Positions 1-44,512 of a stretch of DNA of 44,512 bases are shown one piece after another (position 1 is the stretch's first letter; every line of letters starts with the position of its first letter). Location: NCBI GenBank assembly GCA_021819735.1, contig JAKAFO010000002.1, forward strand, positions 1-44,512. The letters run 5' to 3'. Made by a program: the position numbers and the translations under genes. Source of the DNA: Deltaproteobacteria bacterium. GTDB lineage: Bacteria > Desulfobacterota > Desulfobacteria > Desulfobacterales > Desulfosarcinaceae. A model generated the notes under the pieces. The model had not been told where the DNA came from and ran no database searches. It saw only the letters and a program-made list of their open reading frames with translations.

Positions 1-1040
1 TACGGATCGCGGGCTTCAATAGCCTTGACAAAGGCATAGAGAGTCGAGAGCAGGTTGTTGTAGATGTTTTCGTACAAGGCCAGGTTTTCAATGCCGGTCG
101 AGGCCTTTTTGCTCATGAAATCGAGGTAGTATAAATCTTTTTCGTCAAAACGCCGCTCGCCCCTGTAAATGCCGGCCATCAGGACGCCCAGGACACGGGA
201 CCTGATTTTCAAGGGCACCAGCATGCAGGAAAGAAAATGCTGGGGCAAGCGCTGGCAACCGTTGTTGGCGGCGATGATCAACGGCCGATCGTCCTGGACC
301 ACTTCCTTGATCAGGTCGCAGATTTTATCGGGAGCGGAAATGAGCGCGGCATCGGGTGCTTCCGACGGCGTGCGTTGCATCTGGGCCGGCAGCCATTGTT
401 CACCGGCCGCGGCGATGGGCAAAGGCTGGTTGGAAGCGTCGTTCAACAGGTAGAAGCATGAGCCGTCCGCATCCACGATCTCGACCGCCAGATCCACCAG
501 TTGTTTGAAGATATCGCTGCTTTCGCGCAAGGCGGAAAAATCGGTCATGATCCGGTTCAGGATGTTCAACTCTTCGACTTTATAGATCAGCTCCGCGTTG
601 AGCTTTTCCAGTTGGGCCTTGCCCTCCACCTCTTTGCTGAGGATGACATTTTTGATGAACAGGCGCCGCTCGCGCAGCACCCGCTGGATACACAGCTCCA
701 TCTGCTGCAAGTTGACCGGCTTGACCAGAAAATCCACCACGCCGTTTTTCAAGGTCTGGATGGTGTTGTCCAGGGAGGGATAACCGGTCATGACGATCAC
801 GGGGATGGTGTTGTCCCACTTGCGGATGTGCTCGGCCAGCTCCAATCCGTCCATTTCGGGCATGTTGATGTCGGTAAAGCAGCAATCCACATGCCGCGAC
901 GTCAGCAGTTCCACCGCCTCCTTGCCATTGCTCGCGGAGAGCACGCGATAGCCGCGACCTGTAAAATAGGTGTGGGCGATGTCGATGATGCTCTCTTCGT
1001 CATCGACGAACAGGATTGTCTCTTTCTCTTCGACACTCAT
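1..1040 (-). CDS. Response regulator with GAF domain, probably HD-GYP output (C-terminus cut by window edge)
   Basis: The reading frame begins at an ATG at 1038-1040 and is still open at base 1, so at least 346 residues are present. Residues 1 to about 125 form a receiver domain: an acidic pair in LFVDDEE, the phosphoacceptor Asp in FTDINMPEMDG, then MTGYP and LVKP. A short coiled linker leads to a GAF-type domain that reads through VDADGSCFYLL and LVPLKIRSRVLGVLMAGI. The last visible residues, LLSTLYAFVKAIEARDP, are the usual lead-in to an HD-GYP cyclic-di-GMP phosphodiesterase domain, normally followed by YTxxHSxRV. The HD-GYP part is therefore inferred and lies outside the window. A probable role is two-component control of cyclic-di-GMP breakdown. 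It lies 176 bases downstream of the HMG-CoA-lyase-type gene on the same strand. The ribosome binding site is weak. Confidence 0.85.
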   Translation of the reverse strand, partial: MSVEEKETILFVDDEESIIDIAHTYFTGRGYRVLSASNGKEAVELLTSRHVDCCFTDINMPEMDGLELAEHIRKWDNTIPVIVMTGYPSLDNTIQTLKNGVVDFLVKPVNLQQMELCIQRVLRERRLFIKNVILSKEVEGKAQLEKLNAELIYKVEELNILNRIMTDFSALRESSDIFKQLVDLAVEIVDADGSCFYLLNDASNQPLPIAAAGEQWLPAQMQRTPSEAPDAALISAPDKICDLIKEVVQDDRPLIIAANNGCQRLPQHFLSCMLVPLKIRSRVLGVLMAGIYRGERRFDEKDLYYLDFMSKKASTGIENLALYENIYNNLLSTLYAFVKAIEARDP

Positions 1041-1216
1041 TCGCGTACCTGAAGACCTATCCGAAAAGGACCTGGTTTTTATTACCTATATGCCTGCGCC
1101 GCGACCGCCTTGATGCATCGGCTTGTGGAGGATACGGCCGTGACGACTCAATTTGTTGTATCGACCGCTTTATTTGGAACTTGATGAAAAAAATGAGGGG
1201 AAGCGGCTTGAAGACC

Positions 1217-2134
1217 TTACCGAGGTCCAAAATCGAGGTGGGTGGCGGACAAGCGGTAAATCTTGCCCGGCAGGGGGCGGTTGAAAACCTCCGCCAGGCG
1301 CCGGCTCAATGCCGCTACCCGGCTGATGTCGATGCCCGTGGCGATGCCCAGCCTGTGAAACAAGTAGAGGGCATCTTCCGTGGCGATATTGCCGGCTGCG
1401 CCTGCAATAAAAGGACATCCCCCCAGGCCGCCGAGGGATGTATCGAAATGAGAGATTCCCAATTCGAGCGCGGCCATCACATTGGCCAAGCCCAACCCGC
1501 GGGTATCATGTAAATGCAATCCCACTGGAACGGACCCGGCAATGGGCGCCACGGCGGCCAGCATGCGGCGCACGGTCGGCGGCGCCGCCAGGCCTGTGGT
1601 ATCGGCCAGCACCAACCGATCGATTCTCTGATCCAATAATTGGGCGGCCATTGCAGCCACCCCATCAATGCCGACATCCTCGGGGGTCTCATAGCCGAAG
1701 GCGCACTGGATGCTGGCTCTCACTTTGCGGCCCGCGCCGATGGCCATGGCGAGCATGGGGCCGCTCTGGGCCAAGGCATCGGTTGTCGAAAGGCCCGCAT
1801 TGCGCCGGCTGTGGGCGTCATGGGCCGATAGGGAAATTTCGATCCACGGAATTGCCGTTCGGCAGGCGCGCGCCACGCCCTGGAGATTCAGGGCCAAGGC
1901 GCTGTAGTGCATTCGATCGTGCAGGGGCAGCGCCCCGATCAGGGCCTCGGCATCGGCCATGGCCGGCACCTTTTCGGGATGGACAAAAGCCGTCACCTGG
2001 ATTTCCCTTAGCCCGGCCGAAGCTAAACCGGCAATGAGCGCCAGTTTTTCGGCAGTGGACAACACGCGAAGCTCCATCTGCAAGCCATCGCGGGGGCCCA
2101 CTTCGGTTATATGGACGGTGGGCGGAACACGCAT
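1217..2134 (-). CDS. mvaB: Hydroxymethylglutaryl-CoA lyase family protein
   Basis: A 305-residue protein of the usual length for bacterial HMG-CoA lyases, which cleave 3-hydroxy-3-methylglutaryl-CoA to acetoacetate and acetyl-CoA in leucine and ketone-body catabolism. The N-terminus carries the catalytic/metal motif TEVGPRDGLQ. The TIM barrel continues with the metal-binding VGLHLHDTRG and the C-terminal active-site loop GGLGGCPFIAGAAGNIATED, which holds the signature Cys. The ATG at 2132-2134 is preceded on the minus strand by a clear GGAGG. No leucine-degradation genes lie beside it. It stands alone, upstream of a response regulator and divergent from the lipoprotein gene. A related aldolase of the same DRE-TIM family acting on another acyl-CoA cannot be excluded, because the second motif reads VTAFVHP rather than the SFVSP of the animal enzyme. 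Confidence 0.85.
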   Translation of the reverse strand: MRVPPTVHITEVGPRDGLQMELRVLSTAEKLALIAGLASAGLREIQVTAFVHPEKVPAMADAEALIGALPLHDRMHYSALALNLQGVARACRTAIPWIEISLSAHDAHSRRNAGLSTTDALAQSGPMLAMAIGAGRKVRASIQCAFGYETPEDVGIDGVAAMAAQLLDQRIDRLVLADTTGLAAPPTVRRMLAAVAPIAGSVPVGLHLHDTRGLGLANVMAALELGISHFDTSLGGLGGCPFIAGAAGNIATEDALYLFHRLGIATGIDISRVAALSRRLAEVFNRPLPGKIYRLSATHLDFGPR

Positions 2135-2219
2135 GGGTGCCTCCGATCGAATCCGTTTTCAAATACCCATCGCATGCTTTTATCGTCGATCGCAAGCCTT
2201 GGCGCAATAGTCCTGTTTT

Positions 2220-2239
2220 CCGAACACACCCCTGTTCGG
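2220..2239. promoter_or_regulatory. Inverted repeat, candidate activator or operator site
   Basis: CCGAACA at 2220-2226 and TGTTCGG at 2233-2239 form a perfect 7-bp palindrome with a 6-bp spacer. A further CGAACA lies at 2245-2250. The site is about 120-140 bp upstream of the sigma-54 promoter, a normal distance for an enhancer-type binding site. It is also about 90 bp upstream of the divergent lyase gene, which it could serve instead. The cognate protein is unknown. Confidence 0.45.
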
Positions 2240-2357
2240 CAAAGCGAACATGGACGAAGAATAGAACGCTGCACAATCGCCCAATATATCCCAAGGAGTC
2301 ATCCATCTACCTGAATTTTTGGAATACTTTCCTCCGCGTGCGTCCTTCCTGGCTTAT

Positions 2358-2373
2358 TGGCACATCGCTTGCT
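2358..2373 (+). promoter_or_regulatory. Sigma-54 (-24/-12) promoter for the lipoprotein gene
   Basis: TGGCACATCGCTTGCT matches the sigma-54 consensus TGGCACGNNNNTTGCW at every defined position except one (A for G after TGGCAC), with correct spacing of the GG and GC elements. Transcription should start near 2384, about 60 bases before the lipoprotein ATG. A sigma-54 promoter needs an activator of the NtrC class; three such genes lie in this window. Confidence 0.7.
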
Positions 2374-2446
2374 CATCTGGATACCGCCATTTCCGGATGT
2401 TGATCCTATTTGTTCGTTTCATCTTTAACACCAATGGAGGAGAAGT

Positions 2447-4777
2447 ATGGTTCGGAAGAATTCCAAACGTTCATGCAAACATGCCGCTGCCTGGAGACTG
2501 ACCATGGTGGCGGTGACCACCCTGATTCTAATGGTAGGCTGCGGCGGAGGCGGTTCCAGCAGCAGCGGTTCCAGCGGCGATGTAAGCGCCTTGGCGCTTC
2601 CCGACCGAATCCAATTGTCCAATGCGGACGAGCTCGGCGCCGCCCGAGCCTCCAGGAGTATTTTCAGAGCCGCGGCCCGGGGCGTCTACAGCGACGCCGG
2701 CACCGATTATACCAATGCGGTCAAACGCTCTTGGGTGGACGACACCGATGCCCTGGACATGATCAATACCATTCTAGGTGTATGCAGCGAAACCAGCTAC
2801 TCTGATTTTATCAATGCAGGCCCTTACAAAGCGCTGGTTCGCGATGACGATGACAGCAAGCAGAGCCAATCGGGCAACACCACCACCTCCACCACCACTG
2901 AAACCTTGATGGAGATTATTGTGGATGTAACCCGGGCCAGCAACACCGCCCCCATGATCATCAAAGTCTGGCTTTATGTAAACGGACCCAATGACCAGCC
3001 CATGTTGGTGCGTGGCTATTTCGAAGTTACAGAGGGCGTCAGCGACGCATATCCCTATGGTGCCATGACCGCCCATTTCAAAGGCAACATGGTGAACGAA
3101 GATGGCAATGAAGGCCTGGAAGTGATGCAGATGGCCTTGAGCGTCAGCGCCGAAGACGGCAATGTGGTCATCGAGAACGTGGACGACGAGGGCATAACCG
3201 GCGAATGGGTAAGTCACCGCAAGGTGCGCGTGGTGGCCAATGCCGATGTGACCCAAGGCAATGCCTATGTCTCTGACCAGGAGACCGAATGGAGCGAAGC
3301 AGAAGGGCGGAACATCCTGCCTCCAGTCACTGTCTCACAGATCGCTTTTAATGAAACCTACTTCAAGGAGACCGAAGAGGGCCAGGACCCGGCGGTCTAC
3401 GCCAAGGATGATCTCAAACATCGCATCTACCGCTATAAGCTGTTCGACGCCGAAACCGGCGCCGAGACCGTGCTGAACTCCGGTTTCCCCATCGAGTTCG
3501 AAACCGATTCAGGCACTAAAAACGGTTATGTGGGCTACTATGGGCTGTGGACCAACAACAACCTCACCCTGGCCAGCGGCGCCACGGTCAGCGACATGGA
3601 TGGCAATGAATATACCGTATTCCGCGCGGCTGGCAAGCTGACCAAACACACGGCCAGCGAGATTCAGCTGGGAGAATTGGTCGGCGCGGAAATGTCCAAA
3701 TGGGCTGATGGTGTGGATTCCATTGTGGCCTGGAACGGCTCGATCTTCAGGAAAATCGGATACCGGGACCAGAGCAATGGCCAGATCGTCTACTATGCCG
3801 AAGGGGATATTACCCCAGTCACCTTCAACCAATGGGAAGGCGCCTGGTGCGAATCGCTCAAATCTTATCTGCCTATCGGCAACCTCTATGCCGATACGGA
3901 CTTTAATCCCATGACCCCGGTCGATCCGCCCACAAACAGCAGCATATTGTCTTATCATACCGAACAGACCCTCTCGCCCAGCGAAGCTGCGGACCTCACC
4001 CTCTACACCTGGTCCTTCGCGCTGGATATGCCGATCGAGCAAGCAGACGTGAATAATGTACAAGCTTTACAAAGCGCCTATTGGGGCAATGAGTCGGAAA
4101 AGACCTTCCGCTTCATTGCTTCCGAGATGATGTTGTACGATGCAGCCGAGGAAAATCAAGTCTCCCTTTCCGGCATGGACATCCCTGAAGGAAACATGTT
4201 GCAGTGGGGCTACCACCTCGGGCCGCTCACCACTGAGCGTTATTACGATGGTACAGACCCTGATCAGACACCCTATTTCTGGGAAGCAAATAACGCGGAA
4301 GTGTATTACACTTGGAACACCGGCACGGATCAGTGGAACCAGTACGTCACGGTAAGGGATGCCAACGGCAATTTCGCCTCTTTCGATCCGCCCCTTTCCT
4401 TCGCCTATACCCATAGCGCGGCCAATGATGCCAATGGAGACGACGCCAATGACGGCAAGAGGTTCCGCCTGGAGTATGACGGCTTCTCCCTGAACATGCC
4501 GTGGGCCTACAATCCCGAGAGCGGCCAATGGGAGCCCCAGATCAACCTGGCCGACGGCACGCAACTGGAAGACGCCGATGGCAACCAATACGTGGTCAAG
4601 GGAATTGAAGAGTGCCTGATTATGAACGCGGTGGAGGATCCTACCGGCATCACCTTCGAAAACGAAGAAGAAGTCGGTGAACCCACGCTGACCTACGATT
4701 CGTCCCAAACCGATTTAGTGGGAGAGGTACCCACCGATGTCGTGCTCAGAGTCATCAAGGGTGAAGTGATCGAATAG
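2447..4777 (+). CDS. Large secreted lipoprotein of unknown function
   Basis: A 776-residue protein that I do not recognise. The N-terminus is a lipoprotein signal: a basic start (MVRKNSKRSCK), a hydrophobic stretch near residues 18-30 and a lipobox-like LMVGC with the acylated Cys at residue 32, followed by a flexible Gly/Ser linker. The rest is acidic and rich in Asp, Asn, Gly, Tyr and Trp, with no membrane segment and no enzyme motif I can name. Near residue 660 there is a run of Asp/Asn-rich turns (DANGDDANDG) that might bind calcium. Its composition suggests a beta-rich domain at the outer membrane or cell surface. The start is fixed by a GGAGG sequence 8 bases upstream. The gene has its own sigma-54 promoter and terminator, so it is probably a single-gene unit expressed under special conditions. 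Confidence 0.8.
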   Translation: MVRKNSKRSCKHAAAWRLTMVAVTTLILMVGCGGGGSSSSGSSGDVSALALPDRIQLSNADELGAARASRSIFRAAARGVYSDAGTDYTNAVKRSWVDDTDALDMINTILGVCSETSYSDFINAGPYKALVRDDDDSKQSQSGNTTTSTTTETLMEIIVDVTRASNTAPMIIKVWLYVNGPNDQPMLVRGYFEVTEGVSDAYPYGAMTAHFKGNMVNEDGNEGLEVMQMALSVSAEDGNVVIENVDDEGITGEWVSHRKVRVVANADVTQGNAYVSDQETEWSEAEGRNILPPVTVSQIAFNETYFKETEEGQDPAVYAKDDLKHRIYRYKLFDAETGAETVLNSGFPIEFETDSGTKNGYVGYYGLWTNNNLTLASGATVSDMDGNEYTVFRAAGKLTKHTASEIQLGELVGAEMSKWADGVDSIVAWNGSIFRKIGYRDQSNGQIVYYAEGDITPVTFNQWEGAWCESLKSYLPIGNLYADTDFNPMTPVDPPTNSSILSYHTEQTLSPSEAADLTLYTWSFALDMPIEQADVNNVQALQSAYWGNESEKTFRFIASEMMLYDAAEENQVSLSGMDIPEGNMLQWGYHLGPLTTERYYDGTDPDQTPYFWEANNAEVYYTWNTGTDQWNQYVTVRDANGNFASFDPPLSFAYTHSAANDANGDDANDGKRFRLEYDGFSLNMPWAYNPESGQWEPQINLADGTQLEDADGNQYVVKGIEECLIMNAVEDPTGITFENEEEVGEPTLTYDSSQTDLVGEVPTDVVLRVIKGEVIE

Positions 4778-4808
4778 GCCAACATCCGCGTTCACCGCAC
4801 CCATGATC

Positions 4809-4847
4809 AGCGGGGTCCCGCCAGTCCGGGACCCCGCTCTTTTTTTA
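4809..4847 (+). terminator. Rho-independent terminator after the lipoprotein gene
   Basis: A perfect 12-bp GC-rich stem (4809-4820 with 4827-4838) with a 6-base loop is followed by a T-rich tract ending near 4847. It begins 31 bases after the lipoprotein stop codon and should isolate that gene from the glycosyltransferase downstream. Confidence 0.92.
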
Positions 4848-4938
4848 TCCTTGACCCTGAAACGCCATCCGGGATATCTGATTCGGCTCGGATAGTCGAT
4901 CATACGCAGAAAAATCAGCATAAATCGTTGGTGATGCC

Positions 4939-6219
4939 TTGCCCACCCGTTCATCTTCTTCACATCTGCCCGGAATCAACGACCGCCCCCTGCGTATCGG
5001 CTTGCTCAGCTACCGGAGCAACCCCCACTGCGGCGGGCAAGGGGTCTATGTGCGCCATCTGAGCCATGCGCTCTGTAAGCTGGGCCACACAGTGGATGTG
5101 ATCTCAGGCCCGCCTTATCCCATATTGGATAACGGTGCCCGCTTGCACCCGCTGCCCAGCCTCGATCTCTACAACCCGGAGGACCTTTTCCGGACACCCA
5201 CGGCCAGGGAACTGTTCGACCCTATCAATATGATCGAGTGGGTCGGGGTCTCCACCATGGGCTTCAGCGAGCCGCTCACCTTCGGGTTGCGGGCCTGGCG
5301 CTTGCTCAAGGCGCATAACGGCTACGACATTCTGCACGACAACCAATGTCTTTCCTACGGCATTTGGGCCTTGGCTCGCAGATTGCCCACCGTGGCCACC
5401 ATCCACCATCCCATCACCGTGGACCGGGACCTGGCCATTCAAGCGGAAACCAAGCTCTGGAAAAAGGCCAAGCACCTGCGCTGGTACAGTTTCATCGGCA
5501 TGCAAAAGCGCGTGGCACCCAAGCTCAAGCGCATCATAACCGTCTCGACCTGCGCCCGGGAAGATATCCGGCGCGAGTTCCGCATTCCGGCCGAACGCTT
5601 CAGCGTCGTGCCCAACGGCATCGATACGGATAGCTTCCATCCGCTGCCGGGGGTCGCGCGGGAACCGTTCCGCCTGATGGTCACCAACAGCTCGGACATC
5701 GCTTTAAAAGGACTGCACATTCTGCTGCAGGCCGTGGCGCACCTGCTGCCGACGCATCCCCAATTGAAACTGGTGGTGGTGGGCATGCCCAAGGAAAAAA
5801 GCCCCATTTTCGAACTGATCCGGGCGCTGGGCATCGGCGCCCATGTGCGCTTCACGGGCCGGATTCCCCAGGACGAGTATCTATATCAATATGCCCGCGC
5901 CTGGGCGGCGGTGGTCCCTTCGCTCTATGAGGGTTTCGGGCTTCCGGCCGGCGAGGCCATGGCCTGCGGCGTTCCGGTCGTCAGCACCACGGGCGGCGCC
6001 CTACCCGAGGTGGTTGGGGATGCGGGGCTGCTGGTGCCGCCGGGAGATCCTGTGGCCCTGGCCGCAGCCATTGCCCGGGTGTGCGACGATGCCCAGTTCG
6101 CCAAAGCCTTGAGCCAAAGAGGATATCAACGGGTCATGACCCATTTCACCTGGGAAGCGGCCGCGCGCCAGACGGTTGCGGCCTACCATCAGACGATCCA
6201 TGATCACCGTCGACCTTAA
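4939..6219 (+). CDS. Glycosyltransferase family 4
   Basis: A 426-residue GT-B fold glycosyltransferase that transfers a sugar from a nucleotide-sugar donor, probably in surface polysaccharide or glycolipid synthesis at the cytoplasmic face of the membrane. The N-terminal acceptor domain opens with RIGLLSYRSNPHCGGQGVYV, the glycine-rich loop typical of GT4. The C-terminal donor domain has SLYEGFGLPAGEAMACG, the E-x7-E retaining motif, followed by the P-V-V-S-T-T-G-G and EVVGDAGLLVPPGD elements. The start chosen is TTG at 4939, because an in-frame stop at 4921 excludes anything longer and no ATG or GTG precedes the fold. Its 3' end overlaps the methyltransferase gene by 20 bases, so the two are translationally coupled. 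The exact sugar cannot be told. Confidence 0.88.
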   Translation: MPTRSSSSHLPGINDRPLRIGLLSYRSNPHCGGQGVYVRHLSHALCKLGHTVDVISGPPYPILDNGARLHPLPSLDLYNPEDLFRTPTARELFDPINMIEWVGVSTMGFSEPLTFGLRAWRLLKAHNGYDILHDNQCLSYGIWALARRLPTVATIHHPITVDRDLAIQAETKLWKKAKHLRWYSFIGMQKRVAPKLKRIITVSTCAREDIRREFRIPAERFSVVPNGIDTDSFHPLPGVAREPFRLMVTNSSDIALKGLHILLQAVAHLLPTHPQLKLVVVGMPKEKSPIFELIRALGIGAHVRFTGRIPQDEYLYQYARAWAAVVPSLYEGFGLPAGEAMACGVPVVSTTGGALPEVVGDAGLLVPPGDPVALAAAIARVCDDAQFAKALSQRGYQRVMTHFTWEAAARQTVAAYHQTIHDHRRP

Positions 6220-6937
6220 CTGCCTGCAACTGTCCCCCGGCAGCCGCATCTTGGACATCGGGTGCGGCTCGGGCCGTCATGTGGCCGCGGCTTATGCGAT
6301 CGAAAGCGCTATCGTGATCGGCGCCGATGCCAACTTCGAAGACCTGACCAAAGCCCGATCGCGCCTTCAATACCACGACCAACTGGGAGCCCACGGCAAC
6401 GGGCGCTGGAGCCTTGCGGCTTCCGACATCAATCAGCTTCCTTTTGGGGATGCGACCTTCGACCTGGTGATCTGCTCCGAAGTGCTGGAACATGTGCCCA
6501 ATCACCTCGGTGCCATGGCCGAAATCGTACGCGTGCTCAAGCCGGGATGTTCTCTGGTGGTGAGCGTGCCGCGCGAATGGCCCGAAACGCTCTGCTGGCG
6601 ACTTTCGTCGCAATACCGTTGCCTGCCGGGCGGTCACATCCGCATCTACAAGGCCGATCGATTGCTTCGACAGGTGGAATCTTTCGGCGTCCGCCACTTC
6701 CACACCCATTTTGCCCATAGCCTGCACAGCCCCTTCTGGTGGCTCAAATGCATCGTTGGCGTCCAGAGGGAGGATCTCTGGCCGGTGAGGCTTTACCATC
6801 GCTTCCTGGTCTGGGACATGATGCAAAAGCCCCGCTTGACACGCACATTGGAGCGCTGGCTCAACCCTTTCATGGGCAAAAGCGTCGTGTTCTACTTCCG
6901 CAAATCCACCCCGGCGGACCAGAGGCCCGCTGGATAA
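6200..6937 (+). CDS. Class I SAM-dependent methyltransferase
   Basis: A 245-residue Rossmann-fold methyltransferase of the Methyltransf_11 type. Motif I is ILDIGCGSGRH near residue 15, and the motif-IV region reads DLVICSEVLEHVPN, a common pattern in small-molecule and sugar methyltransferases. The ATG at 6200 lies inside the end of the glycosyltransferase gene. A TTG at 6176 would add eight residues but is less likely, since the fold begins soon after MITVDL. The overlap suggests that it modifies the product of that glycosyltransferase or a polysaccharide made by the same pathway. The C-terminal third is poorly conserved and probably determines the substrate, which I cannot name. Confidence 0.85.
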   Translation: MITVDLNCLQLSPGSRILDIGCGSGRHVAAAYAIESAIVIGADANFEDLTKARSRLQYHDQLGAHGNGRWSLAASDINQLPFGDATFDLVICSEVLEHVPNHLGAMAEIVRVLKPGCSLVVSVPREWPETLCWRLSSQYRCLPGGHIRIYKADRLLRQVESFGVRHFHTHFAHSLHSPFWWLKCIVGVQREDLWPVRLYHRFLVWDMMQKPRLTRTLERWLNPFMGKSVVFYFRKSTPADQRPAG

Positions 6938-7048
6938 AACGCCGGCATCGCCTCATCGGCCCACTTGGCCTTTCTAAAGATTTGCCCTGCTCCGCCGATA
7001 CCCTTGGCAGAACCATACAGCGTATCTCAGACCGAGCCGAGGGCGAGC

Positions 7049-8464
7049 ATGAACGACATTCTGATCATCGACGACGATCCCGGAATCAATACCATGTTGG
7101 CCAATGTGGCCAAACGCATGGGATGCCAGGCCCGCTGTGCCGATACGGCTCGGCAGGGATGGGATGCCATCCAGAAGGATGCGTTCGATCTGGTACTTTT
7201 GGATGTTGGATTGCCCGATGGGAACGGCCTGCACATTCTGCCGCGCATTCGGCAAATCGCCAATGCACCCGAAGTGATTATCATCACCGGCAATGGCGAT
7301 CCCAATGCCGCTGAATTGGCCATTAAGAACGGTGCTTGGGATTATATGGTCAAGCCGGCCGGCCTCCATGAGATGATGCTGAAAATCGAACGCGCCCTGA
7401 CCTACCACAAGACAAAAATCGCCCATGACCGGCCCAGGTTGCTCAAGCGCGATAACATTGTCGGTCAAAGCCCCGTGCTCAATGCCGTTCTGGAACGTGT
7501 GGCCCATGCAGCCACCACGGAATCCAATGTCCTGATCTGCGGCGAAACCGGAACCGGCAAGGAGCTGCTGGCCCGTGCCATTCACGAAAACAGCGGTCGG
7601 GCTGACTATCCCTTCGTGGTGGTGGATTGTACCTCCCTACCGGAAAACCTGGTGGAAAGCCTGCTCTTCGGGCATGCCCGTGGGGCCTTTACCGGCGCTG
7701 ACAAGGATCGGGATGGATTGATCCGACAGGCCCATGGCGGCACCCTACTGCTGGATGAAATCGGCGAGATGCCGCTATCGATTCAGAAGAAGTTCCTGCG
7801 CGTGATTCAGGAAAGACGCCTGCGGCCCGTCAGCGGTCAAAGTGAAGTTGCCGTGGATTTCAGGTTGATCGCGGCCACCAACCGGGACCTGGAAACCATG
7901 GTCGCCAAGGGCTTATTTCGCAGCGACCTGCTGTTCCGGTTGCGCACCTTGAGCATCGATACACCGCCTTTGCGCCAGCGCCCCCAGGATATCCAATGTC
8001 TGGCCATCCATTACCTCAACCGCCTGTGCAGCCTCAACAGGAAGGAAACCAAAGGGCTCTCGGTGGACTTTATCGATGCACTGCAACGCTACAACTGGCC
8101 GGGCAACGTCCGCGAGCTGTTTCATGCCCTCGAAGAGACGCTCTGTTCAGCCGGCCCCGAACCGACCCTTTACCCTCATCATCTGCCCGTGCATATCCGG
8201 GCCACCCTGGCCCGCATGGCGGTCAAGGGCATCCCTGCCGAGACCGGATCTCATTCGGCGAGAGGGTTTGCCCCCATCGAATGGCACGATGAAGGATGCC
8301 CCGCAATAGCAACCTATCGCGAATTTATGGATCGGCACTATCTGGAGCGTTTGCTGCAGGCCACTCAAGGCAATCGCAAGGAAGCTTGCCAGATATCAGG
8401 GTTGTCCCGCACGCGGCTATTTGAACTACTGAAAAAACATGGTCTGTCCGGCCAGCATGCCTGA
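7049..8464 (+). CDS. NtrC-family sigma-54-dependent response regulator
   Basis: A 471-residue three-domain regulator. Residues 1-120 are a receiver with the acidic pair in IIDDDPG, phosphoacceptor Asp52 in LLLDVGLPDG and the conserved Lys in MVKPAG. Residues about 140-380 are the AAA+ sigma-54 activation domain: Walker A GETGTGKE (165-172), the sigma-54 contact loop GAFTGA (212-217), Walker B LLLDEIGE, both arginine fingers in FRSDLLFRL, and sensor II in WPGNVREL. The C-terminus is a Fis-type helix-turn-helix (NRKEACQISGLSRTRLFELL). All catalytic motifs are canonical, unlike the two activators at 13.7-16.6 kb. The ATG at 7049 has GAGGGCGAG just upstream. It follows the methyltransferase by 111 bases. 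No cognate kinase is directly adjacent; the orphan kinases starting at 9518 and 11729 are the nearest candidates. Confidence 0.95.
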   Translation: MNDILIIDDDPGINTMLANVAKRMGCQARCADTARQGWDAIQKDAFDLVLLDVGLPDGNGLHILPRIRQIANAPEVIIITGNGDPNAAELAIKNGAWDYMVKPAGLHEMMLKIERALTYHKTKIAHDRPRLLKRDNIVGQSPVLNAVLERVAHAATTESNVLICGETGTGKELLARAIHENSGRADYPFVVVDCTSLPENLVESLLFGHARGAFTGADKDRDGLIRQAHGGTLLLDEIGEMPLSIQKKFLRVIQERRLRPVSGQSEVAVDFRLIAATNRDLETMVAKGLFRSDLLFRLRTLSIDTPPLRQRPQDIQCLAIHYLNRLCSLNRKETKGLSVDFIDALQRYNWPGNVRELFHALEETLCSAGPEPTLYPHHLPVHIRATLARMAVKGIPAETGSHSARGFAPIEWHDEGCPAIATYREFMDRHYLERLLQATQGNRKEACQISGLSRTRLFELLKKHGLSGQHA

Positions 8465-8613
8465 GTTCGAAACTATCTGAATACTATTTTCTTCGGTCAG
8501 GAGGGTATGGCCCGCGTGGCGGCCCGCTTCCCTTCTAATGATGATTGGAGATTACAGCAGCCGCTACCGCTGCTTGTCGTTGCGCGGCCTTAGAAGCATC
8601 ATCTTAATACTTC

Positions 8614-9237
8614 TTATCTTTGTGACCTGCGCCGCAGCACGCCCAGCGTCCGGGTCATGGGCAATTCCTCGAAGGCGCCCGAAGCTATCGCTGTCTGGTA
8701 AATTTGGTAGGGGGCCTGACCTCCCTGGGACGGATCTTTGAAAATGTCGTGGATGAGCAGATAGCCGCCGGCAACGATATGCCTGGCCCACCCTTCATAG
8801 TCCCGCCTTGCGGTTTCGTAGGCATGCCCCCCATCGATGAAAACCATGCCCAGGGGGGTGGCCCAGGCTTGAGCCGCCACCGCGGATGCGGCCACGATGG
8901 GCACCACGTTCTTTTCAAGCTCTGCGCACTGCAAGGTACGCCGGAAATGGCTGAAGGTGTCGATTGTATGCGCGCGAGCGTCGAAAAGAGAGGGATCGAA
9001 ATACTCCTCGCCGGGCTGCTGTTCTTCCGACCCGCGGTGGTGATCGATAGAAAAAAGGATGGCGCCTTTTTCCTGGCAGGCCTGGCCAATATAGTAAGTT
9101 GATCGGCCACAATAACCGCCGATTTCCAGACAAGGCCCTTTTCCCGCGGCGTGAAGTGCTGTTTCGTACAAGCGCCTGCCTTCCTCCGGGTCCAAGAAGC
9201 CTTTGATCTGCTCGCCAAACGATAAATCTTTGGCCAT
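8614..9237 (-). CDS. Class I SAM-dependent methyltransferase (Methyltransf_24 type)
   Basis: A 207-residue protein with the Methyltransf_24 pattern: CLEIGGYCGRST as the SAM-binding glycine loop, an acidic FSIDHH at the end of the second strand, VFIDGGHAYE at motif IV and GGYLLIHDIF after it. The family includes macrocin-type O-methyltransferases and enzymes of polysaccharide clusters. The ATG at 9235-9237 is preceded by a purine-rich GGAAAGGGGA; a non-ATG start at 9300 would only add an unconvincing leader. The gene stands alone between the NtrC-type regulator (convergent) and the first histidine kinase (divergent). The substrate is unknown. Confidence 0.8.
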   Translation of the reverse strand: MAKDLSFGEQIKGFLDPEEGRRLYETALHAAGKGPCLEIGGYCGRSTYYIGQACQEKGAILFSIDHHRGSEEQQPGEEYFDPSLFDARAHTIDTFSHFRRTLQCAELEKNVVPIVAASAVAAQAWATPLGMVFIDGGHAYETARRDYEGWARHIVAGGYLLIHDIFKDPSQGGQAPYQIYQTAIASGAFEELPMTRTLGVLRRRSQR

Positions 9238-9517
9238 AAGCCAGAAATCCCCTTTCCTGTATTGGCACGACGGCAGAACATACATGATGGCAGCAAGCAC
9301 TTCAAGGGGTCGAAAACATTTCTAAAGTGGACCTTACCTTGCATTTGTGTTATTTGTGACCATGGCTGACTGATGTAGCGCAATACCTGTGGGCGACGGC
9401 TTCCGCCCGCAAAGGCCGAGCGCAGATTGCATTTGCGCCATGGCAAAATGCGCCGCTACTCATTATCGCCATAAAAATCCGGAATGGAATCGCTTACCGC
9501 CTTTGAGGTACCTATCC

Positions 9518-11458
9518 ATGGAATCTGAAAGAGACGTTGGATTGGATCGGATCGTCGAAACAGACGAAGCGCGGTTGACCGAAATCGCATATCATAAAAA
9601 AATGAATCGTTGGATTGCCGTTTTCTGCACGCCCATATTCCTTTTTTATGCCGTTTTTCATTTTTTTCTCGCCAATCCCTTCCAGTACATTGTCTTCTCA
9701 GCCCTGGCGTTAAACGCCGTGGCTGCCTTAGTGGCCGGGTACTGGTTGACAGACCTGAAGAGCCTTGTGGTGCTTAAGCGGATTACCGCGGCCATCGCCT
9801 TCGCCTTGCTGGCCGCCAGCCTGCTGGCCGGTGTGATGAGCGATGATCTGTACATTTTCATTCCCTGGGTATTTACCTATCCCGTCGGGGTCATGCTCTT
9901 TTTCGGGAAACGCATCGGAGTCGTCTGCGCGCTGGCCTTCTGTCTCGCCCTGAGCATCATTGTCATCGCCATGGATTTTCCGCCCTGGGACGCCTGGGGA
10001 ATTAAGATGTTCAAATACAACGCGATCATGGCGATCATCAGCATACTCTTCATCGCCCTTATTTCGGAAATAATTCGAGTGCGTGTTCAAAACGACCTGG
10101 TAGCCTCACAGAATGAGTATCGCCTGGCTGAACAGCGCCAACGAAAAACCAATAAGGAACTCCAACGGGAAATCGAACTGCGCGTCCAATCCGAGAAAGC
10201 CTTAGCTCAAAGTGAAAAACGCTATCGCGCCTTGTTCGAAGAATCGGCTATTTCTCTTTGGGAAGAGGAGTGGTCCCAGGTAAAGGTTTATCTGGACACC
10301 TTACCACTGGAAGCGGCCGACGATCTAAAAGGTTACTTCAAGAAAAATCAGGAGCAGGTCGAAGCCTGTATCGCCATGATGCATGTCACGGCCATCAATC
10401 GCGCCACCCTTGATCTCTATGAAGCCGATACCACTTCAAGATTGCTGCGAAATCTGTCACGCATCCTGCCGGAGAACCGCACCGATTATCTCATCGAACG
10501 CATGGTGGATCTCTACCAAAATGGTCGATTCGATGCCGAAATCACCGCCCATACACTCAATGGGCGTAAGCTGCACCTGCTCATTGGCAGCACGGTGCCG
10601 GTCGGCTATGAGAACTCCTGGGAGAAGGTATTTACCTCCGTATATGATGTAACCGAGCGGGTGGCGCTCGAAGAAGAGAAGAAAAGGGTTGACCAGAAGC
10701 TCCAGCACGCCAGCCAGATACAGGCTATCGCCACTCTGGCCGGTGGGATCGCTCATCAATTCAACAATGCCCTGGCGGTTATTTACGGTAATCTCGAATT
10801 GCTGGAAGCCAACATCCGGGGCGGCCTGGAGACAAGCCGCAATTTCAACGCCTTGAGAACATCCTCGGGCCGCATGAGCCAGTTGACCGATCAACTGCTG
10901 GCCTATGCCCAGGGGGGTAAATATCAGCCCAAAAAGTTTTCGGCCAACGATCTGATCATGGGCGTTCTGGAATCGAAGAAAGATCAGCTTGATCCTTCCA
11001 TCAGGCTCACGGCCGACCTTGCGCCGGATGTCCTGGCGGTGATCGGAGACACGACACAGATTAAAATGGTGATCGAAGCGGTTCTGAACAACGCAACCGA
11101 GGCGATGAGCCATGGCGGCCAAGTAAAAATAGCCACCTACAATATGTCGATCGACTCGGGCATGGATAAAGACAATCCTCCCGCCCCGCCGGGAAAGTAT
11201 GCGGTGATTTGTATCGAAGACACCGGTTCGGGGATGAGTCCCGAGATCCGTCGGCGGATCTTCGACCCGTTTTTCACCACCAAAATTCATGGTCGCGGAT
11301 TGGGCATGGCGGCTGCCTTCGGAATCGTCAAGAACCACGACGGCATCATCGTGGTTGATTCGGAGCCCGAAAAAGGTACACGCGTCATGATCTACCTTCC
11401 CGGCGCCAACGGCCGCCAACCCCGCCCGGCGTCGGACCAATCCCAAAATGCCGCATAG
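9518..11458 (+). CDS. Membrane sensor histidine kinase (first of a tandem pair)
   Basis: A 646-residue kinase. About six membrane helices lie near residues 33-52, 57-75, 88-107, 111-130, 134-152 and 167-187, with almost no periplasmic domain. A coiled coil (about 195-235) and a PAS-like domain (about 236-380, beginning YRALFEESA) follow. HisKA carries the phosphoacceptor His413 in GGIAHQFNN. The ATPase domain has the N box VLNNATEAM, G1 in EDTGSGM, the F box FDPFFTTK and G2 in GRGLGM. There is no receiver domain. It aligns end to end with the kinase at 11729-13660, so the two arose by tandem duplication. The ATG at 9518 was chosen because it matches the start of the paralog and follows GAGG. 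The signal sensed is unknown; the membrane part could detect a membrane or redox state. Confidence 0.92.
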   Translation: MESERDVGLDRIVETDEARLTEIAYHKKMNRWIAVFCTPIFLFYAVFHFFLANPFQYIVFSALALNAVAALVAGYWLTDLKSLVVLKRITAAIAFALLAASLLAGVMSDDLYIFIPWVFTYPVGVMLFFGKRIGVVCALAFCLALSIIVIAMDFPPWDAWGIKMFKYNAIMAIISILFIALISEIIRVRVQNDLVASQNEYRLAEQRQRKTNKELQREIELRVQSEKALAQSEKRYRALFEESAISLWEEEWSQVKVYLDTLPLEAADDLKGYFKKNQEQVEACIAMMHVTAINRATLDLYEADTTSRLLRNLSRILPENRTDYLIERMVDLYQNGRFDAEITAHTLNGRKLHLLIGSTVPVGYENSWEKVFTSVYDVTERVALEEEKKRVDQKLQHASQIQAIATLAGGIAHQFNNALAVIYGNLELLEANIRGGLETSRNFNALRTSSGRMSQLTDQLLAYAQGGKYQPKKFSANDLIMGVLESKKDQLDPSIRLTADLAPDVLAVIGDTTQIKMVIEAVLNNATEAMSHGGQVKIATYNMSIDSGMDKDNPPAPPGKYAVICIEDTGSGMSPEIRRRIFDPFFTTKIHGRGLGMAAAFGIVKNHDGIIVVDSEPEKGTRVMIYLPGANGRQPRPASDQSQNAA

Positions 11459-11728
11459 CGCGCTGCCCATGCCGATCGAGCCGTCGTCTCGCTGAAGCGA
11501 CACCACCGGTTTGCTTGGTGGCTCTTCTTTTCCGGAGACAATCCGGGAGTCCTGAAAAGCTGCCTTTAAATCCCCACCGAACATGATCGATTTAAATTTT
11601 GCTGCATTTTAAGTAGGTTAAAAGGCTTGTTTTTTTATTCGGCATATGAGATTTTCAGTTCGAAAAAATAAAAACGATAGCGTCTGCCCAGAAGGATAAA
11701 GAAATTATTCAGTGTGCTGGTATCGCCC

Positions 11729-13660
11729 ATGGAGAATCAGACCGCGCAGCATGGCAGCAATCAAAAAGAATTTTCTGAAAGCCGCCGGGCCGAGATCGCG
11801 TATCACAAAAAACTCAATATCTACGTCGCCATTGGCGCGGCACCGATCTTCCTTGCAACGGGGACGTTCTATTACTCCATCCACAAGTACCTGATGGCCC
11901 ATCTTTTTTTCCTGATGGTGATCAACGAAACCGCCGGCGTTCTTCTGGCATTCCAAATAAAGAAAGTTTCCTCGCTTGTGCGACTCAAGCTGATCAGCTC
12001 GATTATTGCTTTCACTTTATTGGGAGCAGCCATGATCATCGGCATGCTCGACAACGAGATCTACTGTGATTTTCCGTGGCTTTTTATTATTCCCTATATC
12101 ATGTTGCTTTTCTTCGGCCCGCGGGTTGGCTTTTACGGTGCGCTTGGCTTCAGCTTGCTGACTATCTTCGTGCTTCTGAAGATAGAGTTGCCTGTCTGGA
12201 GCGCTTTTTACAGCACGCTTTTTAAAATCAACATGGTGGCGGCGCTCATGGCCATGTTGGTCTTCGGCCTGATTGCTCAAAGCCTTCGCGTGCGGACTCA
12301 AAATGAACTATTGAGCGCTCGCAATCGATCCCGGGCGGCCGAGCAGTCCCAACGCAAATCCAACCTTCGATTGAAGCGTGAGGTGGCTTTAAGGTCTACT
12401 TCCGAACAGGAGCGGGCCAAGAACGAGATGCGGTACCGCCAGATTTTTGAAGAATCCCCCGTCCCCATGTGCGAGGAAGATTGGTCCGGAATAAAATCCT
12501 ATATAGAAGCATATGACTTCAAAAAGGACACCGATCTGGAAAGCCATTTGCGCAACAGACCCGATTTCGACAACATATACAAAGAGTCGATTCAAGTAAC
12601 AGCCGTCAACAGGGCCATGCTCCATCTTTACGAAGCGGACACGACGGAAAGCATGCTGCGCAATATTGCCCACATCCGCACAGCAGATGCGGATGCTTTC
12701 ATCGATCGAATTGTGTCGCTTTACGGCGACGGCCACTATGACGCCGTAACCACGGCCAGGACATTAAGAGGCCGGCCGTTGGACCTCCTGATCAGAATCA
12801 CCATTCCCTCCGGTTTTAAGGCTTCGTGGCAAAAAGTATTCATTTCGGCGTACGATATTACAGATCAAATTGCCATGGATCGATTCAACAAGCGCGTGGC
12901 GAACCAATTGCTGCGGGGCCAGCAAGTGCAGGCGATCGCCACCTTGGCGGGAGGGATCGCCCATCAATTCAATAATCGTCTGGCAGTGATTCAAGGCAAT
13001 CTGGACCTGATCGAATTAAAAACGGATCTGAGCCCTGCGGATCAGAAGCTTCTTTCAGCTCTGCAAGCATCGGCGCATCGCATGGGCCGTCTTACCGATC
13101 AGTTGCTGGCTTATGCCCAAGGCGGCAAGTATCAACCCCAAAGTTTCTTTGCCAATGATCTGATTCAAGAAATCGCAGATTCCGGAAGATTGACCAATCC
13201 CGCCGGAGTTACTTTTAAATTCCATCTCTCTAAAGATCTTTGCCTTTGCCTGGGCGATATCACCCAAATCAAAATGGTCATGGAGGCGGTTTTGACCAAT
13301 GCCCTCGAATCCATGCCGCACGGCGGAGAGCTCACCCTAACCACCCACAACCAGAACATCGGCCGGAACAATTCCGAAACGGGTGAGATTGAAGCCCCGG
13401 CAACGGTGGCACCCGGTAGTTATGCCGTACTTTGCGTCGCGGACACCGGTTCAGGCATGGACACGGAGACCTGTCAGCGAATCTTCGAACCCTTCTTCAC
13501 CACCAAATTTTTCGGTCGGGGCATGGGCATGGCCGCCGCCTATGGCATCGTTCGTAACCATGGGGGAGTTATTCAAGTTTCATCCGCACCATCGCGTGGA
13601 ACACGGGTTTCAATCTATTTGCCCTGCCATCGATCCCAAGAACAAATCGATCGGCCTTGA
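11729..13660 (+). CDS. Membrane sensor histidine kinase (second of a tandem pair)
   Basis: A 643-residue paralog of the preceding kinase, collinear almost residue for residue. It shares AEIAYHKKLN at the N-terminus, six membrane helices, the coiled coil, a PAS-like domain starting YRQIFEESPVP, YEADTTESMLRN, and the HisKA motif GGIAHQFNN with His412. The ATPase motifs are complete (TNALESM, ADTGSGM, FEPFFTTK, GRGMGM). The divergence is greatest in the membrane and PAS-like parts, which fits two sensors with different inputs and similar outputs. No receiver domain is fused or adjacent. The ATG at 11729 is preferred by alignment; a GTG at 11714 with a distant AAGGA is an alternative. The 270-base gap upstream means it may have its own promoter. 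It converges on the activator gene at 13698. Confidence 0.92.
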   Translation: MENQTAQHGSNQKEFSESRRAEIAYHKKLNIYVAIGAAPIFLATGTFYYSIHKYLMAHLFFLMVINETAGVLLAFQIKKVSSLVRLKLISSIIAFTLLGAAMIIGMLDNEIYCDFPWLFIIPYIMLLFFGPRVGFYGALGFSLLTIFVLLKIELPVWSAFYSTLFKINMVAALMAMLVFGLIAQSLRVRTQNELLSARNRSRAAEQSQRKSNLRLKREVALRSTSEQERAKNEMRYRQIFEESPVPMCEEDWSGIKSYIEAYDFKKDTDLESHLRNRPDFDNIYKESIQVTAVNRAMLHLYEADTTESMLRNIAHIRTADADAFIDRIVSLYGDGHYDAVTTARTLRGRPLDLLIRITIPSGFKASWQKVFISAYDITDQIAMDRFNKRVANQLLRGQQVQAIATLAGGIAHQFNNRLAVIQGNLDLIELKTDLSPADQKLLSALQASAHRMGRLTDQLLAYAQGGKYQPQSFFANDLIQEIADSGRLTNPAGVTFKFHLSKDLCLCLGDITQIKMVMEAVLTNALESMPHGGELTLTTHNQNIGRNNSETGEIEAPATVAPGSYAVLCVADTGSGMDTETCQRIFEPFFTTKFFGRGMGMAAAYGIVRNHGGVIQVSSAPSRGTRVSIYLPCHRSQEQIDRP

Positions 13661-13663
13661 CTA

Positions 13664-13682
13664 AAAAATCCCTCGGATTTTT
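13664..13682. terminator. Bidirectional terminator between convergent genes
   Basis: AAAAATCC (13664-13671), the loop CTC and GGATTTTT (13675-13682) form an 8-bp hairpin with A and T flanks on both sides. It lies in the 37-base gap between the stop codons of the kinase and the convergent activator. The stem is AT-rich and short, so it may be weak. Confidence 0.5.
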
Positions 13683-13697
13683 CCAAAACCAGCCGTA

Positions 13698-15083
13698 TCA
13701 GAGCAAGCCAAATTCGTGCATCTTGCGGTATAGCGTTTGGCGGCTCATTCCGAGCACTTTGGCTGCCTTGCTCTTGTTCCAGAATGTTTTGTTTAAAGCG
13801 CCCAAGATCTCGTTTAAGCCCTCTTCCATATCGAAGTTGGCCATGGAAGCTTCTTTGGGCTCCGCCATTTTATGCTGTTGAAGCTCTACCGGCAAATGCT
13901 CCGCGACAACCAGGCGTTCATCAAAGAGTCCAAAAGCGTGCTCCATCGCTTGCTCAAACTCGCACACGTTGCCGGGCCAGGGATAGTCCATGAGCAAGCC
14001 CAGCGCTTCACTGGCTACTCCCTCGAAATTTCTTCCGAATTTTTGGTTGAATATTTTGCGGAAGTGCTCCGCGAGCAGCGGTATATCTTCGCTTCTTTCG
14101 CGGAGCGGTGGAGGGGTTATCACGGCAATCGCGAGGCGATCATAGAGTGCTTGGCTAAATTCACCTTTTTTGACCTTTTGCCTGAGATCATTCCGCGTAG
14201 AGGCGAGCACCCGCACATTCACCCTGCGAGGCAAATTATCGCCCATCCGCTCGAACTCTTTCTCCTGCAATACTCGCAAAAGTTTAAGCTGAATCCGCGG
14301 CGATACGTCACCGATCTCGTCCAACAAGAGCGTTCCGCCATCGGCACATTCGAATTGCCCTTGCTTATCACGATCGGCGCCCGCAAAAGCGGATTTAACA
14401 CAGCCAAAAAGTTCGGATTCTAAAAGTTTTTCGTCTGAGAACGCGCAATTGACGGAGACAAAGGGTTCAAAGGCGCGGCGCCCCCTGCTATGCAGCGCCT
14501 TGGCGATGAGCTTTTTGCCTGTTCCGCTCTCACCCGAGATCAAAACCGCATTTTCCAGGGCAGCCAGGTCTTCCACCAACCGATAGATATCCTGCATGGC
14601 TTTGCTTTTACCGACGATACCCTCATACGCATACCGGCGGCGGTACTCCCTTTCATAGGCTTGCTGTTCGGAAGTATCGCCGCGGTCGACCATGCAACCC
14701 ACAAAGGCCGGTCGGCCTTCTAGGAAAAGAACCTGCCCCTGGATTTCGACCCAACGCACGGAACCGTCTTGGCGCACGACACGGAAGTATTTTCTTCCAT
14801 GATGGATTGCTGTTTGCGACCTACGCCTTCCAATTCGAACCTGCTTGCGATCATCCGGATGAATCAACTTCCAAAGCGATTTGTCGATAACCTGCTGTGC
14901 ATTCGAATAGCCCAAAAAGGCCGCCAAGGCATGATTAACATGTCGCAACCGGCCTTTTTGCATCACAAACACTCCCGCCACGGGGTTCGCTGCGGATATA
15001 AGCGCCTCCAAATCGTCCGGAAGCGCCGATTTGGAAGTCTTCCGGGTCGCACCTTCACCCTCTTTCAAATCCGTCACTGACAT
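13698..15083 (-). CDS. PAS-AAA+-Fis sigma-54 activator, degenerate motifs (second gene of pair)
   Basis: A 461-residue activator without a receiver. A PAS domain (about 25-140, with VFVMQKGRLRHVNHALAAFLGY) precedes the AAA+ domain (about 155-385) and a Fis-type helix-turn-helix (NKSKAAKVLGMSRQTLYRKM). Walker A GESGTGKK (184-191) and Walker B LLLDEIGD are intact. Several functional positions are not: the sigma-54 loop reads SAFAGA (231-236; Thr to Ala), the first arginine finger is Ser310 in FSQALYDRL (the second, Arg316, is kept), and sensor II is WPGNVCEF with Cys374 for Arg. It follows the paralogous activator by 37 bases on the same strand, so they form an operon. The start is uncertain: ATG at 15083 is used, but GTG at 15095 behind GGGAG is also good. 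It may work only as part of a mixed hexamer. Confidence 0.9.
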   Translation of the reverse strand: MSVTDLKEGEGATRKTSKSALPDDLEALISAANPVAGVFVMQKGRLRHVNHALAAFLGYSNAQQVIDKSLWKLIHPDDRKQVRIGRRRSQTAIHHGRKYFRVVRQDGSVRWVEIQGQVLFLEGRPAFVGCMVDRGDTSEQQAYEREYRRRYAYEGIVGKSKAMQDIYRLVEDLAALENAVLISGESGTGKKLIAKALHSRGRRAFEPFVSVNCAFSDEKLLESELFGCVKSAFAGADRDKQGQFECADGGTLLLDEIGDVSPRIQLKLLRVLQEKEFERMGDNLPRRVNVRVLASTRNDLRQKVKKGEFSQALYDRLAIAVITPPPLRERSEDIPLLAEHFRKIFNQKFGRNFEGVASEALGLLMDYPWPGNVCEFEQAMEHAFGLFDERLVVAEHLPVELQQHKMAEPKEASMANFDMEEGLNEILGALNKTFWNKSKAAKVLGMSRQTLYRKMHEFGLL

Positions 15084-15120
15084 TTCCTGACCCACGACGA
15101 GTTCTCCCAACTGAGTGGCG

Positions 15121-16617
15121 TCACATCATCTCAAAGATTTTATAGGCACGAATCTTACGATACAGGGTTTGCCTGCTGACCCCTAAAAGATCCGCGGCCT
15201 TGGTTCTATTCCAATAAGTGCGACTGAGGGCTTCAAGCAGATCCTGTGCCCCTTCGGAGGTATGAATCGGGATGATCGCGGCCCGGCCTGGGGGCTGGTC
15301 AAGTGTCCTTATTTCAGGAGGCAGGTGTCCAATGGCGATCCCCCGGCCATGGGCCAGCCGGATGGCACGCTCGATGGCGTTTTCAAGTTCGGTGACATTC
15401 CACGGCCAATGATAGGCCATCAGACGATCGAGCACCTCCCCGGCTATACTTTCGGTGGTGCTATTGAAACGGGAATCGAATAGCTTCCGGAAGTGCTCCG
15501 CCAGCAAGGGCACATCCTGCAACCGTTCCCGAAGCGGCGGCAGAGCGATCTCCGCCGACTTGAGCTGGTGGTAAAGATCTTCCCTAAATTCTCCGCTCTT
15601 AACCTTTCTTCGAAGATCCTTTTTAGTGCAGGCGACGATACGCACATCCACCTTGCGCGATACCGATTCGCCGATTCTTTCAAATGCTTTTTCCTGAATG
15701 ATCCGCAGCAGTTTGAATTGCAGAGCTGGAGAGATTTCGCCAATTTCATCTAAAACAAGCGTTCCGCCCTCGGCCGCTTGGACACGACCGCGAGTAGCCT
15801 GAATGGCTCCCGCAAATGCACCTCGCGCGCAGCCGAACAATTCTCTCTCCAGAAGCCCCTCCGCCAGTGCCGAACAATTCACGCGCATGAAGGGTTTAGT
15901 CGCTCGTCGGCCGCAGAAATGCAAAGTTTTGGCAATGAGCTCCTTGCCTGTGCCGCGCTCACCCGTAACCAGCACAGTGGTCTCAAGATCGGCCAAATTC
16001 TGAACCAGGTGGCAAACTTCGCGCATGGCATCGCTTTGGCCGATGATGGCATCATTGGCCGTCGTGAAGATGGTTTCCAAGCGCGCCCCATTGAAAAACG
16101 TTCGCTCTCCCGCCTCTTCGCAAAGGGCAGCGATCAGCCCAGGCCACTCACCCCCTAAGCATAGGGGGAACTTGCCTTTGCTTTTGGTCCGGATTTTTTG
16201 AATTTGAATAGGTTCTCCCCACCCTTGATCGACGCCTAAATTGATCAAGCACCCCACGTTGGCCGGTTTGGCATCGTAGAGCGTGTTGACGCCGCTCATC
16301 TGAACCCACAGCGCCGCCCCGTCGTCTTTGATGCAACGGAAAGGGGTTTGGCCTTTCACCAAGCAAACCTGCGCACGGTCGTCGGGATGAACCCGCTGCC
16401 AGAAGGGGTGGCCGATTAACGCCTTGGGGGTTGCATAGCCTAAAATTTCCGCCAATGCATCGTCTGCATATCGGAAACACCCTTTTTGGATTACATACAC
16501 GCCGGCGCGTATCTTCTTAAAAGGATTGCCTTGGTTCAAATTGGCGGGGTCAATGGGAGGGGTGGTCATCGGCTCATAAACAGAGGGGCCCCCCATCTTT
16601 GATGTAGTGGTATTCAT
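15121..16617 (-). CDS. PAS-AAA+-Fis sigma-54 activator, degenerate motifs (first gene of pair)
   Basis: A 498-residue paralog of the activator downstream, with PAS (about 35-125, YVIQKGCFRYADDALAEILGY), AAA+ (about 185-415) and a Fis helix-turn-helix (NRTKAADLLGVSRQTLYRKI). Walker A GERGTGKE (219-226) and Walker B LVLDEIGE are intact. The sigma-54 loop is GAFAGA (266-271; Ala269 for Thr). In FREDLYHQL the first arginine finger (Arg345) is kept and the second is Gln351, the reverse of its partner. Sensor II reads WPWNVTEL, with Thr409 for Arg. A segment of about 60 residues between PAS and AAA+ is longer than in the partner. The ATG at 16617 has CGGAGAGCG upstream. The 269-base region before it holds the likely promoter, which I could not define. 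Signal input is presumably through the PAS domain. Confidence 0.92.
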   Translation of the reverse strand: MNTTTSKMGGPSVYEPMTTPPIDPANLNQGNPFKKIRAGVYVIQKGCFRYADDALAEILGYATPKALIGHPFWQRVHPDDRAQVCLVKGQTPFRCIKDDGAALWVQMSGVNTLYDAKPANVGCLINLGVDQGWGEPIQIQKIRTKSKGKFPLCLGGEWPGLIAALCEEAGERTFFNGARLETIFTTANDAIIGQSDAMREVCHLVQNLADLETTVLVTGERGTGKELIAKTLHFCGRRATKPFMRVNCSALAEGLLERELFGCARGAFAGAIQATRGRVQAAEGGTLVLDEIGEISPALQFKLLRIIQEKAFERIGESVSRKVDVRIVACTKKDLRRKVKSGEFREDLYHQLKSAEIALPPLRERLQDVPLLAEHFRKLFDSRFNSTTESIAGEVLDRLMAYHWPWNVTELENAIERAIRLAHGRGIAIGHLPPEIRTLDQPPGRAAIIPIHTSEGAQDLLEALSRTYWNRTKAADLLGVSRQTLYRKIRAYKIFEMM

Positions 16618-16886
16618 TTTTGCGCTCTCCGAAAATCCACCGAGCTAATACCGGCGCTTGTGCACGCGCACTGGTGGAGAAGCCTTTTTGCGGTAAGTCT
16701 TGTTTTTTACAATACAATGGCCTCAAGGACCCGCACAATGGGGCTTTCCCCAAAAACGGCCGAGAAACTCCCTCTTTGTGATTTTTTCAGAGATGATCGA
16801 TACGGGTTATGCCGGCAAGGGCCCCGCTATTAACGATAGGGTTGAAAATCCGCGGCTTTCGAGGGGGGAATAATAGTGAGGCGCGA

Positions 16887-19061
16887 TTATGGCAGATCAT
16901 CCAGGCTGCGCACCAGGACCTCTCTGGGTTTGACGCCATCCGAGGGACCGACCACCCCCTCTTGCTCCATCATCTCCACAATGCGGGCGGCGCGATTGTA
17001 GCCGATGCGCAGGTGGCGTTGGATCATGGAGATGGAGGCTTGGCCGGTGCGTGCCACCAGGGCTACGGCATCGTCATAGCGCTCGTCATGCTCGCGCTCC
17101 TCTTCGTCTCCCTTTTCCTCCTTGGGCGCTTCGACGACCGCATGGTCATATTCGGGCGGCTTCTGTTGTTTGAGGAATTCGATGATCCGGGCCAATTCGG
17201 TCTCGGAGATGTAAGCGCCATGGATGCGCTGGAGCTTACCGGTTCCGGGGGGCAAAAAGAGCATATCCCCCATACCCAGCAGATTTTCGGCGCCGTTGGC
17301 ATCGATGATGGTGCGCGAATCGGTCTTGGACGATACCTGAAAGGTCAGGCGGGTGGGAAAGTTGGCCTTGATGATGCCGGTAAGCACGTCCACCGAGGGA
17401 CGTTGCGTCGCCAGAATCAGATGGATGCCGGCGGCCCGGGCCATCTGAGCCAAACGGGTCAAGGCCACTTCCACGTCCCGGGAAGCCACCATCATCAGAT
17501 CGGCCAACTCGTCGATAATGATGACGATATAGGGCAGAGGTTTTTCCGGCTCGGAGGCCGGCATCTCCTCGCTCTCGACTTTCGCGGCACCGGGATCGCG
17601 CTCCAACTTCTGGTTATACTGGCTGATGTGGCGCGCCTTTTTCTTGGAGAGCAACTCATAGCGCCGCTCCATCTCTTTTACGGCCCAAAATAAGGCGTTG
17701 GTGGCCTTCTTGGCATCGGTAACCACCGGGGTGATCAGATGAGGAATGCCGTCGTAGGCCGATAGCTCGATGCGTTTGGGGTCCACCATGATCAGTTTGA
17801 CCTCATCGGGCGTGGCCTTATAGAGGAAGCTGCAAATCATGGTGTTCAGGGCCACGCTTTTGCCCGCCCCGGTGGCGCCGGCAATGAGCAGGTGGGGCAT
17901 CTTGTCCATAGCCGCCACCACGGGATTGCCGACGATGTCCTTGCCCAGGCAGAGCGTGAGCTTGGATTTGGATTTTTCAAAAGCCCCGGAGGCCACGATC
18001 TCTTTGAAACGGACGGTTTCGCGATCCGCGTTGGGCACCTCGATGCCGATGGCGGCTTTGCCGGGAATGGGGGCCACGATACGCACGCTGATGGCGCGCA
18101 AGGCCAGGGCCAGATCGTCGGACAGGTTGACGATCTTGTTGATTTTGACGCCCGGCGCCGGTGCGTATTCAAAGGTGGTGATTACCGGCCCGGGCGTGAC
18201 TGCCACCACCTGGCCATTGACACCGAAATCCTCCAGTTTCTTCTCCAGTTGCTTGGAAAGCGCCAGCAGATTGTCTTCATTGATCGAAACGGGCCGCTCT
18301 TCGGGATCGTCCAGAAAAGTACTGGACGGCAATTGAAAGCCGCCCTCGTCGCGCATGAAGTCAAACAGCTTCTGCTGGGGCGGCGCCGGCTTCTTGACCG
18401 GCGGCCGAATGGACGGTGCAATGATTTCGATCTCCTGGGACGGCGCCTGGGCCTTGGCCTTGATCGTGCGCACCCGCTTTTGAGACTTGGTGCGCCGTTC
18501 GCGCCACTTGACGAAGACCGTCATGAAACGATCGGCGATGCGGGCCCAGACCAACCGGCAGCGTTGATAAAAAGCGACGAGGGAAAAGCCGGTGGCCAGA
18601 ATGAATCCGATCAGCCAGCAGATGCCGATGATGATCAGCCCGCCGGCAAAGTTGGCGTATTCTACCAGAAAATCCTTGAGCGGCAGCCCGATTAGGCCAC
18701 CGGCCGAAAAGCGGCTGCCGAGCAAATCGTAGCTGTTCTGCTTGAAAGCGAGCAGGCAACCGGAGGTCAATAGCAGCAGTAGTCCGCCAGCGGCAATGTT
18801 GGCCAGGGTTTGGCTGGACTGGGCACTGAACACGTGAAGGCTGGCCAGCAACAGCAACACCGGAATCCAAAACGCGCCTAGACCGAAGAGCCCTACCAAC
18901 ACACCCGCCACTTGGGCGCCCAGGGCTCCGAAGAGATTATGCACCGCTCCACCGGCTGCCACGCTGTGGATCGATGGATCTGCATGATGATAGGAAAGCA
19001 GACTGATCAGGGTGAAGATCACCAGGAAGAAAAGCAGTATGCCGATAATTTCTTTACGCAT
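16887..19061 (-). CDS. ftsK: DNA translocase FtsK
   Basis: A 724-residue FtsK/SpoIIIE translocase, which pumps DNA at the division septum so that chromosome dimers can be resolved and termini segregated. The N-terminal 165 residues contain about four membrane helices. A Pro/Lys-rich linker (about 190-250) is followed by the alpha/beta motor with Walker A GATGAGKS (395-402), VKLIMVDPKRIELSAYDGIPHL and the Walker B IIIDELADLMM. The C-terminal winged-helix gamma domain, which reads polarity sequences in DNA, is complete (ASISMIQRHLRIGYNRAARI). Length and motif order are typical of the short-linker form. It starts 28 bases after the RNase J gene, so it is probably the last gene of the plsC-rnj-ftsK operon. 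Confidence 0.97.
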   Translation of the reverse strand: MRKEIIGILLFFLVIFTLISLLSYHHADPSIHSVAAGGAVHNLFGALGAQVAGVLVGLFGLGAFWIPVLLLLASLHVFSAQSSQTLANIAAGGLLLLLTSGCLLAFKQNSYDLLGSRFSAGGLIGLPLKDFLVEYANFAGGLIIIGICWLIGFILATGFSLVAFYQRCRLVWARIADRFMTVFVKWRERRTKSQKRVRTIKAKAQAPSQEIEIIAPSIRPPVKKPAPPQQKLFDFMRDEGGFQLPSSTFLDDPEERPVSINEDNLLALSKQLEKKLEDFGVNGQVVAVTPGPVITTFEYAPAPGVKINKIVNLSDDLALALRAISVRIVAPIPGKAAIGIEVPNADRETVRFKEIVASGAFEKSKSKLTLCLGKDIVGNPVVAAMDKMPHLLIAGATGAGKSVALNTMICSFLYKATPDEVKLIMVDPKRIELSAYDGIPHLITPVVTDAKKATNALFWAVKEMERRYELLSKKKARHISQYNQKLERDPGAAKVESEEMPASEPEKPLPYIVIIIDELADLMMVASRDVEVALTRLAQMARAAGIHLILATQRPSVDVLTGIIKANFPTRLTFQVSSKTDSRTIIDANGAENLLGMGDMLFLPPGTGKLQRIHGAYISETELARIIEFLKQQKPPEYDHAVVEAPKEEKGDEEEREHDERYDDAVALVARTGQASISMIQRHLRIGYNRAARIVEMMEQEGVVGPSDGVKPREVLVRSLDDLP

Positions 19062-19089
19062 AGACAGCCAAGGCGTTAGTAATGCGGTT

Positions 19090-20739
19090 TCATACTTCCA
19101 AAATGAACGGCATGATCACCGGACGGCGGCCGATGGTGAAAAAAAAGTACTGGCGCAAAGCGGTCTGCACCCGGGCACGGATGATCTCGGCGCGGTTGGG
19201 CACCTCGGGCGGGACATCCTCGACGATCTCCAGGATCACGCACTGGGCGTCGTCCAGCAAGTGGCCGGTCTCGGTCTCGAAGACAAAGCCCTTGGAGACC
19301 ACGTCCGGCCCATAGATGATCACGCCGGTATCTTCGTCAAAGGCCATATTGACCACGACCATGCCCTCTTCGGAGAGCATGCGACGTTCCTTGAGCACGC
19401 TGCGGCCCACATCTCCGATGCCCTTGCCGTCGATGAGCAGGCGCCCGGTGTCCACATATTCCCCCAGACTGCCGCCCTGGGGGCCGAAGGCAATCACCTG
19501 GCCGTTCTGGGCCAGCAGGATATTCTCCTTGGCAATGCCCTCCTTTTCGGCCAATCGGGCATGCATCACCAGGTGGCGATATTCCCCGTGGATGGGGATA
19601 AAGTACTTGGGCCGGGTAAGGCGCATCATCATCTTGAGCTCTTCCTGAAAAGCATGGCCCGACACATGGATGCGCGCGATCTTTTCGTAGATGACGTTGG
19701 CGCCGCACAGGAACAAGGCGTTGATGATGTTGGTGATGGCCTTTTCGTTGCCCGGAATGAATTTGGACGACAAGATCACGGTATCGTCAGTCTTGATCTT
19801 GATCTGGCGATGGTTTCCGGCTGCCATGCGGGCCAGAGCGGACATGGGTTCGCCCTGGCTGCCGGTGGTGACGACAATGGTCTCGTCGTCGGGATAGCTG
19901 TTCAGGTGGTCGATATCGATCTCCATGCCCGCCGGAATGCGCAAGTACCCCAATTGCCGCGCAATCTGCACCGACACCTCAATGCTGCGGCCGTTGAAGA
20001 GAATTTTGCGTCCGGTGGCGGTGGCGATATCCACAATCTGCTGAATACGGCCGATGTTGGAAGCGAACAAGGCGATAATAATCCGCCCGGGACAACGCTG
20101 GCAGATCATGGAGAGCGATTCGCCGATTTCGCAATCGGAGACCGTGTAGCCGCTGCTCTCGACATTGGTGGAATCGGACAGCAAGGCCAGCACGCCCTCT
20201 TCGCCGTAACGGGCAAATTTACTCACGTCCGTGGCCATGCCCTCGATACAGGTGTGGCTGAATTTAAAATCACCGGTATGGATGATGGTCCCATAAGGCG
20301 TGCGGATCGCAATCCCGACCCCGTCCACCACGCTGTGGTTGACGCGGATGAACTCCAAGGCAAAGGGGCCTATTTTGAGGGTTTCCCGGGGATGGATGAC
20401 ATGCAGGGCCGTATTGCCCATCAGATCGAACTCTTCGAGCTTGTGCTGCACCAGCCCCAGGGTGAAGGGTGTACCGAACACCGGTGCGCGCACATCCCTA
20501 AGCAGATAGGGCAACGCCCCGATGTGATCCTCGTGGGCGTGCGTCAAAACGATCCCGGCGACCTTTTTGACATTCTGCTTCAAGTAGGACATGTCCGGGA
20601 TGACGAAATCGACCCCCAGCATATAGTCTTCAGGGAACATCAGGCCCACGTCGATCACGAACATGGTGTCCTGATACTCTACGGCCATCATGTTCAAACC
20701 GATTTCACCCAGTCCTCCCAGCGGGATCAGCTTAAGCAC
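19090..20739 (-). CDS. rnj: Ribonuclease J
   Basis: A 549-residue metallo-beta-lactamase/beta-CASP nuclease that degrades and processes RNA, with 5'-exonuclease and endonuclease activity in the family. The metal site is visible as THAHEDHIGALP, with further ligands in IHTGDFKFSHT. The beta-CASP segment includes VTTGSQGEPMSALARM and the histidine motif IHVSGHAFQEEL, followed by PIHGEYRHL. The C-terminal domain is present. Two GTG starts are possible; 20739 is preferred because GGGAG lies five bases upstream of it, while the GTG at 20745 touches that sequence. The gene overlaps the end of plsC by a few bases, which indicates coupled translation. Confidence 0.96.
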   Translation of the reverse strand: MLKLIPLGGLGEIGLNMMAVEYQDTMFVIDVGLMFPEDYMLGVDFVIPDMSYLKQNVKKVAGIVLTHAHEDHIGALPYLLRDVRAPVFGTPFTLGLVQHKLEEFDLMGNTALHVIHPRETLKIGPFALEFIRVNHSVVDGVGIAIRTPYGTIIHTGDFKFSHTCIEGMATDVSKFARYGEEGVLALLSDSTNVESSGYTVSDCEIGESLSMICQRCPGRIIIALFASNIGRIQQIVDIATATGRKILFNGRSIEVSVQIARQLGYLRIPAGMEIDIDHLNSYPDDETIVVTTGSQGEPMSALARMAAGNHRQIKIKTDDTVILSSKFIPGNEKAITNIINALFLCGANVIYEKIARIHVSGHAFQEELKMMMRLTRPKYFIPIHGEYRHLVMHARLAEKEGIAKENILLAQNGQVIAFGPQGGSLGEYVDTGRLLIDGKGIGDVGRSVLKERRMLSEEGMVVVNMAFDEDTGVIIYGPDVVSKGFVFETETGHLLDDAQCVILEIVEDVPPEVPNRAEIIRARVQTALRQYFFFTIGRRPVIMPFILEV

Positions 20740-21493
20740 GGCCACTCCCTTCGGGCTTGATTGCCATGGCTTCCTGGATGGCGGCGCGAACGCTCTCCAT
20801 TAACTCGTTTTTGGTCTTGCGGGTGTAAGCGCTGGCGTCGATGGGAGGCCGCACCACGAGCCGCACAGCCTGACGCCGGATGATCTTGCGCCCCTTGGGC
20901 ATCACATCGAAGGTACCATGAACGGCCATGGGCACGATGGGCACCCCGGCATCCACGGCCAGCACGAATCCGCCGGATTTGAAAGGCAACAAGGCGCCGT
21001 CGGAACTGCGGGTGCCTTCGGGAAAAATCAATACCGAGGTGCCTTCCCGCACACTCTGAGCGGCCCGACCGAGACTTCTGATGGCCGATTTGGTGTCGCG
21101 GCGGTCGACGCTGATGTAGCCTGCACCGCGCATGCCTTGTCCGAAGATGGGAATCTTGAACAGCTCGGCCTTGGCCAGCCAGCGGAATTGAATGGGCAGT
21201 GCGCTGAAGAAAACGGGGATATCGAAATTGCTCTGATGGTTAGACATATAAATGGCCGAGCGGGAGGCGTCGATGTTCTCCAGGCCCACGACCTGCACTC
21301 GCAGACCGCTGACCCACAGAATAGAACGGCCCCACAGGCGGGCCACGTGATGAACGCTATTGCCGGTTTTGGAAAAGAAGGAAACCAGAATGGCGGTCAA
21401 ACCAAAAATAATGGTCCCGACGATCGTCCAAAGGTAGATCACGATGGTATGTAAAAATGCCAGAAAGTTGCTCGGATTGGAGTCGTTTGCCAT
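20732..21493 (-). CDS. plsC: 1-acyl-sn-glycerol-3-phosphate acyltransferase
   Basis: A 253-residue PlsC-type acyltransferase that adds the second acyl chain to lysophosphatidic acid in phospholipid synthesis at the inner membrane. Motif I, SNHQSNFD (the NHx4D catalytic pair), lies near residue 87. The acyl-acceptor motif FPEGTRS lies near residue 159, and VPIVPMAVHG follows. An N-terminal hydrophobic segment (about 10-42) anchors it. The ATG at 21491-21493 begins MANDSNPSNF. Its stop overlaps the RNase J start, placing it in one transcript with rnj and ftsK. Confidence 0.93.
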   Translation of the reverse strand: MANDSNPSNFLAFLHTIVIYLWTIVGTIIFGLTAILVSFFSKTGNSVHHVARLWGRSILWVSGLRVQVVGLENIDASRSAIYMSNHQSNFDIPVFFSALPIQFRWLAKAELFKIPIFGQGMRGAGYISVDRRDTKSAIRSLGRAAQSVREGTSVLIFPEGTRSSDGALLPFKSGGFVLAVDAGVPIVPMAVHGTFDVMPKGRKIIRRQAVRLVVRPPIDASAYTRKTKNELMESVRAAIQEAMAIKPEGSGRA

Positions 21494-21565
21494 GGCCGGT
21501 AAGAATTCCGTTTGTAAGGGCCGCTGCCCGCAAGCGAATTGAAGAAGTCGGGCGCAGCTTCATGA

Positions 21566-21898
21566 TTAAACGCTGATTTTCAACTCTTCGAGCGCCGCAT
21601 CCACCAATTCGATCAACCAGTTGCGCTGATTTGGGGTGGCATATTGAATACACTGGCAACGAATCTGCTGTTTGGTCCGGACCAGCAATTCACAGGCCAA
21701 GCGATCAGGGGACAGCTCCAAGGCAAAGTAGAAAGGCCGGCAATCGTCATGGGCTTTCTGCACCCCTTCCAATATCGCCTCATCAAGGGGAACCCAATAA
21801 AGACCTTCAAACTCCGGCACAGCGTAACGTCGATCCAGGTACGCTTTGATTTGCGCATAATCCTCGGGTCGGAGTTCATCCACGACGTATTGTTTCAT
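21566..21898 (-). CDS. Conserved-looking small protein of unknown function
   Basis: A 110-residue protein that I do not recognise. It begins MKQYVVDELRPEDYAQIKAYLD and is acidic and predicted helical, with a central stretch (GLYWVPLDEAIL, FYFALEL) and two Cys in RCQCIQY. There is no signal peptide, membrane segment or enzyme motif. It lies 72 bases upstream of plsC on the same strand and could be the first gene of the plsC-rnj-ftsK transcript. Its upstream region (about 21905-21980) contains possible but weak -35/-10 pairs. Confidence 0.7.
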   Translation of the reverse strand: MKQYVVDELRPEDYAQIKAYLDRRYAVPEFEGLYWVPLDEAILEGVQKAHDDCRPFYFALELSPDRLACELLVRTKQQIRCQCIQYATPNQRNWLIELVDAALEELKISV

Positions 21899-22035
21899 AA
21901 CGTTTTCTAACTAGCACAAATGACTATAGTCCGCAACATATATGTGCGCAAAGGGGCGACGACAACTATAGGTTGGGGTTTGCCCGACATGGCTGCTTGC
22001 CGACAGCGCGCCCCGGAATACAGGGAGCGACCGAA

Positions 22036-22079
22036 GAAATAAAAATTGCCCCGGCTTCCGCTAGGGTTACCGGGGCAAT
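22036..22079 (-). terminator. Rho-independent terminator after the ferredoxin gene
   Basis: On the minus strand ATTGCCCCGG (read from 22079 to 22070) pairs with CCGGGGCAAT (22054 to 22045) as a 10-bp stem. The stem is followed by a T-rich run. It starts 17 bases after the ferredoxin stop codon and makes that gene a single-gene unit. Confidence 0.85.
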
Positions 22080-22095
22080 CGTATGGCTGGATCGA

Positions 22096-22284
22096 TTAAG
22101 TCTCTTCGACGGTGATGGCGCCAGCTTCACAAACTTCAACGCAGCTTTCGCAGCCAAGACACTCGTCTGCATTGACTGGTTTGGACTTGCCGTCTTGCAT
22201 CTCAAAAACTTCGACAGGACAAACATCGACGCACTCTTCGCAGCCCACACATTTGTCTTCGTCCACGACGGGATTAAAAGCCAT
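22096..22284 (-). CDS. 2x[4Fe-4S] ferredoxin
   Basis: A 62-residue bacterial-type ferredoxin, an electron carrier of the cytoplasm. Two complete cluster motifs are visible: CVGCEECVDVCPVEVF and CLGCESCVEVCEAGAI. Each provides CxxCxxC plus a distant Cys, and the second has Glu-Ala in place of the usual Pro after its last Cys. The first motif begins near residue 11. The ATG at 22282-22284 has GGAGG upstream; a longer start at 22350 is unlikely. The gene has its own promoter-like sequence and terminator, so it is probably expressed strongly and alone. The redox partner cannot be told from the context. Confidence 0.95.
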   Translation of the reverse strand: MAFNPVVDEDKCVGCEECVDVCPVEVFEMQDGKSKPVNADECLGCESCVEVCEAGAITVEET

Positions 22285-22361
22285 TGTATTACGCCTCCTT
22301 TCATGTGGAATAGATGCTAAGTTGAGATACCCAACTTTTATCATCGACATCGAAGCAACCG

Positions 22362-22388
22362 CTTATACCAATTGAATTGGGCAGTCAA
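22362..22388 (-). promoter_or_regulatory. Sigma-70-type promoter for the ferredoxin gene
   Basis: On the minus strand TTGACT (22388-22383) and TATAAG (22367-22362) each match the consensus at five of six positions. The 15-base spacer is short. Transcription would start near 22355, about 70 bases before the ferredoxin ATG. A small AAGTTG/CAACTT hairpin lies in the leader. Confidence 0.5.
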
Positions 22389-22486
22389 GCTTTCCGCCAG
22401 CTATTTTTTTCTAACGGTCCTCTCATTTGAAATAGCATTAATATTCGATGATTTAGTTCTTGAAGCAAACTTGCGGCGGCAAGCAC

Positions 22487-23470
22487 TTATGACCCTGAAT
22501 GCGCATATCCCAGCACAGTATGAGGGAAGACCTTAAGCGCCGCCCGCGGCGGCTCCAAATCATCTCCGCTTTTCTGAATCCGAGCAAACAGCACCGCCGG
22601 GGAAAATTCCAACACCGCCAAAGCCAACGACAGGCCGCCTTCGAGCCGGCAGCCTGCACCGCAGTGCTCTGCGAACAACGCGCCGGGATTTTCGGCCTGC
22701 CTGAGTGCTCCCAACAGGGTGGTCAGTTCGTCGGCAGATAGCCTCCCCAGCGAATGTTGCCCCTTCGACGGAGAAAGTGTCGTCAATTTCATCTCGGGAA
22801 AAAGCGCCAGAAGATGCTCCCAAACCGCGTGGCTGGTGGTGATAAACACCCCATCCGCAGCGGCCTGGGAGGCCGCAAGCCTGGCCCAGGCCCGCAAGCG
22901 CCGTTCGGTCATGAAAAGCCCCGGGTCCGCGGCGCCATTGCCGGCGGGAGAAACGGCCGACCCTAGTGAAGTATCCGCATCACCGATATCACCCAGGATT
23001 TGCCCGAACTGCGTTTCAAGGCGTTGCACGGATCCCAGCTCCTGGGCCAGGGCATCCTGTTGGTGGTCATAGTTATGGGCCAGGCACAGGAAAAGGGCGG
23101 CTTGAAAAAGGGCGGCATCGGTATCCGCTGCTCCGGTGGCGCCCCAGCGCCGGATTTGGGAGCGGATCTGGTGCACGCTGCCTTCCTGGGCGTCGGCCCC
23201 CTGCCCGCCATGAAAAAAGGTGTTCATCTCCCCGATCTTACCGCCGTGGAGCTCGCCCCACTGGTCAAATGAGCGCGCCGCCCGGCCCAACTGAATCGGA
23301 TCGACCTTTTCAGGCCTGCGCCATTGGAGCCTGCCTTCACGCGCCAGGTCAAGCATATGGACAGGTGCGAGGCTTTCCAAGGGTTGCCACACCGCCAACT
23401 GTCCAAAGGCCTTGGTCAAACGCCTGGCCAAATCTTCCGGGATATAGGTGAAGGGCATGTATTGAATCAT
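22487..23470 (-). CDS. Unknown protein coupled to the CysM-CysRS-like fusion
   Basis: A 327-residue protein that I do not recognise. It begins MIQYMPFTYIPEDLARRLTK and has no signal peptide, membrane helix, nucleotide-binding loop or metal motif I can identify. The N-terminal 100 residues are rich in Trp and basic residues. The middle is helical (AALFLCLAHNYDHQQDALAQEL), and the C-terminal third includes the Cys pair of HCGAGCRLEGG. Its ATG overlaps the stop codon of the fusion gene by four bases, so it is translated from the same message and probably acts with the fusion or in the same pathway. It is the last gene of the minus-strand run that starts at surE. Confidence 0.75.
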   Translation of the reverse strand: MIQYMPFTYIPEDLARRLTKAFGQLAVWQPLESLAPVHMLDLAREGRLQWRRPEKVDPIQLGRAARSFDQWGELHGGKIGEMNTFFHGGQGADAQEGSVHQIRSQIRRWGATGAADTDAALFQAALFLCLAHNYDHQQDALAQELGSVQRLETQFGQILGDIGDADTSLGSAVSPAGNGAADPGLFMTERRLRAWARLAASQAAADGVFITTSHAVWEHLLALFPEMKLTTLSPSKGQHSLGRLSADELTTLLGALRQAENPGALFAEHCGAGCRLEGGLSLALAVLEFSPAVLFARIQKSGDDLEPPRAALKVFPHTVLGYAHSGS

Positions 23471-25752
23471 GTTGTCAGCTTCTCATCCCTCACGGCCACG
23501 CCCAATTTTTCCAGCTCGTGGCGCAGGGCATCGGCTTTAGCCCAATCCTTGGCCTGGCGGGCGGCCTGGCGCTGGTCCAGCAATTGCCGGACGTTGGGAT
23601 CGGTGTGAACCGGTTCAAAGTGAAAAATACCCAACACGGCATCCACGCCTTTGAAAGCCGACACTATCGCCGGCACCTGGTCCGCAGCGATTTGGTGTCC
23701 TGCAACCAACCGGTTGATCTCTTTGACCACCTTGAAGATGACCGCCAGGGCCGCCGAAATATTCAGATCGTCCTCCAGAGCTTCATTGAACCCGCTCTTC
23801 AGGTCATAGAGCAACTGATCCAACTCTTTGTAAGCGGTGCCGGTTTGAATTTGCGCCAGGCCGGCGATGCAGCCGTCCAAACGCTGGAGCGTGCGCCGGG
23901 CCTCGCCCAGACGTTCTGCGGAGAAGACCACCGGCTTGTGATAATGGGTGGAGAGCAGCCAGAAGCGCAGTTCACGGCCGCTCCAACCCGATTCGAGCAA
24001 GCCCTGCACCGTGGCTCCGCCGACCTTATCATCAATCTTCTTGCCATCCGCCAGGACGCGATCGCAATGCAGCCAGAAACGGGCCAACGGCTTTTTGTTG
24101 AGGGCCCCGGCGATGGCGATCTCGTTTTCGTGCAAGGGAAAAAGCAGCTCGCGACCGGCGATGTGGATATCGCAGGTCTCACCCAGGTATTTCATGGCCA
24201 GGGTGGCACACTGCAACGGCCAGGAGGGATGCACGTTGCCCCAGGCGGTTTTGGTGTAAAGCCCTTTTTTCAGCTCCGACAGCTTGACCCGCTTGAGCAG
24301 GGTAAAGTCCCGGGGGTTGTCCTTCTCGTAGTCATCCAGATCGACGGTGGCGCCCAGCTTGATCTTATCCAGATCGATGCCCGAAAGCTGGCCATATTCG
24401 TCGAAGCGGGAGATATCGAAATAGAGCGAGCGCAGCTTTTCATACGCGAACCCCTTGGCCACCAACTGCTGCACCACCTGTACCATGTCATCGACATGGG
24501 CGCTGGAAAGCGGGTAGTGCTCGACGGTGCGCAGTCCCAGGGCCAGGCGGTCCGCTTCGAAGGCCGTGATGTTCCGGGCCGCAAAATCCGCCGGAGACAT
24601 GCCGGTCGCGTCGGCGCCATGGAAAATCTTCTCGTCCAGATCGGTGATGTTCATCACGTGCTGGATCTTGAAGCCGCGATAGGAGAGATAGCGGTCCACC
24701 AGGTCGGCGAAGACAAAGCGCCGGGCATCGCCCACATGGATGGGGGCGTGCGCCGTGGGGCCGTTGGTATACAGCGTCACGCGGTCCGCCCGCTGGGGCT
24801 CGAAATTCTCTTTGGTGTGCGTGCGCGTGTTGAACAGCGCTAGGCCCACCTTTTCCCGTTCTACGAACAAAGAGGTGGAAAGATAGCGTTCGCCGCTGTC
24901 GGGCAGGATCACCACGATCATGCCCTGGGTCATGGCCGCTGCCTGGCGCAGCGCCACGGCCATGGCCGCGCCGCTGCTCATGCCCACGAAGAGCCCTTCT
25001 TCCCGGGCCAGCCGGCGGGTGGTTTCGAAGGCTTCTTCGTCTTCGATGTTGACCTTTTCGTCCAGACGCTCTTTTTCGAAGATTTCGGGGATGTACGACT
25101 CTTTGAGGTTTTTGAGGCCCTGGATCTTGTGCCCCCGGTAAGGCTCGACCCCCACGATGCGCACCTGGGGGGCGATCTCCTTGAAGCGCCGGGAGAGCCC
25201 CATCAAGGTGCCCGAGGTGCCCAGCGTGGCCACGATGGCCGTGACCCGCCCTTCGGTCTGCTGCCAGATCTCGTTGGCCGTGCCGTGGTAATGGGCCTGC
25301 CAGTTGGCCTCGTTGTTGAACTGGTCGGTCATGCAGTAGCGGTCGGGGTATTCCCGGGCCAGGCGGTAGGCCTCTTCGATGGCGCCATCGGTGCCCATAT
25401 GCCCCGGCGTCAGGCGGATTTCGGCGCCCCGCGCTCTCAAAATCTTCTGACGCTCCAGGCTGGCGTTCTCGGACATGGTGAGCAGCAGCTTATAGCCTTT
25501 GATGGCGCACACCATGGCCAGGCCGATGCCGGTATTGCCGCTGGTGGCTTCCACCACGGTCTTGTCCGGCGTCAGACGGCCGGATCGTTCGGCGGCCTCG
25601 ATCATGTACAACGCAGCCCGGTCTTTGATCGATCCGCCGGGGTTCATGTACTCCAGCTTGGCCAGGACAGGCACTAGGGGATTGGAATTCATCCGCCGGA
25701 TGGCCACCAGCGGCGTATGGCCGATGAGATCGAGCAGAGTTGATGGCATCAT
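23467..25752 (-). CDS. Fusion of a CysM-type cysteine synthase with a CysRS-like domain
   Basis: A 761-residue protein with two enzyme halves in one unbroken frame. Residues 1-300 are a PLP-dependent cysteine synthase, closest to CysM: Lys43 in SIKDR (Schiff base), TSGNTG, GTSGTLMG and GMSSGAA are all present. Residues about 315-761 follow the class I cysteinyl-tRNA synthetase order: GPTAHAPIHVGDAR (HIGH region), the catalytic core, the DALR-2-type helices (EALEDDLNISAALAV) and the tail ARQAKDWAKADALRHEL. Compared with E. coli CysRS, zinc ligands Cys28 and His234 correspond to Asn330 and Leu540; Cys209 and Glu238 are kept as Cys515 and Glu544. KMSKS is replaced by KIDDK (572-576). Cysteine-tRNA charging is therefore doubtful. 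An MshC-like or other ligase, or a regulatory role, is possible. The start is ATG at 25752; a TTG at 25761 is the alternative. Confidence 0.9.
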   Translation of the reverse strand: MMPSTLLDLIGHTPLVAIRRMNSNPLVPVLAKLEYMNPGGSIKDRAALYMIEAAERSGRLTPDKTVVEATSGNTGIGLAMVCAIKGYKLLLTMSENASLERQKILRARGAEIRLTPGHMGTDGAIEEAYRLAREYPDRYCMTDQFNNEANWQAHYHGTANEIWQQTEGRVTAIVATLGTSGTLMGLSRRFKEIAPQVRIVGVEPYRGHKIQGLKNLKESYIPEIFEKERLDEKVNIEDEEAFETTRRLAREEGLFVGMSSGAAMAVALRQAAAMTQGMIVVILPDSGERYLSTSLFVEREKVGLALFNTRTHTKENFEPQRADRVTLYTNGPTAHAPIHVGDARRFVFADLVDRYLSYRGFKIQHVMNITDLDEKIFHGADATGMSPADFAARNITAFEADRLALGLRTVEHYPLSSAHVDDMVQVVQQLVAKGFAYEKLRSLYFDISRFDEYGQLSGIDLDKIKLGATVDLDDYEKDNPRDFTLLKRVKLSELKKGLYTKTAWGNVHPSWPLQCATLAMKYLGETCDIHIAGRELLFPLHENEIAIAGALNKKPLARFWLHCDRVLADGKKIDDKVGGATVQGLLESGWSGRELRFWLLSTHYHKPVVFSAERLGEARRTLQRLDGCIAGLAQIQTGTAYKELDQLLYDLKSGFNEALEDDLNISAALAVIFKVVKEINRLVAGHQIAADQVPAIVSAFKGVDAVLGIFHFEPVHTDPNVRQLLDQRQAARQAKDWAKADALRHELEKLGVAVRDEKLTT

Positions 25753-25802
25753 GGTTTCCAAAGTAGACTTAAACGTCCCCCTGCCCGCGGTGCACAGTGT
25801 GT

Positions 25803-26444
25803 TCAGCGCCGCGCGGGCAGCAGCATGGTTAATACCTCTTGCACCGCCCGGGACACCTGCTGCGCATCACCATCGGCATCGATGAGGCGATAGCGCTGGG
25901 GGGCCTGGCGGGCCAAGTCCAGATAGCCATCGCGCACCTTTTTATGAAAAGCAAGCGTTTCGTTCTCGAAACGCGTCTCCTGACTGGTGCGTCCGCCACT
26001 GTCGATCTCGCGCCAGGCCCGCGCCAGGCCCACGTTCGGCGCCAGATCGAACAAGAGGGTGGCATCGGGTTGCAGGTCATCGCACATCAAACGGTGCAAC
26101 GAACGGATCAGCGCTTTGTCCAGGCCACGGGCATAACCCTGGTAGACAAGGGTGGCATCGAAAAAGCGATCGCACACCACCACCCGCCCGGCCGCCAAAT
26201 GGGGCTGAATAACAGTCCGGATATGTTGGACCCGGTCCGCCACATAGAGCAACAACTCGGTGCCGGCATCCATGTCACGATTGGATGGATCGAGCAGGAC
26301 CTTGCGGATCTGGGCGCCGACGGCGGTGCCGCCCGGTTCCCGTGTGGTGGCGCACTCATAGCCCCTGGCCTGGATGAATGCAACGATGTTTTGCAGTTGG
26401 GTGGTTTTGCCCGCCCCTTCGATCCCTTCTAGTGTGATGAACAT
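25803..26444 (-). CDS. tmk: Thymidylate kinase
   Basis: A 213-residue dTMP kinase, which phosphorylates dTMP to dTDP for DNA synthesis. The P-loop GIEGAGKT is at residues 7-14. The substrate-binding TREPGGT, the DRF motif in VVCDRFFDATLVYQG and the ARGLD lid region follow in the expected order and spacing. Length is typical. It lies between the YhaM-like gene (82 bases upstream) and the fusion gene (about 50 bases downstream) on the same strand. Confidence 0.97.
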   Translation of the reverse strand: MFITLEGIEGAGKTTQLQNIVAFIQARGYECATTREPGGTAVGAQIRKVLLDPSNRDMDAGTELLLYVADRVQHIRTVIQPHLAAGRVVVCDRFFDATLVYQGYARGLDKALIRSLHRLMCDDLQPDATLLFDLAPNVGLARAWREIDSGGRTSQETRFENETLAFHKKVRDGYLDLARQAPQRYRLIDADGDAQQVSRAVQEVLTMLLPARR

Positions 26445-26526
26445 AGAACTCCTGTGACTTCGGCGGTACCAAAAGGGGAATCATCTCCACCCGGGAAGCC
26501 CGCACCTTGAAAGGCGCTACCCTTAG

Positions 26527-27483
26527 TTATGGATTAGATGGCCCTCTGAAGAACTGCCGTTCCATGAGGCGGTGAAAACTGGTCCAGGCTGCTTCGGGAT
26601 CTTCGGTGGCCATGAACTCCCGAATGGCGTTGACCCGGGCATCGATCTCGTCGATTTGATTGAGCATCACCGCTTCGATGGTTTTGGGCGGCTCGGGCGA
26701 GCCGAACTCGCGCACGCCGTGGTGACTGACGATCATGTGCTTGACCATAGCCGCCAGCCCGGGGGGGAACCCTTCGATGGTACGGGCCTTGGCCTCGACC
26801 ATCTCCACACCGATAACGATGTGGCTGAGCAGGCGCCCCTCGTCCGTATAATCGATCACGTGGTCATAAGCGAATTCCCGCAGCTTGCCGACATCGTGCA
26901 GTACCGCGCCGACCAACAGCAGATCGCGGTCCACGCCGCTGTAATGACCCGCGATCTTGTCCACCAGCAGGGCCATGGAGAGGGTGTGCTCGAGCAAACC
27001 GCCGAGATAGGCGTGGTGCATTTTTTTGGCGGCCGGCGCGCGCTTGAACATGCGCACGAACTCGCCGTCGCTCCAGAAAGCGTTCATGAGGGCCTTGAGA
27101 AAGGGAGCGGCGATGGTATCGGTCAAAGCGCGCAGCCGCGTGAACATCTGCTCCACATCCCGGCTGGTGACCGGCAGGAAATCGCCGGCATTGACCTCTT
27201 GCACCGGAACGGGGGCCAGGCTTTTGATCACCAATTGCAACGCGCCGCGATATTCGTTGGCGGCGGCCTGCACCTGCACGAAATCGCCGACCTTGGCAGC
27301 CGCCTTTTCCAGGTGGTCCCAGACCACGCCGCGAATCTGGCCGGTACGGTCGGCCAGGGTGATGGTTAAAAATGAACTCCCATCCCGCTTCTGGGCTAGG
27401 TTCTTTTCAGCCAGTAGAAAAAGGTCCTGAATGGTTTCGCCGGCGACGATATGCGTTACGAACTTGTTCTTTACGATAGGCAT
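26527..27483 (-). CDS. 3'-5' exoribonuclease, YhaM family
   Basis: A 318-residue protein with the YhaM layout and length. An N-terminal OB-fold nucleic-acid-binding domain (about 1-105, with SSFLTITLADRTGQIRGVVW) is followed by an HD phosphohydrolase domain (about 155-290). The HD metal motifs are visible as HHAYLGGLLEHTLSM, GAVLHDVGK and MIVSHHG. YhaM-type proteins trim single-stranded DNA and RNA from the 3' end in a metal-dependent way. The ATG begins MPIVKNKFVTHIVAGE. It sits 26 bases after the REC-HisKA gene and upstream of tmk. Family membership is clear; the physiological substrate is not known from this context. Confidence 0.9.
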   Translation of the reverse strand: MPIVKNKFVTHIVAGETIQDLFLLAEKNLAQKRDGSSFLTITLADRTGQIRGVVWDHLEKAAAKVGDFVQVQAAANEYRGALQLVIKSLAPVPVQEVNAGDFLPVTSRDVEQMFTRLRALTDTIAAPFLKALMNAFWSDGEFVRMFKRAPAAKKMHHAYLGGLLEHTLSMALLVDKIAGHYSGVDRDLLLVGAVLHDVGKLREFAYDHVIDYTDEGRLLSHIVIGVEMVEAKARTIEGFPPGLAAMVKHMIVSHHGVREFGSPEPPKTIEAVMLNQIDEIDARVNAIREFMATEDPEAAWTSFHRLMERQFFRGPSNP

Positions 27484-27509
27484 TCGGTGGCTTCTCTTTT
27501 CGGGTAAAT

Positions 27510-28235
27510 CTATTCTTCGGAAGGGCCGGCCACCGACTGGTCGATATCGATGATCTCCTTGCCCCCAACATATTTCCGCGTGCGGAAATGGGTGATTTCG
27601 GCCAGCTTGCGGGTGATTTCGCCCATCTGTTCGATGCGCGCGCGGATGTTGTCCAGGTTGGCGTAAATGGGGCTGTCGGGCGAAACATCGAGCATGAGCA
27701 GTTGCACAGCCCCCAAGACATACTGGAGCGGCTGGTTCAGTTCATGGCAAACCCCTCCGGCAGTCTCCAGAACGCCTTTGAGCTTTTCTTCTTCCGCCAG
27801 CTTGCGACTCATGCGGCGCTGGGCCAGGGCCGTGCGCACCCGGGCCAGCAGTTCCACACGGCCGGCAGGTTTGAGCACATAGTCACTGCCGCCGGCGTCA
27901 AAGGCCGCTTGCAGGGTTTCATCATCGTTGTTGCCGGTGACGAAGATGACCGGAATATTCTTGCAATCCCCATCGGCTTTGAGCCGCTTGCAGGCCTCGA
28001 TGCCGTCCATGGCCGGCATCGAGACATCCATGAGAACCAAGTCCGGCAGGCATTCCCGCACCGTATCGATGCAATGCTGTCCATCTTTGGCCATGCAGGT
28101 TTCGTAGCCGTCATCGAGGAGCATATTGCGCACGAATTCCCGACTGATCTGGTCATCCTCGACGATCATGATTTTCGACGGTTTTTCCGGCGGCGGTGCC
28201 GCGGGCGGAGTTTGCTTCAGCTTTTTTTTGGCCAT
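27510..28235 (-). CDS. Receiver-HisKA protein lacking a kinase ATPase domain
   Basis: A 241-residue signalling protein. A Lys/Pro-rich leader (1-21) precedes a receiver domain with IVEDDQ, the phosphoacceptor Asp in LVLMDVSMPAMDG, VTGNN and VLKPAG. After a short coiled coil comes a HisKA-type dimerization helix with the phosphorylatable His in GGVCHELNQPLQYVLG. The protein ends about 70 residues later, and no N, G1 or G2 box follows. It can therefore receive phosphate but cannot make phosphohistidine from ATP by itself. It could be a phosphorelay intermediate or could pair with a separate kinase. The ATG at 28235 is preferred over a longer start at 28268. It sits 35 bases after surE in the same run. 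Confidence 0.85.
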   Translation of the reverse strand: MAKKKLKQTPPAAPPPEKPSKIMIVEDDQISREFVRNMLLDDGYETCMAKDGQHCIDTVRECLPDLVLMDVSMPAMDGIEACKRLKADGDCKNIPVIFVTGNNDDETLQAAFDAGGSDYVLKPAGRVELLARVRTALAQRRMSRKLAEEEKLKGVLETAGGVCHELNQPLQYVLGAVQLLMLDVSPDSPIYANLDNIRARIEQMGEITRKLAEITHFRTRKYVGGKEIIDIDQSVAGPSEE

Positions 28236-28270
28236 GCTGTCCCCATGAGTTGCGGCTTGTGAGCGCACCG

Positions 28271-29053
28271 CTATTCCTTTTTAAGCTCCCAGGCGTGCAA
28301 TTGTTCCATCATGCTGTAATCGGTCATGTCACAACGAACCGGCGTTATAGTAATGAATTTTTGGGCCAGCACCGCGCCATCCGCATTATCCTGGGTGTAG
28401 GTGGGTTGGGATTCATAACCCTGCCAATAGTAAATACGGTTGCGCGGGTCGCGGCGCTTTTCGAAATATTCATCATATAGATCGCATCCCTGGCGCGTGA
28501 TCTTGACCCCGGCCACGGCGTCCATCGGCAGATTAGGTATATTGATATTGAGAAAAACCCCCGACGGCAAGCCCTTATCGCGCACCATGGGCACCAGCCG
28601 GGCCACGAAACCGGCGGCATCGTCGAAATGGGGGTCCTCGCTGCTTTGGACTGAAACCGCCAGGGCCGGCACCCCGTAAAGGGCCGCCTCCTTGGCCGCC
28701 GCCACGGTGCCGGAATAGTTGAGATTGACCCCGACGTTGGCGCCCGGGTTGATCCCCGATATCACCAGATCGGGCCGCTGTTCGAGCAGCTCCACCATGG
28801 ACAATTTGACGCAATCGGCCGGCGTGCCGGTCACGGCCCAGCCTTCTTCGCCGGCATTGAGGGTGACCTTGTAGGCGCGCAATGGTTTGTGCAACGTAAT
28901 GCCATGGCCCACGGCGCTGCGCTCGCGCTCCGGCGCCACCACGATCGCGTGGTGCTCGGATTTCAAGGCACGGTGCAGGGCCCACAGACCCGGCGCGTGA
29001 ATGCCATCGTCATTGGTCAGCAAAATGGTCAGGGGTGCTTGCGATACGTCCAT
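28271..29053 (-). CDS. surE: 5'/3'-nucleotidase SurE
   Basis: A 260-residue SurE, which removes phosphate from nucleoside monophosphates and helps survival in stationary phase in other bacteria. The metal site is TNDDG (Asp15 and Asp16) at the N-terminus, followed by the conserved ERSAVGHG and SGINPGANVG, whose Ser and Asn complete the site. Length and order are typical. It is the first gene of the minus-strand run towards tmk and is divergent from lptD. The roughly 250 bases between their start codons should hold both promoters; I could not pick out clear elements. Confidence 0.96.
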   Translation of the reverse strand: MDVSQAPLTILLTNDDGIHAPGLWALHRALKSEHHAIVVAPERERSAVGHGITLHKPLRAYKVTLNAGEEGWAVTGTPADCVKLSMVELLEQRPDLVISGINPGANVGVNLNYSGTVAAAKEAALYGVPALAVSVQSSEDPHFDDAAGFVARLVPMVRDKGLPSGVFLNINIPNLPMDAVAGVKITRQGCDLYDEYFEKRRDPRNRIYYWQGYESQPTYTQDNADGAVLAQKFITITPVRCDMTDYSMMEQLHAWELKKE

Positions 29054-29304
29054 GCGCTTTCCGAATCATGGGTCTGACGCTGTGTAAGCAAGGGGGGGCG
29101 GCCTTGCCAAATGGTCATTGATTTTTCAATGTTTCTAGCTCTATAAAGAAAAATTTCATCGGAGGCAAGTGGATTAACCGGCCATCCGGCGAAAGGTTTC
29201 TTTTTGAAGCCATCCGACATCGCCCTGAAGCTACAATCGCCATCTGCCCCGGGCATGGCAAAGTGTGCCCGGACCGAAAACCCTCAAGGAGCTTGAAGTC
29301 CGGC

Positions 29305-31560
29305 ATGCACCCGCCCAAGTTCTCCAAGCATGGCCTCCACATACTGCCCCTGCTGTTTTGCACTTGGATCGGTTTTTGGCTGACCGTATGGACGCCCGTC
29401 GCGCATGCGGCCGAGACAGAGGCGCCCTTGCCGCCCGAAGCATGGCAAGTCAATGCCGACCGGGTCACTTATGATCCGGAGAGTGATGAATATATGGCGG
29501 AAGGCAACGTGAAGGTGATTCGGGAAGGCCGCACCTTGACCGCCGACATGATACGCCTCAATCAAACCAGCCGCCAGGCATGGGCCGAGGGCAATGTGCG
29601 GCTGGTTTCAGGCAAGGACACGCTCACCGGAAAAAAGATGCAGCTCCACCTGGATGATGAGACCGGGCGACTCACCGAAGGTTCGGTCTTTTTATCTGAA
29701 AACCATTTCTACGTGACGGGCCAGGAAATTGAGAAAACCGGCCCCCAGAGCTATCATGTTCAGGATGCCACGCTGACCAGTTGCGATGGCCCGAATCCCG
29801 ATTGGCTCATTACCAGCAAAGATCTGAAGGTGACCATCGAGGGGTACGGTTTTGCCACCCATGCCGCCCTGTGGGCTAAGAAATTACCCCTGATTTACAC
29901 GCCATATCTGGCCTTTCCGATCAAATTGAAACGCCAATCGGGGCTGTTGACTCCCGAGTTCGGTCTTTCCGACCGAAGGGGCACCGAATATCAGCAACCC
30001 GTTTTCTGGGCCATCAACGACAGCATGGACGCCACCTTTTTCGCCCATTACATGTCCAAACGCGGCACGCGTCTGGGAGGAGAGTATCGCTACGCGGCCA
30101 GCGACGCGTCCATGGGGACCCTGATGGCCGACGGTTTCGAAGACCGCAAGGTGGATGACGGCCAAGCAGAGAACAGCACGCAATGGGGGTACGCGGACGA
30201 TGGATATTTGCGACCCAATGCGGATCGATACTGGGTGCGAACCAAAGTAGACCAGGAGCTGCCCGCGGGCATGACCGCCAAACTCGATTTGGACGTGGTC
30301 AGCGACCAGGATTACCTCAAAGAGTTTCAAGACGGGGTGAACGGCTTCGATCAAACCCGGGACTATTTTCTGGAGACCTTCGGCCGCGACATCGACGATT
30401 ATAATGATCCCGTTCGTAAAAATCAGTTGAACGTCAACCGCCTCTGGAACCGTTACGCCTTCAATGCCGATGCCCGCTGGTACGACGATGTGACCAAACG
30501 TCGCAGCGGGGCAGCCGACGATACCCTGCAAAACCTTCCCGAATTCACCTTGGATGGCGCCAAACAGAAAATTTTCGGAACCCCTGTTTATTTCAATCTG
30601 CTCACCAGTTACACCAACTTTTACCGCGAGGAGGGCACGCGCGGACAACGCGCCGACCTTTACCCGCGGGTTTACTACCCCACCCGTTTTTTCAACGGAG
30701 TGTTTTTCGAGCCCTCGGCCGGCCTCCGCCAAACCGCCTGGCATATCGATGAATGGGGAACCGATCCGGAGGACGATCGCAACGATTACTATCGATCCAT
30801 CTATGACCTCAAGCTCGATACCAGCACCGATTTTTACCGGGTTTTCGACATGGATACCGCCGGATACGACCGGCTTAAACATGGCATTAAGCCCCAGTTA
30901 ATCTACGAGTACATCCCCGAACAAGACCAGGATGAAACCGCCCAGTTCGACTTCGACGAACTGGATGAAATCGAAGCTCGGAACCTCATTACGTTCGCGC
31001 TGACCAATACCCTGGTCGCACGCAAGCCCCGGCCGGTGGATGCCAAGGGGCCTGATGTCCTCTACAATCCCTTGATGCGCTTCAAGCTGGCCGAGAGCTT
31101 CGATATCGACAAGCATAAAGAGGATGACCCCAGACCCTTTTCCGATCTTTTGGCCGAACTGGATCTTACGCCCGGACGCTATATCTGGCTGGACGCCGAT
31201 GCGTTGTGGCGCCCCTACGACAGCCGTTTTTATGGTTACAATGCGACCTTGAGGCTGTGGGACCTGCGCGGCGACCTCCTCAGCGTCGGGTATCGCTACA
31301 CCCGGGAAGATCCCGAAGAGGAAGTCAGAGGGGTGGAAAGCATCCGCCTGGCCGGTCTGCTGAGACTGACCCAGTCGTTTGGCCTGCGTGGCAATTATGA
31401 ACGCAACATCGAAACCCAGACCCTGATCGAAACCGGTGTGGGCATCCTTTATCGCCGTCAATGCTGGGGCCTGGATCTGAATTTCAAAGAGGAGGAAGAG
31501 CAGAACCGCAGCATCTCCTTCATGATTCATCTCAACGGCCTGGGCACTATCGGCCAATAG
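29305..31560 (+). CDS. lptD: LPS-assembly protein LptD
   Basis: A 751-residue outer-membrane protein that, with LptE, inserts lipopolysaccharide into the outer leaflet. A signal peptide (residues 1-35, ending VAHAAE) leads to an OstA/LptA-like domain (about 45-150, with VTYDPESDEYMAEGNVKVI and AWAEGNVRLV). The long C-terminal beta-barrel has alternating aromatic strands, such as SGLLTPEFGLSDRRGTEYQQPVFW and late GYRYTRE-type strands. The Cys found in the N-terminal region of the E. coli protein are not obvious here, so disulfide-controlled maturation may differ. AAGGAG lies 13 bases before the ATG at 29305; an upstream GTG at 29263 would give a leader without a clean signal peptide. It implies that the organism makes LPS. 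Confidence 0.93.
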   Translation: MHPPKFSKHGLHILPLLFCTWIGFWLTVWTPVAHAAETEAPLPPEAWQVNADRVTYDPESDEYMAEGNVKVIREGRTLTADMIRLNQTSRQAWAEGNVRLVSGKDTLTGKKMQLHLDDETGRLTEGSVFLSENHFYVTGQEIEKTGPQSYHVQDATLTSCDGPNPDWLITSKDLKVTIEGYGFATHAALWAKKLPLIYTPYLAFPIKLKRQSGLLTPEFGLSDRRGTEYQQPVFWAINDSMDATFFAHYMSKRGTRLGGEYRYAASDASMGTLMADGFEDRKVDDGQAENSTQWGYADDGYLRPNADRYWVRTKVDQELPAGMTAKLDLDVVSDQDYLKEFQDGVNGFDQTRDYFLETFGRDIDDYNDPVRKNQLNVNRLWNRYAFNADARWYDDVTKRRSGAADDTLQNLPEFTLDGAKQKIFGTPVYFNLLTSYTNFYREEGTRGQRADLYPRVYYPTRFFNGVFFEPSAGLRQTAWHIDEWGTDPEDDRNDYYRSIYDLKLDTSTDFYRVFDMDTAGYDRLKHGIKPQLIYEYIPEQDQDETAQFDFDELDEIEARNLITFALTNTLVARKPRPVDAKGPDVLYNPLMRFKLAESFDIDKHKEDDPRPFSDLLAELDLTPGRYIWLDADALWRPYDSRFYGYNATLRLWDLRGDLLSVGYRYTREDPEEEVRGVESIRLAGLLRLTQSFGLRGNYERNIETQTLIETGVGILYRRQCWGLDLNFKEEEEQNRSISFMIHLNGLGTIGQ

Positions 31561-31718
31561 GCAAACAAGGCGTGGTCATAGGGAAAAAAGTTTGACTTGC
31601 GCTTGGTTTTCAGGTCTATGAAGACTTTTCAAACGCCGCCGAGCAAGAGGCCTGGCCTTGAACCGCCACCCGGCACGATCGATTTTATTTAAATGGGATT
31701 TCAATTGGATAGGTTACG

Positions 31719-32246
31719 ATGGCGAACGATAAACTGATACCGGCCTGGTATGTCCTGCACACCAAAAGCCGGTCCGAAAGTGTGGTGCATGAACAGCTTC
31801 AGAAAAAAACCGTAGAGGTTTTTCTTCCGAAAATCATTGTTCCCAGCCGACGTAAAGACCGCAAGAAGATGATCCGGGTGCCCCTTTTTCCCGGATACCT
31901 TTTCGTGCACAGCGACCTTCACCCCCATCGTCATCTGGAAATCGTCAAGACCGTAGGCGCCGTCAAACTCATTGGCGACAAGCACGGCCCCATAAGCGTT
32001 CCCGACGAGACGATCGCGTCGCTGCAAATCATGGTGGCCACCGATCAGCCCATCATTACCGGCACCTTTTTTTCCAAAGGGGATCGGGTGGTGGTGGTCA
32101 ATGGCCCTTTTGCCGGCGTCATCGGCATCTTCGAGCGCTACCAGGGCCTGGACCGGGTCATCGTTTTCATCGAGGCCCTGGGACAATTCGCCGCGGTGGA
32201 GATCAATGCCGAGGATGTGGAGCGCCCCCCCGCCATTCCGGCGTGA
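31719..32246 (+). CDS. NusG-family antiterminator paralog (UpxY/RfaH-like)
   Basis: A 175-residue NusG-like protein. The N-terminal NGN domain that binds RNA polymerase begins AWYVLHTKSRSESVVHEQL and includes PLFPGYLFVH. The C-terminal KOW domain includes KGDRVVVVNGPFAGVIGIFE. It is probably a specialised paralog rather than the housekeeping nusG, because the ribosomal-protein and secE genes that usually flank nusG are absent. Paralogs of this type (RfaH, UpxY, LoaP) keep polymerase going through long polysaccharide or secondary-metabolite operons. It sits between lptD and an HU/IHF gene. The target operon is unknown. A weak TTGACT with a poor -10 lies near 31592-31620. Confidence 0.87.
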   Translation: MANDKLIPAWYVLHTKSRSESVVHEQLQKKTVEVFLPKIIVPSRRKDRKKMIRVPLFPGYLFVHSDLHPHRHLEIVKTVGAVKLIGDKHGPISVPDETIASLQIMVATDQPIITGTFFSKGDRVVVVNGPFAGVIGIFERYQGLDRVIVFIEALGQFAAVEINAEDVERPPAIPA

Positions 32247-32287
32247 AGGCTCCTGGCTCCGGAAAGACCCTGATCTCGGATAACTCC

Positions 32288-32317
32288 TTGACTTTGTATA
32301 GACTTCCATCTTATAGC
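32288..32317 (+). promoter_or_regulatory. Sigma-70-type promoter for the HU/IHF gene
   Basis: TTGACT at 32288-32293 and TATAGC at 32312-32317 are separated by 18 bases. Transcription would start near 32324, about 45 bases before the ATG. The -35 matches five of six positions and the -10 four of six. Confidence 0.4.
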
Positions 32318-32368
32318 AGAGCTTCCAAAGCCCAAGGCGATGCCCATGCATGGATGGAAGGAGGGGCC

Positions 32369-32644
32369 ATGAACAAACTTGAACTTATCTCTGCGCTGAA
32401 AGATAAAACGGATATCTCCAAAAACGAAGCCGCCAAGGTAGTTGAGATTTTCTTCGACAGCATGACCGACGCCATGGCCAAGGGCGAGCGCGTGGAAATC
32501 CGGGGCTTGTGCAGCTTCTACGTGAAAACTTATAAAAGCTATGTGGGCCGCAACCCGAAGACCGGCGCTAAAGTGACGATCGGTCCCAAAAAGCTCCCAT
32601 TTTTCAAATCGGGCAAAGAGCTCAAAGATCGTGTCGATGCGTAA
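32369..32644 (+). CDS. HU/IHF-family DNA-binding protein
   Basis: A 91-residue histone-like protein that bends DNA as a dimer. The helical N-terminus (MNKLELISALKDKTDISKNEA) leads to the beta-arm, with the conserved GRNPKTGAKVTI and the C-terminal helix PFFKSGKELKDRV. The family signature around residues 46-65 (VEIRGLCSFYVKTYKS) is recognisable. Whether it is an IHF subunit or HU cannot be decided by eye; the Pro of the intercalating tip is present in the usual RNPKT context. GGAGGGG precedes the ATG closely, predicting strong translation. IHF-type bending is commonly needed at sigma-54 promoters. Confidence 0.93.
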   Translation: MNKLELISALKDKTDISKNEAAKVVEIFFDSMTDAMAKGERVEIRGLCSFYVKTYKSYVGRNPKTGAKVTIGPKKLPFFKSGKELKDRVDA

Positions 32645-32730
32645 TTGGCCGCAACGTGCCGTCCGCAAGCCGGCGTCCAAGAATCCCGAAAACGGATCTT
32701 TGCAGACAAAGATGCCGGACAGGCGGGCAC

Positions 32731-33777
32731 ATGTCACATAGTCCGGCCATGCAAGGTTTCGATGGCATTGCCGGACAGCAACTGCCGCTGCGCATCCTGC
32801 GGCATTTCATCTCTTCCGGGTCCATCCCCCATGCCATGCTCTTCACGGGCATCGAGGGCATCGGCAAGCGCACCTTGGCGCGACGTTTTGCCATGGCGCT
32901 TCACTGCGGCGCGCCCCAGTCGACGATCGAGGAAGGCCCTCATGAGGTCACACGGCCGTGCGGACGGTGCCGAACCTGTCATCAGATCGCGGCAGGCACC
33001 CATCCGGATACCATTGAAATCGGCCCCCGCAAAGGGATGCTGCGCATCGATCAGATACGCAACCTTCTGGGAGTACTGGCCATGAAGCCTTTCGGCATGG
33101 GCCGCCGCGTGGTCATATTGACCGATGCCCAGACGATGAACCAGGAGGCCGGAAATGCGCTATTGAAGGTATTGGAAGAACCGCCGGCGGACACCATTTT
33201 GATTTTGACGGCCGCCCAGCGCACGGATTTGCTGCCCACCATTTCCTCGCGGTGTCGGCATATCCGCTTCAGTCCGTTAAACTTCGATGAGCTATCCGCC
33301 CTGCTGGAAAGAGAGCATGGCATGGCGGCTGAGCAGGCGCGCGCTTTGGCTCAATTGGCGGACGGCAGCGTCACCAGAGCGTTGCGCTTGTCCGAGGCGG
33401 GGTGGCGCCAGCGCCGCGATTGGATGCTGCGGGCTTCGGGGCTGGATCGACCCCAGCTTTTAAAAGCCCGTCCGGCCACCGTCTCCCTGGCTTTTTCCGC
33501 GCGCCTGGCCCAGTGCAAGGAGAGCATCGAGAACGATTTGGAATTGCTCAAGGGATGGATTAGGGACTTAGGCATCTGGCCATATGCTCCGGGGTATGCG
33601 ATGAATGGACAGTGCGATGAACTGCTTGCCGGGGCCCGGTCGGGCCTCAGCGAAAACCAACTATCGGCCCTTTGGGAGGCATTGGAACACGCTCAAAAAT
33701 GTATTGCGGCCAATGGCAACTTAAGATTAACTTTGGACGTGATGGCCTTGCAAATGACGGAAATACTAGCCGCCTGA
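32731..33777 (+). CDS. holB: DNA polymerase III subunit delta-prime
   Basis: A 348-residue clamp-loader subunit that helps to load the beta clamp at replication forks. The AAA+ module begins near residue 10. The nucleotide loop reads GIEGIGKRTLARRFA, and the zinc-binding cysteines follow in CGRCRTC with an earlier HCGAP. NQEAGNALLKVLEEPP is the signature region with the sensor/SRC motif LLPTISSRCRHIRF. The C-terminal collar domain is helical and less conserved. Start choice is between ATG at 32731 and at 32749; the first is used because AGGCGGG lies just upstream. It begins the holB-ricT-metG set often seen together in bacteria. Confidence 0.93.
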   Translation: MSHSPAMQGFDGIAGQQLPLRILRHFISSGSIPHAMLFTGIEGIGKRTLARRFAMALHCGAPQSTIEEGPHEVTRPCGRCRTCHQIAAGTHPDTIEIGPRKGMLRIDQIRNLLGVLAMKPFGMGRRVVILTDAQTMNQEAGNALLKVLEEPPADTILILTAAQRTDLLPTISSRCRHIRFSPLNFDELSALLEREHGMAAEQARALAQLADGSVTRALRLSEAGWRQRRDWMLRASGLDRPQLLKARPATVSLAFSARLAQCKESIENDLELLKGWIRDLGIWPYAPGYAMNGQCDELLAGARSGLSENQLSALWEALEHAQKCIAANGNLRLTLDVMALQMTEILAA

Positions 33778-33810
33778 AAAATAACGCGAGGCGGTACGAT
33801 CGGTAACTAT

Positions 33811-34761
33811 ATGGGAAAAACTGTAGGCATAAGATTCAAATCGGGTGGTAAAATATACGATTTCGATTGCGGCGCTTATGTATTGCAATTAGGCGATGCC
33901 GTAATTGTGGAGACTGAACAGGGATTGGGTTTTGGCACGGTGGCTCAATTGCCGTCGTCTCAGGATGCGCCGGCACCCGCGCAGACGGCCGAACCGATTG
34001 CCCAGGCGGAAGCCGGCCCGGGAACGAACGAGGATAGCCACCTGCCCGAACCCCAGGCGTTCGGGGACGCTTCACCGGAACGGCTCGAACCCCTGGAAGA
34101 GATGCACCCGGAAGTACCCAGCGAAAAGCCGGGCAAGCAGCTCAAAAAGGTGTTCCGCAAGGCGACTTCGGAAGACTTCGAACAGCGCCAGAAGAACGAA
34201 GAGCTGGAAAAACAGGCACATGCCTTTTGCGTGGCGCGCATCAAGGAGCTTGGCCTGCCGATGAACCTTTTTAGTGTGGAGGCCACCTTCGACGCCAGCC
34301 GGTTGACCTTCTTTTTCACGGCCGACGGCCGGGTGGATTTTCGTCAACTGGTCAAATTGCTGGTGAAGAATTTTCATGTGCGCATCGAAATGCGCCAGGT
34401 AGGCATCCGCAACCAGGCCAAAATGTGCGGCGGATTGGGACGCTGCGGCCGGGAGTTCTGCTGTTCGAGCTTCATGGAAAAATTCGACCCGGTATCCATT
34501 CGCATGGCCAAGGACCAGGGGCTCTCCCTCAACCCGACCAAGATATCGGGCCAGTGCGGCCGACTCATGTGCTGCCTGACTTTCGAGAACCAGGTGTACC
34601 AGGAGCTGCGCGCCCAGTTTCCCGCCATGGGCAAAGTGGTGCAAACTAAAGAGCACACCGGCAAGGTGGTTCGCCTCAATTTCCTGCGCCAACGCATCTC
34701 CCTGCGCGTCGAGGAAGATCGCGAGGTCGAGGTGGGGCTGGATGAAATCATCAAGCCGTAA
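33811..34761 (+). CDS. ricT: PSP1-domain protein RicT
   Basis: A 316-residue RicT/YaaT-type protein. In Bacillus this protein forms a complex with RicA and RicF that carries iron-sulfur clusters and promotes RNA processing by RNase Y. The cysteine clusters are visible: KMCGGLGRCGREFCCSSF and SGQCGRLMCCLTFE. The usual N-terminus (GIRFKSGGKIYDFDCG) is followed by an insertion of about 75 residues rich in Pro, Glu and Ala (about 52-125). It lies between holB (33 bases) and metG (41 bases), a neighbourhood conserved in many bacteria, which supports the call. Confidence 0.93.
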   Translation: MGKTVGIRFKSGGKIYDFDCGAYVLQLGDAVIVETEQGLGFGTVAQLPSSQDAPAPAQTAEPIAQAEAGPGTNEDSHLPEPQAFGDASPERLEPLEEMHPEVPSEKPGKQLKKVFRKATSEDFEQRQKNEELEKQAHAFCVARIKELGLPMNLFSVEATFDASRLTFFFTADGRVDFRQLVKLLVKNFHVRIEMRQVGIRNQAKMCGGLGRCGREFCCSSFMEKFDPVSIRMAKDQGLSLNPTKISGQCGRLMCCLTFENQVYQELRAQFPAMGKVVQTKEHTGKVVRLNFLRQRISLRVEEDREVEVGLDEIIKP

Positions 34762-34802
34762 ATCTGTCTGAGTTCAATATTCTTTAGCAATCAGGAGTCG
34801 CC

Positions 34803-36758
34803 ATGCCACAACCATTTTATATAACGACCCCCATCTACTATGTGAACGCCAAACCCCACCTGGGGCACGCTTATACCACCATCTGCGCCGACGTGATCAA
34901 TCGCTACCACCGCATGGTGACCGATGAAACCTTCTTTCTCACCGGCACCGACGAGCATGGCGACAAGATCATGCGGGCCGCCAAGAAGGAGAATACTACT
35001 CCGCGGGCCTACGTGGACAAAATCAGCGCCCTGTTCCGCGAATTGTGGCCCCAAATGAATATCTCCAACGATTATTTCATCCGCACCACCGATCCGGCCC
35101 ATGGCAATGTCGTCCAGATGATCCTGCAGCGCATCTATGACCAGGGCGATATATACTTCAGCGAGTATGAAGGCAAATACTGCTTCGGCTGCGAGCGCTT
35201 TTACGCCGATCGAGAGCTGGTGGACGGCAAATGCCCGGACCATCAGACCGCCCCGGAGACGATCAAGGAGTCCAATTACTTTTTCAAGATGGGGCAGTAC
35301 CAGCAGTGGCTCATCGACCACATCCGCCAGCACCCGGACATGATCCGGCCCGAACGCTACCGCAACGAAGTGCTGGCCTTTTTGCGCGAACCTCTGGACG
35401 ACCTTTGCATTTCGCGGCCCAAGTCACGGATCAAATGGGGCATCACCCTGCCCTTCGACAAAGATTACGTCACCTATGTGTGGTTCGATGCCCTGCTCAA
35501 CTACGTCTCCGCCCTGGGGTATCCCGAGGATGCGCGCTTCGATAAATTCTGGCCCGTGGTTCAGCACATCGTGGCCAAGGACATTCTCAAGCCCCACGGC
35601 ATCTATTGGCCCATCATGCTCAAGGCCGCCGGTTTGCCTGTTTACCGGCATCTGAACGTGCACGGCTACTGGAACGTGGCCCAGAGCAAGATGTCCAAGA
35701 GCCTGGGCAATGTAGTTGAACCGCTGCAATTGAAAAACGTCTATGGCCTCGATGCCTTTCGCTTCTTTCTGATGCGCGAAATGGTCTTCGGGCTCGACGC
35801 CAACTTTAACGAAGAGGCGCTGGTGCAGCGCATCAACTCCGACCTGGCCAACGACCTGGGCAACCTCTTCTCCCGCGTCATCACCATGGCGCACAAATAC
35901 TTTAAGGGGGTTGTCCCCCAGAGCGATCCGGCCATCGAAGCCGAACTCTCCCTGGGGATGCCGGAAAGAATCGGCCGGGCCATCGAGACCTATACCCAGG
36001 AGATGGCCGGCTTCGCCTTTCACAAGGCCTTGTCCGCCGTGTGGGAGTTGATCAATCAGATGAACAAAATCATCGACGTCACGGCTCCCTGGGAACTGGC
36101 CAAAGCCAAATCAAGCCTCCCTCAACTGCAAGCCGTAATCTACAACCTGCTGGAAGGCCTGCGGGTCATCTCCGGATTGATCTATCCCATCATGCCCGAC
36201 ACCGCCGCCACCATGCAAAAGCATCTGGGCTACGCTCCCGACCAACCCTTCTTCAAGATCGAAACCATCAAGACCTGGAAGCATCTGGCCCCCGGCACCC
36301 AACTGCCCAAGTCCACCACGCTCTTCCCGCGCGTGGAGATGCCCAAAGCGGCCGCCCCAAGCGAAACGGCGCCTGGCGCCATTGTGCCGAAAATCGAATT
36401 GAAGCCCGAAATCACCCTGGAGGATTTTGCCCGGGTGGACCTGCGCGTCGCCACTGTGCTGAAGGTTGAGCCCATCGCACGCGCCCAACGGCTGCTCAAG
36501 CTGGAAATCGATCTGGGGGAACCGGAAGCGCGCAGCCTGGTGGCCGGAATCGCCGAGCACTACACACCGGATGAACTTATCGGCAAGCAGGTCATTGTCG
36601 TGGCCAATTTAAAGCCGGCCAAATTGATGGGCGTGCTATCTAAAGGCATGCTTCTTGCTGCTAGTTCCGATAGCTCCGACAGTTCAGATGGTTCGCAGAA
36701 ACAAACGGTGGCCTTAACCGTAGACCGGCCGATGCCGCCGGGTTCTCCGATCAAGTAA
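34803..36758 (+). CDS. metG: Methionyl-tRNA synthetase
   Basis: A 651-residue class I synthetase that charges tRNA-Met. The HIGH signature is HLGH at residues 19-22 in YYVNAKPHLGHAYTT. The zinc knuckle reads YCFGCERFY...GKCPDH, so the last ligand position is His rather than Cys. KMSKS is intact at 296-300 (QSKMSKSLGN). The anticodon-binding helical domain follows, and a C-terminal OB-fold tRNA-binding domain (about 540-651, beginning EDFARVDLRVATVL) supports dimerization. A short Ser/Asp repeat (SSDSSDSSDGS) lies in a loop of that domain, close to the end. AGGAG lies upstream of the ATG. Confidence 0.97.
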   Translation: MPQPFYITTPIYYVNAKPHLGHAYTTICADVINRYHRMVTDETFFLTGTDEHGDKIMRAAKKENTTPRAYVDKISALFRELWPQMNISNDYFIRTTDPAHGNVVQMILQRIYDQGDIYFSEYEGKYCFGCERFYADRELVDGKCPDHQTAPETIKESNYFFKMGQYQQWLIDHIRQHPDMIRPERYRNEVLAFLREPLDDLCISRPKSRIKWGITLPFDKDYVTYVWFDALLNYVSALGYPEDARFDKFWPVVQHIVAKDILKPHGIYWPIMLKAAGLPVYRHLNVHGYWNVAQSKMSKSLGNVVEPLQLKNVYGLDAFRFFLMREMVFGLDANFNEEALVQRINSDLANDLGNLFSRVITMAHKYFKGVVPQSDPAIEAELSLGMPERIGRAIETYTQEMAGFAFHKALSAVWELINQMNKIIDVTAPWELAKAKSSLPQLQAVIYNLLEGLRVISGLIYPIMPDTAATMQKHLGYAPDQPFFKIETIKTWKHLAPGTQLPKSTTLFPRVEMPKAAAPSETAPGAIVPKIELKPEITLEDFARVDLRVATVLKVEPIARAQRLLKLEIDLGEPEARSLVAGIAEHYTPDELIGKQVIVVANLKPAKLMGVLSKGMLLAASSDSSDSSDGSQKQTVALTVDRPMPPGSPIK

Positions 36759-36843
36759 CAAGTCAGCATCCATCTGCTCCGGTTGATGTTCGGGCGATTT
36801 GAAACGCCCTAGTTGTCCGACTGCTATACGCGTGCACGGTGTC

Positions 36844-38367
36844 ATGAATCTATTTCGAACGGATCGCCCAAAACAGCCCCATCGCCCTACCTGGCGCGAT
36901 TACCAAGCCCAACTCCAACGCCGCCCGGTAAAACGCAACATTCGACGCCGGGCAGCCCTGCTTTTGTCCGCCGGCGCGCTGCTCATTTTAGGCGTTTACA
37001 TGAGTTTGCCCTCCACCGGAGACACCAACACGGTCCATCGTCCGGAGCCGGTGCGAGTAGCTGCATCGCCGCCCAGCCCACCTCCCAAGCCTACGGGCAC
37101 GCCGGCTGATTTAAAGGCAGCGTTACCTGAAATAAGTATCGTGCCCCCTGCGCCCGCCGCTGTGCCGCCTGCTCCGGTCGAGGCGCAACCCGCGCCCGCA
37201 ATGCTGCCGCCCGACCGCAAAGACGATCGCATCATGGGCAAAAAGGACGCGCAACTTTTGCTTGCAGGGTTGGATTTAGGGCACTTGATGGACAAAAGCG
37301 TCACATTGTCGACGCAGGGACAACCGCTTCAGGTCCAGACGAACCTGGACCCGGATCTACAAGCCCTGCTGGTCGATGCCATGGATCGAAAGAACTCCCG
37401 CTTTATCGGCATCGTGGTTATGGAAGCCGATTCTGGGAAAATCAGGGCCTTGGCCGGTTTCGACAAAGCCGATCCGCGGGCCAATCCCTGCCTGCAAAGC
37501 ACGTTTCCGGCCGCCAGCCTGTTCAAAATCGTGACCGCCGCCGCCGCGGTGGACCATTGCGGCTTTACGAATCATACCCCCATCAGCTACAACGGCTACA
37601 AGCACACCCTGTATAAAAGCCAGCTCAAGGAGTCCGAGAACAAATACACCCATACCGTTTCTTTTGCCGATTCATTTGCCCAATCCATCAATCCGGTCTT
37701 CGGCAAACTGGGCTCCCTGAGACTGGGCAAAGATCTACTGGAAGAGTATGGCCTGGGTTTCGGGTTCAATCAGCCCATGGATTTCGAGTTGGCGGTTGCG
37801 CCCAGCCACCTGGCGGTGACGGACGCCCCCTATCGCCTGGCTGAAATCGCCAGCGGTTTCAATAACGAAACCACCATTTCACCCTTGCATGCCGCGGTGA
37901 TCGTTTCGGCGGTGCTCAATCAGGGCCGCCTGGTAAGCCCCAACTTCGTGGAGCGCATCGTGGACACCGACGGCACGGTGCTCTATCAATCCCAACCCAC
38001 CTGGCAGCGACGAGCGATGACTTCCAAGGCCTCATCCATTCTGGGCGCCATGATGGAAGAAACCGTCCAATCGGGAACCGCCCGCAAGGCCTTCCGTGGG
38101 CAAATGAAAGACCCCGTGTTGTCGCACTTGCGTATCGGCGGCAAAACCGGCTCCATTTCCAGCCGGACCAACGATGCGCGCTTCGATTGGTTCGTGGGCT
38201 TTGCCGAAGCCAAGGATGGCTCGGGCCAACTGGCCGTGGCCGTGATGGTGGCCCATGAAGAGTACATCGGCGTGCGTGCCGGCACCTATGCCCGCATGGC
38301 CTTTACCCACTATTTCAAGCAGCAGATGCCGCCCAACGAGATCAAAAGCGCCAAATCCAAGGGCTGA
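36844..38367 (+). CDS. Membrane-anchored penicillin-binding transpeptidase without a glycosyltransferase domain
   Basis: A 507-residue protein. A basic cytoplasmic tail (1-37) and one membrane helix (about 38-55) anchor it. A Pro/Ala-rich periplasmic linker runs to about residue 125. The transpeptidase domain begins near 163 with LQVQTNLDPDLQALL, a junction seen in class A penicillin-binding proteins, and contains SLFK (Ser225 nucleophile, Lys228), SIN (281-283) and KTG (434-436). No glycosyltransferase domain and no classical class B pedestal is present. It should cross-link peptidoglycan or act as a carboxypeptidase. The ATG at 36844 is used; GTG at 36832 and TTG at 36799 are possible. It lies 85 bases after metG and may share its transcript. 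Confidence 0.88.
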   Translation: MNLFRTDRPKQPHRPTWRDYQAQLQRRPVKRNIRRRAALLLSAGALLILGVYMSLPSTGDTNTVHRPEPVRVAASPPSPPPKPTGTPADLKAALPEISIVPPAPAAVPPAPVEAQPAPAMLPPDRKDDRIMGKKDAQLLLAGLDLGHLMDKSVTLSTQGQPLQVQTNLDPDLQALLVDAMDRKNSRFIGIVVMEADSGKIRALAGFDKADPRANPCLQSTFPAASLFKIVTAAAAVDHCGFTNHTPISYNGYKHTLYKSQLKESENKYTHTVSFADSFAQSINPVFGKLGSLRLGKDLLEEYGLGFGFNQPMDFELAVAPSHLAVTDAPYRLAEIASGFNNETTISPLHAAVIVSAVLNQGRLVSPNFVERIVDTDGTVLYQSQPTWQRRAMTSKASSILGAMMEETVQSGTARKAFRGQMKDPVLSHLRIGGKTGSISSRTNDARFDWFVGFAEAKDGSGQLAVAVMVAHEEYIGVRAGTYARMAFTHYFKQQMPPNEIKSAKSKG

Positions 38368-38468
38368 TGCGCCGATCCAAACCTTAACGAACTTTGTGAA
38401 GGAGCCCCGTCCATAAAGCGCATGACCTTAACCGCCTAACCGCAACCGGAGCCCACTGCACAATGCCC

Positions 38469-38497
38469 ATGACAAATCGACAATCTGGCGCTATAAG
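38469..38497 (+). promoter_or_regulatory. Sigma-70-type promoter for kdnA-kdnB
   Basis: ATGACA (38469-38474) and TATAAG (38492-38497) each match the consensus at five of six positions with an ideal 17-base spacer. Transcription would start near 38504, leaving a leader of about 134 bases before kdnA. Confidence 0.5.
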
Positions 38498-38637
38498 ATT
38501 AAACCATTCGACGGAACACCTTTGATGGCGTTGCGGCCTTGCGATGATCCGCCGATTTGCATGAGGAAGAACCCTCTGACTCAACTTCGTTCAGCCCTCT
38601 TGCAGGACTATGGACGAACGCCCTAGGAGAATCCATT

Positions 38638-39825
38638 ATGCCCGGTTTTGAAATATTCGGCGAAGAAGAACGCAAAGAGGTTCAGGATGTGCTGGATACC
38701 GGCGTCCTGTTTCGCTACGGTTTTGATGCCGCCCGTAAAGGACACTGGAAGGCCCGCGATTTCGAAAATGAACTGGCCGGGCGCCTGGGCACGGCCCATT
38801 GCCATCTGTGCGCCAGCGGCACGGCCGCGTTGCATGTGGCCTTGGCAGCCTGCGGCATCGGCGCCGGCGATGAAGTGATCATACCGCCCTTCACTTTTGT
38901 AGCGACTTTCGAAGCCATCCTGACGGCCGGCGCCGTGCCGGTTTTTGCCGAAATTGATGAGACACTGGGCCTTGATCCCGCGTTGCTGGAAAACTACCTG
39001 ACGCCGCGCACCAAAGCCGTCATCGTCGTGCACATGTGCGGCGCCATGGCGCGCATCGACGAGATCGCCACTTTCTGCAAGGCCAAGGGTTTGGCGCTCA
39101 TCGAGGACACCTGCCAGTCGGTGGGCGCCTCGTTCCACGGTAAAGCCCTGGGCACTTTCGGCCACATGGGCTGTTTTTCGTTTGACCCGGTCAAGACCAT
39201 CACCTGCGGGGAAGGCGGCGCGGTGGTCACCGACGACGATCGGCTTTACACGCTGGCCCATGCCTATGCCGATCACGGTCACGACCACATCGGCAGCGAC
39301 CGCGGCGCCGAAAGCCATCCCATCATCGGCTATAACTATCGTATCAGCGAACTCAATGCGGCCGTGGGATTGGCCCAGTTACGCAAGCTCGACGCCATCC
39401 TGAACACCCAACGGGCCAACAAGGCCGCCTTGAAAGAGGCCCTGGCAAAATTTCCCCGGATCGGCTTTCGCCAACTGCCCGATGCGCAAGGCGACTCGGC
39501 CACCTTTCTGACCTTCATGCTGCCGGACGAAGAGAGCGCCCGCCAAACGGCGCGCGACCTGAACGCCGGCGGCGCCGACGGCTGTTTTTACTACTACGAC
39601 AACAACTGGCACTACCTGCGCAATTGGCACCATCTCAAGCAGATGAAGAGCCCGGCGCGGCTGCCCGCCCAGTTGTGCGACCCCTGTCCGGACTACAGCC
39701 GTGTCACGCTGCCCCGTTCGGATGCGATCATCGCGCGCACCGTTGCCATGCAGATCAAGCTGGGCTGGCGCCAGACGGATGTGGCGCAGCGCATCGCCGC
39801 GATTCAAAAAGTATTATCCCGATAA
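38638..39825 (+). CDS. kdnA: 8-amino-3,8-dideoxy-manno-octulosonate (Kdo8N) transaminase KdnA
   Basis: A 395-residue DegT/DnrJ/EryC1-family PLP aminotransferase. The cofactor Asp lies in IEDTCQ (Asp157) and the Schiff-base Lys186 in SFDPVKTITCGEGG. The sequence resembles my memory of Shewanella KdnA along its whole length: MPGFEIFGEEE at the start, HAYADHGHDHIGSDRGAESH in the middle and DGCFYYYDNNWHYLRNW near the end. KdnA transfers an amino group from glutamate to the 8-aldehyde of oxidised Kdo, giving 8-amino-Kdo for the inner core of lipopolysaccharide. The KdnB partner follows 78 bases downstream, which makes the assignment firm. AGGAGA precedes the ATG. Confidence 0.93.
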   Translation: MPGFEIFGEEERKEVQDVLDTGVLFRYGFDAARKGHWKARDFENELAGRLGTAHCHLCASGTAALHVALAACGIGAGDEVIIPPFTFVATFEAILTAGAVPVFAEIDETLGLDPALLENYLTPRTKAVIVVHMCGAMARIDEIATFCKAKGLALIEDTCQSVGASFHGKALGTFGHMGCFSFDPVKTITCGEGGAVVTDDDRLYTLAHAYADHGHDHIGSDRGAESHPIIGYNYRISELNAAVGLAQLRKLDAILNTQRANKAALKEALAKFPRIGFRQLPDAQGDSATFLTFMLPDEESARQTARDLNAGGADGCFYYYDNNWHYLRNWHHLKQMKSPARLPAQLCDPCPDYSRVTLPRSDAIIARTVAMQIKLGWRQTDVAQRIAAIQKVLSR

Positions 39826-39903
39826 CGCGCCGATTTGCCCGGCGCATTCGATCCGCCGGTGAATCGCCCCTTTTAACGCATCAATAAACCCAGAGGTGAA
39901 TAG

Positions 39904-40983
<1,080 letters not shown>

Positions 40984-41025
40984 GGTCCCTGACCGAAGCA
41001 AAATTCTTTCAGCAGGCTGCGGGGC

Positions 41026-41032
41026 AAAGGAG
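41026..41032 (+). promoter_or_regulatory. Ribosome binding site deciding the start of the GlmS-like gene
   Basis: AAAGGAG lies seven bases before the ATG at 41040, close to ideal. It supports translation from that codon, 71 codons upstream of the catalytic cysteine. No ATG, GTG or TTG lies just before that cysteine. Confidence 0.7.
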
Positions 41033-41039
41033 ATTGGGG

Positions 41040-44000
41040 ATGAGGAGAGTAAAATCGCTGGGGACGATATCGATCTTCGGGTCAACCCTTCGATACATAG
41101 ACCATAGCGCGACATGGGTGCGCTCCCAGGTCCGGCAAGGGTTCGACAACCTTAAGGCATATCTGCGCGCGCCGATCTGCTGGGGACACCCTCCGGCCGG
41201 CAATCCAACGGATATCTGGGTCGTTCTGCCCGCTTCGCCCAATCTGCTGTGCTGCGGCCTTGCCGGACTGATCGCCTTTCACCGCAAAAGTACACCGCCC
41301 TCCCTGGAAGTCCTGCCCGCCATGGAACTCCAGGCCGCCGAAATTCTCAAACACCCCCTGGCGCGTTACGTTCAAGGCTGGTCATCGCCGGCCGAGCATC
41401 ATATGGGCGGCGATGCCGCGCCCGATCGTTTGTATCAACTGGCCTGCGACCTGAAACAGGAGAGCCCTTTTTTGGCCCTCTTCGCCGATCCCCAGGTCCA
41501 AGCCCGCATCGGCGCATTGGCAGGACGATTGGATAGCTTCATCGCCGAAGAGAGCAATACCCTGCACAAGCAAATGGGCTATCTGGCCGCGGCCGACGCC
41601 GAACGCGCCGATCAGCACATCGAACGCATCAAGGATACGGCCTGGTGCCTAAAGGTCGAACTGCTGGAAAACATCCACAAGGTCAAAGCGCTCATGGGGG
41701 CCGACCAGGCGTCGCCGGACCCGCGCATGGTGAGCACCTACCGCAACCTGAACACAGTGCTCAACAGCATCGACCGCCTGGAAGTGCGCGGCAGGGACTC
41801 GGCCGGTGTATCGCTGCTTTTCCTCCTTGCGCCCGATGTCCATGCGCAACTGGTGACGGAATGGACCCAAGCCGGTTTGGGCGATCAGGTCACGCAGCGC
41901 TCCGAACGCGCGGTGCTGGTCAACCAATCCATCGGCATCCACGCCCAAGACGGCGGTGGCCCCGTGGGCCTCACCCTGACCTACAAAGTGGCGGCGGAAA
42001 TCGGCTGCCTGGGAGACAATGTCCAGCGGCTGCGCCAGGAGATCGCCCAAGACCCCGTTCTGCGCCTGATCGCCCGCCGCCCCCACCTGTTTCATACGGT
42101 TTCGGCCCACACCCGCTGGGCCTCGGTGGGCGCCATCACCATCGCCAACTGCCATCCGGTGGACAATGCCACCGTCGGCCACTCCTGCGCCAGGAAGGGC
42201 ATGATCCACGCCTGTCTCAACGGCGACATCGACAATTACCTGGCCCTGAAAAAGAAGTGGGAGCAAAACGGGGAACCCATTCCCGAAGAGATCACCACCG
42301 ATACGAAGATCATTCCCCTGCAGATCGAGCGCCACCTCAGCCAGGGGCACACGGTCAGCGAAGCCTTCCGGCGCGCGGTGAGCGACTTCGAAGGCTCCCA
42401 TGCCATCGCCATGCACACCGATTTGGCGCCGGGCAAGTTTTTCCTGGCCCAGAAAGGCAGCGGGCAGGCGGTCTTCGTGGGCCTGGCCGAAGATCACTAC
42501 CTGCCCACCTCCGAAGTCTACGGCTTCGTCGAGCAAACCTCCCGCTTCATCAAGCTCAACGGCGAAAAGGTGGTTCAAGGCCAAAGCGGTCCCACCCAGG
42601 GGCAGATCTTCATCCTGGACCAAACTGCCGCCGGCGGGTTGGAAGGCATCCGGGCCATGTACTACGACGGCACGCCCATGCCCCTGGGTCCGGAAAACAT
42701 TCAACACACCCAGATTACTTCCCGGGACATCGACCGCCAGGAGTTCCCCCACTACTTTCTCAAGGAGATCTCCGAAGCGCCGCTGTCGGTGGCGCGCACC
42801 ATCCAGAACCGCTGGAAGATGGCCGCCGACGATCCGGGCCGCCCCACCATCGCCTTGCCGGAAAGTTCTTTTCCCGATCGCATCGCCCGGGCCCTGGCCG
42901 ATGACCGCATCCGGCGCGTCTATTTCATCGGTCAAGGCACCGCCGGCATCGCGGCCCAGGCCATCAGCAACATTCTGGATTACTACCTCAACGAACCTTC
43001 CCTAAAAATCAGCGCGCTCAAAGCCTCCGAACTGAGCGGTTTCCAGATGGACGACCGCGGCGATCCGGCCGCCATGGCCGATGCCCTGGTGGTGGCCATC
43101 AGCCAATCGGGCACCACCACGGACACCAACCGCGCCGTGGACATGGTGCGCGCCCGGGGCGCCCTGACCATGTGCATCGTCAACCGCCGCGATTCGGACC
43201 TGACCTTCAAGGTGGACGGCGTGGTCTACACCAGCAGCGGACGGGACATCGAAATGTCGGTGGCCTCCACCAAAGCCTTTTACTCCCAGATCGTGGCCGG
43301 AGCGCTGATCAGCCTGAAGATCGCCGAAGTCAAGCGCCGGCGGTCGCCCTCCTTCGTAGCCGACGAGATCAAGACCCTGCTTACCCTGCCCGACCACATG
43401 CGCACCGTGCTGGCCATGCGCGCTAAGATCCAACAGTCGGCCGAACGCCTGGCGCCCACGCGAACCTACTGGGCCGCCGTGGGCAGCGGTCCCAACAAAT
43501 CGGCCTCCGACGAGATCCGTATCAAGCTCAGCGAGCTGTGCTATAAAACCATCTCCTCGGATTATGTCGAAGATAAAAAGCACATCGATCTCTCGTCCGA
43601 ACCGCTGATCGTCATCTGCGCAGCCGGCGTCGGCAGCACCGTCATCGGAGACATCGTCAAGGATACCGCCATCTTCCGCGCCCACAAGGCCGCGACGGTG
43701 GTCATCGCCGACGAAGGCGAAACCCGTTTCGACGCCTATGCCGAAGATGTCTTCCATGTACCCGGCATGCCGTCGCACCTAGCGCCGATTCTCAATACCC
43801 TGGTGGGCCATCTGTGGGGCTACCATGCGGCCCTGGCCATCAACAACGGTTCGCATTTTCTCCACCAGTTTCGGGAAGATCTCAAACACACGGTAGATCA
43901 ATACGCCCGCGATGGCCTGGATATCTACGAAGTGGTGTTGGAAAAAAACTTCCGCGAAAAGGTGGCCGGATTCTACACCGAATTCCGCAAACGACTGACC

Positions 44001-44512
44001 AGCGGCGGTCTGCCCAGCACCATCCGCCACGCCGCCGATCTGCTGTTACTGCTGAAATACCTGGCCGGACGCCTGCCGGTTTCGGATTTCGAACCGGACT
44101 TCGGCAAGAAAGGCACGGCCTTGAACATGCTCAACAGCCTGTTCGAGTTTCTGGGAGAGTCCATCAACGGCATGTCCCGGCCGGTGGACGCCATCAAGCA
44201 CCAAGCCAAAACCGTCACCGTGGGCACCAGCCGCATCAGCGAAAAGCTGGAAGGCGTTCTCTTCGACGCCCTTACCGATTACGGCATCAATCCCTCGCAA
44301 TTGATCAACCGCAACATTCTGGTGCTTAAGAACCTGCAACCGATCATCGCCGAGATCAAAGGGGCCATCTTGTACAAAATCGATGGTCTGGACAGCCTGG
44401 GAGAGCCCAACGATCGCACCACCATCGATATCCTGCGCAAGGAGGGTGTGCTCAAGCCGCTGACCTCCCGGGTACAAGGCGACAAGGGCCTGAAGGGCAC
44501 CAAGCGCATCGT
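41040..44512 (+). CDS. Giant GlmS-like protein: class II glutaminase plus two SIS domains (C-terminus outside window)
   Basis: The frame is open from the ATG at 41040 to the window end, at least 1157 residues, against about 610 for GlmS. A glutaminase domain is split by an insertion: the nucleophile region CGLAGLIAF starts at Cys72, about 165 extra residues follow, then RGRDSAG (250-256), HTRWA (357-361), the oxyanion-hole NG (394-395) and TDT (420-422). Two SIS sugar-isomerase domains follow: the first (about 600-790) with SQSGTTTDTN and VASTKAF, the second (about 800-955). A further helical region (about 960 onward) has no GlmS counterpart. In GlmS the Cys is residue 1 after Met removal; here 71 residues must be cleaved or the start must be unusual. 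The gene follows kdnB, so a role in amino-sugar or LPS synthesis is plausible. It is not the ordinary glmS. Confidence 0.85.
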   Translation, partial: MRRVKSLGTISIFGSTLRYIDHSATWVRSQVRQGFDNLKAYLRAPICWGHPPAGNPTDIWVVLPASPNLLCCGLAGLIAFHRKSTPPSLEVLPAMELQAAEILKHPLARYVQGWSSPAEHHMGGDAAPDRLYQLACDLKQESPFLALFADPQVQARIGALAGRLDSFIAEESNTLHKQMGYLAAADAERADQHIERIKDTAWCLKVELLENIHKVKALMGADQASPDPRMVSTYRNLNTVLNSIDRLEVRGRDSAGVSLLFLLAPDVHAQLVTEWTQAGLGDQVTQRSERAVLVNQSIGIHAQDGGGPVGLTLTYKVAAEIGCLGDNVQRLRQEIAQDPVLRLIARRPHLFHTVSAHTRWASVGAITIANCHPVDNATVGHSCARKGMIHACLNGDIDNYLALKKKWEQNGEPIPEEITTDTKIIPLQIERHLSQGHTVSEAFRRAVSDFEGSHAIAMHTDLAPGKFFLAQKGSGQAVFVGLAEDHYLPTSEVYGFVEQTSRFIKLNGEKVVQGQSGPTQGQIFILDQTAAGGLEGIRAMYYDGTPMPLGPENIQHTQITSRDIDRQEFPHYFLKEISEAPLSVARTIQNRWKMAADDPGRPTIALPESSFPDRIARALADDRIRRVYFIGQGTAGIAAQAISNILDYYLNEPSLKISALKASELSGFQMDDRGDPAAMADALVVAISQSGTTTDTNRAVDMVRARGALTMCIVNRRDSDLTFKVDGVVYTSSGRDIEMSVASTKAFYSQIVAGALISLKIAEVKRRRSPSFVADEIKTLLTLPDHMRTVLAMRAKIQQSAERLAPTRTYWAAVGSGPNKSASDEIRIKLSELCYKTISSDYVEDKKHIDLSSEPLIVICAAGVGSTVIGDIVKDTAIFRAHKAATVVIADEGETRFDAYAEDVFHVPGMPSHLAPILNTLVGHLWGYHAALAINNGSHFLHQFREDLKHTVDQYARDGLDIYEVVLEKNFREKVAGFYTEFRKRLTSGGLPSTIRHAADLLLLLKYLAGRLPVSDFEPDFGKKGTALNMLNSLFEFLGESINGMSRPVDAIKHQAKTVTVGTSRISEKLEGVLFDALTDYGINPSQLINRNILVLKNLQPIIAEIKGAILYKIDGLDSLGEPNDRTTIDILRKEGVLKPLTSRVQGDKGLKGTKRI

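Follow-up and report, generated by a model that had tools for sequence, protein, structure and literature searches.

We find that the glucosamine-6-phosphate synthase (GlmS) of these bacteria is very likely made as a precursor, with a 71-residue propeptide that would be self-cleaved between Cys71 and Cys72 to expose Cys72. Class II glutaminases use the free alpha-amino group of their N-terminal Cys as a base, and GlmS, an Ntn amidotransferase, is usually taken to need only the removal of Met; here a conserved leader appears to block the catalytic Cys and, for this reason, very probably has to be removed for glutamine to serve as a substrate. In the mechanism we propose, the propeptide consists of a basic amphipathic helix followed by a 26-residue core whose spacing to the Cys is nearly constant, and the cut between Cys71 and Cys72 would free the alpha-amino group of Cys72. 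Cleavage is most likely performed by Cys72 itself inside the folded Ntn domain, since the residue that precedes it is unconserved and the spacing of the leader core is kept. The mature enzyme would then hydrolyse glutamine at Cys72 and pass the ammonia to the SIS domains, where fructose-6-phosphate (Fru-6-P) would be held by Lys1057 of a C-tail that is now internal. We found no description of a propeptide on GlmS in the literature searched, most subscription journals being outside its scope.

The GlmS-like reading frame occupies positions 41040-44510 of the window (the whole 44,512-nucleotide stretch of DNA analysed) on the plus strand, as do all features described here, and runs from an ATG for 1157 residues without a stop, open at the contig end. 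The earlier note on this DNA called the gene a giant; the large GlmS-like frame stands, but in the window it is incomplete, and a complete relative, L002 (98% identical to the window gene), has 1266 residues. That note also placed the catalytic Cys internally, at residue 72 (...NLLC-C72-GLAGLIAF; codon at 41253-41255), behind a good ribosome-binding site and with no standard start nearby, and each of these readings holds: the frame and the homologue comparison agree on the Cys, which is invariant in both alignments (A1 and A2) and is predicted to serve as the N-terminal nucleophile once the enzyme has matured; the Shine-Dalgarno-like AAAGGAGA, read in the sequence at 41026-41033, contains AAGGAG 7 bases upstream of the leader ATG; and in-frame ATG, GTG and TTG are absent from the preceding 40 codons. 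Across the relatives, a Shine-Dalgarno match of at least four bases lies ahead of 60 of the 126 ATGs that could start a leader, versus 149 of 1524 internal in-frame ATGs. At the level of loci, the best leader ATG has such a match in 55 of 78, compared with a mean of 12.2 and a maximum of 20 for equal numbers of internal ATGs (500 draws); the other 23 loci lack a match at any candidate ATG.

The comparison rests on 88 distinct sequences (window included), a set skewed towards close relatives because the best 80 of 131 stretches were kept; identical mature sequences were counted once, and L028, L058, L063, L069, L090 and L103, whose contigs start after the Cys, were dropped. The sequences were picked by a pattern that includes Cys-Gly, so the invariance of this pair is partly by construction. 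A leader is carried by 81 of the 88, and the remaining seven begin Met-Cys-Gly, so that an artefact of sequence or start codon, which the earlier note would have recognised by every homologue starting in this way, is not what the homologues point to. The same note thought 71 residues long for a propeptide; within its clade it is not, as 79 of the 81 leaders span 45-76 residues when measured from the first ATG within 76 codons.

The leader has two parts. The variable N-terminal part (residues 1-45; 41040-41174) is predicted to form a basic amphipathic helix, spanning residues 12-43 in the AlphaFold2 (AF2) model; the leader set contains 19.6% Lys plus Arg and 3.1% Asp plus Glu, with a positive net charge in 72 of 73 leaders and a helical moment exceeding that of shuffled sequences in 68 of 73. 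Arg and Lys occur throughout the helix, which by eye makes a Sec signal peptide unlikely. The core (residues 46-71; 41175-41252), ICWGHPPAGNPTDIWVVLPASPNLLC, ends directly before the catalytic Cys, and its 26-residue spacing is preserved in 78 of 81 leader forms. Conserved core positions are -8 (Pro), -4 (Asn, Thr or Ser) and -2 (mostly Leu); the Pro is found in 81 of 81 leader forms, and its replacement by Ala in L121 and L165 means that it is not universal. Over the 30 codons upstream of the Cys, the third codon position varies most (change of 0.498, versus 0.358 and 0.254 at the other two, in 117 close, non-independent pairs), and by this measure the leader core is under selection as protein; an ungapped comparison of the N-terminal part gave no reading-frame signal. 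The AF2 model has low confidence in the position of the leader, with a pLDDT of about 45 over residues 61-70, so it offers no docked, cleavage-ready leader geometry.

A 36-position leader model locates the window leader at 41148-41252 (E 1.3e-7) and returns one strong match, the giant itself, in each of ten leader-bearing genomes, one of which (G372) has a leader identical to a row of the model. Eleven genomes with leaderless giants yield nothing better than E 0.026; a leader kept as a separate gene in such species was considered and set aside, no match falling below E 0.02 in these 11. In the 21 genomes together, the model found the leader on no other gene, larger genomes being scored on 150 first-look candidates only.

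The leader is also widely retained. Giants from a separate sample, spread evenly over the phylum, carry it in 14 of 15 cases outside the order; L163, missed by the motif expression, has a leader on reading and was left out of the tree. Leader presence requires three changes on that tree, compared with a mean of 11.9 for shuffled labels (0 of 500 as low), most simply suggesting one gain and two losses, and both leaderless groups have Met directly before the same Cys. Among mature columns, only Lys1134 (to Arg or Gln) changes with leader loss, and we give this column no weight because Arg occurs in the outgroup as well. Of 60 related genomes, 57 contain the giant or fragments of it. Canonical GlmS, searched for in these 60 relatives and in 40 chosen genomes, scores above the cut-off in 2 of the 60, with controls positive in 14 of 14, and because it is nearly absent from these relatives the giant should be active. 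The argument that the giant is the only GlmS is somewhat weakened by 16 of 291 class genomes, including four with a completeness of 97% or more, in which neither enzyme is detected at the thresholds used.

The mature part of the protein has the fold and catalytic residues of a class II glutaminase. Its AF2 model (pTM 0.81) adopts an Ntn fold with the Cys opening the first strand, and residue 72 superposes on the first residue of four chains: 3ooj (which carries the C1A mutation), 1xff, 1gph and 1ea0. The fold matches score Z 27.5 for E. coli GlmS (3ooj; rmsd 2.1, 236 residues aligned), 20.9 for PurF (1gph) and 18.4 for glutamate synthase (1ea0). RGRDSAG (residues 250-256; 41787-41807), the counterpart of the GlmS RGxDSAG motif, and HTRWA (357-361; 42108-42122) are present in 88 of 88 sequences, as are NCHP and KKHID. 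Asn394-Gly395 (42219-42224), which we take to be the oxyanion-hole residues, lies within LNGDIDN (393-399), conserved as LNG[DN]IDN in 88 of 88. Asp421 (42300-42302) of the TDT motif (TTDT, 419-422), presumably the glutamine-binding residue, is invariant in the 39 rows of A1; [TS]DTK is found in 82 of 88, and of the six misses L099 and L110 read CDTK, retaining the Asp. The complement of Cys, HTRWA, NG and TDT expected of a GlmS glutaminase is thus present, as the earlier note had it, and with catalytic motifs kept in 88 of 88, a vestigial glutaminase is unlikely. Between the first strand and RGRDSAG lies a helical insertion (approximately residues 84-228; 41289-41723; model helices 91-219), and the Cys and RGRDSAG lie 149-199 residues apart (median 178) in the 88 sequences versus 25 in five canonical GlmS.

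In the SIS isomerase region (approximately residues 555-934; 42702-43841; Pfam SIS, E 8.3e-13), a profile alignment to 1jxa pairs Glu825, Lys829, Glu832 and His848 with E. coli GlmS Glu481, Lys485, Glu488 and His504, which we take to be the isomerase catalytic residues, and EIRIKLSE is found in 87 of 88 sequences. A second helical insertion in the L002 model (approximately residues 935-1046; 43842-44177) separates this region from AKTVTV (residues 1056-1061; 44205-44222; 87 of 88 sequences, the sole miss being L093, a frame of only 894 residues). Six canonical GlmS proteins terminate in PRNLAKSVTVE, and AKTVTV is the internal counterpart of their AKSVTVE; Lys1057, matched by motif and not by a scored alignment, is presumed to act as E. 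coli GlmS Lys603 does, in forming a Schiff base. The near absence of canonical GlmS from the 60 relatives suggests, indirectly, that the giant makes glucosamine-6-phosphate from Fru-6-P and glutamine. Beyond the tail is a C-terminal extension (44223-44512), cut off by the contig end; measured in 84 relatives, the stretch beyond the tail Lys has a median length of 208 residues, being 205-224 long in 82 of them and 120 and 249 in the two outliers. The extension of L002 (model pTM 0.58) gives weak PAS/GAF-like fold matches near Z 6; its best match is to 7jsr, a glutamate dehydrogenase of large size (Z 9.6, rmsd 4.7, 160 residues aligned).

Among the closest known systems is GlmS/GFAT (TIGR01135), with which the giant shares an N-terminal class II glutaminase (Cys, RGxDSAG, HTRWA, NG, TDT), SIS domains with counterparts of Glu481, Lys485, Glu488 and His504, and an AK[ST]VTV tail. 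It differs in the leader before the Cys, in insertions of about 150 and 65 residues in the glutaminase domain, in about 110 residues from SIS to tail and about 208 after the tail Lys, and in scoring only about half the curated cut-off of 418.05 bits (218.9 for the window protein, whose C-terminus is missing; 209.6 in the genome search). An encoded leader before the Cys is what propeptide-bearing Ntn amidotransferases have. Glutamate synthase GltB (1ea0) is likewise an Ntn glutaminase, whose chain begins at the aligned residue 1, but its fold match is poorer than that of GlmS (Z 18.4 versus 27.5); we presume that its leader is processed and that its synthase domains differ from those of the giant. 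Bacillus-type PurF and plant and animal GPRAT are also encoded with a leader before the Cys, but their synthase half is a phosphoribosyltransferase, the B. subtilis and plant forms bear an Fe-S centre, and their propeptide is described as short. One report describes PurF/GPRAT as Ntn glutaminases with a propeptide, cleaved autocatalytically to give an N-terminal Cys (PMC7056826).

Which agent removes the leader, and whether it is removed at all, can be weighed from these comparisons. A separate cellular protease could recognise the conserved core, with its Pro at -8, Asn, Thr or Ser at -4 and Leu at -2, as a cleavage site; we consider this unlikely, as the P1 residue varies widely among the 81 leaders (Cys 44, Ser 9, Asn 6, Ala 6, Phe 5, His 4, Gly 3, Tyr 2, Arg 1, Asp 1), and the related PurF and GPRAT self-cleave (PMC7056826). 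It is less probable still that the leader is retained, its basic amphipathic helix anchoring an ammonia-using GlmS with a silent glutaminase domain to a membrane or partner: such a domain would be expected to drift, yet HTRWA, NCHP and LNG[DN]IDN are intact throughout, the start falls precisely at Met-Cys after leader loss, and by the criterion used just one mature column tracks that loss. Ntn-fold relatives such as beta-lactam synthetase, which we understand to have lost glutaminase function, do appear among the fold matches. That the leader is an artefact of annotation or assembly, with translation beginning beside Cys72 at an unusual start codon, is very improbable. Leaderless relatives do begin Met-Cys, and an in-frame ATG, GTG or TTG occurs at -2 or -3 in 20 of 81 leader forms; but a start codon at -1 occurs in none of the 81, only 4 have a Shine-Dalgarno match upstream of such pretend starts, 77 having none, whereas all 7 leaderless forms have one at Met-Cys, and isolates and MAGs sequenced independently of one another, some as complete chromosomes, share a core that is conserved at the protein level. 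The chromosomes of the cultured species Desulfosarcina widdelii and D. alkanivorans encode the leader-bearing form. The codon, Shine-Dalgarno and core-conservation data thus contradict it. Propeptide cleavage, as the earlier note proposed, is the reading that the comparison best supports, probably by self-cleavage, the cleavage itself being predicted from sequence.

A regulated removal of the leader could in addition act as a switch on GlmS and so on the supply of amino sugars, with either the leader helix or the PAS/GAF-like C-terminal domain as its sensor. The weak PAS/GAF-like resemblance of the extension leans towards such control, as does the fact that 81 of 88 sequences, and 14 of 15 giants sampled outside the order, retain a leader; but two lineages manage without one, and we regard it as doubtful. 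Zymogen control is compatible with a self-cleaved propeptide and does not exclude it. More speculatively, most of the class may possess a self-processing GlmS zymogen, in which a family-specific leader sets when, and perhaps (through a membrane-binding helix) where, the nucleophile forms, and the PAS/GAF-like domain acts as the sensor. If so, this would be the first known case of a GlmS that matures by proteolysis and is controlled at both chemically essential termini. A lineage of environmentally important sulfate reducers seems to depend on a GlmS that has to shed a conserved leader before it can work, and the natural pairs of leader-bearing and leaderless enzymes make the role of propeptides in Ntn amidotransferases testable, in terms of function, retention and the two losses.

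Upstream of the gene lie a KdnB-like Fe-dependent 3-deoxy-manno-octulosonate 8-oxidase (39904-40983; 5k8c, E 2.3e-151) and a KdnA-like 8-amino-3,8-dideoxy-manno-octulosonate transaminase (38557-39825; 5k8b, E 2.4e-166), the true start of the latter probably being at about 38638, since the match begins at residue 28.

We find that the giant GlmS-like frame opens on the forward strand at ATG 41040 and runs off the window end after 1157 open codons, with AAGGAG lying seven bases 5' of the ATG in the window sequence. Its catalytic-type cysteine, Cys72, is encoded at 41253-41255 (context NLLC-C-GLAGLIAF), and the 40 preceding window codons contain no in-frame ATG, GTG or TTG, so that two readings of the earlier note, a good ribosome-binding site ahead of the leader (residues 1-71) and no standard start just before the cysteine, both hold. 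Across loci, a Shine-Dalgarno match of at least four bases accompanies 60 of 126 candidate leader ATGs versus 149 of 1524 internal in-frame ATGs; counted per locus, the best candidate carries one in 55 of 78, while equal numbers of internal ATGs give a mean of 12.2 of 78 loci and a maximum of 20 (500 draws). Such a match stands directly before the cysteine in 4 of 81 leader forms and at all seven leaderless-gene starts, and these start signals agree with the leader being translated.

The leader is seen in most relatives of the giant. The best 80 of 131 stretches found in a scan of species genomes were pooled with matches from 60 related genomes (58 match, one of them, G034, through its canonical GlmS only) into 88 distinct Cys-containing sequences, the window's own included; Cys-Gly is part of the pattern by which they were chosen, and the six loci left out for want of it all start at a contig edge, past that point. 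A leader precedes the cysteine in 81 of the 88, and only seven begin as Met-Cys-Gly, the start that the earlier note, had all homologs shared it, would have read as a sequence error or non-standard start. The homolog alignment which that note proposed bears out conservation: Pro at -8 occurs in 81/81 leader forms of this set, and the core motif [VI][YF][FW]G[RK]...VP..[SA][IL][VI]FFP...N.L. keeps a constant 26-residue distance from the cysteine in 78. In L121 and L165, both found in later searches, position -8 is Ala. Third positions change most in the 30 codons before the cysteine (0.498 versus 0.358 and 0.254; 117 close, non-independent pairs), the pattern expected of a translated, selected peptide. 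The N-terminal part of the leader, which gives no third-position signal in ungapped comparison (0.573, 0.577, 0.630), is conserved in character rather than by codon position: Lys plus Arg make up 19.6% versus 3.1% for Asp plus Glu, net charge is positive in 72 of 73, and the helical moment exceeds shuffles in 68 of 73 (mean z 1.40 versus 0.67 for control 25-mers from the mature protein). Judged from these sequences, we take the leader to be real and old.

A quick-search tree of 62 mature sequences was built with the leader excluded and rooted on the divergent leaderless relatives L166-L169. Three changes suffice on it to account for which sequences have a leader, the simplest history being a single gain with two losses; when the labels are shuffled the mean rises to 11.9 changes, and not one of 500 replicates is as low as three. 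One loss falls in a clade of eight including Desulfonema magnum (support 100) and the other is L157, from another family of the phylum; both groups start Met-Cys at the homologous cysteine, and 14 of 15 non-divergent giants sampled outside the window's order have the leader. By the criterion used, the sole mature column tracking leader loss is Lys1134, which becomes Arg or Gln and is likewise Arg in the outgroup, so the mature enzyme seems to manage without the leader once made. L166-L169, with frames of 1058-1170 residues starting MCGIA, come from two other families of the phylum and are possibly the ancestral form; L166 and L169 also share the giant's internal AKTVTV tail. A 36-column leader model (A4) finds the giant's leader in 10/10 leader-bearing genomes (E 4.5e-7 to 3.3e-15), in the window at 41148-41252, adjoining the Cys codon, and nothing further in those ten genomes below E 0.02. 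The best match in 11 genomes with leaderless giants is at E 0.026, giving no sign there of the leader having moved to another gene; as far as tested, it appears confined to the giant.

An AlphaFold2 model of window residues 1-567 (33 input sequences; pLDDT 85.4, pTM 0.81) predicts a leader helix at 12-43 plus a pair of short strands; confidence is low at residues 1-11 and 64-71. Structural alignments with GlmS, GFAT, PurF and glutamate synthase all begin at model residue 72 (3ooj, Z 27.5 with 236 residues at 2.1 Å; 1xff, 27.3; 1gph, 20.9; plant GPRAT 6lbp, 20.4; 1ea0, 18.4), which pairs with chain residue 1 or 2 except in 7mfm (22) and 6lbp (87). HTRWA, NCHP, LNG[DN]IDN, RGRDSAG and KKHID are each conserved in 88/88 sequences and EIRIKLSE and AKTVTV in 87, in keeping with the earlier note, to which the glutaminase domain looked active. 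Profile alignment places Glu825, Lys829, Glu832 and His848 on Glu481, Lys485, Glu488 and His504 of E. coli GlmS, which we take to be catalytic. Besides two glutaminase-domain insertions, the extra length comes from a helical piece ahead of the tail and from an extension at the C-terminus; the helical insertion past the first strand raises the median Cys-to-RGRDSAG distance to 178, versus 25 in five canonical GlmS, and the second brings RGRDSAG to HTRWA to 110 versus 44. PRNLAKSVTVE, the C-terminal end of six canonical GlmS proteins, has its giant counterpart in RPVDAIKHQAKTVTVG, beyond which 205-224 residues follow in 82 of 84 measured sequences; the lysine of the E. coli tail forms the Schiff base with fructose-6-phosphate. 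Leader and extension together therefore make both chemically essential GlmS ends internal in the gene product. Tail motif and extension lie at 44205-44512 in the window and at residues 1057-1266 of L002, a complete relative; model comparison hints weakly that the extension may be PAS/GAF-like (Z about 6).

Pfam detects SIS in the window protein (E 8.3e-13) and GATase_6/7 only below threshold, and this C-terminally incomplete protein scores 218.9 bits against NCBIfam glmS (cut-off 418.05). Canonical GlmS was sought in the 60 relatives, 21 class genomes without the giant and 19 giant-bearing genomes elsewhere in the phylum. It exceeds the curated cut-off in 14/14 control genomes and in two of the 60 relatives: G034, where there is no giant, and G021, where the match is a 329-residue frame and the giant is present too; the giant or pieces of it occur in 57. 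The giant profile matches 275 of 291 class genomes, or 270 after subtracting five weak matches in canonical-GlmS genomes. Of the 21 without it, five have canonical GlmS and 16 neither (E 1e-50), among them G049, G077, G139 and G238, with six sharing one genus; since these 16 are 72-98% complete, some are probably assembly gaps, though not all need be, and another route to glucosamine-6-phosphate is possible. Among the 19 genomes with a giant or divergent form, canonical GlmS passes the cut-off only in G481, where it and the leader-bearing giant lie on different contigs (C29 and C30). From sequence, then, the giant is very likely the working GlmS of its hosts.

Propeptides on Ntn amidotransferases are already known. 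One paper describes a short propeptide in eukaryotic and many microbial PurF/GPRAT forms, removed autocatalytically to give an N-terminal Cys, and its loss from plant GPRAT2 expressed in E. coli (PMC7056826); a 2026 structure paper likewise saw PPAT without a propeptide (PMC13421311). With this removal as precedent, we infer that the giant would fold with its leader attached, Cys72 would attack the bond preceding it, and the leader would then depart. A sequence-specific protease could also be envisaged; the residue directly before the cysteine is variable (10 different residues) and core spacing is fixed, which self-cleavage would fit better. We place the giant outside the curated GlmS equivalog, as an enzyme that would work like GlmS and be made like PurF. 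Literature searches of open-licence papers found no description of a GlmS propeptide or internal GlmS tail, nor, again among open-licence papers, of a giant taking the place of canonical GlmS in almost every one of the 60 relatives.

Directly upstream of the giant, at 38557-40983, lies a KdnA-KdnB pair for 8-amino-8-deoxy-Kdo (5k8b, E 2.4e-166; 5k8c, E 2.3e-151). A KdnB relative lies at most 500 bases upstream on the same strand in 35 of the 79 loci whose upstream sequence extends for 900 bases or more, so the giant often adjoins envelope-sugar genes. This recurrence of KdnB suggests that these bacteria have amino-Kdo in their lipopolysaccharide. Further upstream in the window are genes for a penicillin-binding protein, MetG, RicT, HolB and LptD.
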